The notes below the pieces were generated by a model. It saw only the letters and a program-made list of their open reading frames with translations. It did not search any database and was not told where the DNA came from. A stretch of DNA of 64,000 bases. Source: a virus. A program made the translations under genes and the position numbers. Below, in pieces: positions 1 through 64,000 of the stretch. The number at the start of each line of letters is the position of its first letter. The stretch's first letter is position 1. The stretch covers positions 1 to 64,000 of IMG/VR virus record IMGVR_UViG_3300044638_006161; one strand, given 5' to 3'.

Positions 1-1518
1 GTTACGGCATCATTAGGTGCAACATTAACAAATAAAGATTTTACAGAAGCATTTACAGCTGCAAATGGGGCAGGAGGCTTCCCAGTAAGATTAGGTGCTT
101 ATGCCTCACCAGTGGCATTAACCATGTCGCTGAATAACAATGTTTCTGCGGACGCTGGAGCTTTTACAAACTATCCAGCAAAAGCGTTTAATGTTCCAAC
201 TAACGGCGCAGGAGCATATATTTTAGAAGTAAACGGCACTCAAATTACTCCATCTGGTTCTACATCAGACACTAATTCTGCTGTTAGCCAAACATTCTTG
301 CTATCCGCAGCGAATACAGCATCATTTATTGGTTCTGGTCAAGGTTTTGATCTATTTCGGCACAGAACCGCTACAGTTGGTATACCAACAAGTTTATGGC
401 GCAATGGTCATAACTACGCAAAAGTTACACATGTTTCTTCGCTTGGAACGCATGTAACAAACTTTATTGACTGGGTTTATGATCCATCCGCCGCAGCTGG
501 AACAAATAATTATGGCTTTACCTCCCCGACTTCAGCATCTTTCGTCGTAAGCGGAGCAAAGTATCTTTCTGGTGTCAAGTACTATACAAGCGTAGCATAC
601 AACTTTACTACAAATGTAAGTAACTTCTATAGAAATATTTATCCGGTAGCTGGTGGGTTATCTTTTAGCGGTTTGACCGCAGGATTGAGCGCTGGAAGCG
701 TTTCTATCCCAACGCCAACAACAAATCTTGATGATATTGCAGTAAGTGTAGGTCATACATTTAATGGATCATATAGATTACTCGGAGCATCTCTCGCTTC
801 AACGCTAAATTCAGCAAATGGTCTCGGCAAAACAGGTGCAACAACTTTAACAACAAATACAATTCTTTACGATAATGTGAACACTGCTAATACAACAGCA
901 GCTGAATACTTCTGTTTAGAAAATTATCGTGCTGAATCTGGCAGTTATGCAATCCAAGCGGACGCATCTAATGCAATAGGAGCCTTCCCAAGCGGATCAT
1001 CATTAGCTGCTGGCGAATTAGCGGTTTACAACGGCGCAATGCGTTACCCAACAAAAATTTTAAATAATGGCGATATAGACGGCTCTGGTGTTGTACATAT
1101 GATTGCAGGACAACCAGATTATTCTGCTGAAAGTGGCAATAAAACCTATCACCGCGTATTCCGTAATGGTAGCAGCGCAATTGCAGTATTTACCTTAACA
1201 ATAAATGGCGGTAGCGGAATCAACGTAACAACCCACGAAGGAACGTTGAATACCAATAATATAAAAGCTTGGATTAAAATTCCCGGCAAAACAGGATGGC
1301 GTGATATAGCAACAGGAACGCCTGCGCCCGGTTATTCCGCCACTGCGGATAATTTAGGAGCTTTGCAAGGTTCTAAAGTTACAACTTCAACCTCTTCAAC
1401 CCATACAATTAACTTATTAACTGAAGGTTTAGCTGTTAATGAATATTTTGTATTAAGAATAGAAGCTTCTGATACTTGGACTAATAATATAAGCTCTATA
1501 ACCATAACAGGACTCTAA
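1..1518 (+). CDS. Virion structural / fibre protein, 5' end outside window
   Basis: The frame is open from base 1 and ends at TAA 1516-1518, so at least 505 residues of the C-terminal part are present and the true start lies upstream; the GTG at 112 is internal. The protein is rich in Ser, Thr, Gly, Ala and Asn with alternating beta-prone segments and very few charged residues, typical of phage fibre or adhesin shafts. No signal peptide or membrane segment is seen. It is followed 3 nt later by another fibre-like gene, so it belongs to the distal-tail block at 1-7573. I do not recognise a specific family; a baseplate-attached adhesin or head fibre are both possible. Confidence 0.6.
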   Translation, partial: VTASLGATLTNKDFTEAFTAANGAGGFPVRLGAYASPVALTMSLNNNVSADAGAFTNYPAKAFNVPTNGAGAYILEVNGTQITPSGSTSDTNSAVSQTFLLSAANTASFIGSGQGFDLFRHRTATVGIPTSLWRNGHNYAKVTHVSSLGTHVTNFIDWVYDPSAAAGTNNYGFTSPTSASFVVSGAKYLSGVKYYTSVAYNFTTNVSNFYRNIYPVAGGLSFSGLTAGLSAGSVSIPTPTTNLDDIAVSVGHTFNGSYRLLGASLASTLNSANGLGKTGATTLTTNTILYDNVNTANTTAAEYFCLENYRAESGSYAIQADASNAIGAFPSGSSLAAGELAVYNGAMRYPTKILNNGDIDGSGVVHMIAGQPDYSAESGNKTYHRVFRNGSSAIAVFTLTINGGSGINVTTHEGTLNTNNIKAWIKIPGKTGWRDIATGTPAPGYSATADNLGALQGSKVTTSTSSTHTINLLTEGLAVNEYFVLRIEASDTWTNNISSITITGL

Positions 1519-1521
1519 TAA

Positions 1522-2640
1522 ATGGCTTTAACAGAGAAAAACCAGTTATTAATAGCATTTAAAAAACTTTATGGTAAGAGCCATACAAGCGCTAAATTTG
1601 GTATTTTTAACGAAAGTATAGGATCTTCCGTACAGCTTGGTTCAAGCACTATTTTTGGGAATAACATACCGTCAGTCCCAAGTTCCTCATTTTATAGCAT
1701 AACAGAAGGCACGGTAGAAAAAATACAATTTACTTTAGAGCCAATTGCGCTTTCTACTTATGCAAGCACATTAGGTTCCATCGCTGGTACTACAATAGAC
1801 GATGAAGGCAATACGGCAGTAAACGGAGTTCATGCTTATAAATTAGTTCTACCAAGTGATTATGTAAGTAATTCGTCTAATGCTAAAAAGGGAACTGGAG
1901 CATTTTTAAATTCTGCTGTTCTTTCTGACTCAAATGGTGCTCTGCAATTAGTTCCTCCATCTTTTGGGGATCTTTATAGCGCACAAATAAGCAGTTCTTC
2001 TGGGATTATTGGCGGTCTTGACGACGAGGATTATTATTTAGATTATTATTCTGGTATTTTATTTATACAGGATATTGGTAGAACACCAACAGCGGTCACT
2101 GCGTATGCATACGTAGGTGATTTTGTTAGCGATTTGCTAACAGATATAACCTCTGATTATATTACAGAAGTAGTTGCTGGAACAAATTTAACTGGCGGTG
2201 GCTCAAGCGGTTCGGTAACAGTAAGTTTAGCTGATAATATTTCATTAACTTCCGTAACGGCTTCGTTATATGGTACTGCATCCCACGCAATAACAGCTTC
2301 ATACGCTGAAAGCACCACTTTTGATCCTACACAAATTATTCATGCTTACAAGCGCTTAAGATATCAAGAGATTGGGTATTTTGATGCATCTGGTAGTGCA
2401 TTAATACAGTTGCCGACTGGTGCCTACGGGGGTTCGGCATTTCCAACAGCTTCTTTAGATTATGTAAATGTAAGCGTTTTTGTAAAAGATGGCACTTTGT
2501 GGACAAATGATATCTTGGCAGTTAGTGTTTATGAGTCATCAAGCTATATTTATGTTTCTCTTGAAGCGCCAGAATTGACTGATACCGATCAATACAAATT
2601 ATTAGCCATAAATGAAGATCCAACATATTATACTATTTAA
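1522..2640 (+). CDS. Tail fibre-like structural protein
   Basis: This 372-residue protein starts at ATG 1522 just after the upstream stop, with AGGA overlapping the end of that gene. Around residues 250-260 it carries a short run of the type TASLYGTASHAITASYA, a degenerate repeat common in phage fibre shafts. The C-terminal 100 residues (from about 270) form a compact beta-rich segment with VNVSVFVKDG and YIYVSLEAP, plausibly a tip or trimerisation domain. Function is inferred from composition and neighbours. A 102-nt gap follows (2641-2742) containing the ACTATTTA motif. Confidence 0.55.
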   Translation: MALTEKNQLLIAFKKLYGKSHTSAKFGIFNESIGSSVQLGSSTIFGNNIPSVPSSSFYSITEGTVEKIQFTLEPIALSTYASTLGSIAGTTIDDEGNTAVNGVHAYKLVLPSDYVSNSSNAKKGTGAFLNSAVLSDSNGALQLVPPSFGDLYSAQISSSSGIIGGLDDEDYYLDYYSGILFIQDIGRTPTAVTAYAYVGDFVSDLLTDITSDYITEVVAGTNLTGGGSSGSVTVSLADNISLTSVTASLYGTASHAITASYAESTTFDPTQIIHAYKRLRYQEIGYFDASGSALIQLPTGAYGGSAFPTASLDYVNVSVFVKDGTLWTNDILAVSVYESSSYIYVSLEAPELTDTDQYKLLAINEDPTYYTI

Positions 2641-2698
2641 TTCTGCATGTGAAATGGTATAATATTTTAACTTACTTTGCAAAATAGGTAGCTCAAAA

Positions 2699-2706
2699 CT
2701 ATTTAT
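2699..2706 (+). promoter_or_regulatory. Putative late promoter motif (ACTATTTAT class)
   Basis: CTATTTAT preceded by AA, in the 102-nt gap before the fibre gene at 2743, whose ATG is 36 nt further on. It is one of seven intergenic copies of ACTATTTA in the window. Read on the minus strand it gives AATAAATAG, close to the T4 late -10 (TATAAATA), so orientation is uncertain. A TATAAT at 2660 in the same gap is a second, weaker candidate. The rest of the gap shows nothing coding. Confidence 0.45.
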
Positions 2707-2742
2707 TTACATATCTACTTTTGCTTGGAGTTTTAGATATTT

Positions 2743-3699
2743 ATGGAAATTAAACCAGTTAGAGTATTATCGGATTTAGAAGCCACACAGGACGTTGTAG
2801 TTAGCGGTTCGCTAATCATAACAACCACCGCTTCTTTCGATACTATACCTGTTGTAACTGGTGCGAACGGCAGTTATGATGTAGATTATGCTTTACACCA
2901 AGTAAACGATTCAGTTTACCAAACAAATGCAAATATAGCAAATGCGATTGCCGGATTTGCGGATGAGTACAATAAAAATAGGTACACATTCACTGGTTCG
3001 CTTGATGCAAGCGGCTTAAAAGAGATTAATCTAACAACATCTATTATATCTGGTTCTGTTAACTTTGCAAGCGGTAATTTATTTGATATAGCAATTGATT
3101 TCCTGCTGGATACAAACGGTGATGGAAAATATAGAAACGATTTAACATCATATCAGATATTTGCCTCTGGTAGTGATTTGCTTATCGCGATTGACGCCCC
3201 AGCATCACCTAACTGCAATTACAGATTGTCTGTTCAGAATCAAAGATCGCTGTCGCCTGTATCTGGCAGCAATGGCGTTCTTATAATTGCAGGTCCGCAG
3301 GGACCGCAAGGCACGGCTGGAGTAGCTGGCGCTAACGGTACAAATGGAGCTAACGGTAAAACATTTATAACCGTCGCCAGTAATCTTTCAACAAATAATA
3401 TAATCGATACCATAGCTTCTAATTTTCCTTTAAGCCCATCGCAAGCACCAACTGGTTTTTATTTAGACGTAACTGGCTTTACGCAAAACACTTCCTATCC
3501 TATGGTTGTAAAGCTTTATGATTTAGCGTCGAATACAGTTATTGATTCGGATTCTATTAGCTCCACAAGTCCTAATACAATAAGATTAAATGGGTCAATA
3601 CCAAATGTATCTAACAAACAATACGAATTAAGATACTATTCTTCTGGTTCCTCAAGCAACTATGTATATTTGCAAACTGCAATAATAGAAATTTTATAA
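2743..3699 (+). CDS. Fibre protein with collagen-like segment
   Basis: A 318-residue protein. The first 170 residues are clearly paralogous to the N-terminus of the spike protein at 5216: both open with a short basic strand, VSG(S/A)L near residue 21, and later contain a DxxGDG loop (DTNGDGKYRND here, DFDGDGIFTNN there) resembling a calcium-binding EF-hand loop. Residues about 185-205 form a short collagen-like Gly-X-Y stretch (GPQGPQGTAGVAG), followed by a beta-rich C-terminal domain. The shared N-terminus is probably the attachment module that plugs different fibres onto one virion site. The start is supported by GGAG about 12 nt upstream. Confidence 0.6.
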   Translation: MEIKPVRVLSDLEATQDVVVSGSLIITTTASFDTIPVVTGANGSYDVDYALHQVNDSVYQTNANIANAIAGFADEYNKNRYTFTGSLDASGLKEINLTTSIISGSVNFASGNLFDIAIDFLLDTNGDGKYRNDLTSYQIFASGSDLLIAIDAPASPNCNYRLSVQNQRSLSPVSGSNGVLIIAGPQGPQGTAGVAGANGTNGANGKTFITVASNLSTNNIIDTIASNFPLSPSQAPTGFYLDVTGFTQNTSYPMVVKLYDLASNTVIDSDSISSTSPNTIRLNGSIPNVSNKQYELRYYSSGSSSNYVYLQTAIIEIL

Positions 3700-3714
3700 T
3701 TTTGGAGAAATAAA

Positions 3715-4818
3715 ATGAGTTTAGAATTAAATTGGTCATGCTCTGGTAGCGTTTCTGGCGAGATGGTGAACGTCGTGAACCCACGCGCCTCTACCTCTGC
3801 TGACGCAGTTAATGGTCCAGCATGGAATTTGTGGTGGATGAAGGAACGTATGAAAGAAGTCGGTTGGACTGTTGTTAGTTCATCAGATTCACAAAGCACA
3901 GGCTCCAGTGATTTGTGGGGTAGCACATTTGATGCTACATTAAGAAGTAGCAAAAATAGCAAAGTCTTTTATCATGCTACTGGCGCTCCCCATTCATGGA
4001 TAGTTCTTCAAGCCCCATCTGGTTCTGCTTCGGATTATTATTTTATTATTGATTATACGTCAGCTGATGTTATTTCTAATAAAGCGCAATTTACGGTCAC
4101 CAAAGGTCCAATTGGTGGCGGTACAACGTCTACACGACCAACTGGTTCTGCGGATTTCGGCATTAACTCAAACGCAAATGCTGGTGCGCCAACACTGATT
4201 ATTTTTGATAATTATACAAGCACAACAGCCCAACACAGAGTTAATTTTCAATATACAAGCGATGGGGCTTTTATGTTTTCTGAAGTACAAGTTGGTAAAG
4301 GAAAATTTACAAACTTTTTATCATTCCTGCCATTACAAAATACTCATGCGGCGGATCAATTTAAGTGGGTGTTAGTAGGATTAGACATTTATGCTGGTGC
4401 TGATGGCGGAAGTGCTTTTTACAATTTTGGTATTACTGGTCAGCCACTTTACACAGAAGGGTCTAACGCTATTTCAGGACGATCACATGATGGCGCAACC
4501 GCGCTTAATTTAGCTGGTGCCATTCCAGCCGTAATCCCAGAAGGCGGCTCAATAGGCACTGGTATTTTATTTAATAGCGTTTTAACAGCACCAAACGCCT
4601 CTGATGCTACATATAGTGATTTTCCAATAACGGTTGTCAACGTCGCAAATGGTCCAGTTGAATTAAAAGGCAGACTACCAGACATTACTTGGACAAGCGT
4701 TTCCATTCCAAACGGAGCAGTAACGCCTGTTAAATCCGTTGCTGCTGACACTTACGAAAGAACAAAGTATTTAATGATGTGGTTGCCTTGGACATCAGTA
4801 GACGCTCCAATTCTATAG
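3715..4818 (+). CDS. Virion structural protein (unknown family)
   Basis: A 367-residue protein with a good TTGGAG site 8 nt before ATG 3715. It begins with a Trp-rich segment (NLWWMKERMKEVGW at about 37-50) and continues as a Ser/Gly/Thr-rich beta protein containing a phrase of the type HSWIVLQAPSG. No signal peptide, coiled coil or catalytic motif was seen. Its place inside the fibre block suggests an adhesin, fibre-associated protein or distal tail component. The exact role is unknown. Confidence 0.5.
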   Translation: MSLELNWSCSGSVSGEMVNVVNPRASTSADAVNGPAWNLWWMKERMKEVGWTVVSSSDSQSTGSSDLWGSTFDATLRSSKNSKVFYHATGAPHSWIVLQAPSGSASDYYFIIDYTSADVISNKAQFTVTKGPIGGGTTSTRPTGSADFGINSNANAGAPTLIIFDNYTSTTAQHRVNFQYTSDGAFMFSEVQVGKGKFTNFLSFLPLQNTHAADQFKWVLVGLDIYAGADGGSAFYNFGITGQPLYTEGSNAISGRSHDGATALNLAGAIPAVIPEGGSIGTGILFNSVLTAPNASDATYSDFPITVVNVANGPVELKGRLPDITWTSVSIPNGAVTPVKSVAADTYERTKYLMMWLPWTSVDAPIL

Positions 4819-4826
4819 GATAAAGT

Positions 4827-5204
4827 ATGTCAGCTACAGAAATTACAACATTTAATGATTTAAGCATTTCTACCAATAATAGAAATTTTATTATTGAATC
4901 GCTAAATGATAACTCTGTAGCAACAATAAATTTTTCTAATAAAACATATTCTTTGGAAGAAGATAAATTTTTATTAGATAGTAAAGAGTTTGCGAATCAT
5001 AACTATAGATTAGAAAGCAAATTTTTTGCTACTATGCAATTTAGTGCCCCAGCTGCGAATAATCTACGATATAATATGCGTGCAAGAAAAGTTTCTGATA
5101 ATACTTTTATTTATTGGAGAACAACAGCAGTAGATTCAAGCGGCGCAGAGAGTGGGTTTAATGTTAATGAAATTTATGATATCTGTGTGTTAGGCTATAA
5201 CTAA
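4827..5204 (+). CDS. Small structural or fibre-accessory protein
   Basis: A 125-residue protein, ATG 4827 with AGGA 8-9 nt upstream, lying between two virion proteins with 8-11 nt spacers. It has a mixed, mostly beta-prone composition with many Asn and Phe residues. Length and position between fibre genes would fit a fibre chaperone or a small tip protein, as in other phages where short accessory genes sit beside large spikes. No recognised domain. Confidence 0.45.
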   Translation: MSATEITTFNDLSISTNNRNFIIESLNDNSVATINFSNKTYSLEEDKFLLDSKEFANHNYRLESKFFATMQFSAPAANNLRYNMRARKVSDNTFIYWRTTAVDSSGAESGFNVNEIYDICVLGYN

Positions 5205-5215
5205 AAGGGAATAAA

Positions 5216-7573
5216 ATGGCAAGAAAAATAAAAATACTAACCGATGTTGACGGAAAGCAAGATTTAGCAGTTAGCGGAGCATTAACTGTAAAGGCTGATT
5301 CTACTTTCGTTATTCCTTCTATTTCAACATCGTCTGATGGTTTTTATTCCTTAAACAATGCTATACACAAGATAGATCAATCCTTACAAGAAGTTAACGC
5401 AAGAGTTGTTAGCTCTGTAGGAAACGTCCTTGGGCAATATAACGCAAGCCGTTACGTCTTTAGCGGCTACTTTAGTGAATCTGGTTCAGCTACTATAAAT
5501 TTAACAAGAGGTTCACCATCAGGTTCTGTGTATTTTACAGAAAGCGAGATTGGTAATTTATCAGTAAATATCTTAACCGATTTTGATGGCGATGGTATTT
5601 TTACTAATAATCTTGTCCCATTTCAATTACGCCCAGCAAGCGGAGATTTATTTTTAGATATTAGTGCGCCAAGCGCTCCATATGTAATGTATAAGGCGAC
5701 TGTTACAAACGATTCAGCGATTGTAGACATCCCAGCTCAAAATGATGTTTATTTAGTTCAAAACTCTGGGTCTTCCACCGTTGACGCGCAGACAGTTCTT
5801 TTAGATTCGACAAAGCTTTATAATAAAAATATTAGAAATTTTTATGTTTCCCCAACTGGCTCCGATGATAACGATGGACTTACTTTAACAAGCTCATTTG
5901 CCACAATTCAAAAAGCAGTAGACTCTATCCCTACCTATAATAACGCAGCAGCAACAAGAGTGCAGTATCATACTATTGTAAATATTGCAAGCGGGACGTA
6001 CAACGAAAAAATAAATATTTTAAATAAAGGATATTCTGGTAATGACAGCAACCTTTTAGTTTTATTTAAAGGAGCGACACAAGCAGTTTACGAGAATCTA
6101 TCGCCTATTTCGCAAACTTCAACAGATGCTGATTCTGGGGATACAAACGGTTTCAGATCTCTTTTGCTAAATTTTTCAAGCCCACCAGCTAATAATTCAC
6201 TTAAAGGTTTCTATATCAACAGAAGAACAAATCCTTTTACTTCTGATATATTAATAACTGGTAATTCGGGCAGCACAATACATACAAATAATACAACCTA
6301 CTCGTCTTATTTTGGTTATAGCGACTATTATATTATCAGGAACGTCAGCACAGTAAACGGCTACTTTAGATCTGCTGGTAATCAAGGTGTTATAAGTTTT
6401 AAGAATATTAATTTAAATGTACCATTAAATGATGGCGGTGGCACTGACACTTACTTCTTTTCTTCTGTTTATCATCCAGTAGGCGTTGTTGATGAAAACA
6501 ATTCGGGTCAAATAGCTGGCACTGGTCTACAGGCAAGGTACGGCTCATATTCTAACGATGAGATCCGTATATCTTCCTGTAACATAATTAATCTTGTTCA
6601 ACCAACTGGTAGTTCTGCTGCGAGATTAGTTTTAGGTCCAAAAACATATTTAGCGTATGTTTATTTTTCAAGCTTGTATCCGAGTGCTTCTATTTATTCT
6701 TCATATAGTCAAGTAGATTCATTTAATGCAGTAGCATGCTATTTTGAAAATATTGGTTTAAATTTTACAAGCGTACCTCTTATAGATCTACGTAGCTCTT
6801 TTACAAACAATTGTTCCTTGACTTTTACATCTTGCGACAGCGTAACGCTACCAAGAAAAATGATAAGCAATAAAGCATCAGGCGATAGAGTTTCACTATA
6901 TAGTTCAGTGGTTGGGTCGAATCCAAACGATTCAGTTTACTATAAAAGCATTGGTTTCGATGGCTACAATCAGTCATTTTTAAATTTAGTTTCACCAATG
7001 ACAGCACATGGACCATTTTTTAGATTTATAAATGCGACAAATAATACCTTCATAGAATTTGGAGCGGTTAGTTCGACTTCTTCTCTATCTGGCACAAGCA
7101 ATTCCGATTATCTAATGTTGTTAAATGGTAAATGTAACCTAAATATTAACTCTGTATTAGATTTAAGAAATGTTTATAGCGCAATTACAACGCCTTTTAT
7201 TGCTTCTTTTAAAAGCGACATTAGAATATCTTACTATAATCCTTTATTCGCTGCTTCTGGTAGCGCAAATTACAGATCAAATGGTGATTTTCGAGCAGAT
7301 GACAAAAATTATTTTTATTCTGAATTGCCTATTATTACTGCTGAAACAACAAAAGTAGATAATCGTTTAAATATAGCAAATACTAAAATGGATTATCAAT
7401 ATCCAATTGAAACAAACAAAAATATTACTTTAACTGGGTCTGCACAATTGATAAGCTCTTTGGTAAAATTAACTCCATATACAACGTTACCCGCTGGTTC
7501 GTTAGGGTTAATGGCTGTAAGCGGCACAACGTTGTATTTCCATAATGGTACAAGCTGGACAGCTATAACATAA
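5216..7573 (+). CDS. Tailspike-like protein with predicted right-handed beta-helix
   Basis: 785 residues, with AAGGGA 7 nt before ATG 5216. Residues 1-170 are the attachment domain shared with the protein at 2743, including the DFDGDG loop. From about 208 a segment of the form FYVSPTGSDDNDG, then SFATIQKAVDSI and YNEKINI, is the classic opening of a pectate-lyase-like right-handed beta-helix. About 450 residues of short Asn/Ser/Ile-rich rungs follow. The C-terminus (from 745) ends in a small beta domain. Such spikes often bind or degrade surface polysaccharide. Catalytic residues cannot be assigned by eye, so enzymatic activity is inference. Confidence 0.7.
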   Translation: MARKIKILTDVDGKQDLAVSGALTVKADSTFVIPSISTSSDGFYSLNNAIHKIDQSLQEVNARVVSSVGNVLGQYNASRYVFSGYFSESGSATINLTRGSPSGSVYFTESEIGNLSVNILTDFDGDGIFTNNLVPFQLRPASGDLFLDISAPSAPYVMYKATVTNDSAIVDIPAQNDVYLVQNSGSSTVDAQTVLLDSTKLYNKNIRNFYVSPTGSDDNDGLTLTSSFATIQKAVDSIPTYNNAAATRVQYHTIVNIASGTYNEKINILNKGYSGNDSNLLVLFKGATQAVYENLSPISQTSTDADSGDTNGFRSLLLNFSSPPANNSLKGFYINRRTNPFTSDILITGNSGSTIHTNNTTYSSYFGYSDYYIIRNVSTVNGYFRSAGNQGVISFKNINLNVPLNDGGGTDTYFFSSVYHPVGVVDENNSGQIAGTGLQARYGSYSNDEIRISSCNIINLVQPTGSSAARLVLGPKTYLAYVYFSSLYPSASIYSSYSQVDSFNAVACYFENIGLNFTSVPLIDLRSSFTNNCSLTFTSCDSVTLPRKMISNKASGDRVSLYSSVVGSNPNDSVYYKSIGFDGYNQSFLNLVSPMTAHGPFFRFINATNNTFIEFGAVSSTSSLSGTSNSDYLMLLNGKCNLNINSVLDLRNVYSAITTPFIASFKSDIRISYYNPLFAASGSANYRSNGDFRADDKNYFYSELPIITAETTKVDNRLNIANTKMDYQYPIETNKNITLTGSAQLISSLVKLTPYTTLPAGSLGLMAVSGTTLYFHNGTSWTAIT

Positions 7574-7582
7574 AGGCTTTTT

Positions 7583-8107
7583 ATGATATTAGGATTAGAT
7601 ATAAGTACATCAATAACTGGGTTCACTGTTCTTACAGAAGATGGTCATATTTTACATAATGAAATGATTGATCTAAGAAAATTAGATTCAATGTTCAAAA
7701 AAGCCCAGACTGTAAAGGAACGCTTAATAGAGATAAAAAATTTATATAACATTAAAGACGTTTATATTGAGCAATCCCTTAACGCATTTCGACCAGGTTT
7801 AAGTAGCGCACAAGTCATCTTGACGCTCGGTAAATTTAATGGTATAGTTAGTTGGATATGTTGCGAAATTTTTAAAAAAGAGCCTGAATACATCGGAGCG
7901 TCTTCTGCCCGTAAAAAACTTGATATTAAAGTTGAAAAAGGCGAAAATGCAAAAGAAGTGGTACTGAAGAAAATTTTAGAGCTTGAACCCAAATTTAAAG
8001 TAGAGTATACTGCTCATGGTAATCCAAAGCCCGGTACATATGACCGTGCAGATAGTTATGTGATTGCAAAGGCTGGCTATATTCTATGTCAGAAACAAAA
8101 AAGTTAA
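7583..8107 (+). CDS. RuvC-like Holliday junction resolvase
   Basis: 174 residues with the RuvC/RNase H-fold layout: GLDIS with Asp6 on strand 1, IEQ with Glu63, and DRADSYVIA with Asp154 and Asp157, giving the four acidic metal ligands in the expected order. Length matches RuvC (about 170). It should cleave four-way junctions and branched DNA before packaging, the role filled by endonuclease VII (gp49) in T4. The start ATG 7583 has AAAGG upstream. The primase gene begins 22 nt before its stop, so the two are probably translationally coupled. It stands at the switch from fibre genes to replication genes. Confidence 0.85.
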   Translation: MILGLDISTSITGFTVLTEDGHILHNEMIDLRKLDSMFKKAQTVKERLIEIKNLYNIKDVYIEQSLNAFRPGLSSAQVILTLGKFNGIVSWICCEIFKKEPEYIGASSARKKLDIKVEKGENAKEVVLKKILELEPKFKVEYTAHGNPKPGTYDRADSYVIAKAGYILCQKQKS

Positions 8108-9030
8108 ATATCTTAAAAGAAATATTAGGCGATTACAATCGCGTTGGGAATGAGCATCTTTTCTTTTGTCCAAAGTGTAAACACCATAAGAAAAAACTTA
8201 GCATCAATCTATCAAAAGATAAGTTTAAATGTTGGGTATGTGATTGGAATGGCTCTACTATCCGCAGAATTGTCATTCGCTATGGCAGTTTTAGCCATAA
8301 TCGCAATTGGAATGAACTTCACGGAATTGTTGAAATATCAGATTACGATAAAATTTTCGATGCACCAGATACAACAGAAGAAAAAACAATACTTCCAGAA
8401 CTTCCACCAGAGTTTCAAACGCTTTGTAATCGGGATCAATCGCTAACTTCGCTACCAGTGCGTAGATATTTGCGTGAACGTGGTATTTCGCAGCAAGATA
8501 TCATGTTTTGGAAGATGGGATATGCAGTTTCTGGAGAATATGAAAATCGCGTCATCATTCCATCCTTCAATAATGAAGGCAAAATCAATTATTACGTCGG
8601 CAGACGTTATGACGGCGGCGGCTGGTCGAAGTATAAAAACCCCGATGTAAGCAAAGATCTGGTATTTAATGAACTTTATGTTGATTGGAGCAGCGATGTT
8701 ACAATCGTAGAAGGTGTTTTTGACGCAATTAAAGCGCGTAATGCTATTCCAATCCTTGGATCTACGATGCGTGAAAGCTCAAAGCTGTTCAGAGATATCA
8801 TAAAGCACGACCCAGCGATCTATATTGCATTAGACCCAGACGCCGAAAAGAAAGCAGAACGTTTGATTCTTGATTTACTGCAATACGATGCAGAAATTTA
8901 CAAAGTTCCAATACCATATGGTATGGATGTTGGAGATATGTCACACGAACAATTCTTGGAATGCAAACGGAACGCTAAACTAATTAATGGAAAAGATTAT
9001 TTTCTCTTAAATAAGTTGGTAAACCTATGA
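8086..9030 (+). CDS. DnaG-type primase with zinc ribbon and Toprim
   Basis: 314 residues. A CHC2-like zinc ribbon is formed by Cys28, Cys31, Cys49 and Cys52. The Toprim domain shows VEGVFDAIKA with Glu209 and the ALDPD acidic pair Asp250/Asp252. It should synthesise RNA primers at the fork with the DnaB-type helicase at 53836. It is shorter than bacterial DnaG and near the T4 gp61 length (342), with no helicase fused. The ATG overlaps the end of the RuvC-like gene; the next gene starts inside its last codons. Confidence is high for the fold. Confidence 0.88.
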   Translation: MSETKKLNILKEILGDYNRVGNEHLFFCPKCKHHKKKLSINLSKDKFKCWVCDWNGSTIRRIVIRYGSFSHNRNWNELHGIVEISDYDKIFDAPDTTEEKTILPELPPEFQTLCNRDQSLTSLPVRRYLRERGISQQDIMFWKMGYAVSGEYENRVIIPSFNNEGKINYYVGRRYDGGGWSKYKNPDVSKDLVFNELYVDWSSDVTIVEGVFDAIKARNAIPILGSTMRESSKLFRDIIKHDPAIYIALDPDAEKKAERLILDLLQYDAEIYKVPIPYGMDVGDMSHEQFLECKRNAKLINGKDYFLLNKLVNL

Positions 9031-9473
9031 AAATCAAAACAAGTTTTATAAAACAGTTAATAAAAGAAGAAGTAAGAAAAGTTCTTTATGGTGATCCTAT
9101 TAAACAAAAAGTTATTCACTTATTCGTAAAAGCAAGAGATGGCATGGATGATCCTGCTAATAAACAAGATTTTATACAGGATTTAATTCAATCTCTTGAA
9201 ATGATTGGAGTTACGCCAAATAAGGCTATTGATCTGTTATCTCCAGAAGAGATAGATCAAAATTTTTATATTCGTTGCAATGAGATTCACAATGAAATTG
9301 TAAAAATAACTGGTGGTAAGAAAAGAAATATAAATGCATTTGCCCACTTTCCAAGGATAGATCACGATCCAAATATTGATCAAGATCCAGATTTTATGCG
9401 TAAGCCAAAAAATGCTGCCGCTTATGATCAGCTGGACACAAGAAAGCACACAAAGAATTTAATACAGCCGTAG
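9027..9473 (+). CDS. Small protein with capsid-targeting-like N-terminus
   Basis: 148 residues of unknown function. The N-terminus MKIKTSFIKQLIKE matches a module seen in four other small proteins here (19544, 24666, 47990, 57361): a short basic amphipathic helix ending in (I/L)-K-E at residue 14, which resembles a T4 internal-protein targeting peptide with a gp21-type cleavage site. The remainder is helical and charged, with a His/Asp-rich C-terminal part (DHDPNIDQDPDF). It overlaps the primase stop by 4 nt, and its TAG stop is part of the next promoter's -35 box. Packaging into the capsid is inference. Confidence 0.55.
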   Translation: MKIKTSFIKQLIKEEVRKVLYGDPIKQKVIHLFVKARDGMDDPANKQDFIQDLIQSLEMIGVTPNKAIDLLSPEEIDQNFYIRCNEIHNEIVKITGGKKRNINAFAHFPRIDHDPNIDQDPDFMRKPKNAAAYDQLDTRKHTKNLIQP

Positions 9474-9499
9474 ACAAGAATATATACTTGTTGTATACT
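9471..9499 (+). promoter_or_regulatory. Sigma70-like promoter before the sbcD-sbcC fusion gene
   Basis: TAGACA (9471-9476), 17-nt spacer, TATACT (9494-9499). The -35 overlaps the TAG stop of the preceding gene. The predicted start, near 9506, falls inside the left arm of the terminator hairpin that follows, so promoter-derived RNA could not form the complete stem. Confidence 0.7.
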
Positions 9500-9500
9500 G

Positions 9501-9531
9501 GTCCCGTTAGTGTCCCTAACGGGACTTTTTT
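9501..9531 (+). terminator. Intrinsic terminator upstream of the sbcD-sbcC fusion gene
   Basis: A perfect 10-bp stem, GTCCCGTTAG (9501-9510) with CTAACGGGAC (9516-9525), a 5-nt loop and six T residues. It would stop read-through from the fibre/RuvC/primase unit while the overlapping promoter restarts transcription. Confidence 0.85.
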
Positions 9532-9542
9532 ATGAGGCATAA

Positions 9543-12500
9543 ATGAAAATTGCTCACATAGCAGATACGCACATCAAAAATCTTAAATATCACGATGAAT
9601 ATCGTGAAGTTTTCAGTAAAATGTACGACATTCTACGCTCCGAAGGAGTAGATTATATCGTTCATTGTGGCGATATTGCCCACACAAAGACGCAAATTTC
9701 ACCAGAATTTGTTGAAATGGCTGGTGATTTCTTCAAAAATCTTGCCTCTATTGCCCCAACCTATATTATTCTCGGTAACCATGATGGCAACCTACGAAAC
9801 GATAGCCGTCAAGATGCAATTACACCCATTGTAAAAGCTCTAAATTTACAAAATCTTTACCTTTTAAAAGATGCTGGCGAGATTTCTGTAAATGATCGGC
9901 TTTCTTTTAACGTTATGAGCGTATTTGACGAGAAAAATTGGGTCAAACCAAGCGATCCAAACAAGATTAACGTTGCTCTTTTCCACGGATCTGTTGCTGG
10001 TGTTCAAACAGACATTGGTTATGTCATGGAACACGGAGATTATTCTGTAGATATCTTTGCTGGACACGATTTTGCGATGCTTGGCGACATTCACAAAACC
10101 AATCAAGTGTTGGATTTGGAAGGAAGAGTAAGATATCCTGGTTCTACCGTGCAGCAAAACTTCGGCGAAACAGACGATAAGGGTTTTTTGATCTGGAATA
10201 TTGAAACCAAGGACAAGTTTAGCTGCAAGCACTACGCAATTTCAAATCCACGCCCCTTTTTTACTATTACTCTTGATGACAGTGGACAAATTCCAGATGT
10301 TTCTGTGAAAAATGGCGCACGTATCCGTATTGTTGCTGATAAAAGCGTGTCGTTAGATAAGATCAAGAAGGCTACAGAAGTCGTTAAGAGCAAATACAGC
10401 CCCGAAAGCGTTACATTCGTTAACAAAGCTACAGCAAGCGCCAGCGACCATGAATTAGTATCAAATGTTGTGACGCATAGCGAGAACTTACGTGATCTTT
10501 CTGTCCAAGAGAAGCTGATTCGTAATTATCTAAAGGATTTCAAAGCCGAAGATGTTGTTTTGGACAAAGTTGTTGCTCTAAACAAGAAGTTTTCTTCATA
10601 TCTTGAAGAGAACGAAGAAGTTTTGCGTAATGTTAATTGGAAGCTAAAGACTCTTGAATGGGATAATCTGTTCAATTATGGCGAAGGCAACAAGATTAAC
10701 TTTGAAAATCTGGAGGGGATTGTCGGTATCTTTGGAAAAAACTATAGCGGCAAAAGCTCAGTGATTGATTCACTGCTATACACGGTTTATAATACAACAT
10801 CAAAGAACAATCGTAAGAATATTAACGTTATTAATCAAAATCGTGATAAAGGCGCTGGTAAAGTAGAGGTTGAAATTGACGACGAGCTTTATACGATCAA
10901 AAGAACATCAGAAAAATATACAAAAAAGCTTAAAGGCGTAGCAACCACAGAGGCAAAGACTGACGTAGAGTTTACCACAAGCGGTGAATCACTAAATGGT
11001 CTTGCTCGTAACGACACGGACAAGAATATTCGTCGTTTTTTTGGAACAATTGATGACTTTTTCTTGACTTCTATGGCAAGTCAATTTGGTTATTTATCAT
11101 TTATTGGTGAAGGTTCTACAAAACGTAAAGAAATCCTGGCAAAGTTTCTTGATCTTGAGAATTTTGAGAAGAAATACAAGCTTGCAAAAGAAGAATCATC
11201 AGAAGTTAAGAGCCTCTTGAAGAAACTTGAAGGCAATGATTATGATAGAGATATTGCAACAGCTGAATTAGAGGTTGTTGCAGCAGATAATCTTCTAAAG
11301 CAAAAGTCCGATGAAGCCGAAAGCATCAAACTTTCTATTGATAGCTTGAATGAAAAGCTTTGTACGCTAAATAAATCGTTAAATAGCATCCCCACTGAAA
11401 TTATTGACTATAATGCAGAGTCTTTAAGGGCTGTCCAAATCGAAATGGATATTGGACACCACCTTGAAGCAAATCAGCAGATGCAAATAGAAAACGATAG
11501 TGCTAAAAACGCTATTAAAAAAGCAGATGAGCTGCTTTCAGCGATTAATTCAACTGATATTACCAGGGATCAAGAAGAATTGGAGAGATTGAACGCAAAG
11601 ATTCTTCCATTAGAGAAAGAAATTTCATCTATTTCAGCTCAATTAAGTGGCGCAAAGCATAAATTAGAACTTTTAGATAGTGTTCCATGCGGAGATTCAT
11701 TCCCAAGCTGCAAATTCATTAAGGATGCGTTCGGATCTAAGAAGTTATATCCAGAACTAAAGAAAAAATCAGATGATAAAAGTGAAGAACTAACAGAATT
11801 AAGCAAGAAATATGATGAACTTGACGAACAAGTCGCTGACTTGTTTAACAAAAAGACTAAAATTACCCAAAAAAGATTAGAGATTGAGAAAAAATTAACC
11901 TCAAACGAGCTAAAAATTGAAAAAAATAATGTTGCTATTGAAAAAAAGACAAAAGAGCTTGAAGATCTTAAAAGAAAACTCGAAAACTATGCTAATAACA
12001 GAGAAGCTATTGAAAACTGCCAATTATTATTCAACAATCGTGAAATTTGTCGCTTTCAACTTGGTTCTTCAACAAAAGATCTCAAGCGATGTGAAGCAGA
12101 AATCATCGAAGCTCATAGAAAAAATGGTTCAGCAACAGAAAGAGTGGAGATCTTAAAGAAGCAAAAGGCTGATCTTGAAAATTTGCGTAAGGAATACGCC
12201 GCATACGATCTTTTTCAAGCTTGTATGCATCCAAGCGGCATTTCTTATGAGATTATCAAGCAAAAGCTACCAGAGATCAATGCAGAAATTGCTAAAATTC
12301 TAACAAATATTGTAGAATTTGGCGTTTATCTTGAGAATGATGATGATAAATTGGATATTTTTATCAAACATCCTAAATACGATGCACGCCCATTAGAAAT
12401 GGGCAGCGGTGCAGAAAAAACAATCGCATCAACAGCAATAAGATTAGCACTTTTGAATGTAACAACGCTTCCAAAAGGTGATATCTTCATCTTAGATGAA

Positions 12501-12674
12501 CCTGGGACTGCGTTAGACGAAGAAAATATGGATGGCTTTGTACGTATCTTAGAACTAATTAAGACATATTTCAAAACTGTCATACTTATTTCACATTTAG
12601 ACAGTTTAAAAGACTGTGTTGATATGCAAATTTCAATTGAAAAGATAAATGGATACGCGCATATTGACCAATGA
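9543..12674 (+). CDS. Single-chain Mre11-Rad50 (SbcD-SbcC, gp47-gp46) fusion
   Basis: 1043 residues encoding both subunits of the repair nuclease. Residues 1-330 are the metallophosphatase: DTH (Asp8, His10), GD (Asp44), GNHD (Asn79, His80), His148, and GH..GDIH (His175, His184). The SMC-like ATPase follows: Walker A GKNYSGKSS near 398-406, long coiled coils, a zinc-hook-like C-x6-C (Cys716, Cys723), a second coil, signature GSGAEK at 954 and Walker B ILDEPG near 983. In T4 these are two genes (47 and 46). The complex should process double-strand ends for UvsX recombination. It has its own promoter (9471) and GAGG before ATG 9543. Confidence 0.93.
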   Translation: MKIAHIADTHIKNLKYHDEYREVFSKMYDILRSEGVDYIVHCGDIAHTKTQISPEFVEMAGDFFKNLASIAPTYIILGNHDGNLRNDSRQDAITPIVKALNLQNLYLLKDAGEISVNDRLSFNVMSVFDEKNWVKPSDPNKINVALFHGSVAGVQTDIGYVMEHGDYSVDIFAGHDFAMLGDIHKTNQVLDLEGRVRYPGSTVQQNFGETDDKGFLIWNIETKDKFSCKHYAISNPRPFFTITLDDSGQIPDVSVKNGARIRIVADKSVSLDKIKKATEVVKSKYSPESVTFVNKATASASDHELVSNVVTHSENLRDLSVQEKLIRNYLKDFKAEDVVLDKVVALNKKFSSYLEENEEVLRNVNWKLKTLEWDNLFNYGEGNKINFENLEGIVGIFGKNYSGKSSVIDSLLYTVYNTTSKNNRKNINVINQNRDKGAGKVEVEIDDELYTIKRTSEKYTKKLKGVATTEAKTDVEFTTSGESLNGLARNDTDKNIRRFFGTIDDFFLTSMASQFGYLSFIGEGSTKRKEILAKFLDLENFEKKYKLAKEESSEVKSLLKKLEGNDYDRDIATAELEVVAADNLLKQKSDEAESIKLSIDSLNEKLCTLNKSLNSIPTEIIDYNAESLRAVQIEMDIGHHLEANQQMQIENDSAKNAIKKADELLSAINSTDITRDQEELERLNAKILPLEKEISSISAQLSGAKHKLELLDSVPCGDSFPSCKFIKDAFGSKKLYPELKKKSDDKSEELTELSKKYDELDEQVADLFNKKTKITQKRLEIEKKLTSNELKIEKNNVAIEKKTKELEDLKRKLENYANNREAIENCQLLFNNREICRFQLGSSTKDLKRCEAEIIEAHRKNGSATERVEILKKQKADLENLRKEYAAYDLFQACMHPSGISYEIIKQKLPEINAEIAKILTNIVEFGVYLENDDDKLDIFIKHPKYDARPLEMGSGAEKTIASTAIRLALLNVTTLPKGDIFILDEPGTALDEENMDGFVRILELIKTYFKTVILISHLDSLKDCVDMQISIEKINGYAHIDQ

Positions 12675-12684
12675 GGAAAATTAC

Positions 12685-12930
12685 ATGGGGATAATAGAAG
12701 ATATGAAAAAAGAAGTAAAAAAAGAATTAAAAGAACAAGAGAATGATCGTGGATTATTAGATATAATCACAGCAAAGGCTATTTCAAGAAAACTTTTAGT
12801 ATGGATTACGGCTTCTGTATTTTTAGGTCTTGGAAAAATCACTCCCGATGAGTGGACGGCTATATCTTTAGGATACGTAGGAGTCGAAGGGTTTGCTGAC
12901 TTAGCTTCTAAGTGGAAATTTGGTAAATAG
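12685..12930 (+). CDS. Holin-like small membrane protein
   Basis: 81 residues from ATG 12685, chosen because GAGG sits 8 nt upstream; an in-frame ATG at 12649 lies inside the preceding gene. The layout is a charged N-terminus, then a hydrophobic segment (about 36-49), a short TPDEWTA turn, a second hydrophobic segment (about 55-70) and a basic tail. The phrase SRKLLVWI...GKITPDEW...YVGVEGFADLA resembles two-segment phage holins of the kind that open SRKFW and contain YIGVEG. As a holin it would time lysis by permeabilising the inner membrane. Two coiled-coil membrane proteins follow, supporting a lysis set. No endolysin is visible nearby. Confidence 0.5.
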   Translation: MGIIEDMKKEVKKELKEQENDRGLLDIITAKAISRKLLVWITASVFLGLGKITPDEWTAISLGYVGVEGFADLASKWKFGK

Positions 12931-12939
12931 GAAAAAATA

Positions 12940-13326
12940 ATGGAAAAATTAAAAGCTTTATTTTTAAAAATTAAAAAATGGATATGGCTTGCGATAGCTG
13001 GAATTGTTATTGCATTTGTAGCTTGGAAAAAACATTTACAATCCGAAACTAATTCGCAGCTTGCTAATAAAGAGGAAGAAATAAAAAACAAGGCTGATGA
13101 AAAATTAGTAGTAGAAACAACTAAATTAGAAGAAGAAAAAAAGAAAGAGTTAAATAGGATAGAAGAAGAAAAAAAGAAAAAAGAGTCTGAGTTAGCAGCG
13201 CAGGAGCTAAAAGAAAAAATAAGATTAACAAAATTAGCTAAAGAAAATAGAGAAGAATTTAAAAAAGAAGTAGCTAAAAAAACAGGAGTTGCTGAGAAAA
13301 AGAAAGGAAGACCTAAGAAGAGATGA
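12940..13326 (+). CDS. Membrane-anchored coiled-coil protein (spanin-like?)
   Basis: 128 residues: a basic N-terminus, one transmembrane segment at about 13-27 (IWLAIAGIVIAFVAW), then about 90 residues of Lys/Glu-rich coiled coil, ending in a basic tail (KKGRPKKR). This N-in anchor plus periplasmic coil is the layout of an inner-membrane spanin (Rz type). It also fits any generic membrane coiled coil. The AGGA site 9 nt before ATG 12940 is clear. It overlaps the next gene by 4 nt. Very low sequence complexity makes family assignment by eye impossible. Confidence 0.4.
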   Translation: MEKLKALFLKIKKWIWLAIAGIVIAFVAWKKHLQSETNSQLANKEEEIKNKADEKLVVETTKLEEEKKKELNRIEEEKKKKESELAAQELKEKIRLTKLAKENREEFKKEVAKKTGVAEKKKGRPKKR

Positions 13327-13778
13327 TAAACCTTAAAAACGTACTCATAACACTGGTGTTGCCAATTATTTTGGCGACACAACCAGCTATTGCCTTAGCA
13401 GAAACACCAGAACTGGATTCCGAGGGATTTATAGAATTAGAGCAGGGACAAGTTTCACCTGTAGGTGGGCTACTTTTTGATGATAAGGCTATGGCTAAAC
13501 TCTTAGCAAACCAAGAATCAAAAATTGCTAAAATAGCTTTAGAAAAAGATACAGAGATTTCTAAAATAAAATTAGTATTAGAAACAGATATAAAGAAAAA
13601 AGAGAAAGAAATAGAAATAAAAGAAGAACTACAAAAAAGTTTATTAAATGCAAAGCAAGAAAGAATAGATCTCTTAGAAAAACAAAACAAGTGGTCTAAT
13701 CTATATTTTATAGGCGGTTTTATAGTTGGCGTTACAATATCTATAACAATATTTTATGCAGCGGTACAGATAAAGTAG
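13323..13778 (+). CDS. Signal-peptide coiled-coil protein with C-terminal membrane segment
   Basis: 151 residues. The N-terminus (MINLKNVLITLVLPIILATQ then PAIALAET) looks like a signal peptide, with likely cleavage after ALA near residue 26. A 70-residue coiled coil follows (about 55-120), then a transmembrane helix near 128-147 (LYFIGGFIVGVTISITIFY). It overlaps the membrane coiled-coil gene by 4 nt. Together with 12685 and 12940 it forms a three-gene membrane cluster. A role in envelope disruption at lysis is inferred from topology and neighbours only. Confidence 0.45.
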   Translation: MINLKNVLITLVLPIILATQPAIALAETPELDSEGFIELEQGQVSPVGGLLFDDKAMAKLLANQESKIAKIALEKDTEISKIKLVLETDIKKKEKEIEIKEELQKSLLNAKQERIDLLEKQNKWSNLYFIGGFIVGVTISITIFYAAVQIK

Positions 13779-13785
13779 AGGAAAT

Positions 13786-14133
13786 ATGAAGGACTTAAAC
13801 TATATTCAAGCATTAGAAAAAGCAGTGAAAGAAAAGTATGGTGATCTCGCCACCCAGAACCCAAAACAATTCTGGGATGAAGAAAAGGAAAAACAATACA
13901 TTCAGCAACAAAAAGAAGCAGTTTTTAAAAAATATAAAAACGAAGAGACAAGAGAAAAAGTTGAAGTCGACGGAGTTTTATTACCAAAGAAACTAATTAA
14001 TAAAAATATAGAAAAACAATGTAGTATTTGTAAAAAATACTCTTTCGATAAACGTGACGATTTATATTTAAATAAATTTAAAGCTTGTTATAGATGTTAT
14101 TTATGTGAGTTAGAGGATAAAAAAAATGGCTAA
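13786..14133 (+). CDS. Small zinc-ribbon protein upstream of terminase
   Basis: 115 residues: a helical, charged N-terminal half (EKAVKEKYGDLATQNPKQFW), then a C-terminal zinc ribbon with CSIC at 82-85 and CYRCYLC at 105-111. AGAGG precedes ATG 13786. It overlaps the next gene by 8 nt. The position just before the packaging genes suggests a DNA- or protein-binding role in packaging, but I do not recognise the family. A small terminase is possible only by position, and the sequence lacks a recognisable helix-turn-helix. Confidence 0.45.
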   Translation: MKDLNYIQALEKAVKEKYGDLATQNPKQFWDEEKEKQYIQQQKEAVFKKYKNEETREKVEVDGVLLPKKLINKNIEKQCSICKKYSFDKRDDLYLNKFKACYRCYLCELEDKKNG

Positions 14134-14629
14134 TATTTTAGAAGTTATTGTAGGAATTCAAGATGCCTTAAAAGCCAAACACCATGGTGGCACTGAATTT
14201 GGTCTTAAACGAGAAACGCAAGATTTAATTCAAGGATGCTCAATCTACGATCCAAGAGTTATGGATGGGTTCGGTGTGCAATTTCAAGGTGATCGTTTGA
14301 TTATTAAATATCATAGCGAAGAGCCCCTAACAAGAATTCATAATAAAAATTTTGAAACTGACACAAGAGATATTGTAAAACAAATCACAAAACATCTCAA
14401 AGAAGAATATCGTAAATCAACAAAATCAAGCTTATCATTGACGGAAGAAGGCGATATCCAAATTTTGGTTCAAACAGCAAATCGTAGAACTGCCTATGTA
14501 AATGCTATTCAAGTTTATAAAATCGGAAATGTAGATATTGATGGTTCTGGAGAGAAGGTATACGATTCAGAACAAGAACGCATGGCAGATATTTCAAAAC
14601 GCTGGTTAATGAATACAAGATCAAAATAA
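14126..14629 (+). CDS. Conserved-looking protein adjacent to terminase
   Basis: 167 residues with a mixed alpha/beta appearance and a short motif HHGGTEFGLKRE near residues 19-30. There is no membrane segment and no catalytic motif. It ends 18 nt before the large terminase. T4 gene 16 (small terminase) precedes gene 17 at this position, but this sequence does not look like the coiled-coil small terminase. A tail-completion or packaging accessory role is the alternative. Function unknown. Confidence 0.45.
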   Translation: MANILEVIVGIQDALKAKHHGGTEFGLKRETQDLIQGCSIYDPRVMDGFGVQFQGDRLIIKYHSEEPLTRIHNKNFETDTRDIVKQITKHLKEEYRKSTKSSLSLTEEGDIQILVQTANRRTAYVNAIQVYKIGNVDIDGSGEKVYDSEQERMADISKRWLMNTRSK

Positions 14630-14647
14630 GGTAATCAGGGTGATGGC

Positions 14648-16225
14648 ATGTCTTACAAATTATCTAAAGAAGAACTTAAAAGTGAAATTCTTAAATGCGG
14701 AAGAGATCCAGCATATTTTTTAGATAATTATGCAAAAATTGTTCATCAAGAAAGAGGCGTAATACCGTTTAAAACGTTTGCTTTTCAAAAGCAGCTCTTG
14801 AATGACTTTCATGATCATAGATATAATATAATTTTAAAAAGTCGCCAGATGGGTATTTCGACTATCGTATCTGGCTACTGCTCTTGGATGATGCTTTTTC
14901 ACAAAGAGAAGAACGTCCTCGTCATGGCAACAAAACAAAAAACTGCCATTGAAATAGTCGATAAAGTTAAAGATATAATCGAGTCAGTCCCAGACTTTCT
15001 AAAATTAGCCACTGTCACAGTAAATAATAAAACTACATTTGAACTAAGCAATGGTTCAAAAATTCAAGGTACGCCAACCAGCAAAGATGCTGGTCGTGGT
15101 CAAGCCTTAAGCCTTTTAATTGTTGACGAAGCTGCATTCGTTGACGATATGGATGACCTCTGGACAGGTCTATTACCAACTATTTCAACTGGTGGGCGCT
15201 GTATCGCTCTATCAACTCCTAATGGTGTCGGTAATTGGTTTCATAAAACGTATGTAGACTCGGAAGCTGGTGGAAACAATTTTAAACCTACAAAACTCTC
15301 TTGGACGCTACATCCAGAGTATGATCAAGCTTGGTTTGATAATATGACCAAGAACATGAGCAAAAGACAAATTGCTCAAGAGTTTGAATGTAATTTTAAT
15401 CAATCTGGTGAAACTGTCATTAATGCGGATGATATTAACCGCATGAAAAAAAATTCAAGGGAACCTTCTTATAAAACTTATATTGATCGAAATTTACATA
15501 TCTGGAAACCTTTTGAATCTGGTGGCAGTTATCTTTTAAGCGCCGACGTTGCTCGCGGAGATGGAAAAGACTATTCAGTTTTCCATATCATTGATGTAAA
15601 AAATATGGAACAAGTAGCGGAATATCAAGGAAAATTAGATCCTGATAATTTTGCTAAACTTATTTATGATACTGGGTTAGAATATGGTGGTTGCATGGTT
15701 GTTGTAGAAAACAACAACATCGGATACTCTGTGATCACAAAGCTTGTAGATATGCGCTATCCAAATGTTTATTACAGCACAAAATCATCTCACGAATTTA
15801 TGGATACCACTTCTGCACAGTATAGCAGTAATAGTGTTCCTGGGTTTACTACAACCATGAAAACACGTCCACTAATTGTAGCTAAACTTGATGAATTTAT
15901 CCGTAACAAAAACGTAAATATTAACTCGCAAAGAACTCTGAATGAATTAGACACGTTCATATGGAATAACGGTCGTCCAGAAGCACAAAAGGGTTATAAC
16001 GATGATTTAATTATGTCTCTCGCTATAGCTTGTTGGGTGAGAGACACTGCTATAATAAACAACGAAAGAAATTTGGAGTATTCAAAAGCGTTTCTTGGGG
16101 CTTTAACAAACTCAAGAAATTATCTTAATACCACCATACCTGGTATGCAGGGGTATGAATATGAACAAAAAATTAAACAACAGCAAAATACTTATAAACA
16201 ATTTGCTTGGTTGATAAAAGGTTAA
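14648..16225 (+). CDS. terL: Terminase large subunit (gp17-like)
   Basis: 525 residues. The ATPase domain has an arginine-containing Walker A KSRQMGIST (64-72) and Walker B LLIVDEAAF with Asp160/Glu161. The RNase H-like nuclease domain opens with LSADVARGDGKDYS (Asp300, Asp308), then VVVENNN near 355, and DDLIMSLAIA near 457. The motor pumps DNA into the prohead through the portal encoded 3 nt downstream and cuts the concatemer. Length is close to T4 gp17 (610). No intein or insertion seen. High confidence. Confidence 0.95.
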   Translation: MSYKLSKEELKSEILKCGRDPAYFLDNYAKIVHQERGVIPFKTFAFQKQLLNDFHDHRYNIILKSRQMGISTIVSGYCSWMMLFHKEKNVLVMATKQKTAIEIVDKVKDIIESVPDFLKLATVTVNNKTTFELSNGSKIQGTPTSKDAGRGQALSLLIVDEAAFVDDMDDLWTGLLPTISTGGRCIALSTPNGVGNWFHKTYVDSEAGGNNFKPTKLSWTLHPEYDQAWFDNMTKNMSKRQIAQEFECNFNQSGETVINADDINRMKKNSREPSYKTYIDRNLHIWKPFESGGSYLLSADVARGDGKDYSVFHIIDVKNMEQVAEYQGKLDPDNFAKLIYDTGLEYGGCMVVVENNNIGYSVITKLVDMRYPNVYYSTKSSHEFMDTTSAQYSSNSVPGFTTTMKTRPLIVAKLDEFIRNKNVNINSQRTLNELDTFIWNNGRPEAQKGYNDDLIMSLAIACWVRDTAIINNERNLEYSKAFLGALTNSRNYLNTTIPGMQGYEYEQKIKQQQNTYKQFAWLIKG

Positions 16226-16228
16226 AAA

Positions 16229-18196
16229 ATGGCTAATAGTAATTCATATACTAAAAAAAGTATTTCAAGCAACAATCCAAAAAATCAAGAGTCGCCACTC
16301 TATAATGCATTAACAAGGCTCTTTTCTGGACCAGTAATAAACTATCGTCAACAGTCGCAAATTCGCTTTAAACGTAGAGATTTAGATCGTTTTAAATTCA
16401 CTTCAACAAGTGGACAAAGCTTTAAGAAGAAAAGCTACAATCCATTTGAAGCCATACAAAGTAACATCATGGCTAATCAAAGCCGTGCAGAACGTTATAG
16501 CGATTTTGATCAAATGGAATTCATGCCAGAAATCGCATCAGCAATGGATATTTATGCAGATGAGATGACTACTTTTAATCAATTTAGACCAATTTTATCA
16601 ATCGATTGCAAGAACGAAGAAATAAAACAAATATTACATAGTCTTTACTACAAAACTCTTAATATTGAACAAAATTTGTATGGCTGGTCTCGTACAATGG
16701 TCAAGTTTGGTGATTTTTTCTTATATCTTGACATAGATGAAAGGATTGGAATCAAAAGTGTGCTTGGGTTACCTTCACCAGAGGTTGAAAGACTTGAAGG
16801 AGAAGACGAAACTAACCCAAATTATGTACAATTTCAATGGAACAGCGCACAGATGACATTTGAAAATTGGCAAGTAGCCCATTTTCGCATTCTTGGACAA
16901 GATAAGTATTCTCCATACGGTACATCCATCTTAGAGCCTGCTCGTCGCATTTGGCGTCAACTACAATTATTAGAAGATGCTATGATGGCTTATCGAATCG
17001 TCCGCGCTCCAGACCGTCGTGTATTTAAAATTGATGTTGGAAATGTTCCACCACAAGACGTTGAGCAATATATGCAAAAAATTATAGCTCAAATGAAACG
17101 CAATCAAATTGTAGATCCAAATACTGGTCGTGTAGATCTTCGATATAATCCAATGAGTATTGATGAAGACTATTTTATTCCTATTCGTGGAACAAGTAGC
17201 GGAACCAGCATAGATACACTTCCTGGTGGACAATATAATGGCGCTATTGACGACGTTAAGTATTTAAGAGATAAATTGTTTTCTGCTCTTAAAATTCCTC
17301 AAGCATATCTCGCAAGAGGTGAAGGCGCAGCAGAAGATAAAACAATGTTGGCGCAAAAAGACATACGTTTTGCTCGCACAATTCAAAGACTGCAAAAAGT
17401 TATAATTGGAGAATTAGAAAAAATAGGAATGATCCATTTATACACTCTTGGTTTTCGAAACGATGACATTCTTAAATTTAGTCTTCGTTTGCATAATCCA
17501 TCAAAATTAGCTGAATTACAAGAATTAGAACATTTAGATAAGCAATTATCTGTAGCTGGAAGCGCAAAAGAGCAAGGTTTTAGCAAAAGACACATATTTG
17601 AAAATATTCTTAAGATCGAACCACAAGAATTTGTTAGAATTCAAAGAGAGTTATCATATGATGCAATGCTATCTAAAAATCTTGAAGGTATTGGCTCCGA
17701 AGAGACCCCAGACGCTGGTGGCGGTGGTGGATTAGGTGGTGGTGAAGGCGAAACAATCCCAGCAATAGGAACAGAAGCGCCATCGGCAGGAGAAGCGCAA
17801 GAAACGCCAGAGGCAACTGGTGAAACAGGTAAAGAGTCGCCATTATTAGCCGCCCCAGCCCGCCGTGAAGATAAATCCGTCTTTTCTGTTAAGACACCTC
17901 ATCTAACTTCTGGCTCAAAAGGTAAATGGTATAGACCAGTCTCCTCTTCTCAAAACGGTTCAGGTGCTCGACAAAGATCATATTCTGCACAATCAGGAGG
18001 ACAAGTTGCATCTTCAGCGAGTAGAAATATATTTAAAGGTATGAGTGGCTTAAATACACTGTCAAGAGGATTAACTGAATCTGATATATTCGAAAAAGAC
18101 GAACAATTATTATTAGAAGTTCAAGAAAAAATTGAACAAATTGATAAAATATTTGGTAAAAAAGAAATAATTGGAGAAAACAAAAATGAAACATAA
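16229..18196 (+). CDS. Portal protein (gp20-like)
   Basis: 655 residues. It has the T4-type portal phrase of the form MPEIASAMDIYADEMT near residues 93-108, NLYGWSRTMVKFGDFF, and the conserved LFSALKIPQAYLARGEG region near 349-365. It is longer than T4 gp20 (524) because of a Gly/Glu/Pro/Ser-rich C-terminal extension from about 490, including a GGGGGLGGGEGE tract. The dodecameric ring is the DNA gate and head-tail connector. AAAGG before ATG 16229 lies in the last codons of terL. The C-terminal extension might be trimmed or disordered. Confidence 0.92.
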   Translation: MANSNSYTKKSISSNNPKNQESPLYNALTRLFSGPVINYRQQSQIRFKRRDLDRFKFTSTSGQSFKKKSYNPFEAIQSNIMANQSRAERYSDFDQMEFMPEIASAMDIYADEMTTFNQFRPILSIDCKNEEIKQILHSLYYKTLNIEQNLYGWSRTMVKFGDFFLYLDIDERIGIKSVLGLPSPEVERLEGEDETNPNYVQFQWNSAQMTFENWQVAHFRILGQDKYSPYGTSILEPARRIWRQLQLLEDAMMAYRIVRAPDRRVFKIDVGNVPPQDVEQYMQKIIAQMKRNQIVDPNTGRVDLRYNPMSIDEDYFIPIRGTSSGTSIDTLPGGQYNGAIDDVKYLRDKLFSALKIPQAYLARGEGAAEDKTMLAQKDIRFARTIQRLQKVIIGELEKIGMIHLYTLGFRNDDILKFSLRLHNPSKLAELQELEHLDKQLSVAGSAKEQGFSKRHIFENILKIEPQEFVRIQRELSYDAMLSKNLEGIGSEETPDAGGGGGLGGGEGETIPAIGTEAPSAGEAQETPEATGETGKESPLLAAPARREDKSVFSVKTPHLTSGSKGKWYRPVSSSQNGSGARQRSYSAQSGGQVASSASRNIFKGMSGLNTLSRGLTESDIFEKDEQLLLEVQEKIEQIDKIFGKKEIIGENKNET

Positions 18197-19001
18197 TAAG
18201 AAAAGAAATACTGCTTTTCTTTACGAAGTCTTATTAAGAGAAGGCACTCGCGGAGCATTAGATGGTGATGTTGAAAAGATAAAGCTTGTAAAAAATATAA
18301 TTTTAGAGCATTTTTCGCCAAATTCTGAGTTGTATAAAGAATTGAAGTTATATAAATCTTTAGAAGAAAACTCTGTTGAGCAAGAATTTGCTGAAAAATT
18401 TATTAAAGAAGTAGAACAGCGTTATCAGAAACTAAACAAAAGAGCAATTTTTAACGAACAAACGCAATTAATTAATAAAATTAATAAAACTCTTGGCATA
18501 GGCTTGTATAATTCTTTTGTGCCAAATTATAAAGATTTAGCGACCATTTCGCAAATTTTTAATGATGCTACTCCAATTAAAGAAAAAATCTTATTAGAAC
18601 AAACAATTATTAATAAAATTAAAATAGTCGATGAAAATAAAAATAGAAAAGTTATGCAGCCTATTGATAATATTGTATATTCCACTTTTAGCAGAAGCTT
18701 TAATGAAAAATATTCTTCTTTATTGAAGGAGCAAAAAGATTTATTAAATAAATTTGTAGGTTCTTTTGAAAATAACGGATTAGAATTTAAAATATTTTTA
18801 AATGAAGAGCTGGAAAGATTAAAAAATGAAATAAAAAAATCGGTCGTCAGAGAAGAGATAAGCTCAGACAAAAATATGGTTATTGCTACTAACAAAACAT
18901 TAGACTATTTAAGTAAGTTTAAAGAAGTAAAAGAAATTTCTGAAGACATGTTACAAAAAGTCTTAAAAATACAACAGTTTGTTCATGAGGTCAACAATTA
19001 A
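18186..19001 (+). CDS. Helical protein downstream of portal
   Basis: 271 residues from ATG 18186, preferred because GGAG lies 9 nt upstream; an in-frame ATG at 18171 would sit on that site. It overlaps the portal stop by 11 nt. Composition is Lys/Glu/Asn-rich and almost entirely helical, without membrane segments. The opening MKHNKKRNTAFLYEVLLREG is likely a defined motif. Its place between portal and core proteins suggests a prohead core or assembly factor. Function is not recognised. Confidence 0.5.
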   Translation: MKHNKKRNTAFLYEVLLREGTRGALDGDVEKIKLVKNIILEHFSPNSELYKELKLYKSLEENSVEQEFAEKFIKEVEQRYQKLNKRAIFNEQTQLINKINKTLGIGLYNSFVPNYKDLATISQIFNDATPIKEKILLEQTIINKIKIVDENKNRKVMQPIDNIVYSTFSRSFNEKYSSLLKEQKDLLNKFVGSFENNGLEFKIFLNEELERLKNEIKKSVVREEISSDKNMVIATNKTLDYLSKFKEVKEISEDMLQKVLKIQQFVHEVNN

Positions 19002-19002
19002 T

Positions 19003-19527
19003 ATGTTAAAGGTTTTTATAAAAGATAAACAAAGTGGCATAAAAAAAGAAGTACAGATAACAAGGTCTCTAAATGGAGATTATATGTTAACTGAGCATCC
19101 AGATATTGATATCATCATAATGCCGCAGAAAAATAAACTTCTTGTTTTACCTAAAGAAGATTATAATGAACATGTTTACTCTCTACAAGATTCTTTTTTA
19201 AAATATATGACCAAAAAGGGTGTTCTGCTACCAGAAAGTATATCTGGTGGTAACATATACGGTTCTTTTCAAGCCTCTTATACTCCACAACCATCGGGAG
19301 GTGAAAACCCTTTGCAAGTAATTGTCTATAGCGCTGCAAACTTTATAGAACAAGAACGTCCAATATTTACGTTTGAAAAAGAATTTGAAGATACAATGGA
19401 AAAAGAACTATTGTACCCATCAGTACAAGATTCCACCGAACTTGGAGAGGTTCCACAAGAACCATTCAAGGGCTCTATTCCAAAATATGGTTTCCCAACT
19501 CGCGGTATTTACCGATACAATTATTAA
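19003..19527 (+). CDS. Hypothetical prohead-region protein
   Basis: 174 residues from ATG 19003; the in-frame TTG at 18979 lies within the upstream gene. The N-terminal half is beta-prone (MLKVFIKDKQSGIKKEVQI). The C-terminal half has Pro/Tyr-rich segments ending in PKYGFPTRGIYRYNY. No catalytic or membrane features. The last phrase looks like a structured tail. By location it may be an assembly factor or head component. Unknown family. Confidence 0.45.
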   Translation: MLKVFIKDKQSGIKKEVQITRSLNGDYMLTEHPDIDIIIMPQKNKLLVLPKEDYNEHVYSLQDSFLKYMTKKGVLLPESISGGNIYGSFQASYTPQPSGGENPLQVIVYSAANFIEQERPIFTFEKEFEDTMEKELLYPSVQDSTELGEVPQEPFKGSIPKYGFPTRGIYRYNY

Positions 19528-19543
19528 TTTAGGAGAAAATATA

Positions 19544-20056
19544 ATGTTAATAACAGAGTCACAAATCAGACAGATTATTAAAGAAGAAATTCAAGCAATG
19601 GTAGAGGAAGGTATTATTGACGAAGGATTTGCAGATACTCTTAGAAGAGGCGTAGGTCAACTTGGAGCAAGATTGGCTTCTGCGGTTGGCACAACTTCAG
19701 CGGATGTGGCTGACATAGAAAAAGCAAAAGCATCTGAAAAAGCTGCTGGAGAAGAAAAAGCTACTGCCGCTAAGAAAGAAATGGCTAAAAAACAAGTTGT
19801 TCAAAAAGCAAGAGAAGCTTCGCAAGCTCTTTTAAAAATTGATAATGATATGAGAAAAATTAGCGAATTATCGGGTCCATTAAGTTATGCTGATGGCACA
19901 AAATTAGATGTTACATCAATTGGGTCTGCTATTGAAGCTTTGATGCAAGAATTAGATAAAGTTGAGCAAAAAATTACAGGAGAAACTGGTCATACAACTG
20001 GAGGAAGTTTAGGGCTTCACCCAACTTTGAAAGAAAAGAAAGCAGCTAAAAAATAA
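19544..20056 (+). CDS. Prohead core / internal protein with targeting-like N-terminus
   Basis: 170 residues from ATG 19544, with AGGAG 8-9 nt upstream; the longer frame back to 19373 overlaps the previous gene and is rejected. It begins MLITESQIRQIIKE, the shared (I/L)-K-E module, followed by EEIQAMVEEGIIDEG with more possible protease sites. The middle is an Ala/Lys/Glu-rich helix (about 60-100). It fits a small core protein in the position of T4 gp67/gp68, packaged and cleaved during maturation. Ends with a Lys-rich tail. Role inferred from position and composition. Confidence 0.55.
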   Translation: MLITESQIRQIIKEEIQAMVEEGIIDEGFADTLRRGVGQLGARLASAVGTTSADVADIEKAKASEKAAGEEKATAAKKEMAKKQVVQKAREASQALLKIDNDMRKISELSGPLSYADGTKLDVTSIGSAIEALMQELDKVEQKITGETGHTTGGSLGLHPTLKEKKAAKK

Positions 20057-20319
20057 TGCAATTATTAAGCTTCATTCTTGCCTGCTACGGAATGACGATG
20101 ATCGCGGTCTATGGCAAGATTTTTGATGCTGTTAGACCGCAGTATCATTTTTTTAAATGCCCTATGTGCATGGGATTTTGGGTTGGAGTATTTAATTGGC
20201 TTTTAATAGACGTAAGTTTTAATTGGTTTGTTGCTGGATGCATTTCATCTGGCACATCGTATCTGTTATCTCGCGTAGCAGATGACGACGGATTAACAAT
20301 AAAAGTGAAGAAACAATGA
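20056..20319 (+). CDS. DUF1360-like small membrane protein
   Basis: 87 residues with two or three hydrophobic segments (about 1-19, 35-50, 55-72) around a CPMCMGFWVGVF motif at 35-46. This C-x2-C-x-GFW-x-G signature is typical of the DUF1360 family of small membrane proteins found in bacilli and many phages. The function of the family is not known to me. It overlaps the stop of the core protein by 1 nt. Possibly an envelope-acting accessory protein. Confidence 0.6.
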   Translation: MQLLSFILACYGMTMIAVYGKIFDAVRPQYHFFKCPMCMGFWVGVFNWLLIDVSFNWFVAGCISSGTSYLLSRVADDDGLTIKVKKQ

Positions 20320-20326
20320 AACTTCA

Positions 20327-20334
20327 CTATTTAT
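20327..20334 (+). promoter_or_regulatory. Putative late promoter motif before the protease leader
   Basis: CTATTTAT preceded by A, in the 164-nt gap before the prohead protease. On the minus strand the same bases read TATAAATAG, an exact T4 late -10. A strong Shine-Dalgarno and a short reading frame follow immediately. Confidence 0.45.
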
Positions 20335-20355
20335 ACTGAATGGAGGTGATTTATT

Positions 20356-20433
20356 GTGAATACTGAACAAGTATACATCCGTCGTTATATGTTGCAACCC
20401 GTTAGACGCTGTTGCAACGGTAGCATATCGTAG
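20356..20433 (+). CDS. Possible 25-residue leader peptide
   Basis: GTG 20356 to TAG 20431-20433, preceded by GGAGGTGAT (20342-20350), the strongest anti-SD match I noticed in the window, 5 nt from the GTG. The peptide is basic and cysteine-containing (VNTEQVYIRRY...RRCCNGSIS). The stop codon falls on the left arm of the hairpin at 20430-20462, and two copies of the self-complementary GTTGCAAC lie at 20391-20398 and 20411-20418. The arrangement resembles an attenuation leader ahead of the protease gene. It may instead be a real mini-protein. Confidence 0.35.
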   Translation: MNTEQVYIRRYMLQPVRRCCNGSIS

Positions 20434-20462
20434 CCTCTCGGAGAAAAAATCTGAGAGGCTAC
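20430..20462 (+). terminator. Strong hairpin before the protease gene
   Basis: A perfect 10-bp stem, GTAGCCTCTC (20430-20439) with GAGAGGCTAC (20453-20462), with AGA/TCT also able to pair inside and an A-rich loop. No T tract follows, so this is either a weak terminator, an attenuator linked to the leader peptide, or an RNA-stability element. The protease SD (CAGAGA) and ATG 20484 come 11-22 nt later. Confidence 0.6.
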
Positions 20463-20483
20463 AACCTTTCACCAGAGAAACAA

Positions 20484-21101
20484 ATGAGCAAATTATTATT
20501 AAGAGAATTTTTTGAATTGTGCGAAGGCGGCGTCTGTCAAGATCTATTGACAGAGCAAGAAAAAATATTCGTCAAAGATGGTGGCTTGATGCTGTCTGGC
20601 ATCATGCAAAAAAGCGATCAAGAAAATGGGAATGGGCGTGTATACCCACGTAGAATTCTTGAACGTGAAGTAGAAAATTATCAAAAATTAGTTGAAGAAC
20701 GTAGAGCATTAGGTGAATTAGACCATCCTGATGATTCTGTCATTAATTTAAAAAATACATCCCACATGGTTACTAAAATTTGGTGGGATGGCAATAATGT
20801 TATGGGTAAAGTTAAGGTTTTAGACACACCATCTGGTAATATTCTTAAAAATTTAGTAAAAGGTGGTGTAAAATTAGGTATTAGTTCGCGTGGTCTTGGT
20901 TCTACAAGAAAAGAAAGCGGTAAAACAGTTGTTGAGGATGATTTTCAATTAATTTGCTTTGATTTCGTGCAAGAACCATCAACTCCTGGTGCTTTTATGG
21001 GACCAAAAGAGTTAGCGGAAGGCAAAACGCGAGACACAAGCAAAATATTCAGCAAGGCAGATAGATTGAATCGTTTGCTAAACGATATTATAGGAAAATA
21101 A
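20484..21101 (+). CDS. Prohead maturation protease (gp21-like)
   Basis: 205 residues, close to T4 gp21 (212). It carries the family landmarks: GELDHPD with His81, and LGISSRGLGS with Ser134/135, plus the opening GIMQKSDQENGNGRVYP. It should cleave scaffold, capsid and internal proteins after (L/I)-x-E sequences during prohead maturation. That specificity is relevant to the (I/L)-K-E modules noted in five small proteins here. It lies upstream of scaffold and capsid as in T4, but separated from them by a fibre block. Confidence 0.9.
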   Translation: MSKLLLREFFELCEGGVCQDLLTEQEKIFVKDGGLMLSGIMQKSDQENGNGRVYPRRILEREVENYQKLVEERRALGELDHPDDSVINLKNTSHMVTKIWWDGNNVMGKVKVLDTPSGNILKNLVKGGVKLGISSRGLGSTRKESGKTVVEDDFQLICFDFVQEPSTPGAFMGPKELAEGKTRDTSKIFSKADRLNRLLNDIIGK

Positions 21102-21104
21102 AAT

Positions 21105-21506
21105 ATGTCAATTCAAGGTTTTGAATATCCAAAAGCAGGGTTAGGAAATGTTGCAAGTTATCAAGTGAGCGGTATTCCTTGGGTAACTTCTTCTCTAACA
21201 GCTCCTGCATCTTCCTCTGTTCCATTAGAGATTAATTTTCCAAGCGTTACAAAAAGTATTCTTGTTAAAAATATTAATCCCACAACTAACAAAATTAGAG
21301 TTGGCTTTAGCGCAAATGGCGTTAAAGGAACAAATTATCTTTTAATAGAAAAAGATGAATCATTTGAAGCCGATGTTAAAATAACAAAACTATACTTGTT
21401 AAGCGACACATCGGGTTCTGCTATTGCATCTGTAGTTGCGTCTCTTACAGGAATTGATACAAGTTCGTTGCCTAATAGCTGGTCTGGTTCTTCTGGTGTA
21501 GGATAA
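21105..21506 (+). CDS. Small virion protein (decoration-like?)
   Basis: 133 residues, beta-prone and Ser/Thr/Ile-rich, with AGGA 8-11 nt before ATG 21105. A central segment (KSILVKNINPTTNKIRVGFS) suggests a small beta-sandwich. The C-terminus ends in a flexible WSGSSGVG tail. It starts 3 nt after the protease. A capsid decoration or fibre-base protein are the natural options. Not recognised. Confidence 0.45.
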   Translation: MSIQGFEYPKAGLGNVASYQVSGIPWVTSSLTAPASSSVPLEINFPSVTKSILVKNINPTTNKIRVGFSANGVKGTNYLLIEKDESFEADVKITKLYLLSDTSGSAIASVVASLTGIDTSSLPNSWSGSSGVG

Positions 21507-21527
21507 ATTTAATAGGGGGCTCTTAAC

Positions 21528-23657
21528 ATGTTAAGATATGGAGTTCCACCATTGCCAGCGGGCATACCTAATACTGCTTCGCTGCTTATCAATGATGGTA
21601 TCGGTGGAGGCTGGGTAAGTTCTGCATTAGTAGACAATGTATTAAGCGCTTCATATGTTCCTGCAATTGTTACAACAGACGGTATACAGGGAAATGGAAC
21701 GGTTGGTAGCCCTGTACAGCTACAACCAAGCATTTCTATTACGGCAGTAACGGCTTCGCTAAAAGGCGATGGTTCACAAGTTACAGGGGTTATTTCTTCT
21801 TCTTTTGCTACAACGGCGGCATTTGCTCAATCGATTAATAGTTCTTCTCTTGCAACTACTGGCTCAAATATTTTTGTTGGCAATCAAACATTCTCCGGCT
21901 CCCTTTATCAGTCAGGAACTTTTTATGGCGACCTTATTAATTTAGCATTTGGGTCAACCCAAACTGGAACAGGCTCTTATCTTCTAAACGCGGACGATCA
22001 GGGTACAATACAATTTGATACTTATCAAAACATAGGAGCTGCGCTACAACCATATGTAAACACTGGCTCTTTTAGTGGTTCATTTATTGGTACGGTGAGC
22101 GCATCAACTATTACTGCAACTAAAATAACCGCTTCGTCAGGCATAAACTTAACAAATACACAAATAGAAGCAGTAAATTATATTGATTTTTATACAGGAT
22201 CTTCACCAGCGTGGCGTAATGGTAGAATATTTTGGGATGATGCGCAAGGCGCTTTAGCTGTATATAATGCTGAAGCTGATATCACGCTACAAGTTGGACA
22301 AGAAAACTACGTAAGAGCGCGTAACCAAACAGGAAGTCCAATACTAAATGGTACAGCCGTTAGATTGTCTGGTGCCCTTGGGGATAGACCAACCATAACA
22401 AAAGCACAATCTATTGATCAAACTGCGCTTTTATCAAATCGAAACGATATCGTAGGTGTAGCAACACATGATATCGAGCATGGAACAGATGGCTATGTTA
22501 CTACACAAGGTCTGGTTAATGGTTTAAATACAGATGCCTACGAGGCTGGTGATTTGCTATGGGTATCACAAACAGCAGGAGAATTAACCAATCAAGTACC
22601 GGATGCTCCCTATGACAAAATATTTATTGGTGTTGTAACAAGAAAAAATACAAATAATGGTTCTATTTTTGTTTTTCCAAGACAATCTATGCACTTTCAT
22701 GATTTGTCTTCTGTTAGTTCGTCGTTGTATACACAGGGCGATATATTCGTATACCAAGTTTCTGGTTCAAGCGGAGTTTGGACGAATACAAAACAATTAA
22801 GTGGTTCTTATAGTTTTACTGGTTCATTGAATATAACTGGAGCATTGTCTGGCTCACCAAATATAACAGTAGCGAGCAACATAGTTCCTGTTTCGTCTGG
22901 AACAATTTCTCTTGGATCTTTAGATAAACCATTTAAAGAGATATTTGTTGGTAGTGGTTCCATCAGTATTGCAAGCCCAATTTCTGGCGACCCAGCAACC
23001 GTTATTAGCAACAACGCAGGCAACTTGGAAATAAGTGCCGGTGGTATTAGATTATTGGGAACGGGCTCATTTATTGCAGCAACTGGTTCATTTGAGTATG
23101 TGTCTGGTAATGTTACTTGGGAAGGTAACAGTAACCAATTGGGCTATATTTCAGCTTCAAATGGCTTTACGGGATCATTTACTGGTAGTTTCTACGGGAA
23201 TGATAACCTTACAAAATATTATGGTGTATTTAGTGACGAGACTTTACAAACAGCTTCTGCGATAAACACAGAAGCCGCAATACGATTTGGTAATACCCAC
23301 GAAGCAAATGGAATTAGCATAGTAAGCGGTAGCCAAATTAAAGTAACAAAAGCTGGGGTATACGATATCGCATATACAGCTCAATATCACAAAACAACTA
23401 ATCCTTCTGTGACAGTATCAAACTGGTTAAAAAGAACTGGATCAAACGTTGATAAAACAAACGTTGATTTTATAATGCCTAACAACACAAACTATCATAC
23501 GTTTGTAAATTTCTATACATTATATTTAAACGCAAATGAATATGTTGAAATTATGTATAGTGATGGGGCAACATTTCAATTGTCTGGCACTGGCGCACAA
23601 ATTACTCCAACAAGACCTTCAACACCAAGCGTAAGATTAAAAATAACTAAATTATAA
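21528..23657 (+). CDS. Long fibre protein with C1q/TNF-like tip
   Basis: 709 residues with GGGGG 12-16 nt before ATG 21528. The N-terminal 150 residues carry fibre-shaft repeats (SLKGDGSQVTG, SSSFATTAAFA, TGSNIFVGNQTFSG). A globular domain with YVRARNQTGSPILNGTAV and GDLLWVSQTAGELT sits at about 260-390. More GSFTGSF-type repeats lie near 540. The last 140 residues have a jelly-roll pattern (ITVxxAGVYDIAYTAQYHKT, then WLKRTGSNV, then LNANEYVEIMYSD) resembling C1q/TNF-like receptor-binding tips. It probably binds host surface. Location inside the head gene cluster might mean a head fibre. Confidence 0.65.
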   Translation: MLRYGVPPLPAGIPNTASLLINDGIGGGWVSSALVDNVLSASYVPAIVTTDGIQGNGTVGSPVQLQPSISITAVTASLKGDGSQVTGVISSSFATTAAFAQSINSSSLATTGSNIFVGNQTFSGSLYQSGTFYGDLINLAFGSTQTGTGSYLLNADDQGTIQFDTYQNIGAALQPYVNTGSFSGSFIGTVSASTITATKITASSGINLTNTQIEAVNYIDFYTGSSPAWRNGRIFWDDAQGALAVYNAEADITLQVGQENYVRARNQTGSPILNGTAVRLSGALGDRPTITKAQSIDQTALLSNRNDIVGVATHDIEHGTDGYVTTQGLVNGLNTDAYEAGDLLWVSQTAGELTNQVPDAPYDKIFIGVVTRKNTNNGSIFVFPRQSMHFHDLSSVSSSLYTQGDIFVYQVSGSSGVWTNTKQLSGSYSFTGSLNITGALSGSPNITVASNIVPVSSGTISLGSLDKPFKEIFVGSGSISIASPISGDPATVISNNAGNLEISAGGIRLLGTGSFIAATGSFEYVSGNVTWEGNSNQLGYISASNGFTGSFTGSFYGNDNLTKYYGVFSDETLQTASAINTEAAIRFGNTHEANGISIVSGSQIKVTKAGVYDIAYTAQYHKTTNPSVTVSNWLKRTGSNVDKTNVDFIMPNNTNYHTFVNFYTLYLNANEYVEIMYSDGATFQLSGTGAQITPTRPSTPSVRLKITKL

Positions 23658-23658
23658 A

Positions 23659-24657
23659 ATGAAAGTATTAGCAACGTTGACAGTTTCCGGTGGTTTAAAC
23701 ATGGCTTCAACAGCCAAAGACGAATTTACTATTGGAACACCTTTAGAAAATAATAATGGTCTTATAGATAATTTAACGGTCTATGCTAATGCTGATTTTA
23801 AAAATAATGTAATTATAGGAAGCAGCTCTACTGATACATTGCTCATCAATTCCAAGACAACTGCCTCTCAAGACTTATTTCTTAATAATGCTAATTTACT
23901 TATTAGTGGTTCTGGTACGATTTATTATAATGGCATGGATGTTTTTGCGTCTATGGACGGTGGCGCAAATGAAGGTGACGGTGAAGAACAAACTGTAACT
24001 GATATCGTGTCTGCTGGCGAAATTTTAACTTCAAGAAGTGGTTCTACGATAACGCTAACATTTAATACAGCTTCACTTGATGGTTATAAATTCTTACTAA
24101 ATTCTTCAAATTATACTCCTCAAGCTGGTGAAAAGACAATCTATTTTTCATTTGAACCGCACTATTCGGCTGTAACTTATTTTGATGCAAATTCGCAAGG
24201 ATTAAACTTGAAACGCGCAGATTATGCAGTTTCAAATTTAAGTATGTCGATAAACCTCCCGCCAGTCCAAACTCATTTAGGCAAGACATTTACTTTTATA
24301 AATGCTACATATGTCGGTAAATATACAGATTTTAATTCTATTGGGTATTCTTCTTCTGCTGGCGGATTAACTACAATAAATGGTAGGTATTCTGTTCATA
24401 AAATAATTTTTTATCCATACTCAAGTGGAAATTATACAGATTATATTGGATCTGGAAAATTAACCGAAACCAATATCTTAGAAACTTATTTAATAACAAA
24501 TAACATAAAAGACTATATAATGGTTGTAGGTCATGAAAATGAAACAGACCAGCATAATTTTATTACGTTACAAGCAGTTTCATCAAGTCAATTTGGTTAC
24601 ACTTGGATGATTAGGGACGTAAATGATTATCAGCCATTCTCCATAGCAGCAATTTAG
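23659..24657 (+). CDS. Fibre or virion surface protein
   Basis: 332 residues starting 1 nt after the previous stop, with no obvious SD, so translation may be coupled. The N-terminal third is a fibre-like Ser/Thr/Asn-rich region (NLTVYANADFKNNVIIGSSS). A short acidic linker GANEGDGEEQTV near 100 separates it from a beta-rich C-terminal domain containing TFTFINATYVGKY. It is probably co-assembled with the long fibre at 21528. Family not recognised. Confidence 0.5.
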   Translation: MKVLATLTVSGGLNMASTAKDEFTIGTPLENNNGLIDNLTVYANADFKNNVIIGSSSTDTLLINSKTTASQDLFLNNANLLISGSGTIYYNGMDVFASMDGGANEGDGEEQTVTDIVSAGEILTSRSGSTITLTFNTASLDGYKFLLNSSNYTPQAGEKTIYFSFEPHYSAVTYFDANSQGLNLKRADYAVSNLSMSINLPPVQTHLGKTFTFINATYVGKYTDFNSIGYSSSAGGLTTINGRYSVHKIIFYPYSSGNYTDYIGSGKLTETNILETYLITNNIKDYIMVVGHENETDQHNFITLQAVSSSQFGYTWMIRDVNDYQPFSIAAI

Positions 24658-24665
24658 GGGTTAAA

Positions 24666-25115
24666 ATGAATAAACAAGATTTAAAAAAAATTGTTAAGCC
24701 TATAATCAAAGAGTGCTTAACAGAGATATTGTATGAACAAGGATTAAACAAATTAATTGAAGAGTCAATTAAGACAAAACAGCGTGAAGTAGTAAAAGAA
24801 AACCGCGAAGAAGAATCGTCTTATGAAGCAAAAGAAGCTCGGTTTATGAAGCAAACAGCTTCAAGCAAGCCAAACAAGTTACAGGAAGCTAAGAAGCAAT
24901 TATTACAGAAGATTTCAATGGGTGGATTTGACCCATTTGCAGGTTCAATGCCAATTGAAGGCAGTGAAGAACAAATTGTAGAAAATCTAAATCCTCAAGC
25001 AACAGTGTTACCAGGTATTCAAGGCTCTGGTGTCGATATTTCAGGGCTTTTGGGACAAAATAAACAGATCTGGAAAGGTCTATCAACTGCCTTAAATAAA
25101 GGCAAGAAAGAATAA
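24666..25115 (+). CDS. Prohead core / internal protein candidate
   Basis: 149 residues with AGGGG before ATG 24666. The N-terminus MNKQDLKKIVKPIIKE is a variant of the (I/L)-K-E module, here two residues longer. A charged helix follows (about 25-70), then a Gly/Pro-rich C-terminal part (SMGGFDPFAGSMPIEG, LPGIQGSGVDISGLLG). It lies just upstream of the bS21-like and scaffold genes, in the T4 core-protein neighbourhood. It could be an internal or core protein cleaved by the protease at 20484. Inference from position and N-terminus. Confidence 0.5.
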   Translation: MNKQDLKKIVKPIIKECLTEILYEQGLNKLIEESIKTKQREVVKENREEESSYEAKEARFMKQTASSKPNKLQEAKKQLLQKISMGGFDPFAGSMPIEGSEEQIVENLNPQATVLPGIQGSGVDISGLLGQNKQIWKGLSTALNKGKKE

Positions 25116-25123
25116 GGTGTATT

Positions 25124-25387
25124 ATGGGAAGAGCAGCACATTTAGAAGTAAAATTACCACCGCACGTTAAGCCAACAAACGAAACTAATGATCAATTAAT
25201 TAAAAAGTTTCTAAAAGAATGCAGTAAGGACTCTTTATTGCAATATTTATTTGAAAAAAGTGCTTATTCAAGAAGATTTGAAAAGAAATCCGTAATTACA
25301 AGACAAAAAAAACTTAAATATAAAAGAAATGCTAAAAAATATAATGAAGAAATAAATTCTAATCGTTTAGATAAGAAAGCAAAATAA
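25124..25387 (+). CDS. Basic protein resembling ribosomal protein bS21
   Basis: 87 residues, strongly basic. From residue 18 it follows the bS21 pattern: NETNDQLIKKFLKECSKD, then a tyrosine-containing stretch (SAYSRRFEKKS), then a Lys/Arg-rich helix (RQKKLKYKRNAKKY). Phage-encoded bS21 homologues are known from environmental phages, where they may replace host S21 and bias initiation. An AAGG site precedes ATG 25124. The alternative is a basic prohead core protein, given the location between core and scaffold genes. Resemblance judged by eye only. Confidence 0.45.
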   Translation: MGRAAHLEVKLPPHVKPTNETNDQLIKKFLKECSKDSLLQYLFEKSAYSRRFEKKSVITRQKKLKYKRNAKKYNEEINSNRLDKKAK

Positions 25388-25443
25388 GATTCTGACAGGT
25401 TTTAAAGATAAAAGATTAAATAGTCATTTGCGTATAAGTTACA

Positions 25444-25451
25444 CTATTTAT
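25444..25451 (+). promoter_or_regulatory. Putative late promoter motif before scaffold
   Basis: CTATTTAT preceded by ACA, 38 nt before the scaffold ATG at 25490, in the 102-nt gap 25388-25489. No hairpin with a T tract was seen in this gap. Confidence 0.5.
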
Positions 25452-25489
25452 TTAAAAATATCTTTTCCTGATAACAGGAGTACAATTAT

Positions 25490-26908
25490 ATGTCAAATTT
25501 GTTAGAGCAAGCAATTATAGATGCTGCCGCGTTAAAAGAAGTGGCGATGAAGAACGCAGAAGCAGCGTTAATTGAAAAATATTCAAGAGAATTTAAAGAG
25601 TCTGTAGAAAGATTATTAGAGCAAGAGCAGCCAACCGTGGATACTGTTGCTTCTGCTGATCCATTAACAACATCTGCGGCTACTGATTCTTCTGGAATGC
25701 AATCAGGTACGATGCAAAATGGTCCAGAAGAGGCTTTTAGTGATGTAGGATCTTCTTTCTTGGAAGGCGAGCAGCATGAGTTAGTAACAATTGATTTTAA
25801 TGAATTAAAAAAACAAATATCCTCTGCGCTCTCACCACAGAGCCCAATGTTAAGCAGTCCAGAAATAGATCTTGCTACATCGGAAGAAGATTCAGAAGTA
25901 GCAACAGAAATTAATGAAAATTTTGAAGAGAGCCATGATGCTGGTGGACAAGACAAATCGTCACCAAAAGATGACGGACTTCATGAAGAAGAATATGAAG
26001 TAGAGGAGGATGTTTTAGTAGATCCTTTGGAAAAAGAAATAAGAGTAAAATCGGGGCTACCAGCAGAAGATTCAGAAGAAGAGCAAGATGAATATGAAGA
26101 ATCCTTAATGGCTCTTGAGGAGTTTGAGCTTGAAGAAGGTGCAGAGGACCAAATCCCAGCAGCAGAAAAAGCTGTCGGCGTTGCCCAAAACCGCTTAGGA
26201 AATTTAAAAGCACAAGCAGCAGAAGAGAAAGCAAAAGAAGAAGAAAAACTCGCTGCTATTAAATCTGGAAGCAGTGGCTTGGAAGAAGGTATTGAAATCT
26301 CTGAAGACGAACTGAAAGAATTAGCAGAAGCATTTAAAGTGGATCTTAAGATTGGTAACCTAAGCGACGGTCATATGGGAACAACGGAAAGAGAAAAACG
26401 AGAACAGCGCGCTCTTGAGTTGACTCTTGCCCGCGATGAAAAAGAAATGGAAGAAAGAAAGCAAGAAGAAGCAGAAATGGGTGATTTAAAGAAACAACTT
26501 GATGAATCAATTAAGCTTGGTGACTCTTTGGTCAAAGAAAATGATGAATTAAACGAAAAAATGTTAGAAATGCAGGAAAATTTACAAATTTTGAGAGAAA
26601 ATATTGAAAAATTAAGCATTTCAAACGCGAAATTACTATATACTAACAAAGTATTAGGAAATGCCTCGTTGAATGAGCGACAAAAACAACAAATTGTCGA
26701 AAACATTTCCAATTCTACCAGCGTTTTAGAGGCTAAAACCATCTATAACACGCTTCAAAGCACGGTGTCGGGTATTTCTTCTAAGAAACCGAAAGAATCA
26801 CTTAGCGAAGCGTTGATCCGTGGTAACTCGCCTTTCATAACGCGCAAAAAAGAAGAATCAGAAATTCCATTCGCAGAACGAATGAAAAAATTAGCAGGTA
26901 TAACCTAA
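25490..26908 (+). CDS. Prohead core scaffolding protein (gp22-like)
   Basis: 472 residues, highly acidic (long Glu/Asp-rich tracts at about 120-260) and largely coiled coil (290-400, with ENDELNEKMLEMQENL). It ends in a basic segment with PFAERMKKLAGIT, the kind of C-terminal tail scaffold proteins use to contact capsid protein. Location immediately before the major capsid gene matches T4 gene 22 (269 residues; this one is longer). It should form the prohead core and be degraded by the protease at 20484. AGGAG precedes ATG 25490. The ACTATTTA motif lies upstream. Confidence 0.8.
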   Translation: MSNLLEQAIIDAAALKEVAMKNAEAALIEKYSREFKESVERLLEQEQPTVDTVASADPLTTSAATDSSGMQSGTMQNGPEEAFSDVGSSFLEGEQHELVTIDFNELKKQISSALSPQSPMLSSPEIDLATSEEDSEVATEINENFEESHDAGGQDKSSPKDDGLHEEEYEVEEDVLVDPLEKEIRVKSGLPAEDSEEEQDEYEESLMALEEFELEEGAEDQIPAAEKAVGVAQNRLGNLKAQAAEEKAKEEEKLAAIKSGSSGLEEGIEISEDELKELAEAFKVDLKIGNLSDGHMGTTEREKREQRALELTLARDEKEMEERKQEEAEMGDLKKQLDESIKLGDSLVKENDELNEKMLEMQENLQILRENIEKLSISNAKLLYTNKVLGNASLNERQKQQIVENISNSTSVLEAKTIYNTLQSTVSGISSKKPKESLSEALIRGNSPFITRKKEESEIPFAERMKKLAGIT

Positions 26909-26941
26909 AAAACGTAAATATAAATTTACAGGAGATTAAAA

Positions 26942-28717
26942 ATGTCAAACGGAATGTTAGAAAGATTAACAGAAGGCGTCGTTGAACGCAACATGTTAAA
27001 GGAAACCGAAGCAGTTGTTTCCAAATGGGAAAAGTCAGGTCTATTAGAAGGTCTAAAGTCAACTCGTCAAAAGAGCACAATGGCAGTTCTCTTAGAGAAC
27101 CAAGCTAAAGAATTACTAAAAGAATCAACCACAATGGCTGGTGGTGACGTACAAGGTTTCGCAGCAGTTGCGTTCCCAATCGTCCGCCGCGTATTTGCTG
27201 GCTTGATTGCTAACGATCTCGTAAGCGTTCAACCAATGAGCTTGCCATCAGGTCTTGTATTCTTCATGGATTTCAAGCGTGGTACAGACGTTGGTAATAT
27301 CGGTGATCGTGTATTTTCACAAGATGAATCATTCTTCGGTGATCGTTTGGGCGTGCAAATCACTGGCGGTGTTCGTGTTGATGGTGTTGCATTCGCTGAA
27401 AAAGGTTTCTACAACATGGCAAATGGTTATAACACATCACGTTATAACACATTCGTACCAACAGCCAGCGTAGTCGAAGTTGCAACATTCGGTGTTGCAG
27501 GTGCTACAGCCGAACAAAAATCATTAGTACGTTGGGATGCCGACTTATTAAATGATTCAACCGTAGTATCGGCTTCAGTTCTCGAAGTTGCTCTTTCCGC
27601 GTTATCACAAAGCGCGCTATTAGCGGTACAAGACGTATTCGCGCTTTCAGTTGCTCAAGCTGCCTCTTATGTAGCTGGTACAGCTGGCGATGCAACAGGT
27701 TCAGCACTTGGTGGCACTACACCAAGAGTTATTCGTCGTCTAAGCAAGATCATCCAAAGCGGTTCATCTGGTGCAACAGCTGGTGTACCAGCACTACAAT
27801 TCGTAGTTGCTGCTGGCGGTTCAGCTGCTAAGGCGACTGTTCTTTCAGGTTCACACGCGCTTCTTTCATACCCAATCAAGGACAATCTACAAAGCGTCGG
27901 CACAAATGCTCTCGGCGCTATCGTCGGTGACGCACCTTGGACATTCGAAGGTTCAGCAGCAATTCCAGAAATTGAATTGAAGGTTGATTCATTCTCAATC
28001 ACTGCTCGTACCCGCAAGCTCAAGGCTGCATGGACACCAGAATTAGGTCAAGATTTGAACGCATACCACAACTTGGATGCAGAAGTTGAATTGACCTCAA
28101 TGTTGTCAGAACAAATCGGTCTTGAAATCGATCAAGAAATCATGAACGATCTTGTCAAGGGTCAAACAGCTGGCGTTAAGTACTGGTCACGCCGTCCAGG
28201 TAAATTCGTTAACCGTGATTCAGGCGTAGAAATCACTGGTACATACTCACCAGACTTCACTGGTAACGTAAGCATGTGGTACGAAACACTTGTTGAAACA
28301 ATCAACGACGTTTCAGCTCTCATCCACCGTAAGACATTACGTGGTGGTGCAAACTTCCTCGTTTGCGGTCCAGAAGTTGCAAACATCCTTGAATTCACTT
28401 CAGGATTCCGCGCTTCAGTAACTGCTGACGCAGAGAAGGGATCAATCGGTGCAGTTAAGACCGGCGATCTAAACAAGAAGTGGGATGTTATCGTTCATCC
28501 ATACTTCCACCGTAACGTAATTCTTGTCGGTCGTAAGGGTGCAAGCTTCCTCGAAAGCGGATATGTCTATGCTCCATACGTTCCACTACAAAGCACACCA
28601 ACCATCTTCGATCCAGACACCTTCGTACCACGTAAGGCTGTTATGACTCGTTATGGTAAAGCAATGGTTCGCCCAGATATGTACGGCTTAGTTGTTGTAC
28701 AAGATCTATTAGGTTAA
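26942..28717 (+). CDS. Major capsid protein (gp23-like)
   Basis: 591 residues; T4 gp23 is 521. The N-terminus (MSNGMLERLTEGVVERN) precedes a helical region. An E-loop-like region has FMDFKRGTDVGN, and the central and C-terminal parts show SFSITARTRKLKAAWTPELGQDLNAYHNLDAE and GYVYAPYVPLQSTPTIFDPDTF, landmarks of T4-type capsid proteins. Codon use is clearly optimised: almost all Arg codons are CGT/CGC and most Phe/Asn/Ile codons end in C, unlike neighbours that use AGA. A strong terminator follows. AGGAG before ATG. Confidence 0.93.
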   Translation: MSNGMLERLTEGVVERNMLKETEAVVSKWEKSGLLEGLKSTRQKSTMAVLLENQAKELLKESTTMAGGDVQGFAAVAFPIVRRVFAGLIANDLVSVQPMSLPSGLVFFMDFKRGTDVGNIGDRVFSQDESFFGDRLGVQITGGVRVDGVAFAEKGFYNMANGYNTSRYNTFVPTASVVEVATFGVAGATAEQKSLVRWDADLLNDSTVVSASVLEVALSALSQSALLAVQDVFALSVAQAASYVAGTAGDATGSALGGTTPRVIRRLSKIIQSGSSGATAGVPALQFVVAAGGSAAKATVLSGSHALLSYPIKDNLQSVGTNALGAIVGDAPWTFEGSAAIPEIELKVDSFSITARTRKLKAAWTPELGQDLNAYHNLDAEVELTSMLSEQIGLEIDQEIMNDLVKGQTAGVKYWSRRPGKFVNRDSGVEITGTYSPDFTGNVSMWYETLVETINDVSALIHRKTLRGGANFLVCGPEVANILEFTSGFRASVTADAEKGSIGAVKTGDLNKKWDVIVHPYFHRNVILVGRKGASFLESGYVYAPYVPLQSTPTIFDPDTFVPRKAVMTRYGKAMVRPDMYGLVVVQDLLG

Positions 28718-28740
28718 TCAAGAGCTTAAAAAGATAGAAG

Positions 28741-28771
28741 CCCCGCTAATCGAAAGGTTAGCGGGGTTTTT
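28741..28771 (+). terminator. Intrinsic terminator after the major capsid gene
   Basis: CCCCGCTAA (28741-28749) pairs perfectly with TTAGCGGGG (28758-28766), 8-nt loop TCGAAAGG, followed by five T residues. It ends the scaffold-capsid transcript. Confidence 0.92.
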
Positions 28772-28795
28772 ATTTGCTTTAAACCGCGAACAAAA

Positions 28796-28803
28796 CTATT
28801 TAA
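28796..28803 (+). promoter_or_regulatory. Putative late promoter motif before the neck gene
   Basis: AACTATTTAA, matching ACTATTTA, 24 nt before ATG 28828 and directly after the capsid terminator, a natural place for a new late transcript to begin. Confidence 0.5.
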
Positions 28804-28827
28804 TTTATATTATTTGAGGAAAAATAG

Positions 28828-30114
28828 ATGGCTTTACCTGTGTTATCGCCTGCTTCACAAATGAGCAAAGTTATATTACCAGTAACGGGTAATACAGCCA
28901 ATGTTGTTGGTTCTGCATTACCATTTGGTATTTATACAAGCACAGATTATTGGACGCAAACGCAAGTAGATATGTTTAAAACAGGCGCTGCGGAACAAGT
29001 AACCTACACATACAAAAAAATAGGTGGCGATGTATTAGATATTGAATTAGTTGAAGGAAACGTATATGCTGCTTACGAAGAAGCAGTCTTAGAATACTCA
29101 TACTTAATCAATCTGCACCAATCAAAGAATTTATTACCATTTGTTCTTGGACAAGCAACAGGAACATTTAACAACGACGGTCAATTAACTGGTTCTGACA
29201 CTTCTATGGCAAGTGCTAATTTAGCATTTCCAAAAATGACTTTTAACTATGCAAAAAATATAGCTATAGGTGTTAGCAACGAAGCGCTTTTAAATGGAAA
29301 TGAGCCTGTCTATTCAGCTTCTCTTGAGAGACTTGCGGGGGTTCAAGATTACGACCTACAAACAATAATAAGCGCCTCAAGCGCAATTAGCGGATGGGGA
29401 GTTGATAACAAAAGAGTTGTCATAAGAAGAGTTTATTATAAATCACCGGGTGCAAGCTGGAACTTTTATGGATATTTCGGTGGTCTCAATGTTGTTGGCA
29501 ATCTGAGTACTTATGGACAATATGCGGATGATAGCACCTTTGAGATCATCCCAGCATGGCAAAATAAACTACAGGCTATGGCATATGAAGACGCGATCAA
29601 AACAAGAGTTTCAGATTGGTCATTTCAGATAAGAGATAATAAGCTAAGGCTATTCCCAGTGCCAAACGAATCAAGTCCAACAAACTATTGGGTTGAATTT
29701 ACTGTTCCAAGCGATGCTTGGACACCGTCGATTGATTCAAATGGTAATCCAATAACTGATAGCGTTAATGGAATCAATAATATGAATACGATTCCACTAC
29801 AAAACATACCATATGATAAAATTAACAGCATCGGCAAACAATGGATTAGACGATTTGCTTTAGCGTTATGCAAGGAAATGCTCGGACATGTCCGTAGCAA
29901 GTTTAGCTCAGTTCCAATTCCTGGTGATAGTGTCACATTAGATGGTAAAGATCTAATCTCAGAAGCAAAAACAGATCAAAAAGACCTTAGAGAAGAATTA
30001 AAGACATTATTGGCAGAAATGACATACGTTAAGGTCGGTGAAGATAGTGCTAAGATGATGGAAGACACAAGCAAAGTCCAAACATACGTTCCAAATTTGA
30101 TATTTGTGGGATAA
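28828..30114 (+). CDS. Neck / head-completion protein
   Basis: 428 residues. The C-terminal part has WIRRFALALCKEMLGHVRSKFS and VPIPGDSVTLDG followed by a helical LREELKTLLAEM segment, a pattern I associate with neck or connector proteins of T4-like environmental phages (near T4 gp13 in position). The N-terminal part is a mixed domain with a regular pattern (YTYKKIGGDVLDIELVEGNVY). It lies between capsid and sheath, where head-completion genes are expected. GAGG precedes ATG 28828. Confidence 0.6.
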   Translation: MALPVLSPASQMSKVILPVTGNTANVVGSALPFGIYTSTDYWTQTQVDMFKTGAAEQVTYTYKKIGGDVLDIELVEGNVYAAYEEAVLEYSYLINLHQSKNLLPFVLGQATGTFNNDGQLTGSDTSMASANLAFPKMTFNYAKNIAIGVSNEALLNGNEPVYSASLERLAGVQDYDLQTIISASSAISGWGVDNKRVVIRRVYYKSPGASWNFYGYFGGLNVVGNLSTYGQYADDSTFEIIPAWQNKLQAMAYEDAIKTRVSDWSFQIRDNKLRLFPVPNESSPTNYWVEFTVPSDAWTPSIDSNGNPITDSVNGINNMNTIPLQNIPYDKINSIGKQWIRRFALALCKEMLGHVRSKFSSVPIPGDSVTLDGKDLISEAKTDQKDLREELKTLLAEMTYVKVGEDSAKMMEDTSKVQTYVPNLIFVG

Positions 30115-30119
30115 AATAA

Positions 30120-30626
30120 ATGCCAAGAAAGAAAAAAGAACAGAATGTTGCACAACTCCCACCAGAAGCTCCACCGCCTCCATTATTTCTTGGTGAAAAA
30201 GAGCGTAATCTTGTTAAACAAGTAAATGATGAGATTATTGAAAGAGTTATTGGACAAACAGTTGTTTACTATCCAATAAGCAGAGAGCACACAAACTACC
30301 ATCCTGTTTATGGCGAAGCTGTACAAAAAACATTTTTAGCACCAATTAAAATTAATGTGCTTGTTGATTGGGAAGGTTCAAAAACTTCCACAGAGGCATT
30401 TGGTGTTGATCGCGTTACTTCTATAGTTGTAAAATTTCACAGAAGAAGGCTAATTGAAGATCAAGAATTATACGTTAGAGAGGGCGATTTTGTATTATAT
30501 GGTGATACTTTTTATGAAATAGTTACATTAAACGAAGCAAAAGTTTTGTTTGGACAAATTGATCACAAATTTGAAGTTTTGGCGAAGTGCATCAAAGCCA
30601 GAGAGAGCATATTTAATGCAAAGTAA
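30120..30626 (+). CDS. Neck / head-tail connector protein (gp14-like position)
   Basis: 168 residues. A Pro-rich start (QLPPEAPPPPLFLG) precedes an alpha/beta domain with VVYYPISREHTNYHPVYGE and FVLYGDTFYEIVTL. The phrase VREGDFVLYGDTFYEI resembles head-completion or stopper proteins that carry a small beta-barrel. Only 5 nt separates it from the upstream neck gene and it precedes the sheath, so it probably seals the filled head or joins it to the tail. Exact T4 equivalent not certain. Confidence 0.55.
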   Translation: MPRKKKEQNVAQLPPEAPPPPLFLGEKERNLVKQVNDEIIERVIGQTVVYYPISREHTNYHPVYGEAVQKTFLAPIKINVLVDWEGSKTSTEAFGVDRVTSIVVKFHRRRLIEDQELYVREGDFVLYGDTFYEIVTLNEAKVLFGQIDHKFEVLAKCIKARESIFNAK

Positions 30627-30650
30627 AAAGACATTTCACTTTCTAAACTA

Positions 30651-30658
30651 CTATTTAT
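30651..30658 (+). promoter_or_regulatory. Putative late promoter motif before the sheath gene
   Basis: CTATTTAT preceded by CTA, 46 nt before ATG 30705. The minus strand reads TATAAATAG. The gap 30627-30704 holds no other structure except the sheath SD (AAAGGAG). Confidence 0.45.
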
Positions 30659-30704
30659 AATAAATTATTTTATAATTTGACAAGCTCCAAAGGAGAAATT
30701 AATA

Positions 30705-33488
30705 ATGCCAATTGAAAAGTTTAAGTTTGTAAGTCCCGGTGTTCAAGCGCAGGAAGTCGATCAATCACAAATCCCAAGAACACCAGAAGATATGGGACCA
30801 GTTATTATTGGACGTTCCTTGCGCGGTCCTGTTATGCGTCCAGTGAAAGTTGGTTCTTTTTCAGATTTCGTAGATGTATTCGGTGAACCAGTTCCAGGTG
30901 GTATTGGTGGTGACGTTTGGAGAAACGGTAATAAAACTGCTCCAACTTATGCTGCTTACGCCGCTCAAGCTTATTTACGCAATTCATCACCAGTTACTTT
31001 CGTTCGTTTAGCTGGTTATGAAAATCCAGATGAAACTACAGGTGAAGCAGGTTGGGCAGTAACAAACGCTTACGGCTTATTTATTGCGCCAATTGGCGGT
31101 TCTGGCGACATATGGTCGATACCAGCTGCTACAGCTTCACTTGGTGCAATTATTTATGCTGGCGCTGGAACTTTTGGTTTAACTGGTAAGCCATTAAGTG
31201 GTTCAACAGAAAGCATTGTTTCTCAAACAGGTAATTGGGTTCGCGTAACTGGAACTAATGGCGAAGTCAAACTAACAGTCTCAGGTTCAACAAAAAGCGT
31301 AAATTTTGATGAAAATTCTAAAAAATACATCCGTTCAGTATTAAACACAAACCCAGTTCTAACAAATACCGATATCACAAGTGCGCCTGAATCTTATTTC
31401 CTTGGTGAAACGTTTAAAACTTGGGTATTAGAGAAGCATCCAACATTATCAGGTTCATCTAATTTTGCGGCAATTCTTGTTAGATTAGATAACGGTACAG
31501 CAGATTTTGCAAACCACCAAGTTCAAGCAGAAGATGCCGCAACAGGATGGGTTGTTTCACAACACAAGGGTTTAGCAACTGATTTCGTTGCCAATGGTGC
31601 AACTGGTGAATATCCAGTACAAAAACTCTTTAAGCTCGTCGGCTTAACTGAAGGTGAATGGAATAGCCAAAATCTTAAAGTAGCTATTGAAGATATTAAA
31701 GAGCCACCAAATGAATTTGTTAAATTTGGTTCATTTACAGTTTCAATCCGTAAAATGGATGATAGCGATTTAGTTCCACAATATGTTGAAAGATTCTCAA
31801 ACCTTTCATTAGACCCCTCATCAGAAAATTATATCGCAAAGAAAATTGGCGATAAGTACACAGAATGGGATTATGAAAAGAAGGCATTTGTTGAATATGG
31901 TACATATGACAACAAGTCAAAATTTATCCGTGTAGAAATGAATCCAGACGTTGATGCAGCGCTAACAGATCCAGATTTAATTCCATTCGGTTTCTACGGT
32001 CCAGCGCAATTAGCAGATGTAGCAGTATCAAGCTCAAGCGGTTCAGTAGCAGGAGCTGGCTTTTTCTTAGACACAGCGATTACTGGTAATGCTGCATATA
32101 CTGCAAGCTTTGCTCTACAACAACTACCACTTCTAACAACAACAGCTGATTCACCAGCAGCTTCATTAGCTTCTGTTACATTTGGCTTCAAAACAAACGT
32201 TGATGGTACAAAGAAGTACAATAAAGATATGCCAGACTACCTAAGAGCATATCCAAATGGTTGGACAGAAGATAAGCCTGCATTCTTGTTCTCTCTTGAC
32301 GATGTTAGTGCATCGGTAAGCTCTGGATCAATCGTTCAATCAACTCCTGCAACGTGGACAGAAGGAAATAGAGCAGCAACCGGGTCATTAACTGCTTATG
32401 GTTCTCAAGGCACTCTAACATCATCAAATGGTTCAAGATTAGTTTTGGGAACATTCAACAAGTTCGTCATGCCTCTATTCGGCGGCACTGATGGCGTTGA
32501 CATTACAGAAAAAGATCCATTCAATACAAGAGTATTGGGACAAACTGGTGCAAATGAATACACCAATTATGCTTACAACAGCGTTAAGGTTGCGGTTGAA
32601 AGCATCGCAGACCCAGAAGTTGTTGAAATGAATCTTGCAGCAATGCCAGGTATTGAAAATGAAGCCCTAACTGGTCTATTATTAGAGAAATGCGAAGTTC
32701 GCGGTGATGCACTTGCCGTTATCGATCTTAAGGGTGATTACGTACCAGAAGAGGGTAAGGCAACACCAAGCACATCAGCAGCAGCTCGTAAACCAGTTGT
32801 AGCAGATGCGGTATCAAATCTAAAGAACCGTGCGATTAATAGTAGCTATGGTTGTGCGTTCTTCCCTTGGGTATTAATCCGCGATAACTTAAACAACAAT
32901 ACCGTATGGGTACCACCATCAGTTGCAGCCCTTGGTACTTTCTCAAGTTCACAACGTAAGACAGAATTATGGTTTGCACCAGCAGGATTTAATCGTGGTG
33001 GTTTAACAGAAGGCGCAGCTGGTTTACCAGTTCTACAAACTTCACTTAAGCTATCATCAAAAGATCGTGATGCGCTTTACGAGGCAAATATCAATCCAAT
33101 CGCTTCATTCCCAAGCGAAGGAATTGTAATCTTTGGTCAAAAGACACTACAAGTAACACCAAGCGCATTAGATCGCATCAATGTTCGCCGTTTGATGATT
33201 TACTTGAAGAAAGAAATCAGCCGCTTTGCAACAACGGTTCTATTTGATCCAAACATCGAAGTAACTTGGAAGCGTTTCACAAATCAAGCTATTCCTTTCC
33301 TTGAAAGCGTCAAATCAAGATTTGGTGTTAGTGAATTCCGTGTTGTGTTAGACGAGACAACTACAACACCAGAATTAGTAGATCGTAACATTGTTTATGC
33401 CAAGATCCTCTTGAAGCCAACACGCGCTATCGAATTTATCGCACTTGACTTCGTAATTACAAATACTGGTGCATCATTTAACGATTAA
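30705..33488 (+). CDS. Tail sheath protein (gp18-like), enlarged
   Basis: 927 residues against 659 for T4 gp18. The N-terminus has the sheath landmark FVSPGVQAQEVDQSQIP and GPVIIGRSLRGP. The conserved C-terminal third includes NSSYGCAFFPWVLIRD, VWVPPSVAALGTFSSSQR, FAPAGFNRGGL and the sheath terminus VRRLMIYLKKEISRFA. The excess length lies in the middle (about 100-560), probably surface-exposed insertions. It contracts to drive the tube into the host. AAAGGAG lies 9 nt before ATG. Terminator follows at 33505. Confidence 0.93.
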   Translation: MPIEKFKFVSPGVQAQEVDQSQIPRTPEDMGPVIIGRSLRGPVMRPVKVGSFSDFVDVFGEPVPGGIGGDVWRNGNKTAPTYAAYAAQAYLRNSSPVTFVRLAGYENPDETTGEAGWAVTNAYGLFIAPIGGSGDIWSIPAATASLGAIIYAGAGTFGLTGKPLSGSTESIVSQTGNWVRVTGTNGEVKLTVSGSTKSVNFDENSKKYIRSVLNTNPVLTNTDITSAPESYFLGETFKTWVLEKHPTLSGSSNFAAILVRLDNGTADFANHQVQAEDAATGWVVSQHKGLATDFVANGATGEYPVQKLFKLVGLTEGEWNSQNLKVAIEDIKEPPNEFVKFGSFTVSIRKMDDSDLVPQYVERFSNLSLDPSSENYIAKKIGDKYTEWDYEKKAFVEYGTYDNKSKFIRVEMNPDVDAALTDPDLIPFGFYGPAQLADVAVSSSSGSVAGAGFFLDTAITGNAAYTASFALQQLPLLTTTADSPAASLASVTFGFKTNVDGTKKYNKDMPDYLRAYPNGWTEDKPAFLFSLDDVSASVSSGSIVQSTPATWTEGNRAATGSLTAYGSQGTLTSSNGSRLVLGTFNKFVMPLFGGTDGVDITEKDPFNTRVLGQTGANEYTNYAYNSVKVAVESIADPEVVEMNLAAMPGIENEALTGLLLEKCEVRGDALAVIDLKGDYVPEEGKATPSTSAAARKPVVADAVSNLKNRAINSSYGCAFFPWVLIRDNLNNNTVWVPPSVAALGTFSSSQRKTELWFAPAGFNRGGLTEGAAGLPVLQTSLKLSSKDRDALYEANINPIASFPSEGIVIFGQKTLQVTPSALDRINVRRLMIYLKKEISRFATTVLFDPNIEVTWKRFTNQAIPFLESVKSRFGVSEFRVVLDETTTTPELVDRNIVYAKILLKPTRAIEFIALDFVITNTGASFND

Positions 33489-33504
33489 TAACTAAAAAAA
33501 ATAG

Positions 33505-33537
33505 TTGGGGACTATATAAATTGTAGTCCCCAATTTT
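33505..33537 (+). terminator. Intrinsic terminator between sheath and tube genes
   Basis: TTGGGGACTA (33505-33514) pairs perfectly with TAGTCCCCAA (33524-33533), followed by TTTT. The 9-nt loop is TATAAATTG, which contains a -10-like or T4-late-like TATAAAT, recalling the nested promoter-terminators in the early region but without a recognisable -35. Confidence 0.88.
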
Positions 33538-33551
33538 AGGAGAATAAAAAT

Positions 33552-34145
33552 ATGGCATTTTGGAGTCAGGCTACAACTGAGCCTTTAAGACAATTTAGAT
33601 GGACTGTTATTTTTGGAGCCAATGAAGGCGCAGCCACTTTAGATAGTCAAATATATGCACTTAAAAAAGTAGATAGACCTAAAGCAACAATCAGCGAAGT
33701 TACTCATAAATACTTAAATCATGAATTTTATTATCCTGGTAGATTAAAGTGGGAACCTATTAATATGACAATCGCTGCTATTAGAGAAGGCGATGGCGAT
33801 CTTTCAGGCGGTCCCGGAACTTCAACGGCTCTAATGACTACCTTAGTAAGTGCTGGATACATGATCCCTACTTCAATACAGCCAGAACAGAGAAAAACCT
33901 TGGCAAAACAAAAATTTGCCAATGGTCTTGGCAGTTCAATTTTTATACAAAATTTAGATCCAGACGGAGTAGTTATAGAGCAATGGAAAATTTTAAATCC
34001 ATTTTTTACATCCGTGCAGTTTGGATCTCTTGATTATGGTAGCGATGAAATAGTAGAAGTACAATGTACTTTGAAATATGACGCGGCATATCATACAGTA
34101 GGCGCTGGAGACGCTGCACCAGCTGGTGCAAATCCATTCGTATAA
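33552..34145 (+). CDS. Tail tube protein (gp19-like)
   Basis: 197 residues. It opens MAFWSQATTEPLRQFRW and has FYYPGRLKWEPINMTIAAIREG and EQWKILNPFFTSVQFGSLDYGS, the beta-barrel pattern of T4-type tube proteins (gp19, 163 residues). It is paralogous to the next gene. Rings of this protein form the rigid tube inside the sheath. AGGAG precedes ATG 33552. Confidence 0.85.
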   Translation: MAFWSQATTEPLRQFRWTVIFGANEGAATLDSQIYALKKVDRPKATISEVTHKYLNHEFYYPGRLKWEPINMTIAAIREGDGDLSGGPGTSTALMTTLVSAGYMIPTSIQPEQRKTLAKQKFANGLGSSIFIQNLDPDGVVIEQWKILNPFFTSVQFGSLDYGSDEIVEVQCTLKYDAAYHTVGAGDAAPAGANPFV

Positions 34146-34158
34146 TAAATAAATTATT

Positions 34159-34674
34159 ATGGCTTTTTGGGGCAAACAAGATTTAAAAGAACCATTACGC
34201 CAAAATAGGTGGTATTTAAGATATAATGTAGATGGCTTGGATGCTTATACATTTGCTTTAAAAGAGTGCAAAAAACCAGAATATGAAATTGGGGTAACAG
34301 AACACCGTTTGCTAACACACACTGTTCGTTACCCTACTCTTTTAAAGTGGCTACCAATCGATATAAAAATGATATCTGTTCGTGGAACCGACGATGTTTC
34401 AAGTTTAAATGGCGCTATAGAATCTTTTATATCTGATATTGGATACTCAAACCCAGTTACAAATGAACATCAGCAGATAAGCAAGCAATCATTGACTTTA
34501 GATATATATCAAGTTGATGAAAACGGTAATAAAATCGAAGAATGGAATTTATATAATCCTTTAATTACCAAAGTTAACTATGGTACACTATCATATGAAA
34601 ATGAAGGTTTAATGGAAGTTTCTTTAAGCATAACATATGATTTTGCTAATCATACTATATTAATCCCTAAATAA
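34159..34674 (+). CDS. Second tail tube-fold protein (paralogue)
   Basis: 171 residues, paralogous to the tube protein upstream: same opening (MAFWGKQDLKEPLRQNRW), same middle (VRYPTLLKWLPIDIKM) and same end (EEWNLYNPLITKVNYGTLSYE). Tandem tube-fold genes in T4-like phages usually mean one major tube subunit and one cap or initiator (gp54/gp48 type). No clear SD precedes ATG 34159, so lower or coupled expression is likely, consistent with a minor tube-end component. That assignment is inference. Confidence 0.75.
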   Translation: MAFWGKQDLKEPLRQNRWYLRYNVDGLDAYTFALKECKKPEYEIGVTEHRLLTHTVRYPTLLKWLPIDIKMISVRGTDDVSSLNGAIESFISDIGYSNPVTNEHQQISKQSLTLDIYQVDENGNKIEEWNLYNPLITKVNYGTLSYENEGLMEVSLSITYDFANHTILIPK

Positions 34675-34692
34675 AAGAAAGCGTAGGCAAAA

Positions 34693-35538
34693 ATGAGAAA
34701 TAATGAAGAACGTTTTGGTGTTCCCACGCAATTACAAGATGGAACTCCACCACAAGTATTGCAGCAAGCACAAGGTCTATCATTAGACTTTATAACACCA
34801 ACAGAAATTGTTCCACTCCCATCAAAAGGCAAGTTTTATCCTGTCGGTCATCCGTTGAGAGGCAAAGACTCAATTGAAATCAAGCAAATGACGGCTAAAG
34901 AAGAGGATATCTTGACGAACAAGAGTCTTCTTAAAAAGGGAATTGCTCTTGACAAGCTAATTCAATCTTTGATTGTAGACAGAACCATCAATCCTGATAC
35001 TCTAACGGTCGATGATCGTAATGCCATCATTATTGCAGCGAGAATTGCTGCATATGGTGCAGAATATTCGACACAAGTAACTTGCCCGTCATGCTCACAA
35101 AAGAGCAAATATTCATTTAATCTAATAGAAAAACTTCCAAAAGAAGATGAAGGTACATCAGAAACAGCAGTCGATGATAATGGGTTTTTTGTCATTAGTC
35201 TACCAGCTACTAAATGGACGGTAGTCTGTAGAGCACTAAATGGAAATGATGAAAAGAATCTTCTAAAGACTTCAGAGCTAAAAAAGAAATCTTCCAATGA
35301 TTCAATCTTCTTAGATCAATTGAAGTCTATGGTTGTTGCTATTCAAAACGTAACTGATCGTCCAACATTGGAAAAAGCATTAGCTGCTATGCCAGCTGGT
35401 GATACTCGCCATCTCCGCAGAGAATATCAAAAAGCTGTGGAATCTGTTGATATGAGACAAACATTTCTTTGCTCACACTGCGAAGAGGAAACCGTGATGG
35501 AGGTTCCGCTTTCAGCAGACTTTTTTTGGTTTAAGTGA
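34693..35538 (+). CDS. Tail assembly chaperone / gp26-like zinc-ribbon protein, frame-0 product
   Basis: 281 residues. An N-terminal IVPLPSKGKFYPVGHPLRG motif is typical of gp26-like proteins. Two cysteine pairs, CPSC near 131-134 and CSHC near 258-261, form a probable split zinc ribbon. It lies between tube and tape measure genes, exactly where tailed phages keep the G/GT-type tail assembly chaperone pair. The frame ends in DFFWFK just after a run of seven T (35521-35527), and a start-less reading frame continues in +1, suggesting a programmed frameshift. In T4 the corresponding genes 26 and 51 are separate. Confidence 0.75.
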   Translation: MRNNEERFGVPTQLQDGTPPQVLQQAQGLSLDFITPTEIVPLPSKGKFYPVGHPLRGKDSIEIKQMTAKEEDILTNKSLLKKGIALDKLIQSLIVDRTINPDTLTVDDRNAIIIAARIAAYGAEYSTQVTCPSCSQKSKYSFNLIEKLPKEDEGTSETAVDDNGFFVISLPATKWTVVCRALNGNDEKNLLKTSELKKKSSNDSIFLDQLKSMVVAIQNVTDRPTLEKALAAMPAGDTRHLRREYQKAVESVDMRQTFLCSHCEEETVMEVPLSADFFWFK

Positions 35539-35710
35539 TCAATATCAACAAAACATCTATGAGCAGTTCTTCTATTTAAAGTATTATGGAGGATTCTCAC
35601 TGTTTGAAAGTTATAACCTTCCAGTTGCTCTCCGAAAATGGTTTGTTGAAAAACTTGTAGAACAACTAAAAGAAGAAAGTGATCAAATAAAGAAAGCTTC
35701 AAGGAAATAA
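35522..35710 (+). CDS. +1-frame extension of the tail assembly chaperone (T/gp51-like)
   Basis: A 60-residue coding segment (from Gly at 35528) ends at TAA 35708-35710. The frame opens after a TGA at 35495 and contains no ATG, GTG or TTG before its conserved-looking core (FFYLKYYGGFSLFESYN, then LPVALRKWFVEKLVEQLKEE), so it cannot start conventionally. It is one base ahead (+1) of the upstream gene and the T7 tract lies at the junction. The sequence suits a gp51-like or lambda T-like chaperone domain fused by frameshifting. A sequencing error in the T run would give the same picture as a simple continuous gene. Confidence 0.7.
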   Translation, partial: FFGLSDQYQQNIYEQFFYLKYYGGFSLFESYNLPVALRKWFVEKLVEQLKEESDQIKKASRK

Positions 35711-35740
35711 AAGAGGGCGGGGTAAAACCCGCTCTTTTTT
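35709..35740 (+). terminator. Intrinsic terminator before the tape measure gene
   Basis: AAAAGA-GG-GCGGG (35709-35721) pairs with CCCGC-TCTTTT (35728-35738) leaving a 2-nt bulge, with six T residues at 35735-35740. It begins in the stop codon of the chaperone extension. Confidence 0.85.
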
Positions 35741-35791
35741 CTTCTTATCTCTAATTATTTGTATAGTTTTTATTTTATGGAAAAATATTAA

Positions 35792-45664: not shown

Positions 45665-45894
45665 GGGCATATACAGGAACATTTAAAAAGAAAGATGGAA
45701 GCCTTAGAACAATGACGTTTGCTAAGTTGCAAGATCTACCACAGCAGTTTCTTACTGAAACACTAAAAGGTGGAAAATCTGCTAAACAAATTCAAGGCTC
45801 TGAGATAGTATATGATTTAGACCTACGCGAGTTTCGTGTATTTAATTGGAATGCTGTCGTTGGTCAGGTCGTAGAAAAAGATATTAATTTTTAG
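45661..45894 (+). CDS. Small conserved-type protein next to gp32
   Basis: 77 residues from ATG 45661, which overlaps the upstream TGA (ATGA); the longer in-frame start at 45625 lies within the previous gene. Beta-prone, with RTMTFAKLQDLPQQFL and IVYDLDLREFRVFNWNAVVG, suggestive of a small SH3-like or DNA-associated fold. I recall similarly patterned small proteins in other T4-like phages but no function. The next transcription unit starts 2 nt after its stop. Confidence 0.5.
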   Translation: MRAYTGTFKKKDGSLRTMTFAKLQDLPQQFLTETLKGGKSAKQIQGSEIVYDLDLREFRVFNWNAVVGQVVEKDINF

Positions 45895-45895
45895 C

Positions 45896-45924
45896 TTTAC
45901 TCTCGCCACAGACCGTGGTAGAGT
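45896..45924 (+). promoter_or_regulatory. Sigma70-like promoter of the ssDNA-binding protein gene, with dyad
   Basis: TTTACT (45896-45901), 17-nt spacer, TAGAGT (45919-45924). The promoter itself is a dyad: ACTCT (45899-45903) pairs with AGAGT (45920-45924) and CCAC (45906-45909) with GTGG (45915-45918). It could be an operator, or a hairpin affecting read-through RNA. Confidence 0.6.
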
Positions 45925-45933
45925 CATAACAGT

Positions 45934-45956
45934 TCGGTGGGAAGATTTGCCCCCGA
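45934..45956 (+). promoter_or_regulatory. 5'-UTR hairpin ahead of the ssDNA-binding protein gene
   Basis: TCGG-T-GGG (45934-45941) pairs with CCC-CCGA (45950-45956), one bulged T, 8-nt loop; the gene's AAAGGAG (45958-45964) follows at once. T4 gp32 represses its own translation by binding a structured leader, so this may be an autoregulatory site. No T tract. Confidence 0.45.
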
Positions 45957-45972
45957 CAAAGGAGAAATACAC

Positions 45973-46767
45973 ATGGGTATCGACGTAAAGAAAATGCAAG
46001 CCAAGCTCAACGCTCTACAAAATAAGGGAGGCGGTTCAAAGACTGCTTTCTGGAGTCCAAAGGAAGGCAACAGTTATTCTGTTCGTGTTGTTCCAACGCC
46101 AGATGGCGATCCATTCAAGGAATTCTGGTTCCACTATGAATTAGGAACACAAGGCGGTTTCCTTTGCCCAAAGAAGAACTTTGGTGATGTTTGTCCTGCT
46201 TGTGAGTTTGCCAATAAGCTATATCGTGAAAAGACTGAGGAATCAGCAAAGATGGGTAAGAAGTTCCTTCCCCGTCAACGCTTCTTCTCGCCTGTAGTTG
46301 TTCGTGGCGAGGAAAAGGAAGGTATCAAGGTTTGGGGTTATGGCAAGAATGCCTATCAAGATCTAATCAATCTTGTACTCAACCCAGACTATGGCGATAT
46401 CACCGACCCAGAACAAGGTACAGATCTTGCGCTTTCTACAAGCAAAGCTCCCGGTCAAAGCTTCCCAATCACAAAGATCACCCCTGCTCGTAAAACAAGC
46501 AAGCTTTGCCAAGGCGGTTCTGCCGAATGTAAGGAACTTTTAGATAGTCTTCCAGACTTTGATAAGCTTCATACACGTAAAACAACTGAGGAAGTTGCTA
46601 CTATTCTTGATGAATATCTTGCCGCTGATCACAGCGAAGAAGAAACAGAAAAGGCTTCTTCTGAAACTGCAAAGTTTGGTGCAAAGTCAACCCCTTCCAA
46701 GCCTTCTGCTAAGAAAGAAGTTCGTAATGCAGTTGATGAAGCATTTTCGCAATTAATGGATTCTTAA
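45973..46767 (+). CDS. Single-stranded DNA-binding protein (gp32-like)
   Basis: 264 residues from ATG 45973, set by AAAGGAG 8 nt upstream. The zinc site matches T4 gp32 in order and spacing: His54, Cys65, Cys74, Cys77 (T4: H-x12-C-x9-C-x2-C). The N-terminal 20 residues are basic for cooperativity, the core is an OB fold, and the last 60 residues are an acidic/Ser-rich tail (EEETEKASSETAKF) ending in DEAFSQLMDS for partner binding. It coats ssDNA at forks and recombination intermediates, with UvsX and helicase as partners. Codons are highly biased (CGT, GGT, AAG), implying high expression. Confidence 0.92.
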   Translation: MGIDVKKMQAKLNALQNKGGGSKTAFWSPKEGNSYSVRVVPTPDGDPFKEFWFHYELGTQGGFLCPKKNFGDVCPACEFANKLYREKTEESAKMGKKFLPRQRFFSPVVVRGEEKEGIKVWGYGKNAYQDLINLVLNPDYGDITDPEQGTDLALSTSKAPGQSFPITKITPARKTSKLCQGGSAECKELLDSLPDFDKLHTRKTTEEVATILDEYLAADHSEEETEKASSETAKFGAKSTPSKPSAKKEVRNAVDEAFSQLMDS

Positions 46768-46792
46768 CAAGAAAAATATAGTGTAGTATAAC
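46764..46792 (+). promoter_or_regulatory. Sigma70-like promoter of uvsX
   Basis: TTAACA (46764-46769, overlapping the TAA stop of the ssDNA-binding protein), 17-nt spacer, TATAAC (46787-46792). The start is predicted near 46799, at the inner end of the left arm of the next hairpin. Confidence 0.65.
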
Positions 46793-46793
46793 T

Positions 46794-46823
46794 GGGGGAC
46801 AGGAGAAATCTTGTCCCCCTTTA
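46794..46823 (+). terminator. Intrinsic terminator between gp32-like gene and uvsX
   Basis: GGGGGAC (46794-46800) pairs with GTCCCCC (46813-46819), 12-nt loop, followed by TTT-AC-TTT. It would end read-through from the gp32 transcript. RNA starting near 46799 would lack most of the left arm. Confidence 0.8.
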
Positions 46824-46837
46824 CTTTGGAGAATAAC

Positions 46838-47962
46838 ATGAAGAAAAAAGAAAATAGCGGAGCAGGAAAAGTTTCAATCGCTGATATGCGAGCAATGATT
46901 AATAAAAAATTAGGTCGCGAAGTTGCATATGACTTGCAAGAAGATAATCCAACAGAAGTTACAGAATGGATTTCTACAGGATCACGTTGGCTTGATTCAA
47001 TCATATGCCGTGGTAAGTTAGCTGGCGTACCAGTTGGTAAGATTACAGAATTAGCTGGTCTTGAAGGCTCTGGTAAAAGTTATATGGCAGCACAAATTGC
47101 TGCTAACGCCCAAAAACAAGGTATTTCAGTTGTATACTTTGATAGCGAAAGCGCTATCGATCCAGACTTTCTTGTAAAAGCTGGTTGCAATATTGAGAAG
47201 CTACTGTATGTTCAGGCAGATTCAGTAGAATTCGTTCTTGAGACAATTGAAGATTTGCTGAAGACTACAGATGAGAAGTTCTTATTTGTTTGGGATTCAA
47301 TGGCATTAACTCCAAGCAAAACAGACATTGAAGGTGATTTTGATCCACAATCTTCAATGGCAGTTAAACCACGTATTCTTGCAAAAGGTTTGTCAAAGTT
47401 AATTCAACCAATCGCTAATAAACAAGCAACCCTGTTGATTCTAAATCAATTAAAGACCAATCTTACAGTTCAAAATCCAAAATACGCAACAGATTCAGAA
47501 AAATACTCAACTCCAGGTGGAAAAGCTTTAGCTTATTCATACAGTTTGCGCATTTGGTTAACTGGTCGTAAAGCAAAAGATTCATTTGTTATTGATGAAC
47601 GTGGCTATCGTATTGGTTCTGAGGTCAAATGCCGTCTTGAGAAATCACGCTTTGGTTCACAGGGTCGCGAATGCTTCTTCCGTATTATGTGGGCAGATCG
47701 TGTTGGCGTTCTTGATGAAGAAAGCATCTTTGAAGCGGTTAAGCCATTTATCAAGCAAAGTGGTGCTTGGTATGAATTAGACGTTGGCGGTAAACCAAAG
47801 AAGTTCCAAGAAAAGCAATGGGTGGAATTAATGAAGGGTGATGAAGAATTCCAGAAGACTGTGTTTGATCTAATGGAAAATGAAGTTATTGTTAAGTTTG
47901 ATACCCGTGAAGGCGATGCAAAAGCTTTCTATAATTTAGAGGGTGAATCTGCTGCCGAATAA
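46838..47962 (+). CDS. uvsX: UvsX/RecA-type recombinase
   Basis: 374 residues from ATG 46838 (GGAG 6 nt upstream); a TTG-started longer frame at 46811 is rejected because it begins inside the terminator. Walker A is GLEGSGKS (74-81), Walker B is FLFVWDSMAL with Asp153, and NQLKTN corresponds to the DNA-binding L2 entry. It is similar in length to T4 UvsX (391). It should form presynaptic filaments on gp32-coated DNA for repair and recombination-dependent replication, fed by the Mre11-Rad50 fusion. The stop overlaps the next regulatory motif. Confidence 0.93.
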   Translation: MKKKENSGAGKVSIADMRAMINKKLGREVAYDLQEDNPTEVTEWISTGSRWLDSIICRGKLAGVPVGKITELAGLEGSGKSYMAAQIAANAQKQGISVVYFDSESAIDPDFLVKAGCNIEKLLYVQADSVEFVLETIEDLLKTTDEKFLFVWDSMALTPSKTDIEGDFDPQSSMAVKPRILAKGLSKLIQPIANKQATLLILNQLKTNLTVQNPKYATDSEKYSTPGGKALAYSYSLRIWLTGRKAKDSFVIDERGYRIGSEVKCRLEKSRFGSQGRECFFRIMWADRVGVLDEESIFEAVKPFIKQSGAWYELDVGGKPKKFQEKQWVELMKGDEEFQKTVFDLMENEVIVKFDTREGDAKAFYNLEGESAAE

Positions 47963-47970
47963 CTATTTAT
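47963..47970 (+). promoter_or_regulatory. Putative late promoter motif among early genes
   Basis: CTATTTAT directly after the uvsX stop; the 11-mer TAACTATTTAT is identical to the one after the RNR gene at 57320. It lies 19 nt before ATG 47990. A late-type element here would separate the small downstream gene from early uvsX expression. Confidence 0.5.
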
Positions 47971-47989
47971 GTTATTTGGGAGAAAACAC

Positions 47990-48247
47990 ATGAAAATTAC
48001 TAAAGAATATTTAAAACAATTGATTAAAGAAGAGTTAGAAGGAGTTTCTGCAACTCCTGTATTTGGTAAATCAGAAAGCTTAGAAGATGAAATGCTTAAA
48101 AGAGTAAGAAGCTTAATAGGCTTTATGCAGCAACAAGATACATACACGACTTTAACAGATACTACTTATGGAATTAGTCCTAAATTATTTTTAGCATTAG
48201 AAGATGCATTAATAAATTATGTTAATAAAGTTGGTAAAGAAGATTAA
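47990..48247 (+). CDS. Small protein with capsid-targeting-like N-terminus
   Basis: 85 residues from ATG 47990, with GGGAG 7-8 nt upstream; the in-frame ATG at 47969 falls on the regulatory motif. It opens MKITKEYLKQLIKE, nearly identical to the protein at 57361 (MKITREYLRRIIKE), with (I/L)-K-E at residue 14. The rest is a short helical domain. Preceded by the ACTATTTA motif and followed by an early promoter, it looks like a separately and late-expressed unit. A packaged internal protein is inferred. Confidence 0.55.
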   Translation: MKITKEYLKQLIKEELEGVSATPVFGKSESLEDEMLKRVRSLIGFMQQQDTYTTLTDTTYGISPKLFLALEDALINYVNKVGKED

Positions 48248-48272
48248 TTTATTAAAATAAAATAAATCTCTC

Positions 48273-48301
48273 TTGACTTGCCCGCCCCACTCTGGCATAC
48301 T
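48273..48301 (+). promoter_or_regulatory. Sigma70-like promoter nested in a hairpin (small early genes)
   Basis: TTGACT (48273-48278), 17-nt spacer, CATACT (48296-48301). The spacer contains the left arm and the -10 is in the loop of the hairpin 48285-48314. Expected start near 48308 gives an RNA with a 13-nt leader starting in the right arm. Confidence 0.75.
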
Positions 48302-48320
48302 GGCTGGAGTGGGGTTTTTT
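48285..48320 (+). terminator. Terminator hairpin enclosing a -10 box
   Basis: CCCCACTC (48285-48292) pairs perfectly with GAGTGGGG (48307-48314), 14-nt loop holding CATACT, then six T residues ending at the ATG (48321). The right arm (GGAG, GGGG) also carries the only purine-rich ribosome site of the next gene. Confidence 0.82.
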
Positions 48321-48542
48321 ATGTCAAAAATTGAGTGGTCTACGATCAATATTGAATCAGCAAAAAAAGTAAAAATTATTGGAGATAATGGACCTATCAA
48401 GATTATTATTGGGGGTCCGTTGGACAATGGTAATTATTGGTGGACGATTAAAGTTGAAGAAAAAGGCGAAGCGGACACAATAGAAAGTGCTCGACAGGCA
48501 GCGTTGGATAGTGTAAGGTATGAACTTGAGGTGATCGCATGA
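48321..48542 (+). CDS. Small early protein
   Basis: 73 residues from ATG 48321, immediately after the T tract of the nested terminator. Beta-prone with WWTIKVEEKGEADT then a helical end; no recognised family. It is first in a run of about a dozen tiny genes with 1-4 nt overlaps, typical of host-takeover regions. Translation depends on purines in the hairpin's right arm. Confidence 0.5.
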   Translation: MSKIEWSTINIESAKKVKIIGDNGPIKIIIGGPLDNGNYWWTIKVEEKGEADTIESARQAALDSVRYELEVIA

Positions 48543-48736
48543 GGAAATTAGTTTATAGCTTCCCAGACGAAACTAAGCCAAATCAAATAGGTGAATTTGT
48601 TTGCACTGAGCAAGAAGCTATCAAAATCCAACGTGAATATGCCTTAAAAACACATGGGTATAGTTATGAAACAGATCAAATGGCAATAGACGATTACATT
48701 TGTGTAAATTGGGCTTATTGGCTGGAGGAACTATGA
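48539..48736 (+). CDS. Small early hypothetical protein
   Basis: 65 residues; ATG 48539 overlaps the previous stop (ATGA) and GAGGTGAT lies just upstream. Contains FPDETKPNQIGEFVCTEQEA and ends in VNWAYWLEEL. No domain recognised; acidic and soluble-looking. It overlaps the next gene by 4 nt. Confidence 0.45.
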   Translation: MRKLVYSFPDETKPNQIGEFVCTEQEAIKIQREYALKTHGYSYETDQMAIDDYICVNWAYWLEEL

Positions 48737-49080
48737 GCGCACAATCTTATTGCCCAAACTGTGATATTGTTTATTCTATGGCTCACGAATGTTGCCCACT
48801 TTGTATGCTAAAACAGGTTAGCGGTGAACTATGCGATAAATGTGGTTGGGCTATGCGGTTTCCACAAGAACCCTGCCGTTGCGAGTTGTGGGAAGAAAAT
48901 AAAAAACTTCGTAAAGCCCTGCAACTTGTTCGGAGAAACACTCCAGATTATCTACCAGAATACAATAGTGGCGAGTCACCGTCAAAAGTGGTAGAAGAAT
49001 GTAGTGTAGAAATAGCAATGGGTTTAGTTAAACTAAATAAAATCTTAAATCATCTTGGAATAGAGGTTGATGATGACTGA
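48733..49080 (+). CDS. Small zinc-ribbon early protein
   Basis: 115 residues from ATG 48733 (GGAGG 5 nt upstream; the in-frame alternative at 48700 lies in the previous gene). The N-terminal half has up to four cysteine pairs: CPNC (7-10), CCPLC (19-23), CDKC (34-37) and CRC (49-51), consistent with two zinc ribbons. A helical stretch follows (WEENKKLRKALQLV). A nucleic-acid- or RNA-polymerase-binding early protein is possible but not shown. Confidence 0.5.
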   Translation: MSAQSYCPNCDIVYSMAHECCPLCMLKQVSGELCDKCGWAMRFPQEPCRCELWEENKKLRKALQLVRRNTPDYLPEYNSGESPSKVVEECSVEIAMGLVKLNKILNHLGIEVDDD

Positions 49081-49333
49081 CGCTGAAAAAATTGAATGGC
49101 TTTCTGCTACCAACAAAGCCCTTATGGAATCGCAGGAGCGATTGGCGGGTGAAATCAAAGAACTACGCCAAATGCTTGGAGATACAAGAGCATTTTTAGC
49201 AATACATGTATGGGATAATGAACGGTCTTGTTGTTTTTATTGCGGAGAAAAAGATTATGGCGTTACTGCCGATGATTGCAAAGAAGCGCCAGATTATGAA
49301 TTGGCTAAAAAAATTGACGAGGTATTGAAATGA
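49073..49333 (+). CDS. Small coiled-coil / cysteine early protein
   Basis: 86 residues from ATG 49073, preferred over the adjacent ATG 49070 and TTG 49067 by the GAGG 6 nt upstream. The first 40 residues are a helix (MESQERLAGEIKELRQML); the second half has CCFYC (near 58-62) and a further Cys. It overlaps the upstream gene by 8 nt. No known family. Confidence 0.45.
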   Translation: MTDAEKIEWLSATNKALMESQERLAGEIKELRQMLGDTRAFLAIHVWDNERSCCFYCGEKDYGVTADDCKEAPDYELAKKIDEVLK

Positions 49334-49506
49334 GTAAATACCAAATAGAACCCCATTATGAATTAGACAAAGGCTGCAAATGTCTATCCTGTTGGAGTCC
49401 TACTGGTAAATGGATTGTTACGCACGATGATGATTATACATTTGAAATGCTGTTTGATACAGAAGAAGCAGCAAAGGAATGGGTTGAGAAAAATGAAACC
49501 ATCTAA
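49330..49506 (+). CDS. Very small early protein (58 residues)
   Basis: ATG 49330 to TAA 49504-49506, overlapping the previous gene by 4 nt (ATGA). Sequence features: CKCLSCWS near residues 16-23, HDDDYTFEML, and a helical end EEAAKEWVEKNE. The pattern of a beta hairpin followed by a helix with TEEAAKEW suggests a small nuclease-inhibitor-like or RNA-binding fold, but this is weak. Coding status is supported by perfect operon packing. Confidence 0.5.
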   Translation: MSKYQIEPHYELDKGCKCLSCWSPTGKWIVTHDDDYTFEMLFDTEEAAKEWVEKNETI

Positions 49507-49618
49507 CGAACATCTATTAGACGATCTTATCCGCGCTGCAAGCGATAATAATGAGTTTGACAACAGGAGCAAGTTGGAGTATCTTCGTGGGGAAGTATTG
49601 AGGAGGATGAAGCGATGA
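49493..49618 (+). CDS. Very small early protein (41 residues)
   Basis: ATG 49493 to TGA 49616-49618, overlapping the upstream gene by 14 nt and the next by 4 nt. Charged helix (MKPSNEHLLDDLIRAASDNN...LRGEVLRRMKR). The longer in-frame start at 49415 would lie entirely within another gene and is rejected. Function unknown; may be a real mini-protein kept by operon packing. Confidence 0.4.
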   Translation: MKPSNEHLLDDLIRAASDNNEFDNRSKLEYLRGEVLRRMKR

Positions 49619-50016
49619 GCGATAAAGTGTCTACTTATACCTACATTGATACAGATGGCGAAGCATACAATCGCGGCAGAGCAGAAGGCAACGCAGATGT
49701 TGCTGTTGAACTACGAAAACTTGTTGACCCATTAGACAAAGAACATCTAAATCTAACAGGCACACTAAAAAAAGTAGAGCTGCTATTAGCAGAAAATGAA
49801 CGGCTGCGGAAGCAAATTTCCGACGAGCATAATCGTGCGATGACCTACATGAACGACCTCATGGGCGCTAATAATGAGATAGAGTGTCTGCGTGCTGAAC
49901 GTGATAAAGCATTAGCTGATAATGAACGGCTGCGAGAAAGTCTTGCTTCTTCAGAGGCAACGTGGTATCTTTGTCACGATGGTAGCGAGGATGCGTGCTG
50001 TAAAGCGCACGATTAG
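49615..50016 (+). CDS. Coiled-coil early protein with internal duplication
   Basis: 133 residues; ATG 49615 with GAGGA 9 nt upstream. Residues 45-115 are coiled coil with two copies of a heptad unit, AENERLRKQ and ADNERLRES, whose DNA also repeats (AATGAACGGCTGCG at 49795 and 49919). The C-terminus is Cys/His-rich (WYLCHDGSEDACCKAHD). No known family. Confidence 0.5.
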   Translation: MSDKVSTYTYIDTDGEAYNRGRAEGNADVAVELRKLVDPLDKEHLNLTGTLKKVELLLAENERLRKQISDEHNRAMTYMNDLMGANNEIECLRAERDKALADNERLRESLASSEATWYLCHDGSEDACCKAHD

Positions 50017-50024
50017 AGGATAAA

Positions 50025-50954
50025 ATGGCTCTGGGCTTGGCATGTCAATGGGTGGAACCAAGAATAAAACGCGATGGAACCACTATTTATGAAAACATCT
50101 TAGATGAAAAATCTTTGCAATTAGGCGCATACAAAAATGGCAAATATTCAAGAGAAAGAATTCTTGAGACATATCGTGGAAATGTCAAAGAAATCCTGCG
50201 AGTCATTTCTTATCTCAATGAGTGCAACATCAAGTCTTTCAGACTTTCAAGTTCAATATTCCCATTATTTGAATTCTGTGGAGATATTGCTAAAAACGAT
50301 GAACAAATTAAAACAAACCTCGCACTTGCTGGGCGAAGGTTCAAAGAGTCAGGAATCAGAGTAACAACGCATCCTGGTCAATTTTGTGTTATTAGTAGTG
50401 ATAGCGATAGAATTGTAAATAATAGCGTTAGAGAACTTGAATACCACGCTTGGATGTTTGATGCTATGGGTTTTGAACAAACTCCATATTATGCCATTAA
50501 TATTCATGGCGGAAAAGCAAATCGTAGCGAACGAATTGTAGAGGTTTTTGTAAACTTACCAGATAATATCAAGAAGAGACTTACTCTTGAAAACGATGAA
50601 AAATGCTACAACGTTCGCAAGCTTATTAATATCAGCGATAGGACTGGCGTTCCTGTTGTTTTCGATTCCCATCATTTTACTTTTGGGAGTGATGATTTGG
50701 GTTTTAGCGATGCCTTTCACGGAGCTATTGCTACTTGGGGTAAAATTAAGCCTCTTCAGCATATCTCTAATACTGAAATTGGTATGGAGAATGCAGCATA
50801 CAACAAAAAGCGAGCGCACTCACAACTTATCCGTTACGTGCCAGAAGAACAATTGCAAGCTATGCGGGATGATACAATAGATGTTGATGTTGAGGCAAAA
50901 TTGAAAAACATCGCTCTAATTAAGATGAGAAAAGATTTTGGGATCAAAGCTTAA
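50025..50954 (+). CDS. uvsE: UV-damage endonuclease (UvsE/UVDE family)
   Basis: 309 residues with the TIM-barrel UVDE landmarks: MALGLACQWVEPR, YLNECNIKSFRLSSSIFPLFEF, THPGQFCVISSD near 117, INIHGG near 162, LTLENDEKCYNV near 183 and PVVFDSHHF. His and Glu residues in these motifs bind the metal cluster. It should nick 5' of UV photoproducts and abasic sites, giving the phage a repair route independent of T4 DenV. GAGGA precedes ATG 50025. It lies within the small-gene operon. Confidence 0.88.
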   Translation: MALGLACQWVEPRIKRDGTTIYENILDEKSLQLGAYKNGKYSRERILETYRGNVKEILRVISYLNECNIKSFRLSSSIFPLFEFCGDIAKNDEQIKTNLALAGRRFKESGIRVTTHPGQFCVISSDSDRIVNNSVRELEYHAWMFDAMGFEQTPYYAINIHGGKANRSERIVEVFVNLPDNIKKRLTLENDEKCYNVRKLINISDRTGVPVVFDSHHFTFGSDDLGFSDAFHGAIATWGKIKPLQHISNTEIGMENAAYNKKRAHSQLIRYVPEEQLQAMRDDTIDVDVEAKLKNIALIKMRKDFGIKA

Positions 50955-51235
50955 TGGATTTTATCAGAAAACATAAATATTTATTTGCTTTTGTGTCCTC
51001 AATGTTTCTTGAGTTTTGGTTCTCTATGTGTGCTTATTCGGCAAATCATAGTAACTATCCATTAGCTATTGGAGCGAATCTAACATATCCATTTGTTAGT
51101 ATGTTGCCTATGGTTCTATTAGTAGAAGAAGAAGGTCTTAAAAATAAAATAAAGGTTGCCTTTTTTAATGGACTCGGGTATGCTACTGGTACGGTGTTCT
51201 TCCTGTATTTCTTAAAAGAAAGGTTAGATCTATGA
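50954..51235 (+). CDS. Small membrane protein
   Basis: 93 residues, overlapping the UVDE stop by 1 nt. Hydrophobic segments at about 9-27 (LFAFVSSMFLEFWFSMCAY), 36-55 and 68-87 (VAFFNGLGYATGTVFFLYFL) predict three membrane helices. No recognised family. An early membrane protein could be a superinfection-exclusion factor, but that is speculation. Confidence 0.5.
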   Translation: MDFIRKHKYLFAFVSSMFLEFWFSMCAYSANHSNYPLAIGANLTYPFVSMLPMVLLVEEEGLKNKIKVAFFNGLGYATGTVFFLYFLKERLDL

Positions 51236-51657
51236 CAGACGAACAAACAAAAAAGTTATATGAAAAATATCCGAAGATTTTCGGACAAAAAGATCTTCCA
51301 ATGAACCAAACATGCATGTGTTGGGGTTTTTCTTGTTCTGAAGGCTGGTATGACCTTATTGATACGCTTTGTCATTTGATCCAAAACCATATTGATCATA
51401 AAAAACTACCACAAGTTGAAGCTGTTCAGGTAAAAGAAAAATATGGTGGTTTGCGCTTCTATGTTAATCACGCAGATCCTTATGTTGATGCGCTAATTGA
51501 TATGGCTGAATCTATGTCTTATAATATTTGTGAGTATTGTGGCAATAAAGGGAAACCAAATAGAAGCGGTTGGATCACAACTCTTTGCGAACCCTGTAGG
51601 ACTACTTATAATAAAGAACGGGGAATCATAGACGACGCCGAAAGCGAGGAAACATGA
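51232..51657 (+). CDS. Zinc-binding protein of unknown function
   Basis: 141 residues; ATG 51232 overlaps the previous stop by 4 nt with AGG upstream. The N-terminal half has MCWGFSCSEGWYDLIDTLCHLI and VKEKYGGLRFYVNH, then a C-terminal ribbon CEYCGNKGKP...CEPC (near 100-123). The GGLRFYVNH phrase with the terminal CxxC pair is a pattern I recall from phage hypothetical proteins across hosts. Function unknown. Confidence 0.55.
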   Translation: MTDEQTKKLYEKYPKIFGQKDLPMNQTCMCWGFSCSEGWYDLIDTLCHLIQNHIDHKKLPQVEAVQVKEKYGGLRFYVNHADPYVDALIDMAESMSYNICEYCGNKGKPNRSGWITTLCEPCRTTYNKERGIIDDAESEET

Positions 51658-51660
51658 TAT

Positions 51661-51918
51661 TTGCTGAAACCGCCAACACCAGGTCAATTAATAAAGTACA
51701 AATTAAATGGTTACGACAATCTTCCCTATATAGATGAAGGGATAGGTTTCATAGAAGCTGTTGTTTACGACGAGCAAAAAGGTTACAGAGTACGAGTGCA
51801 TATTTTTAATAAAGTGAGACACAGAAGAAAAAATTTTGTGCAGATACACATTGGTTCAATAGACGAAGAATATTCAATAGGTGATTTCTATAATTTTTTT
51901 AAGATATTAGAGCATTAA
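51661..51918 (+). CDS. Small beta-barrel-like protein
   Basis: 85 residues from TTG 51661, supported by GAGGA 10 nt upstream. Starts LKPPTPGQLIKYKLNG and continues with strands (GFIEAVVYDEQKGYRVRVHIF), resembling a KOW/SH3-like small barrel. It is followed with no gap by a gene of similar layout (PKVGDLVEY). Function unknown. Confidence 0.4.
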   Translation: MLKPPTPGQLIKYKLNGYDNLPYIDEGIGFIEAVVYDEQKGYRVRVHIFNKVRHRRKNFVQIHIGSIDEEYSIGDFYNFFKILEH

Positions 51919-52122
51919 ATGGGTTACAAACCAAAAGTTGGAGACTTGGTAGAATATACCGATTCTTGGAATGGTGATAAAAAAGTTCTTGCAGTTGTAA
52001 TAAAAGTTAATAAAGAGCGAGAAAATAACGGAACTGTCAATCTAAAATTAGTATTTAATGAAGATAAGGTTCGTAATTATGTTTTCATAGGAAACGTAAA
52101 ACTACTTTCAAAAGCCTCTTGA
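51919..52122 (+). CDS. Small SH3/KOW-like protein
   Basis: 67 residues beginning directly after the previous stop. MGYKPKVGDLVEYTDSWNG, then VLAVVIKVN and NLKLVFNED form a short beta-barrel pattern; it may be a diverged sister of the preceding gene. The TGA stop (52120-52122) lies inside the -35 box of the next promoter. Function unknown. Confidence 0.45.
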   Translation: MGYKPKVGDLVEYTDSWNGDKKVLAVVIKVNKERENNGTVNLKLVFNEDKVRNYVFIGNVKLLSKAS

Positions 52123-52147
52123 CAAGAAAGCCAACCAGTGGTAAGAT
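52119..52147 (+). promoter_or_regulatory. Consensus sigma70 promoter nested in a hairpin (deaminase unit)
   Basis: TTGACA (52119-52124), 17-nt spacer, TAAGAT (52142-52147), the best -35 in the window. The left hairpin arm lies in the spacer and the -10 in the loop. Expected start near 52154. Confidence 0.8.
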
Positions 52148-52170
52148 AAGAACACTGGGAGGTTTTATTT
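52127..52170 (+). terminator. Hairpin enclosing a -10 box, T-rich tail
   Basis: CCAGTG (52135-52140) pairs with CACTGG (52153-52158). After a 2x2 internal loop, AAAGCC (52127-52132) pairs with GGTTTT (52161-52166, one G-T). The 12-nt loop holds TAAGAT. The tail is TTTTATTTT. The right arm contains GGGAGG, the ribosome site for ATG 52172. Confidence 0.7.
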
Positions 52171-52171
52171 T

Positions 52172-52267
52172 ATGGATAACGATGGACCGCAGGAGATGAT
52201 TCTTAGTAAGAAGGATGCCAGCAACCGTGTTCGGAGGTATCTTTCAGTTAGCCAAGAAAATGGCTGA
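52172..52267 (+). CDS. Short reading frame overlapping the deaminase start (31 residues)
   Basis: ATG 52172, GGGAGG 9 nt upstream, stop TGA 52265-52267; product MDNDGPQEMILSKKDASN... . It overlaps the first 53 nt of the deaminase in another frame. The well-placed ribosome site belongs to this frame, not to ATG 52215. It may be a leader used for translational coupling, or the true N-terminus of the deaminase separated by a frameshift or sequence error. Confidence 0.35.
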   Translation: MDNDGPQEMILSKKDASNRVRRYLSVSQENG

Positions 52268-52610
52268 GTGTTCTACTTATGGTAACTTTCGTCATGGTGC
52301 TGTGCTTGTTCGGGGCGGCGCTGTCATTAATCTTGGGATCAATTCTGAAAAGTATTCTTCTGTTGGTGCGAAGTTTCGTCCCGAAGAAAAGGGTGTTTCT
52401 ACCTATCACGCAGAAATTAAAGCATTGCTCAATATCCCTCGTTCGCAAACTAAGGGGGCAGTAATGTATGTTGCCCGTGCAAGCAAAGGCAAACACGAAG
52501 ATCGTATGAGCAAGCCTTGTACGATGTGTCATGCATTGATGCAGGAACGTGGTATTAGTCAAGTTTTTTATAGTGTTGATGCCGATAATATCGGTACTTA
52601 CAAATTTTAG
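52215..52610 (+). CDS. Cytidine/dCMP deaminase-like protein
   Basis: 131 residues from ATG 52215. The zinc-dependent deaminase signature is present: HAE at 65-67 (YHAEIKALLN) and PCTMC at 101-105, with the N-terminal FQLAKKMAECSTYGNFRHGAVLVRGG helix-strand. It could make dUMP for ThyX (58627), but the short length and missing dCMP allosteric region leave substrate open. No SD suits ATG 52215, so translation is probably coupled to the short frame at 52172. Confidence 0.7.
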   Translation: MPATVFGGIFQLAKKMAECSTYGNFRHGAVLVRGGAVINLGINSEKYSSVGAKFRPEEKGVSTYHAEIKALLNIPRSQTKGAVMYVARASKGKHEDRMSKPCTMCHALMQERGISQVFYSVDADNIGTYKF

Positions 52611-52618
52611 AGGTCGAT

Positions 52619-52855
52619 ATGACATACGAAGAATTACTCGAAGAAAACAAAAAACTAAAGGATGAAATCCAAGAAGCTTACGAGGTTCTTTATCCTGCCG
52701 GTTTGGTAAATGGTAAAGGCGAAGAGATTCCCACCAATCTTATTGAACGAGCAAAGATGGCTGTTATGATTATGCAATCAGAAGCTGATTATGCAGATGA
52801 AGTTCAAAAAGAATTAGATGAATTGAGGGAAGAATGCAAAAGAAAAAAGTCTTAA
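52619..52855 (+). CDS. Small coiled-coil protein
   Basis: 78 residues with GAGG 6-7 nt before ATG 52619 (TTAGAGGTCGATATG). Almost entirely helical (EELLEENKKLKDEIQEAYEVL and a second helix ending RKKS), with a short loop containing YPAGLVNGKGEEIPTN. It overlaps the flap nuclease gene by 22 nt. Function unknown. Confidence 0.45.
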   Translation: MTYEELLEENKKLKDEIQEAYEVLYPAGLVNGKGEEIPTNLIERAKMAVMIMQSEADYADEVQKELDELREECKRKKS

Positions 52856-53799
52856 TCATAGATGGTAACAACAATTATTTCCGAGCTTATATTGTTGATC
52901 CAAGCGTATCAACAAATGGACAACCTATTGGTGGATTAAAAGGATTTATTAAAATCCTGCAAAAGCTATGCCGTGAAGTAAATCCAAATCGTGTCGTTAT
53001 TTGCTGGGACGGCAAAGGTGGTTCTGCAAAACGCAGAGCTATGAACAAAAACTATAAAGAGGGAAGAAAACCAATCCGCCTTAATAGGAATATTCAGAAT
53101 CTATCAGATAATGAAGAAATTGATAATAAAATTTGGCAGATGACGCGATTGGCAGAATATATCAATGAGATGCCAATCGTCCAATTACTATTGGATAGCG
53201 TTGAAGCAGATGATCTTATTTCAGCTGTTGCAAACCATCATACGCTACAAAATTATAATAAGGTAATTGTGTCCAGCGATAAAGATTTTATCCAGCTTTG
53301 TAACGATTCAACAATTCTTTACCGACCAGTTCAACATGAAATTCTCAATAAGAAAAAAATTGTTGAAGAGTATGGAATCCATCCAAATAATTTTTGTTTA
53401 GCCCGTGCGCTTTCTGGCGATAAATCAGATAATATTGAAGGTGTTGACGGTGTTGGTTTGCCAACCGTCGCAAAGCGTTTTCCGATGTTAAAAGAAGAAA
53501 AAAGTTTTACAATCGATGAAGTGTTGAGTGTCTGCAAAACAACCGAAGCAGACGTAAAAGCCTATAAAACAATCTTGGAACAACAAAACCGTGTTCGTGA
53601 TAATTATAAAATCATGCAGCTTGGTGTGCCAAATATTTCCGTGCAGGATAGTGAAAGTGTCAGCTTTGCATTAGAAAATAGTGAGTGTACATTTAATAAA
53701 TTAGAAATAATCAGGATGTCCATTCAAGATGGTTTTGGCGAAATGGATTTTTCAGATTTGTTCATGCAGCTTAAAAAGATTCAACTTGAAAACTGCTGA
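52834..53799 (+). CDS. 5'-3' exonuclease / RNase H-type flap nuclease
   Basis: 321 residues, near the 305 of T4 RNase H. The FEN-family metal ligands are visible: IIDGNN (Asp10), VVICWDG, SVEADDLISAV, SSDKDFIQL and SGDKSDNIEGVDGVG, the last also the helix-hairpin-helix DNA-binding turn. It should remove RNA primers and flaps on the lagging strand with the primase, helicase and ssDNA-binding proteins encoded here. It begins in the previous gene's end and its last codons hold the next promoter. Confidence 0.9.
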   Translation: MQKKKVLIIDGNNNYFRAYIVDPSVSTNGQPIGGLKGFIKILQKLCREVNPNRVVICWDGKGGSAKRRAMNKNYKEGRKPIRLNRNIQNLSDNEEIDNKIWQMTRLAEYINEMPIVQLLLDSVEADDLISAVANHHTLQNYNKVIVSSDKDFIQLCNDSTILYRPVQHEILNKKKIVEEYGIHPNNFCLARALSGDKSDNIEGVDGVGLPTVAKRFPMLKEEKSFTIDEVLSVCKTTEADVKAYKTILEQQNRVRDNYKIMQLGVPNISVQDSESVSFALENSECTFNKLEIIRMSIQDGFGEMDFSDLFMQLKKIQLENC

Positions 53800-53815
53800 T
53801 GGTCTGGTGTATAGT
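53786..53815 (+). promoter_or_regulatory. Sigma70-like promoter of the helicase unit
   Basis: TTGAAA (53786-53791), 18-nt spacer, TATAGT (53810-53815), 20 nt before the helicase ATG 53836. The -35 lies in the final codons of the flap nuclease. No hairpin is associated, unlike most early promoters here. Confidence 0.6.
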
Positions 53816-53835
53816 TAGCCTTCAACGGAGAGCAG

Positions 53836-55218
53836 ATGTCGTTTACAAACGAAAAAGCAAGCTTTGAAAAATATGGAACAAAGTTCCAAGACAATTTAGT
53901 ACAAATTATGTTAGATGACCGCGTATTCTGTGATCAAATCTCGGAAGTATTAGATCCAAACTTTTTTGAGTTAAAATACCTTCGTCTTTTCGTAGAAAAA
54001 GTTTTTGATTATCGTAAAAAGTATGGAACGCATCCTTCACGCGATACAATTACAACAATTCTACGAACAGAGATCGATAAAGAGCCAGAATTATTGCAGA
54101 AGCAAACACGTGAATTTTTTGCAAGAGTTCAAGCTAATGAATTTTCATTAGATGGCGAACAACATATCAAAGATGTTTCTCTTGATTTCTGTAGAAAGCA
54201 GAAATTAAAAGAGGCTATGATTAAATCCGTAGGATTGATTCAACAATCATCTTACGACGAGATCAGTAAAATAATTAATGATGCCCTAAAGCTTGGCACC
54301 GATAATAATCATGGTTATGATTTCATCATTGACTTTGAGAAGCGATTTGAAATTATGGCTCGTAATCCGCTAACAACTGGTTGGGAGCTTATTGATGGTA
54401 TTACAAAGGGTGGATTGGGCAAAGGCGAATTGGGTGTTGTTGTAGCACCAACTGGTGCTGGTAAAAGTATGGCATTGGTGCATCTTGGAGCAGAAGCATT
54501 AAAAGCTGGCAAGAATGTGGTACACTACTCATTGGAACTTCAAGATAAAGTTGTTGCTCTTAGATATGATTCTTGTATCTCTGGTATTTCCCTTACTGAC
54601 GTAAAGGACCAAAAAGATATTGTTTGGGAAAATATTAAGGATATTAAGGGCAAGCTTATTGTCAAAGAGTATCCAACCAAGTCTGCAACAACAAATACAA
54701 TTAAGACTCACCTTGAGAAACTGAAGCGTAAAGATTTTAAAATTGATATGGTCATTGTTGACTACGGCGATCTAATTAGACCAATCACCGCGCAACGTGA
54801 GAAGCGTAATGAACTGGAGAGCATTTATGAAGAACTCAGAGCTATTGCCCAAATTTATGGGTGTCCTGTGTGGACTGCATCTCAAACTAACCGAAGCGGA
54901 CTTAACGCAGAGGTTATCACGATGGAAAGTATTTCAGAAGCCTTCAATAAATGCTTCGTCGCGGATTTTATCTTTACAATCTCAAGAACAATAAAGGATA
55001 AAAACACAAACGAAGGACGTATTTTTGTTGCTAAGAACAGAAACGGACCTGATGGATTAGTATTCCCTATTTTCATGGATACAAGTAATGTTAAGATCAA
55101 AGTCCTACAACAAAGTACTGAAACAGCAACAGAAATCATGGAAAAAGCAACAAAGAAACAAGAAGCAAACCTAAAAGAAAAGTATAAAAATTATAAAAAG
55201 GAAAATAGACCATCATGA
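53836..55218 (+). CDS. dnaB: DnaB-type replicative helicase (gp41-like)
   Basis: 460 residues. An N-terminal helical domain (about 1-160) precedes the RecA-like motor with Walker A APTGAGKS (204-211), HYSLELQDKVVALRYDS, Walker B region IDMVIVDYGDL and ASQTNRSG. It should unwind at the fork as a hexamer with the separate primase at 8086. T4 gp41 is 475 residues. The ACGGAG site lies 9-10 nt upstream. Its stop overlaps the thioredoxin ATG (ATGA). Confidence 0.93.
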   Translation: MSFTNEKASFEKYGTKFQDNLVQIMLDDRVFCDQISEVLDPNFFELKYLRLFVEKVFDYRKKYGTHPSRDTITTILRTEIDKEPELLQKQTREFFARVQANEFSLDGEQHIKDVSLDFCRKQKLKEAMIKSVGLIQQSSYDEISKIINDALKLGTDNNHGYDFIIDFEKRFEIMARNPLTTGWELIDGITKGGLGKGELGVVVAPTGAGKSMALVHLGAEALKAGKNVVHYSLELQDKVVALRYDSCISGISLTDVKDQKDIVWENIKDIKGKLIVKEYPTKSATTNTIKTHLEKLKRKDFKIDMVIVDYGDLIRPITAQREKRNELESIYEELRAIAQIYGCPVWTASQTNRSGLNAEVITMESISEAFNKCFVADFIFTISRTIKDKNTNEGRIFVAKNRNGPDGLVFPIFMDTSNVKIKVLQQSTETATEIMEKATKKQEANLKEKYKNYKKENRPS

Positions 55219-55463
55219 AAAAAATTGTAATGTTTTCAGCAAGTTGGTGTAATCCATGTAAGCAAGTAAAACCAATATTCCAACAATTAAAGGAATCAAG
55301 AAACGACGTTCAATTTGAAATCGTTGACATCGACGAAAATCGTGACATGGCAAATGATTTTAATATCACTGGCGTTCCAACCTTTATGTTGATTGAAGAC
55401 GGCGAAGAAGTTAAGCGTTTGGTAGGAGCAGCTAATGTAACTAAAATTAAGGAGATAATCTAA
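55215..55463 (+). CDS. Thioredoxin / NrdH-like redox protein
   Basis: 82 residues with the thioredoxin active site WCNPCK (near 11-16) and cis-proline GVPTFM (near 54-59). Shorter than bacterial thioredoxin (105), so a compact glutaredoxin-sized form. Sitting between helicase and class II RNR with 1-4 nt overlaps, it most likely re-reduces the RNR C-terminal cysteines (Cys611, Cys616). It may be a polymerase processivity partner as in T7, but context favours RNR. Confidence 0.9.
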   Translation: MKKIVMFSASWCNPCKQVKPIFQQLKESRNDVQFEIVDIDENRDMANDFNITGVPTFMLIEDGEEVKRLVGAANVTKIKEII

Positions 55464-57322
55464 TGTCACAGTGGTCTAACTTAGCAAAAGTAGTTTATAA
55501 GCGCACGTATGCCCGTAAAGATACTGGCGTTTTAGAGAATTGGAGCGACACAGTTGATCGCGTTATCCGTGGAAACGTGCAAGGACACAACGTAAGCGAA
55601 GAAGAGATTGCTCGTCTAAAATATTATCTAACTAATCGCAAAGCTGGTCCTGCTGGTCGTGGTTGGTGGTATAGCGGCGCTCCATCACACAAAAAACTTG
55701 GCGGTGTTGCCCTAAATAACTGCTGGTTTGTTGCTGGTGATGAATGGACTAATTTCGTATTAGCACAAGATTTGCTAATGTTAGGCGGCGGCGTTGGTAT
55801 GTCTGTAGAACACAGATTTGTCAGCAAATTACCAAGAGTTAAAAAGGACGTTAATATTGTTTCAAGGGATACAAAAGACGCTGATTTTATAGTCCCTGAT
55901 TCACGCGAAGGCTGGAATGAATTGACTCGTAGAGTTTTAGAATCATTCTTTGAAACAGGGCGCTCATTTTCGTATTCAACCGTTTGCATACGTCCTGCTG
56001 GTGATCCTATCCACGGCTTTGGTGGCACAAGCAGCGGTCCAAAACCTCTCGTATTATTCGTAGAAAAATTGTGTGCAATTTTGAAGGCACGCGAAGGTCA
56101 TAGAGTCAAGCCGCTCGACGCCGCAGACATTCTCTGCTCAATTGGTGAAATGGTTGTTGCTGGAAATGTTAGACGTTCAGCAATTATTATCCTTGGAGAT
56201 CCTTGGGATAAGGAATATCTAAAAGCAAAACGTTGGGATCTTGGCAATGTTCCAACACAACGCGCTATGGCTAATTTTTCAGTTGTTGTTGACGATACAG
56301 AAGATTTACATCCTCTATTTTGGAAAACATACGAAGAAGGTGAACCATTTGGAATTGTTAATAGAACTAATATTCAAGCTTTTGGAAGAATGGGAGAGCA
56401 AAAAGCGGATACAGCAATTGGAGTTAATCCATGCGCCGAAGCAACACTTGAAGATGGCGAACCATGCAATCTCCAAGAAATTGCATTACCAAACCTTGCA
56501 AATGAAGCAGAATTTATCGAAGCTGCCAAGCTAATGCATCGTTGGGGCAAGCGCGTAACAACAGAAAAATATCATCAACCAAAATGCGATGCCGTTGTAA
56601 AACGCAATCGTCGTATTGGAACTGGTATCACAGGCTGTTTGCAAAGCCCATTGTTTACTCCAGATGTTCTTGATAGGGCATATGCCGCTATTCAAGAAGA
56701 AAACATCGCATACTCAAAAGAGTTAAATATTCCAGTGAGCTTAAGAACAACCGTGATTAAACCATCTGGAACTATTAGTAAAGTATTTGATTCTTACGAA
56801 GGTGTACATCCAGCTTACTCGCGCTATATTATTCAACGTGTTCGCTTTAGCGGCAATGATCCTTTACTTCCACTATTACGCGAAGCTGGTCACTATATGG
56901 AGCCAGTAATGCGCTTTGACGGAACATTAGACCACAACACGCAGGTTGTTGATTTCTATGTTGCTGCACCAGAAGGAGCACCAGTTGCCGATGAAGATTG
57001 GACAACTTGGAAGCAATTAGACGTTGTTAAACTTGCTCAAAAACACTGGGCAGACCAAGCAGTAAGCGTCACTGTTTACTATCGTAAGGAAGAATTACCA
57101 GCACTAAAGGCTTGGTTAGCGGATAATCTTAAATATTTAAAGACTATTTCATTCCTTTGCCATAGCGAACATGGTTTTAAACAAGCACCAAAAGAAACAA
57201 TCACCAAAGAACAATACGAGAAGTTATCAGCTAAGATTAAGTCAATTAATACTGATAATGCTGGAGATGGTGATTTACAAAGTTCTATGGAGTGTGAAGG
57301 AGGCGTTTGCCCGATTAAATAA
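55463..57322 (+). CDS. nrdJ: Adenosylcobalamin-dependent (class II) ribonucleotide reductase
   Basis: 619 residues, the monomeric RTPR-like form. Active-site pairs: Cys87 in ALNNCWF and Cys335 in EPCNLQEI as redox pair; Asn322, Cys324 and Glu326 in VNPCAEA as substrate and thiyl-radical residues. GVGMSVEHR, TVIKPSGTISK and the C-terminal CEGGVCPIK (Cys611, Cys616) complete the family pattern. It reduces ribonucleotides using B12, so it works with or without oxygen and depends on host cobalamin. Strong AAGGAG before ATG. No intein. A thioredoxin gene lies just upstream. Confidence 0.93.
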   Translation: MSQWSNLAKVVYKRTYARKDTGVLENWSDTVDRVIRGNVQGHNVSEEEIARLKYYLTNRKAGPAGRGWWYSGAPSHKKLGGVALNNCWFVAGDEWTNFVLAQDLLMLGGGVGMSVEHRFVSKLPRVKKDVNIVSRDTKDADFIVPDSREGWNELTRRVLESFFETGRSFSYSTVCIRPAGDPIHGFGGTSSGPKPLVLFVEKLCAILKAREGHRVKPLDAADILCSIGEMVVAGNVRRSAIIILGDPWDKEYLKAKRWDLGNVPTQRAMANFSVVVDDTEDLHPLFWKTYEEGEPFGIVNRTNIQAFGRMGEQKADTAIGVNPCAEATLEDGEPCNLQEIALPNLANEAEFIEAAKLMHRWGKRVTTEKYHQPKCDAVVKRNRRIGTGITGCLQSPLFTPDVLDRAYAAIQEENIAYSKELNIPVSLRTTVIKPSGTISKVFDSYEGVHPAYSRYIIQRVRFSGNDPLLPLLREAGHYMEPVMRFDGTLDHNTQVVDFYVAAPEGAPVADEDWTTWKQLDVVKLAQKHWADQAVSVTVYYRKEELPALKAWLADNLKYLKTISFLCHSEHGFKQAPKETITKEQYEKLSAKIKSINTDNAGDGDLQSSMECEGGVCPIK

Positions 57323-57330
57323 CTATTTAT
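57323..57330 (+). promoter_or_regulatory. Putative late promoter motif after the RNR gene
   Basis: CTATTTAT immediately after the RNR stop, forming TAACTATTTAT as after uvsX; the minus strand reads TATAAATAG. It lies 30 nt before ATG 57361 of a small (I/L)-K-E protein. Confidence 0.5.
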
Positions 57331-57360
57331 AATCTTTTACAAAATACAAGGGGAAAATAA

Positions 57361-57756
57361 ATGAAGATCACAAGAGAGTATTTAAGAAGAATCATCAAGG
57401 AAGAGTTAGAGAGAACATTGAATGAAGAAGTGGAACAAGCGCAAGATGAGGGTGACATAGTGCTTGGAAGAAAATTAGTAGAATTAGAAAAAAAATACAT
57501 TCCATCAAATGTTCAAAGCGATATTTTTAACTTAGCTTTTAATTCAGCTACTGGATTTGCTTCAAAGATGAGAGATGGCGATGACTTAATGAGATTTATA
57601 GCTCCTCATGTTGCAAAACAATTTGCCCCATACTTCAAAGAAGTTATTAACTTAATAGGGCAATACCCAGTATTAAAAAATCCAGCAAAAGGCGAGAGAT
57701 ATGCTTTTGCCTCTAAACAAAAAGCATATCAAGAAGAAAAAAATCAAAAACTATAG
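57361..57756 (+). CDS. Small protein with capsid-targeting-like N-terminus
   Basis: 131 residues; AAGGGG lies 7 nt before ATG 57361. The N-terminus MKITREYLRRIIKE is almost the same as that of the 47990 protein, followed by an acidic stretch (ELERTLNEEVEQAQDEG) with more (L/I)-x-E sites and then a helical domain. An ACTATTTA motif precedes it although its neighbours are early genes. It is the longest module-bearing protein in the early region, and a packaged, perhaps injected, protein is inferred. Confidence 0.55.
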   Translation: MKITREYLRRIIKEELERTLNEEVEQAQDEGDIVLGRKLVELEKKYIPSNVQSDIFNLAFNSATGFASKMRDGDDLMRFIAPHVAKQFAPYFKEVINLIGQYPVLKNPAKGERYAFASKQKAYQEEKNQKL

Positions 57757-57769
57757 TAGCTAACTCCTC

Positions 57770-57798
57770 TTTACAACTAAACCCCTCTGTGATATAAA
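57770..57798 (+). promoter_or_regulatory. Sigma70-like promoter nested in a hairpin (cochaperonin-ThyX-DnaE unit)
   Basis: TTTACA (57770-57775), 17-nt spacer, TATAAA (57793-57798). The left arm of a perfect 11-bp stem is in the spacer and the -10 is in the loop. The predicted start near 57805 is in the right arm. Confidence 0.78.
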
Positions 57799-57818
57799 AG
57801 TCTCAGAGGGGTTTCTTT
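57779..57818 (+). terminator. Perfect terminator hairpin enclosing a -10 box
   Basis: AAACCCCTCTG (57779-57789) pairs perfectly with CAGAGGGGTTT (57804-57814), 14-nt loop holding TATAAA, followed by TTT-C-TTT up to the next ATG (57819). The right arm carries GAGGGG, the ribosome site of that gene. Confidence 0.88.
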
Positions 57819-58064
57819 ATGCATAAATTAAACAAAGAATTCTTGGAAGAACAATTAACAAGGCGCTTAAATAAAAAAGTTGAATTGTCCAAGGGTGTTT
57901 ATTATTCATCCGAAGAGATGGCAATTTATAGACAAATTCTTGTCGAAGGAAAAAACACAGGAATAAAATTCGACGTAGATGACTTGACAGAGTACCAACA
58001 GCGTGGTATCTTAGACAAACAGCTGGACAGACTGGCTGCAAGACTTTCAAACAACGGAGAATAA
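57819..58064 (+). CDS. Small early protein
   Basis: 81 residues; ATG 57819 follows GAGGGG in the nested hairpin's right arm. Mostly helical and charged (HKLNKEFLEEQLTRRLNKK, then LTEYQQRGILDKQLDRLAARL). No recognised family. First gene of the ThyX-DnaE operon. Confidence 0.45.
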   Translation: MHKLNKEFLEEQLTRRLNKKVELSKGVYYSSEEMAIYRQILVEGKNTGIKFDVDDLTEYQQRGILDKQLDRLAARLSNNGE

Positions 58065-58065
58065 A

Positions 58066-58329
58066 ATGGGTAGCGTAATGGGTGTTAGCGATGAAAAGCC
58101 AAAGAGCAAGGAAGAGCGAGTCAAGGATTTCGTGAAGTCAATTCGTGCCGTTGAACAGGCTATGGAACCTTTTAAGGATCAACGCAGAGATCTAAAGAAG
58201 AACTATGTTGAAAATGGCTGGTTGGACAAGAAAGAAATGAGCAATCTAACCAAAGCTATGCGCCTTGTAAAAGACGAAACCGATATGGATTCCCTACTTG
58301 AAATGTACAAAAAAGTAAAGGGAGCGTAA
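58066..58329 (+). CDS. Small helical protein resembling GapR/DUF2312
   Basis: 87 residues with GGAG 8 nt before ATG 58066. Three helices: VKDFVKSIRAVEQAMEPFKDQ, RRDLKKNYVENGWLDKKEMSNLT (helix-turn), and VKDETDMDSLLEMYKKVKG. Order and spacing resemble GapR-type (DUF2312) proteins, which bind overtwisted DNA ahead of forks; a nucleoid-type DNA-binding role in phage replication is therefore possible. Judged by eye only; other small helical proteins would look similar. Confidence 0.4.
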   Translation: MGSVMGVSDEKPKSKEERVKDFVKSIRAVEQAMEPFKDQRRDLKKNYVENGWLDKKEMSNLTKAMRLVKDETDMDSLLEMYKKVKGA

Positions 58330-58330
58330 T

Positions 58331-58627
58331 ATGTATTTTTATCCTCGCAACAAATATCTTCACGTAGAATTACCACAAGAAGATGCAGAGGATAATACCA
58401 GCACAACAGCGAGCGGGTTTGTTTTGCCCCCAGAATACAAGAGGCAGAGCAGCCCGTTAGTTGTTGTTCGTTTGGTAGCCGCTGCAAAAGGTTCGGATTA
58501 CACAAAAGACGAAGGATCTTTTCTTGTAGTTCCTTCGCATAACGTAGAAACCATTGAAGTTGATGGCAAGAAAGTTTCAGTTGTTCCAGAACACGTTGTT
58601 TATGGGACCGTCGTAAAGGTAAAATAA
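58331..58627 (+). CDS. GroES/gp31-like cochaperonin
   Basis: 98 residues, the usual cochaperonin length (GroES 97, gp31 111). The pattern follows GroES: a start strand YFYPRNKYLHVEL, a mobile-loop-like stretch with TTASGFVLPPEY (GroES: SAGGIVL), and a C-terminal ETIEVDGKKVSVVPEHVVYGTVVKV matching the GroES end. T4 gp31 replaces GroES to fold its large capsid protein; the 591-residue capsid here may need the same. An SD (AGGGAG) lies before ATG 58331. Confidence 0.65.
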   Translation: MYFYPRNKYLHVELPQEDAEDNTSTTASGFVLPPEYKRQSSPLVVVRLVAAAKGSDYTKDEGSFLVVPSHNVETIEVDGKKVSVVPEHVVYGTVVKVK

Positions 58628-59259
58628 TGGATTCTGGTCAAAATAAAGTAGAGCTATTAGGGTGGTATGGAGGCGACTTAACTCATGGTCTTTCTGCTTG
58701 GACAAGCACAAGTCGTGATTTAACCGATGAAAAACGCCAACGTCTACCAAAGCTTATTCAGATGTTAGCAGAAAATGATCATGGAACGCCTTTTGAAAAA
58801 AGCATGATCCACTTCCTTGTAACAACTGATATTGCGACACATATTCATTTACTTAAGCATCGTATTGGTGTATCTATTAATGGTGAAAGTGCGCGATATA
58901 AAGAATTGAAAGATGATAAGTTTTATATTCCACAAGATTGGGATGAAGACGAGCGAGTTCGCTATATTACCTTCATGGAAGATTCACTGAAAAAATACCA
59001 CGAAACACTTGAGCGATTAGTTGCAAAAGGTGTTTCGCGTAAGCGAGCAAAAGAAAGCGCACGTTTTTACCTACCTTACGGTAATCAAATCACGGCAGAT
59101 ATTTCTTTTAACTTCCGCAGCTTTATGCATTTTCAAGAGTTACGGAATAGTGAACATGCCCAATTAGAAGTTCGTGAAATTGCAAAAGAAATGTTGTATC
59201 AAGTGCAAGACACTGGTGCATTTGATCTTTCTTTAGAAGCTTTCGGCTACTCTAAATAA
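58627..59259 (+). CDS. thyX: Flavin-dependent thymidylate synthase
   Basis: 210 residues. The ThyX signature appears as KHRIGVSINGESARY (residues 77-91) in place of RHRxxSxNExSxRY, and SFNFRSFMHFQELRNSEHAQLEVREIA completes the catalytic FAD/dUMP site. It methylates dUMP using methylene-tetrahydrofolate, FAD and NADPH. It pairs with the deaminase and RNR in nucleotide supply. AAAGG precedes ATG 58627, which overlaps the cochaperonin stop by 1 nt. Confidence 0.92.
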   Translation: MDSGQNKVELLGWYGGDLTHGLSAWTSTSRDLTDEKRQRLPKLIQMLAENDHGTPFEKSMIHFLVTTDIATHIHLLKHRIGVSINGESARYKELKDDKFYIPQDWDEDERVRYITFMEDSLKKYHETLERLVAKGVSRKRAKESARFYLPYGNQITADISFNFRSFMHFQELRNSEHAQLEVREIAKEMLYQVQDTGAFDLSLEAFGYSK

Positions 59260-59260
59260 A

Positions 59261-60085
59261 ATGCAGCGAGTCTTAGAATTAGAATACGATGAGATAATCT
59301 TCGGTCTAAACTTAGACTCGCTACGTTTTTCTTATGCTAAAAACATACCAATATTTTATACTTTGAATGGAGTATCTGTTCCTCCAATGTATGATTTTGT
59401 TGATCCAAAAATAAAACGTGATGAATTTGATGATTTACAATCAAGGGTTGCCCTATTAGGTTTAACACCTGCCAAAGCAGGGCAATCTGCAAGGCTTGAG
59501 GACAACAACACACTAAAGCTTATAAGCTTAAGCAACATGGTTATTAGAGTTAAATTTAATAAGCTATGGTTAACTAATCTTGGTGTTGCAGAATTAGAAG
59601 AAACGTTACCAGAATCCGAATTAGTAGATCACATAAATCTTGTTGCTGATCCTATTAGTGTTCGCTCTGGTCTTTACCACGATTATTGGGAATTGGAAAC
59701 TGATGGCAACGATTTTGTAAAAAAGATTATATTCAAGCTCTCTGAGCGGTTTTTCTATAAAAATACAGATAATAAAAAAGATTGCATTGCCCTTTCATAT
59801 ATAAAACCAGAGCATATGGAAGATATGGAATATTCAGAGTTAGCATCTCGTATGAAAACTGCTCACTACATGAAAAAAGCAGGAATAAAAGGCAGATGGG
59901 ACAATACAAATGGATACCACAAGCCCATCAAATTAGAATCCGTTTGCCGAATTGTTTATCCTCAATATAAATTAACTTTTAAGGATTTACCAAGTAATAT
60001 GGGGATGCTTTATGACATTCCTGCACCACATTTAAAGGATGATTTATATGGGGAAATTAAAAAGATACCAGTACAACAAAATTGA
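59261..60085 (+). CDS. Hypothetical protein in the DnaE operon
   Basis: 274 residues, starting 1 nt after thyX without an obvious SD (coupled translation likely). It has no membrane segment and no catalytic motif I can name; segments include YTLNGVSVPPMYDFVDP, SVRSGLYHDYWELE, and HYMKKAGIKGRWDNTNGYHKP. It overlaps the next gene by 38 nt. The close coupling with the nucleotidyltransferase-like gene suggests a shared pathway, possibly DNA or nucleotide modification, but nothing in the sequence proves this. Confidence 0.4.
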   Translation: MQRVLELEYDEIIFGLNLDSLRFSYAKNIPIFYTLNGVSVPPMYDFVDPKIKRDEFDDLQSRVALLGLTPAKAGQSARLEDNNTLKLISLSNMVIRVKFNKLWLTNLGVAELEETLPESELVDHINLVADPISVRSGLYHDYWELETDGNDFVKKIIFKLSERFFYKNTDNKKDCIALSYIKPEHMEDMEYSELASRMKTAHYMKKAGIKGRWDNTNGYHKPIKLESVCRIVYPQYKLTFKDLPSNMGMLYDIPAPHLKDDLYGEIKKIPVQQN

Positions 60086-60959
60086 TCATATTGCTGGAAT
60101 CGTTCCAATTGGCGGAAAGGCTCTTGATTTCCAAATGCCTTGGCACGATGCACTAATTCCAGTTGCTCCAGATTATTTAGCAATTGAGCAAGCGGTTTAT
60201 CAATGCGCCGTTGCTGGTTGCGATACAATTTGGATTGTTGGTCATAAAGGAACAACGCCATTAGTTCGTCATAGACTTGGTGATATAGTAATTGATCCTA
60301 ATTCAATTCCAGGATCGGAACAATTTCACTTTGCAAGACGCAAAGAAATACCAATTTTCTATGTTCCAATCCTACCAAAAGATTATGACAGGCGCGATAG
60401 TTTAGGATGGAGCGTTTTACACGGAGCAGATGTTGCTTTCCGTGTTTGCTGTTTTATTAGTAAATGGGTTGCACCAACACGATATTTTTGTGCGTTTCCA
60501 TATGGAATCACATCGGTTGAATTTATAAAGGAGAATAGGGAGAAGTTTTTTACTGGAGAAGTACCAACGATCTTCTCATATGGCGGCAAAAATGTTAAGG
60601 ACGGGTTGCATATACCATTTCTGTTCAGCGCAGGAGACTATAAAAAATGTAGAGATATAGTAAAAAAGAAGAATATAGAAGATTGGGAGAAGAGAAAAGA
60701 ACGGGATGCAAGAGAATTTACTCTGCAAGAAATATTCGAGCCACTTGACACCTCTAATGGTTCTGTGGTAGAGTTACCTTGGTTCTACGACATCGGTTCG
60801 TGGGCAAATTATTGCAAATATACTTCAAGTGAACAAGCTCTACTATTAAAGAAGCATAAAGAAGTTTTTATAAGAGAGAAGAGAAGAATATTTCCTACAG
60901 AGAGAGAAATAAATGGTGAAGGAAAACTGGAAGAAGAAGTACGAGGATCTGAAGAATAA
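60048..60959 (+). CDS. Nucleotidyltransferase-like (GT-A fold) protein
   Basis: 303 residues from ATG 60048, set by AAAGGA 8 nt upstream rather than ATG 60039, which falls on that site. The N-terminal third follows sugar-nucleotidyltransferases: IAGIVPIGGKALDFQMP (in place of LAAGxGTRMxP), ALIPVAPDYLAIEQAVYQCAVAGCDTIWIVGHKG. The G-x-G-T-R dinucleotide loop is not intact, so activity is uncertain. The C-terminal half is unique, with DWEKRKERDAREFTLQEIF and a terminal acidic tail. It might modify sugars, nucleotides or host envelope. Confidence 0.4.
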   Translation: MGKLKRYQYNKIDHIAGIVPIGGKALDFQMPWHDALIPVAPDYLAIEQAVYQCAVAGCDTIWIVGHKGTTPLVRHRLGDIVIDPNSIPGSEQFHFARRKEIPIFYVPILPKDYDRRDSLGWSVLHGADVAFRVCCFISKWVAPTRYFCAFPYGITSVEFIKENREKFFTGEVPTIFSYGGKNVKDGLHIPFLFSAGDYKKCRDIVKKKNIEDWEKRKERDAREFTLQEIFEPLDTSNGSVVELPWFYDIGSWANYCKYTSSEQALLLKKHKEVFIREKRRIFPTEREINGEGKLEEEVRGSEE

Positions 60960-61128
60960 TTTTGATCGTCTTGACAGACATAATGATGTGTTGTATCGTC
61001 TATTTGTAGCTGCAAGAAAACTCAGAAATAATGGTCACGATAGAGATATTATTGCGGAAGCATCTCAGGAATTATTTGCCGCCATTGGTGACGTTGAAAA
61101 CTTTGAGAGGAATTTAAAAAATGACTGA
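60913..61128 (+). CDS. Small helical protein before dnaE
   Basis: 71 residues; ATG 60913 overlaps the end of the previous gene by 47 nt and its stop overlaps the dnaE start by 8 nt. Two amphipathic helices: KYEDLKNNFDRLDRHNDVLYRLF and DIIAEASQELFAAIGDVENF. No known domain. The tight overlap with dnaE suggests co-translation, perhaps a polymerase accessory. Confidence 0.45.
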   Translation: MVKENWKKKYEDLKNNFDRLDRHNDVLYRLFVAARKLRNNGHDRDIIAEASQELFAAIGDVENFERNLKND

Positions 61129-64000
61129 TCGCAAGAAATCTTCACTAAAATTTACAAATCTTCACGGACACGATACCTTTTCTATTTTTGATGGAATGGG
61201 ATATCCTGACGAACATATTGATTTTGCGTATGGCAATGGTTTGGACGGAATGGCGTTTACAAACCACGGCTCAATGAATTCGTTCTCTTATGCTTTTATG
61301 AAAGCTAAGAAAATGAAAGACGAAGGCAAGACTGACTTTAAAGTTATTTATGGCATCGAAGCTTATATTCACCCGTCTATCCCAGAATGGAAGAAGGAAA
61401 AGGTTAAGCACAACGAAGATGCTAAACTTGCAAAACAAGTTGACGACGATGTTGGTCTTGTCGTGGAAGATGAAAGCGAAACTAAAAAGGGTAAACATGG
61501 AACACTTAATCAACGTAGCCACCTTGTCCTTGTGGCGCAAAACCAAACAGGACTCAATAACCTTTTCAAAATGGTTAGCGACTCCTATCGTGGCGATAAC
61601 TTCTATCGTTTTCCCCGTATGGACTACGAGCTACTTAAGCGATATTCTGATGGAATCATTGCTTCTACAGCCTGTATTGGCGGTATCCTTGGCAATGATT
61701 ACTGGCGTAATCGTGACAATGGCGATTCAGCGGTTCTTGCCGCAATGGAACAAACTGTCAAGCAAATGATGGAAATCTTTGGTGATCGCTTTTATGGCGA
61801 ACTGCAATGGGCTATGAATCCAGACCAACATAGGATCAATCAATTTATTATCCAGCTGTCAAAGCAATATGGATTTAAGTTGGTCACAACCTGCGATGCT
61901 CATTATCCTTCTCCCGATCTTTGGAAGGATCGTGAGATCTATAAAATGCTTGGTTGGCTTGGAAAGAATAAGGATGAACTGAGCATTGGAAATCTTCCTG
62001 TTTCTTTGGAAGAAATGGCATATCAGCTTTATCCAAAAAATGGTGATCAATTATATGAATTCTATAAGCTTACTTCTAAAAAACTTGGCTTTTCTTATGA
62101 CGATAAGCTTATTGCTGAAAGCATTGAGAGAACGTCAGAAATTGCAGCAACGAGAATTGAAAGCTATACGCCAGACACAACCATCAAACTTCCGTCGTTC
62201 GTAGTTCCAGAAGGCGAAACTGCTGATGATATGCTTGTGAAGATCGCTATTGATAATCTAAAAAAGCATAATCTTCATAAGGATAGCGAATATGTTGCTC
62301 GCTTAAAGGAAGAATTACACACGATTAAAGATCGTGGTTTCTCAAAATACTTCCTTACAATGAAGACTATTGCCGACAAGTCAAAAGAAAAGCAATTGTG
62401 TGGAGCTGGTCGTGGATCAGGCGCTGGTTCGCTTGTTTCTTATTTGTTGAATATTACTGAGGTTGACCCAATTAAGTATAAACTCCAGTTCTCACGATTC
62501 ATTCGTAAGAATGCTAAGGATTATCCTGATATTGACTTTGACGTTTCCGATCCAATGGAAATCAAAGAAACAATGATTAAAGAATTTGGTGAGGATTGTG
62601 TTGTTCCGATCTCAAACTACAATACTCTACAAATTCGTTCGCTCATCAAGGATATTTCTAAGCTCTATGATATTAACTTCCAAGAAGTAAACGAAGTAAC
62701 AAGCAAAATGTTGAATGAAGCAACGCCAGTTTGCAAGCGTCTGCACAATATTACAGCTGGTGTTTATAACCCAACTTGGGAAGAGCTAAAAGAGCATTCA
62801 CCATCGCTTGTTTCATTCCTTGGAAAATATCCGCACGTCGCAACGCACGTTGAAAACTTGCAAGGACAGATTCGTTCAATTTCAAGACACGCTGGCGGTG
62901 TGCTATTTGCCGACAATCTAAATCAAAGAATGCCGCTCATTAACAGTGGTGGTGTAATTCAAACTCCTTGGACCGAAGGACAAACTGTACGTCATTTGGA
63001 GCCATTGGGCTTTATTAAGTTTGACGTTCTTGGTTTGGCTTCGTTGCGAATGGTTGAAACTTGTATTGAACATATTTTAAAACGTCATCACGGCATCAAA
63101 GAACCAACGTTCAAAGATATTAAGAAATATTACGACGAGCATCTAAGTCCAGAAAAGATTAATCTGAACGATAAGGCTGTTTACGAAAGCGTATTCCAAA
63201 ATGGTAATTTCTGTGGAACATTCCAGTTCACAAATAATGGTGCTAAGAAATTCTGTATGGATGCCAAACCAGAAAATATTGTAGATATTGCTGCCATCAC
63301 ATCTATTTATCGTCCTGGTCCATTATCTGCAAACGTGCATACAAAATATGTTGAAGCAAAAAAGGATCCAAGCAGCGTTCTTTATATGCACGATCTTGTT
63401 CGTGAAGTAACGGAAGAAACATATGGGTTTATTGTCTTCCAAGAGCAATTGAGCTTGCTTGCTCATAAGCTTGGAAAGGATATTTCGCTTGATGAAGGCA
63501 ATGAATTACGTAAAGTTCTAACTAAAAAAGGAACAGGTAAGGAAGCTGCTGTTAAGGAGAAACTATATGGAAAATTTGTCGAAGGATGCAAAGAAAAAGG
63601 AATCGCAGAAGTTGATGCGATCAATCTCTGGAAAACTATGGAATTCTTCTCTGGTTACGGCTTCAACCTTAGCCATGCTGTGTGCTATTCCATTCTATCT
63701 TACCAGTGTGCCTATCTTTTTCACTATTACCCTGCTGAATGGCTCGCAGCATTCTTGGATAAGGAACCCGAAGATCGTAAAGAGGCTGCAATCGCGTCTG
63801 CTAAATCATTTGGATACACGATAAGAAAGGTGGACATTAATAGTTCTGGGGTCAAGTGGGAAGTTGATGCAAAAGACCCCAAAATTTTGATTCAACCGCT
63901 ATCCTCAATTAAGGGTCTTGGTGAAACTGCGGTTGAGCAGATTATGAAATATCGTCCATTTAAAAACGCGGAGCATCTGCTGTTCCATCCAGAAGTTACA
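61121..64000 (+). CDS. dnaE: DNA polymerase III alpha subunit (DnaE), 3' end outside window
   Basis: 960 codons are present with no stop. PHP-domain opening is LHGHDTFSIFDG (His15, His17). The family C catalytic core is clear: CGAGRGSGAGSLVSYLLNITEVDP near 428-450 and PDIDFD with Asp470, Asp472 and Asp474. RHAGGVLFA, YGFIVFQEQL, and FSGYGFNLSHAVCYS follow in canonical order. An acidic/basic insertion occupies about residues 91-127 in the PHP domain. It is the likely replicative polymerase, unlike T4, which uses family B. No separate clamp was seen in the window. Confidence 0.95.
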   Translation, partial: MTDRKKSSLKFTNLHGHDTFSIFDGMGYPDEHIDFAYGNGLDGMAFTNHGSMNSFSYAFMKAKKMKDEGKTDFKVIYGIEAYIHPSIPEWKKEKVKHNEDAKLAKQVDDDVGLVVEDESETKKGKHGTLNQRSHLVLVAQNQTGLNNLFKMVSDSYRGDNFYRFPRMDYELLKRYSDGIIASTACIGGILGNDYWRNRDNGDSAVLAAMEQTVKQMMEIFGDRFYGELQWAMNPDQHRINQFIIQLSKQYGFKLVTTCDAHYPSPDLWKDREIYKMLGWLGKNKDELSIGNLPVSLEEMAYQLYPKNGDQLYEFYKLTSKKLGFSYDDKLIAESIERTSEIAATRIESYTPDTTIKLPSFVVPEGETADDMLVKIAIDNLKKHNLHKDSEYVARLKEELHTIKDRGFSKYFLTMKTIADKSKEKQLCGAGRGSGAGSLVSYLLNITEVDPIKYKLQFSRFIRKNAKDYPDIDFDVSDPMEIKETMIKEFGEDCVVPISNYNTLQIRSLIKDISKLYDINFQEVNEVTSKMLNEATPVCKRLHNITAGVYNPTWEELKEHSPSLVSFLGKYPHVATHVENLQGQIRSISRHAGGVLFADNLNQRMPLINSGGVIQTPWTEGQTVRHLEPLGFIKFDVLGLASLRMVETCIEHILKRHHGIKEPTFKDIKKYYDEHLSPEKINLNDKAVYESVFQNGNFCGTFQFTNNGAKKFCMDAKPENIVDIAAITSIYRPGPLSANVHTKYVEAKKDPSSVLYMHDLVREVTEETYGFIVFQEQLSLLAHKLGKDISLDEGNELRKVLTKKGTGKEAAVKEKLYGKFVEGCKEKGIAEVDAINLWKTMEFFSGYGFNLSHAVCYSILSYQCAYLFHYYPAEWLAAFLDKEPEDRKEAAIASAKSFGYTIRKVDINSSGVKWEVDAKDPKILIQPLSSIKGLGETAVEQIMKYRPFKNAEHLLFHPEVT

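Follow-up and report, generated by a model that had tools for sequence, protein, structure and literature searches.

A short N-terminal tag shared by otherwise unrelated proteins of T4-like phages is a candidate capsid-targeting propeptide

Phage proteins that are injected into the host are usually found only through proteomics of cultured phages. Among the described systems, the T4 internal proteins IPI, IPII and IPIII, which are small and otherwise unrelated, carry a short N-terminal tag that starts with MK and ends in [IL]xE (PMC9026906, PMC3012670). Ten residues are enough for targeting, and residues 8 and 10 of the tag (P3 and P1) govern its processing; the internal proteins themselves are described as basic (PMC9026906). 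In SPN3US and phiKZ the prohead protease cleaves the propeptides of head proteins after glutamate, and the SPN3US head carries proteins that are ejected (PMC5694885, PMC9026906).

All of these features of the T4 tag (its shortness, its position, the MK start, the [IL]xE end and its presence on otherwise unrelated small proteins) recur in a peptide encoded by the virus record IMGVR_UViG_3300044638_006161. The record is 69.6 kb long; the window, the stretch of DNA analysed here, is 64 kb of it and contains a T4-type head cassette. Four proteins of the window begin with the peptide:

9027..9473, + strand: tagged protein of 148 aa; tag at 9027-9068; distant orthologs in relatives (L298, L301)
19544..20056, + strand: tagged protein of 170 aa; tag at 19544-19585; in the head gene cluster, 5′ of gp21
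47990..48247, + strand: tagged protein of 85 aa, starting MKITKEYLKQLIKEELEGVSATP; tag is residues 1-14, at 47990-48031
57361..57756, + strand: tagged protein of 131 aa; tag at 57361-57402; second site TLNE at residue 22

The four share the consensus M-x-I-x-x-x-x-[LI]-[KR]-x-[IL]-I-K-E (the module). A pattern search of the entire 69.6 kb record finds exactly these four modules and none with the reversed pattern, and shuffling residues 2-40 of 60 window proteins gives an expected count of 0.0 against the four observed. A common module of 14 residues with an I-K-E end, as described in the earlier note, is thus exact in these four proteins. The start of 47990 has a GGGAG ribosome site just 5′ of it, a context that an in-frame ATG at 47969 does not have. 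The bodies behind the window tags have no family match in PHROGs or Pfam (weak matches to HlyE and STAR_dimer lay below the cut-off and were dismissed), and tblastn with the 57361 protein gave chance matches only. The 19544 body has partial similarity to the L006, L039 and L005 bodies.

The earlier note had counted five such proteins. The fifth is a different kind of protein:

24666..25115, + strand: conserved head-region protein, predicted long helix; N-terminus MNKQDLKKIVKPIIKE; orthologs in relatives

Its orthologs lie just 3′ of gp21 in nearly all relatives and the N-terminus of the family reads KKIIKPLIKECLxEVLxEEG, with an invariant Pro12 within the tag-like stretch. This N-terminus of its own, the orthologous family beside gp21, Pro12 and the predicted long helix led us to reject 24666 as tagged cargo and to exclude it from the set of window tag proteins; it is a candidate head-core protein of the window's lineage.

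In an alignment of 121 tagged proteins E14 is the sole invariant column; M1, K2 and I12 are each conserved in at least 90%, no conservation extends past residue 15 and the bodies diverge directly after residues 14-15. Among relatives selected by residues 1-9 only, E14 is found in 164 of 170 and I/V12 in ∼98%, and in the remaining six an [ILM]xE comes one to four residues later. (One further match to residues 1-9 was a terminase-like chance match and was set aside.) The constrained I12 and E14 match the requirement of the T4 tag at P3 and P1.

Selection acts on the peptide and not on the DNA, since the tag codons vary at synonymous sites while the amino acids are kept: between paralogs within one genome pS is 0.36-0.68 and pN 0.12-0.17 over codons 2-14, and codons 23-45 are saturated. 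A module acting as nucleic acid, as a translation start enhancer or a recombination site with incidental translation, would account for its beginning at the first codon and for its marking the point of cassette exchange. It is nevertheless extremely improbable, given synonymous sites near saturation within a genome alongside conserved amino acids, and given copies that lie inside proteins and have no start codon. These second copies, without a start Met, occur within six proteins (L059:1233, L101:4293, L211, L215:4511, L221:9714 and L233:5032). All six have E-[NSG] directly before the copy, and the proteins are perhaps polyproteins that are cut on both sides of it.

The head genes of the window include a protease that could process such a tag:

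16229..18196, + strand: portal protein gp20 (PF07230, E 1e-77)
20484..21101, + strand: S77 prohead protease, gp21 homolog, the proposed processing enzyme (PF03420, E 6e-36; PHROG 207, E 5e-59)
25490..26908, + strand: scaffold-like protein in the gp22 position before gp23, by position and composition; without a family match
26942..28717, + strand: major capsid protein gp23 precursor (PF07068, E 1e-69)
27113..27124, + strand: predicted gp23 maturation site L58-L59-K60-E61/S62 (ELLKE/STTMAGG, the slash marking the cut), conserved in gp23 relatives

According to its profile, 20484-21101 is a Peptidase S77 (PF03420; 124 bits against a curated cut-off of 27). Each of the 18 module-positive records that reach 100 kb encodes the protease, as do 23 of 25 overall, counts that ignore kinship between records; the 484 kb LR756508 has both module and protease. 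Of the control records, 16 have no S77 above the cut-off, and none of these has the module. Named large phages serve among the controls, since scanning with random 15-mers produced no control contig longer than 100 kb. The module is missing from nine T4-like phages, all named ones, that do have S77, and T4 itself has the protease without the module; S77 alone does not predict it. In LR756508.1 (156507-158102, locus L280) the S77 match is interrupted inside a single open frame (576 aa) and falls into two parts, which looks like an intein-like insertion in the prohead protease.

The position of the gp23 cut in this lineage is deduced from homology to T4 gp23. In the aligned gp23 relatives [LV]L[KR]E/[SAQ] is kept before the mature N-terminus, with departures in immuto (IVSE/A) and in one distant relative (MINE/S). 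The end of the tag, [IL]I[KR]E, matches this [LV]L[KR]E site at P4-P1. In the T4 record the internal-protein tag (MKTYQEFIAE/A) and gp23 (FLTE/A) are also alike, so that in both lineages the end of the tag is similar to the gp23 site, while P4 and P2 differ between the two lineages.

An uncut module could serve as a docking helix for the head or another virion component, incorporated with its cargo, with I-x-E as one face of the helix. It would explain the amphipathic stretch (residues 5-22 are helical in a low-confidence AlphaFold model of the 57361 protein on its own, whose pLDDT of 47 is too low for its fold to be interpreted), the frequent conservation of E15 and L16 as well, and the long helix predicted for 24666, which has a similar stretch. 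We regard this as unlikely: a P3/P1 pair is not needed for docking, yet E14 is the only invariant residue and its exceptions shift the glutamate rather than lose it, the bodies diverge directly after it, and the residues around it agree with the gp23 site in the same phages.

The module probably serves one lineage of T4-like phages as a capsid-targeting propeptide, which the S77 protease would cut and whose cargo would lie in the head and probably be ejected. The basic, amphipathic M-K-I-T-K-x-x-L-K-x-I-I-K-E would dock a late-made protein on the scaffolding core while the head assembles, and the S77 prohead protease (20484-21101) would then cut behind an [IL]xE in the tag or just after it. 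After cleavage the cargo would remain in the head alongside the DNA; being exchangeable and phage-specific, it would probably be ejected with the genome and act on the host or on host defences, as the T4 analogy and a few domain matches suggest. The candidate capsid-targeting peptide of the earlier note thus has indirect support along several independent lines (the gp21-type site, the S77 protease, the gp23-site match, the exchange of cargo and the late-promoter-like elements described below), although 24666 drops out as an example of it.

The cut need not fall at the same residue in every protein. Residue 15 is glutamate in two thirds of the unbiased set, unlike the S or A that follows the gp23 site, and cleavage at 14 is uncertain for most members for this reason. 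When residue 15 is glutamate, a second [ILVM]xE follows at residues 18-26 in 77% of proteins (22% when shuffled), mostly at 21-22; when it is A, S, G or T, the figure is 35% (16% when shuffled). The association is present within genomes too (Mantel-Haenszel odds ratio 6.2, chi-square 20.7). In E15 members the second [ILVM]xE is often at 18-22 and is then followed by A, G, S or Q; in the window it is found in 57361 and 19544 and is missing from 47990 and 9027. The short form, with a small residue 15, may thus be cut after E14 and the long form, with E15, often after the second site at 18-22, or both sites may be used.

Three of the four tagged genes (9027, 47990 and 57361) sit amid replication genes. 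Two of them are preceded by a short element:

47962..47970, + strand: late-promoter-like element ACTATTTAT, 28 bp before the 47990 start
57322..57330, + strand: late-promoter-like element ACTATTTAT, 39 bp before the 57361 start

On the + strand of the window ACTATTTAT occurs at 2698, 20326, 25443, 30650, 47962 and 57322, standing before scaffold, sheath and fibre genes and, in the replication region, before 47990 and 57361. Its density is 1.13 per kb between genes and 0.016 per kb within them (∼70-fold), with 58 occurrences on the coding strand and four on the opposite strand. In relatives, tagged genes away from the head cluster often have it in front of them. Enrichment was not seen over the tagged genes of all module phages and is limited to the window's own clade and to genes outside the head cluster. 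Its position suggests that ACTATTTAT is the late promoter in this clade; in sequence it differs from the T4 late promoter (TATAAATA, coding strand).

The replication-gene surroundings, and the GNAT and exonuclease-like domains among the cargo, would suit a module that works in the infected cell, interacting with a phage enzyme or affecting localisation or stability, and has no link to the virion. Such a role is quite improbable in view of the late-promoter-like elements before 47990 and 57361, the many tagged genes of relatives just 5′ of gp21, the link to S77 and the resemblance to the gp23 site. Gene 9027, amid replication genes and without a late-promoter-like element before it, does count against the capsid-targeting reading.

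The cargo is exchanged at the boundary of the tag. At the 47990 locus, 3′ of a recA/uvsX-like gene, the window was compared with a sister phage (L003/L295; gp21 92% identical). Identity is 88% upstream, 91% over the module (first 15 codons) and 76% downstream, and the promoter-like element is common to both phages, while the two bodies are unrelated, their similarity not exceeding that of shuffled sequences. The cargo has thus been swapped as a cassette. A Pfam search of 121 bodies gave few matches; leucine-rich repeats, pentapeptide repeats, a GNAT acetyltransferase and a weak exonuclease-like match are recognisable. The GNAT cargo has no relatives among named phages, and the exonuclease-like cargo has none among named phages or solved structures. 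On average the cargo is acidic (about -6 per 100 aa), which, set against the basic T4 internal proteins, also counts against capsid targeting.

A search of relatives for further proteins with the module, as the earlier note had suggested, found several hundred distinct ones in related phages. The degenerate DNA pattern used on the viral collection demanded E15, so that its totals are skewed towards E15; among the matches listed there are several module copies per contig and 450 distinct tagged proteins, whose bodies form 342 clusters (294 with a single member). Among long records the copy number reaches 20 (reversed pattern, 0). Tagged genes are often in tandem and many in relatives are directly 5′ of gp21. 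One contig found via a bacterial MAG holds 26 copies (reversed pattern, 0), and 16 tagged proteins were read within one 8 kb stretch of it. Over named phages the reversed pattern gave no matches, or two chance matches when loosened. The whole collection of bacterial and archaeal genomes yielded only eight module stretches, on five MAG contigs; the bins of two of these have an S77 gene, and on one contig the module array and an S77 gene stand together, so that these are probably giant phage contigs within the bins. Dense module arrays (L325-L330) lie on PBIO01000025.1 and NHDW01000006.1, both of which are filed under bacterial MAGs. A tblastn search of named phages with a 22-residue consensus found three weak matches, of which LR756508 alone is real, probably because short queries rich in lysine and glutamate score poorly. 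An Rfam search gave no match, and full-text literature searches found no paper on such a tag or its motif; nor did virion proteomics come to light for any phage that bears the module.

The wider proposal is that the large uncultured T4-like phages of one widespread group each carry a virion-delivered arsenal of up to ∼25 exchangeable proteins, under one cleavable N-terminal tag, sometimes with a second internal tag and so with polyproteins that may be cut in the head, and that hundreds of injected families can be predicted from the tag alone; we give this an even chance. The head cargo of many uncultured phages could then be listed from sequence alone. Nearly all of the cargo families are without known function, and some, by analogy with T4 IPI, would likely counter host defences.

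SPN3US and phiKZ, unlike the module phages, have neither the module nor a PF03420 match. A nearer parallel is the Flavobacterium phage immuto, a cultured relative, in which the N-termini MENFDLKKFLVE and MKKSELVKLIKE, with an LxE or IxE end, are likewise found on unrelated proteins (L244, L305, L310 and L311, some of them beside gp21); these are different peptides with only two to four copies each and are known from sequence alone. T4, like the module phages, has an S77 prohead protease in its genome and a tag whose last four residues resemble its own gp23 site. The module has 14 (or 18-22) residues compared with ten in T4, K or R at P2 and I or L at P4 where the T4 tag has a small residue and F, up to ∼26 tagged proteins per genome compared with three IPs, and cargo that is acidic on average, unlike the T4 internal proteins. 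By eye, it has no sequence similarity to MKTYQEFIAE beyond MK and I-x-E; lacking this homology, it would work like the T4 capsid-targeting sequence without being a member of it. If this is correct, the T4 internal-protein system is not a special case of three proteins but one form of a general delivery system, in which each lineage has a tag matched to its own protease.
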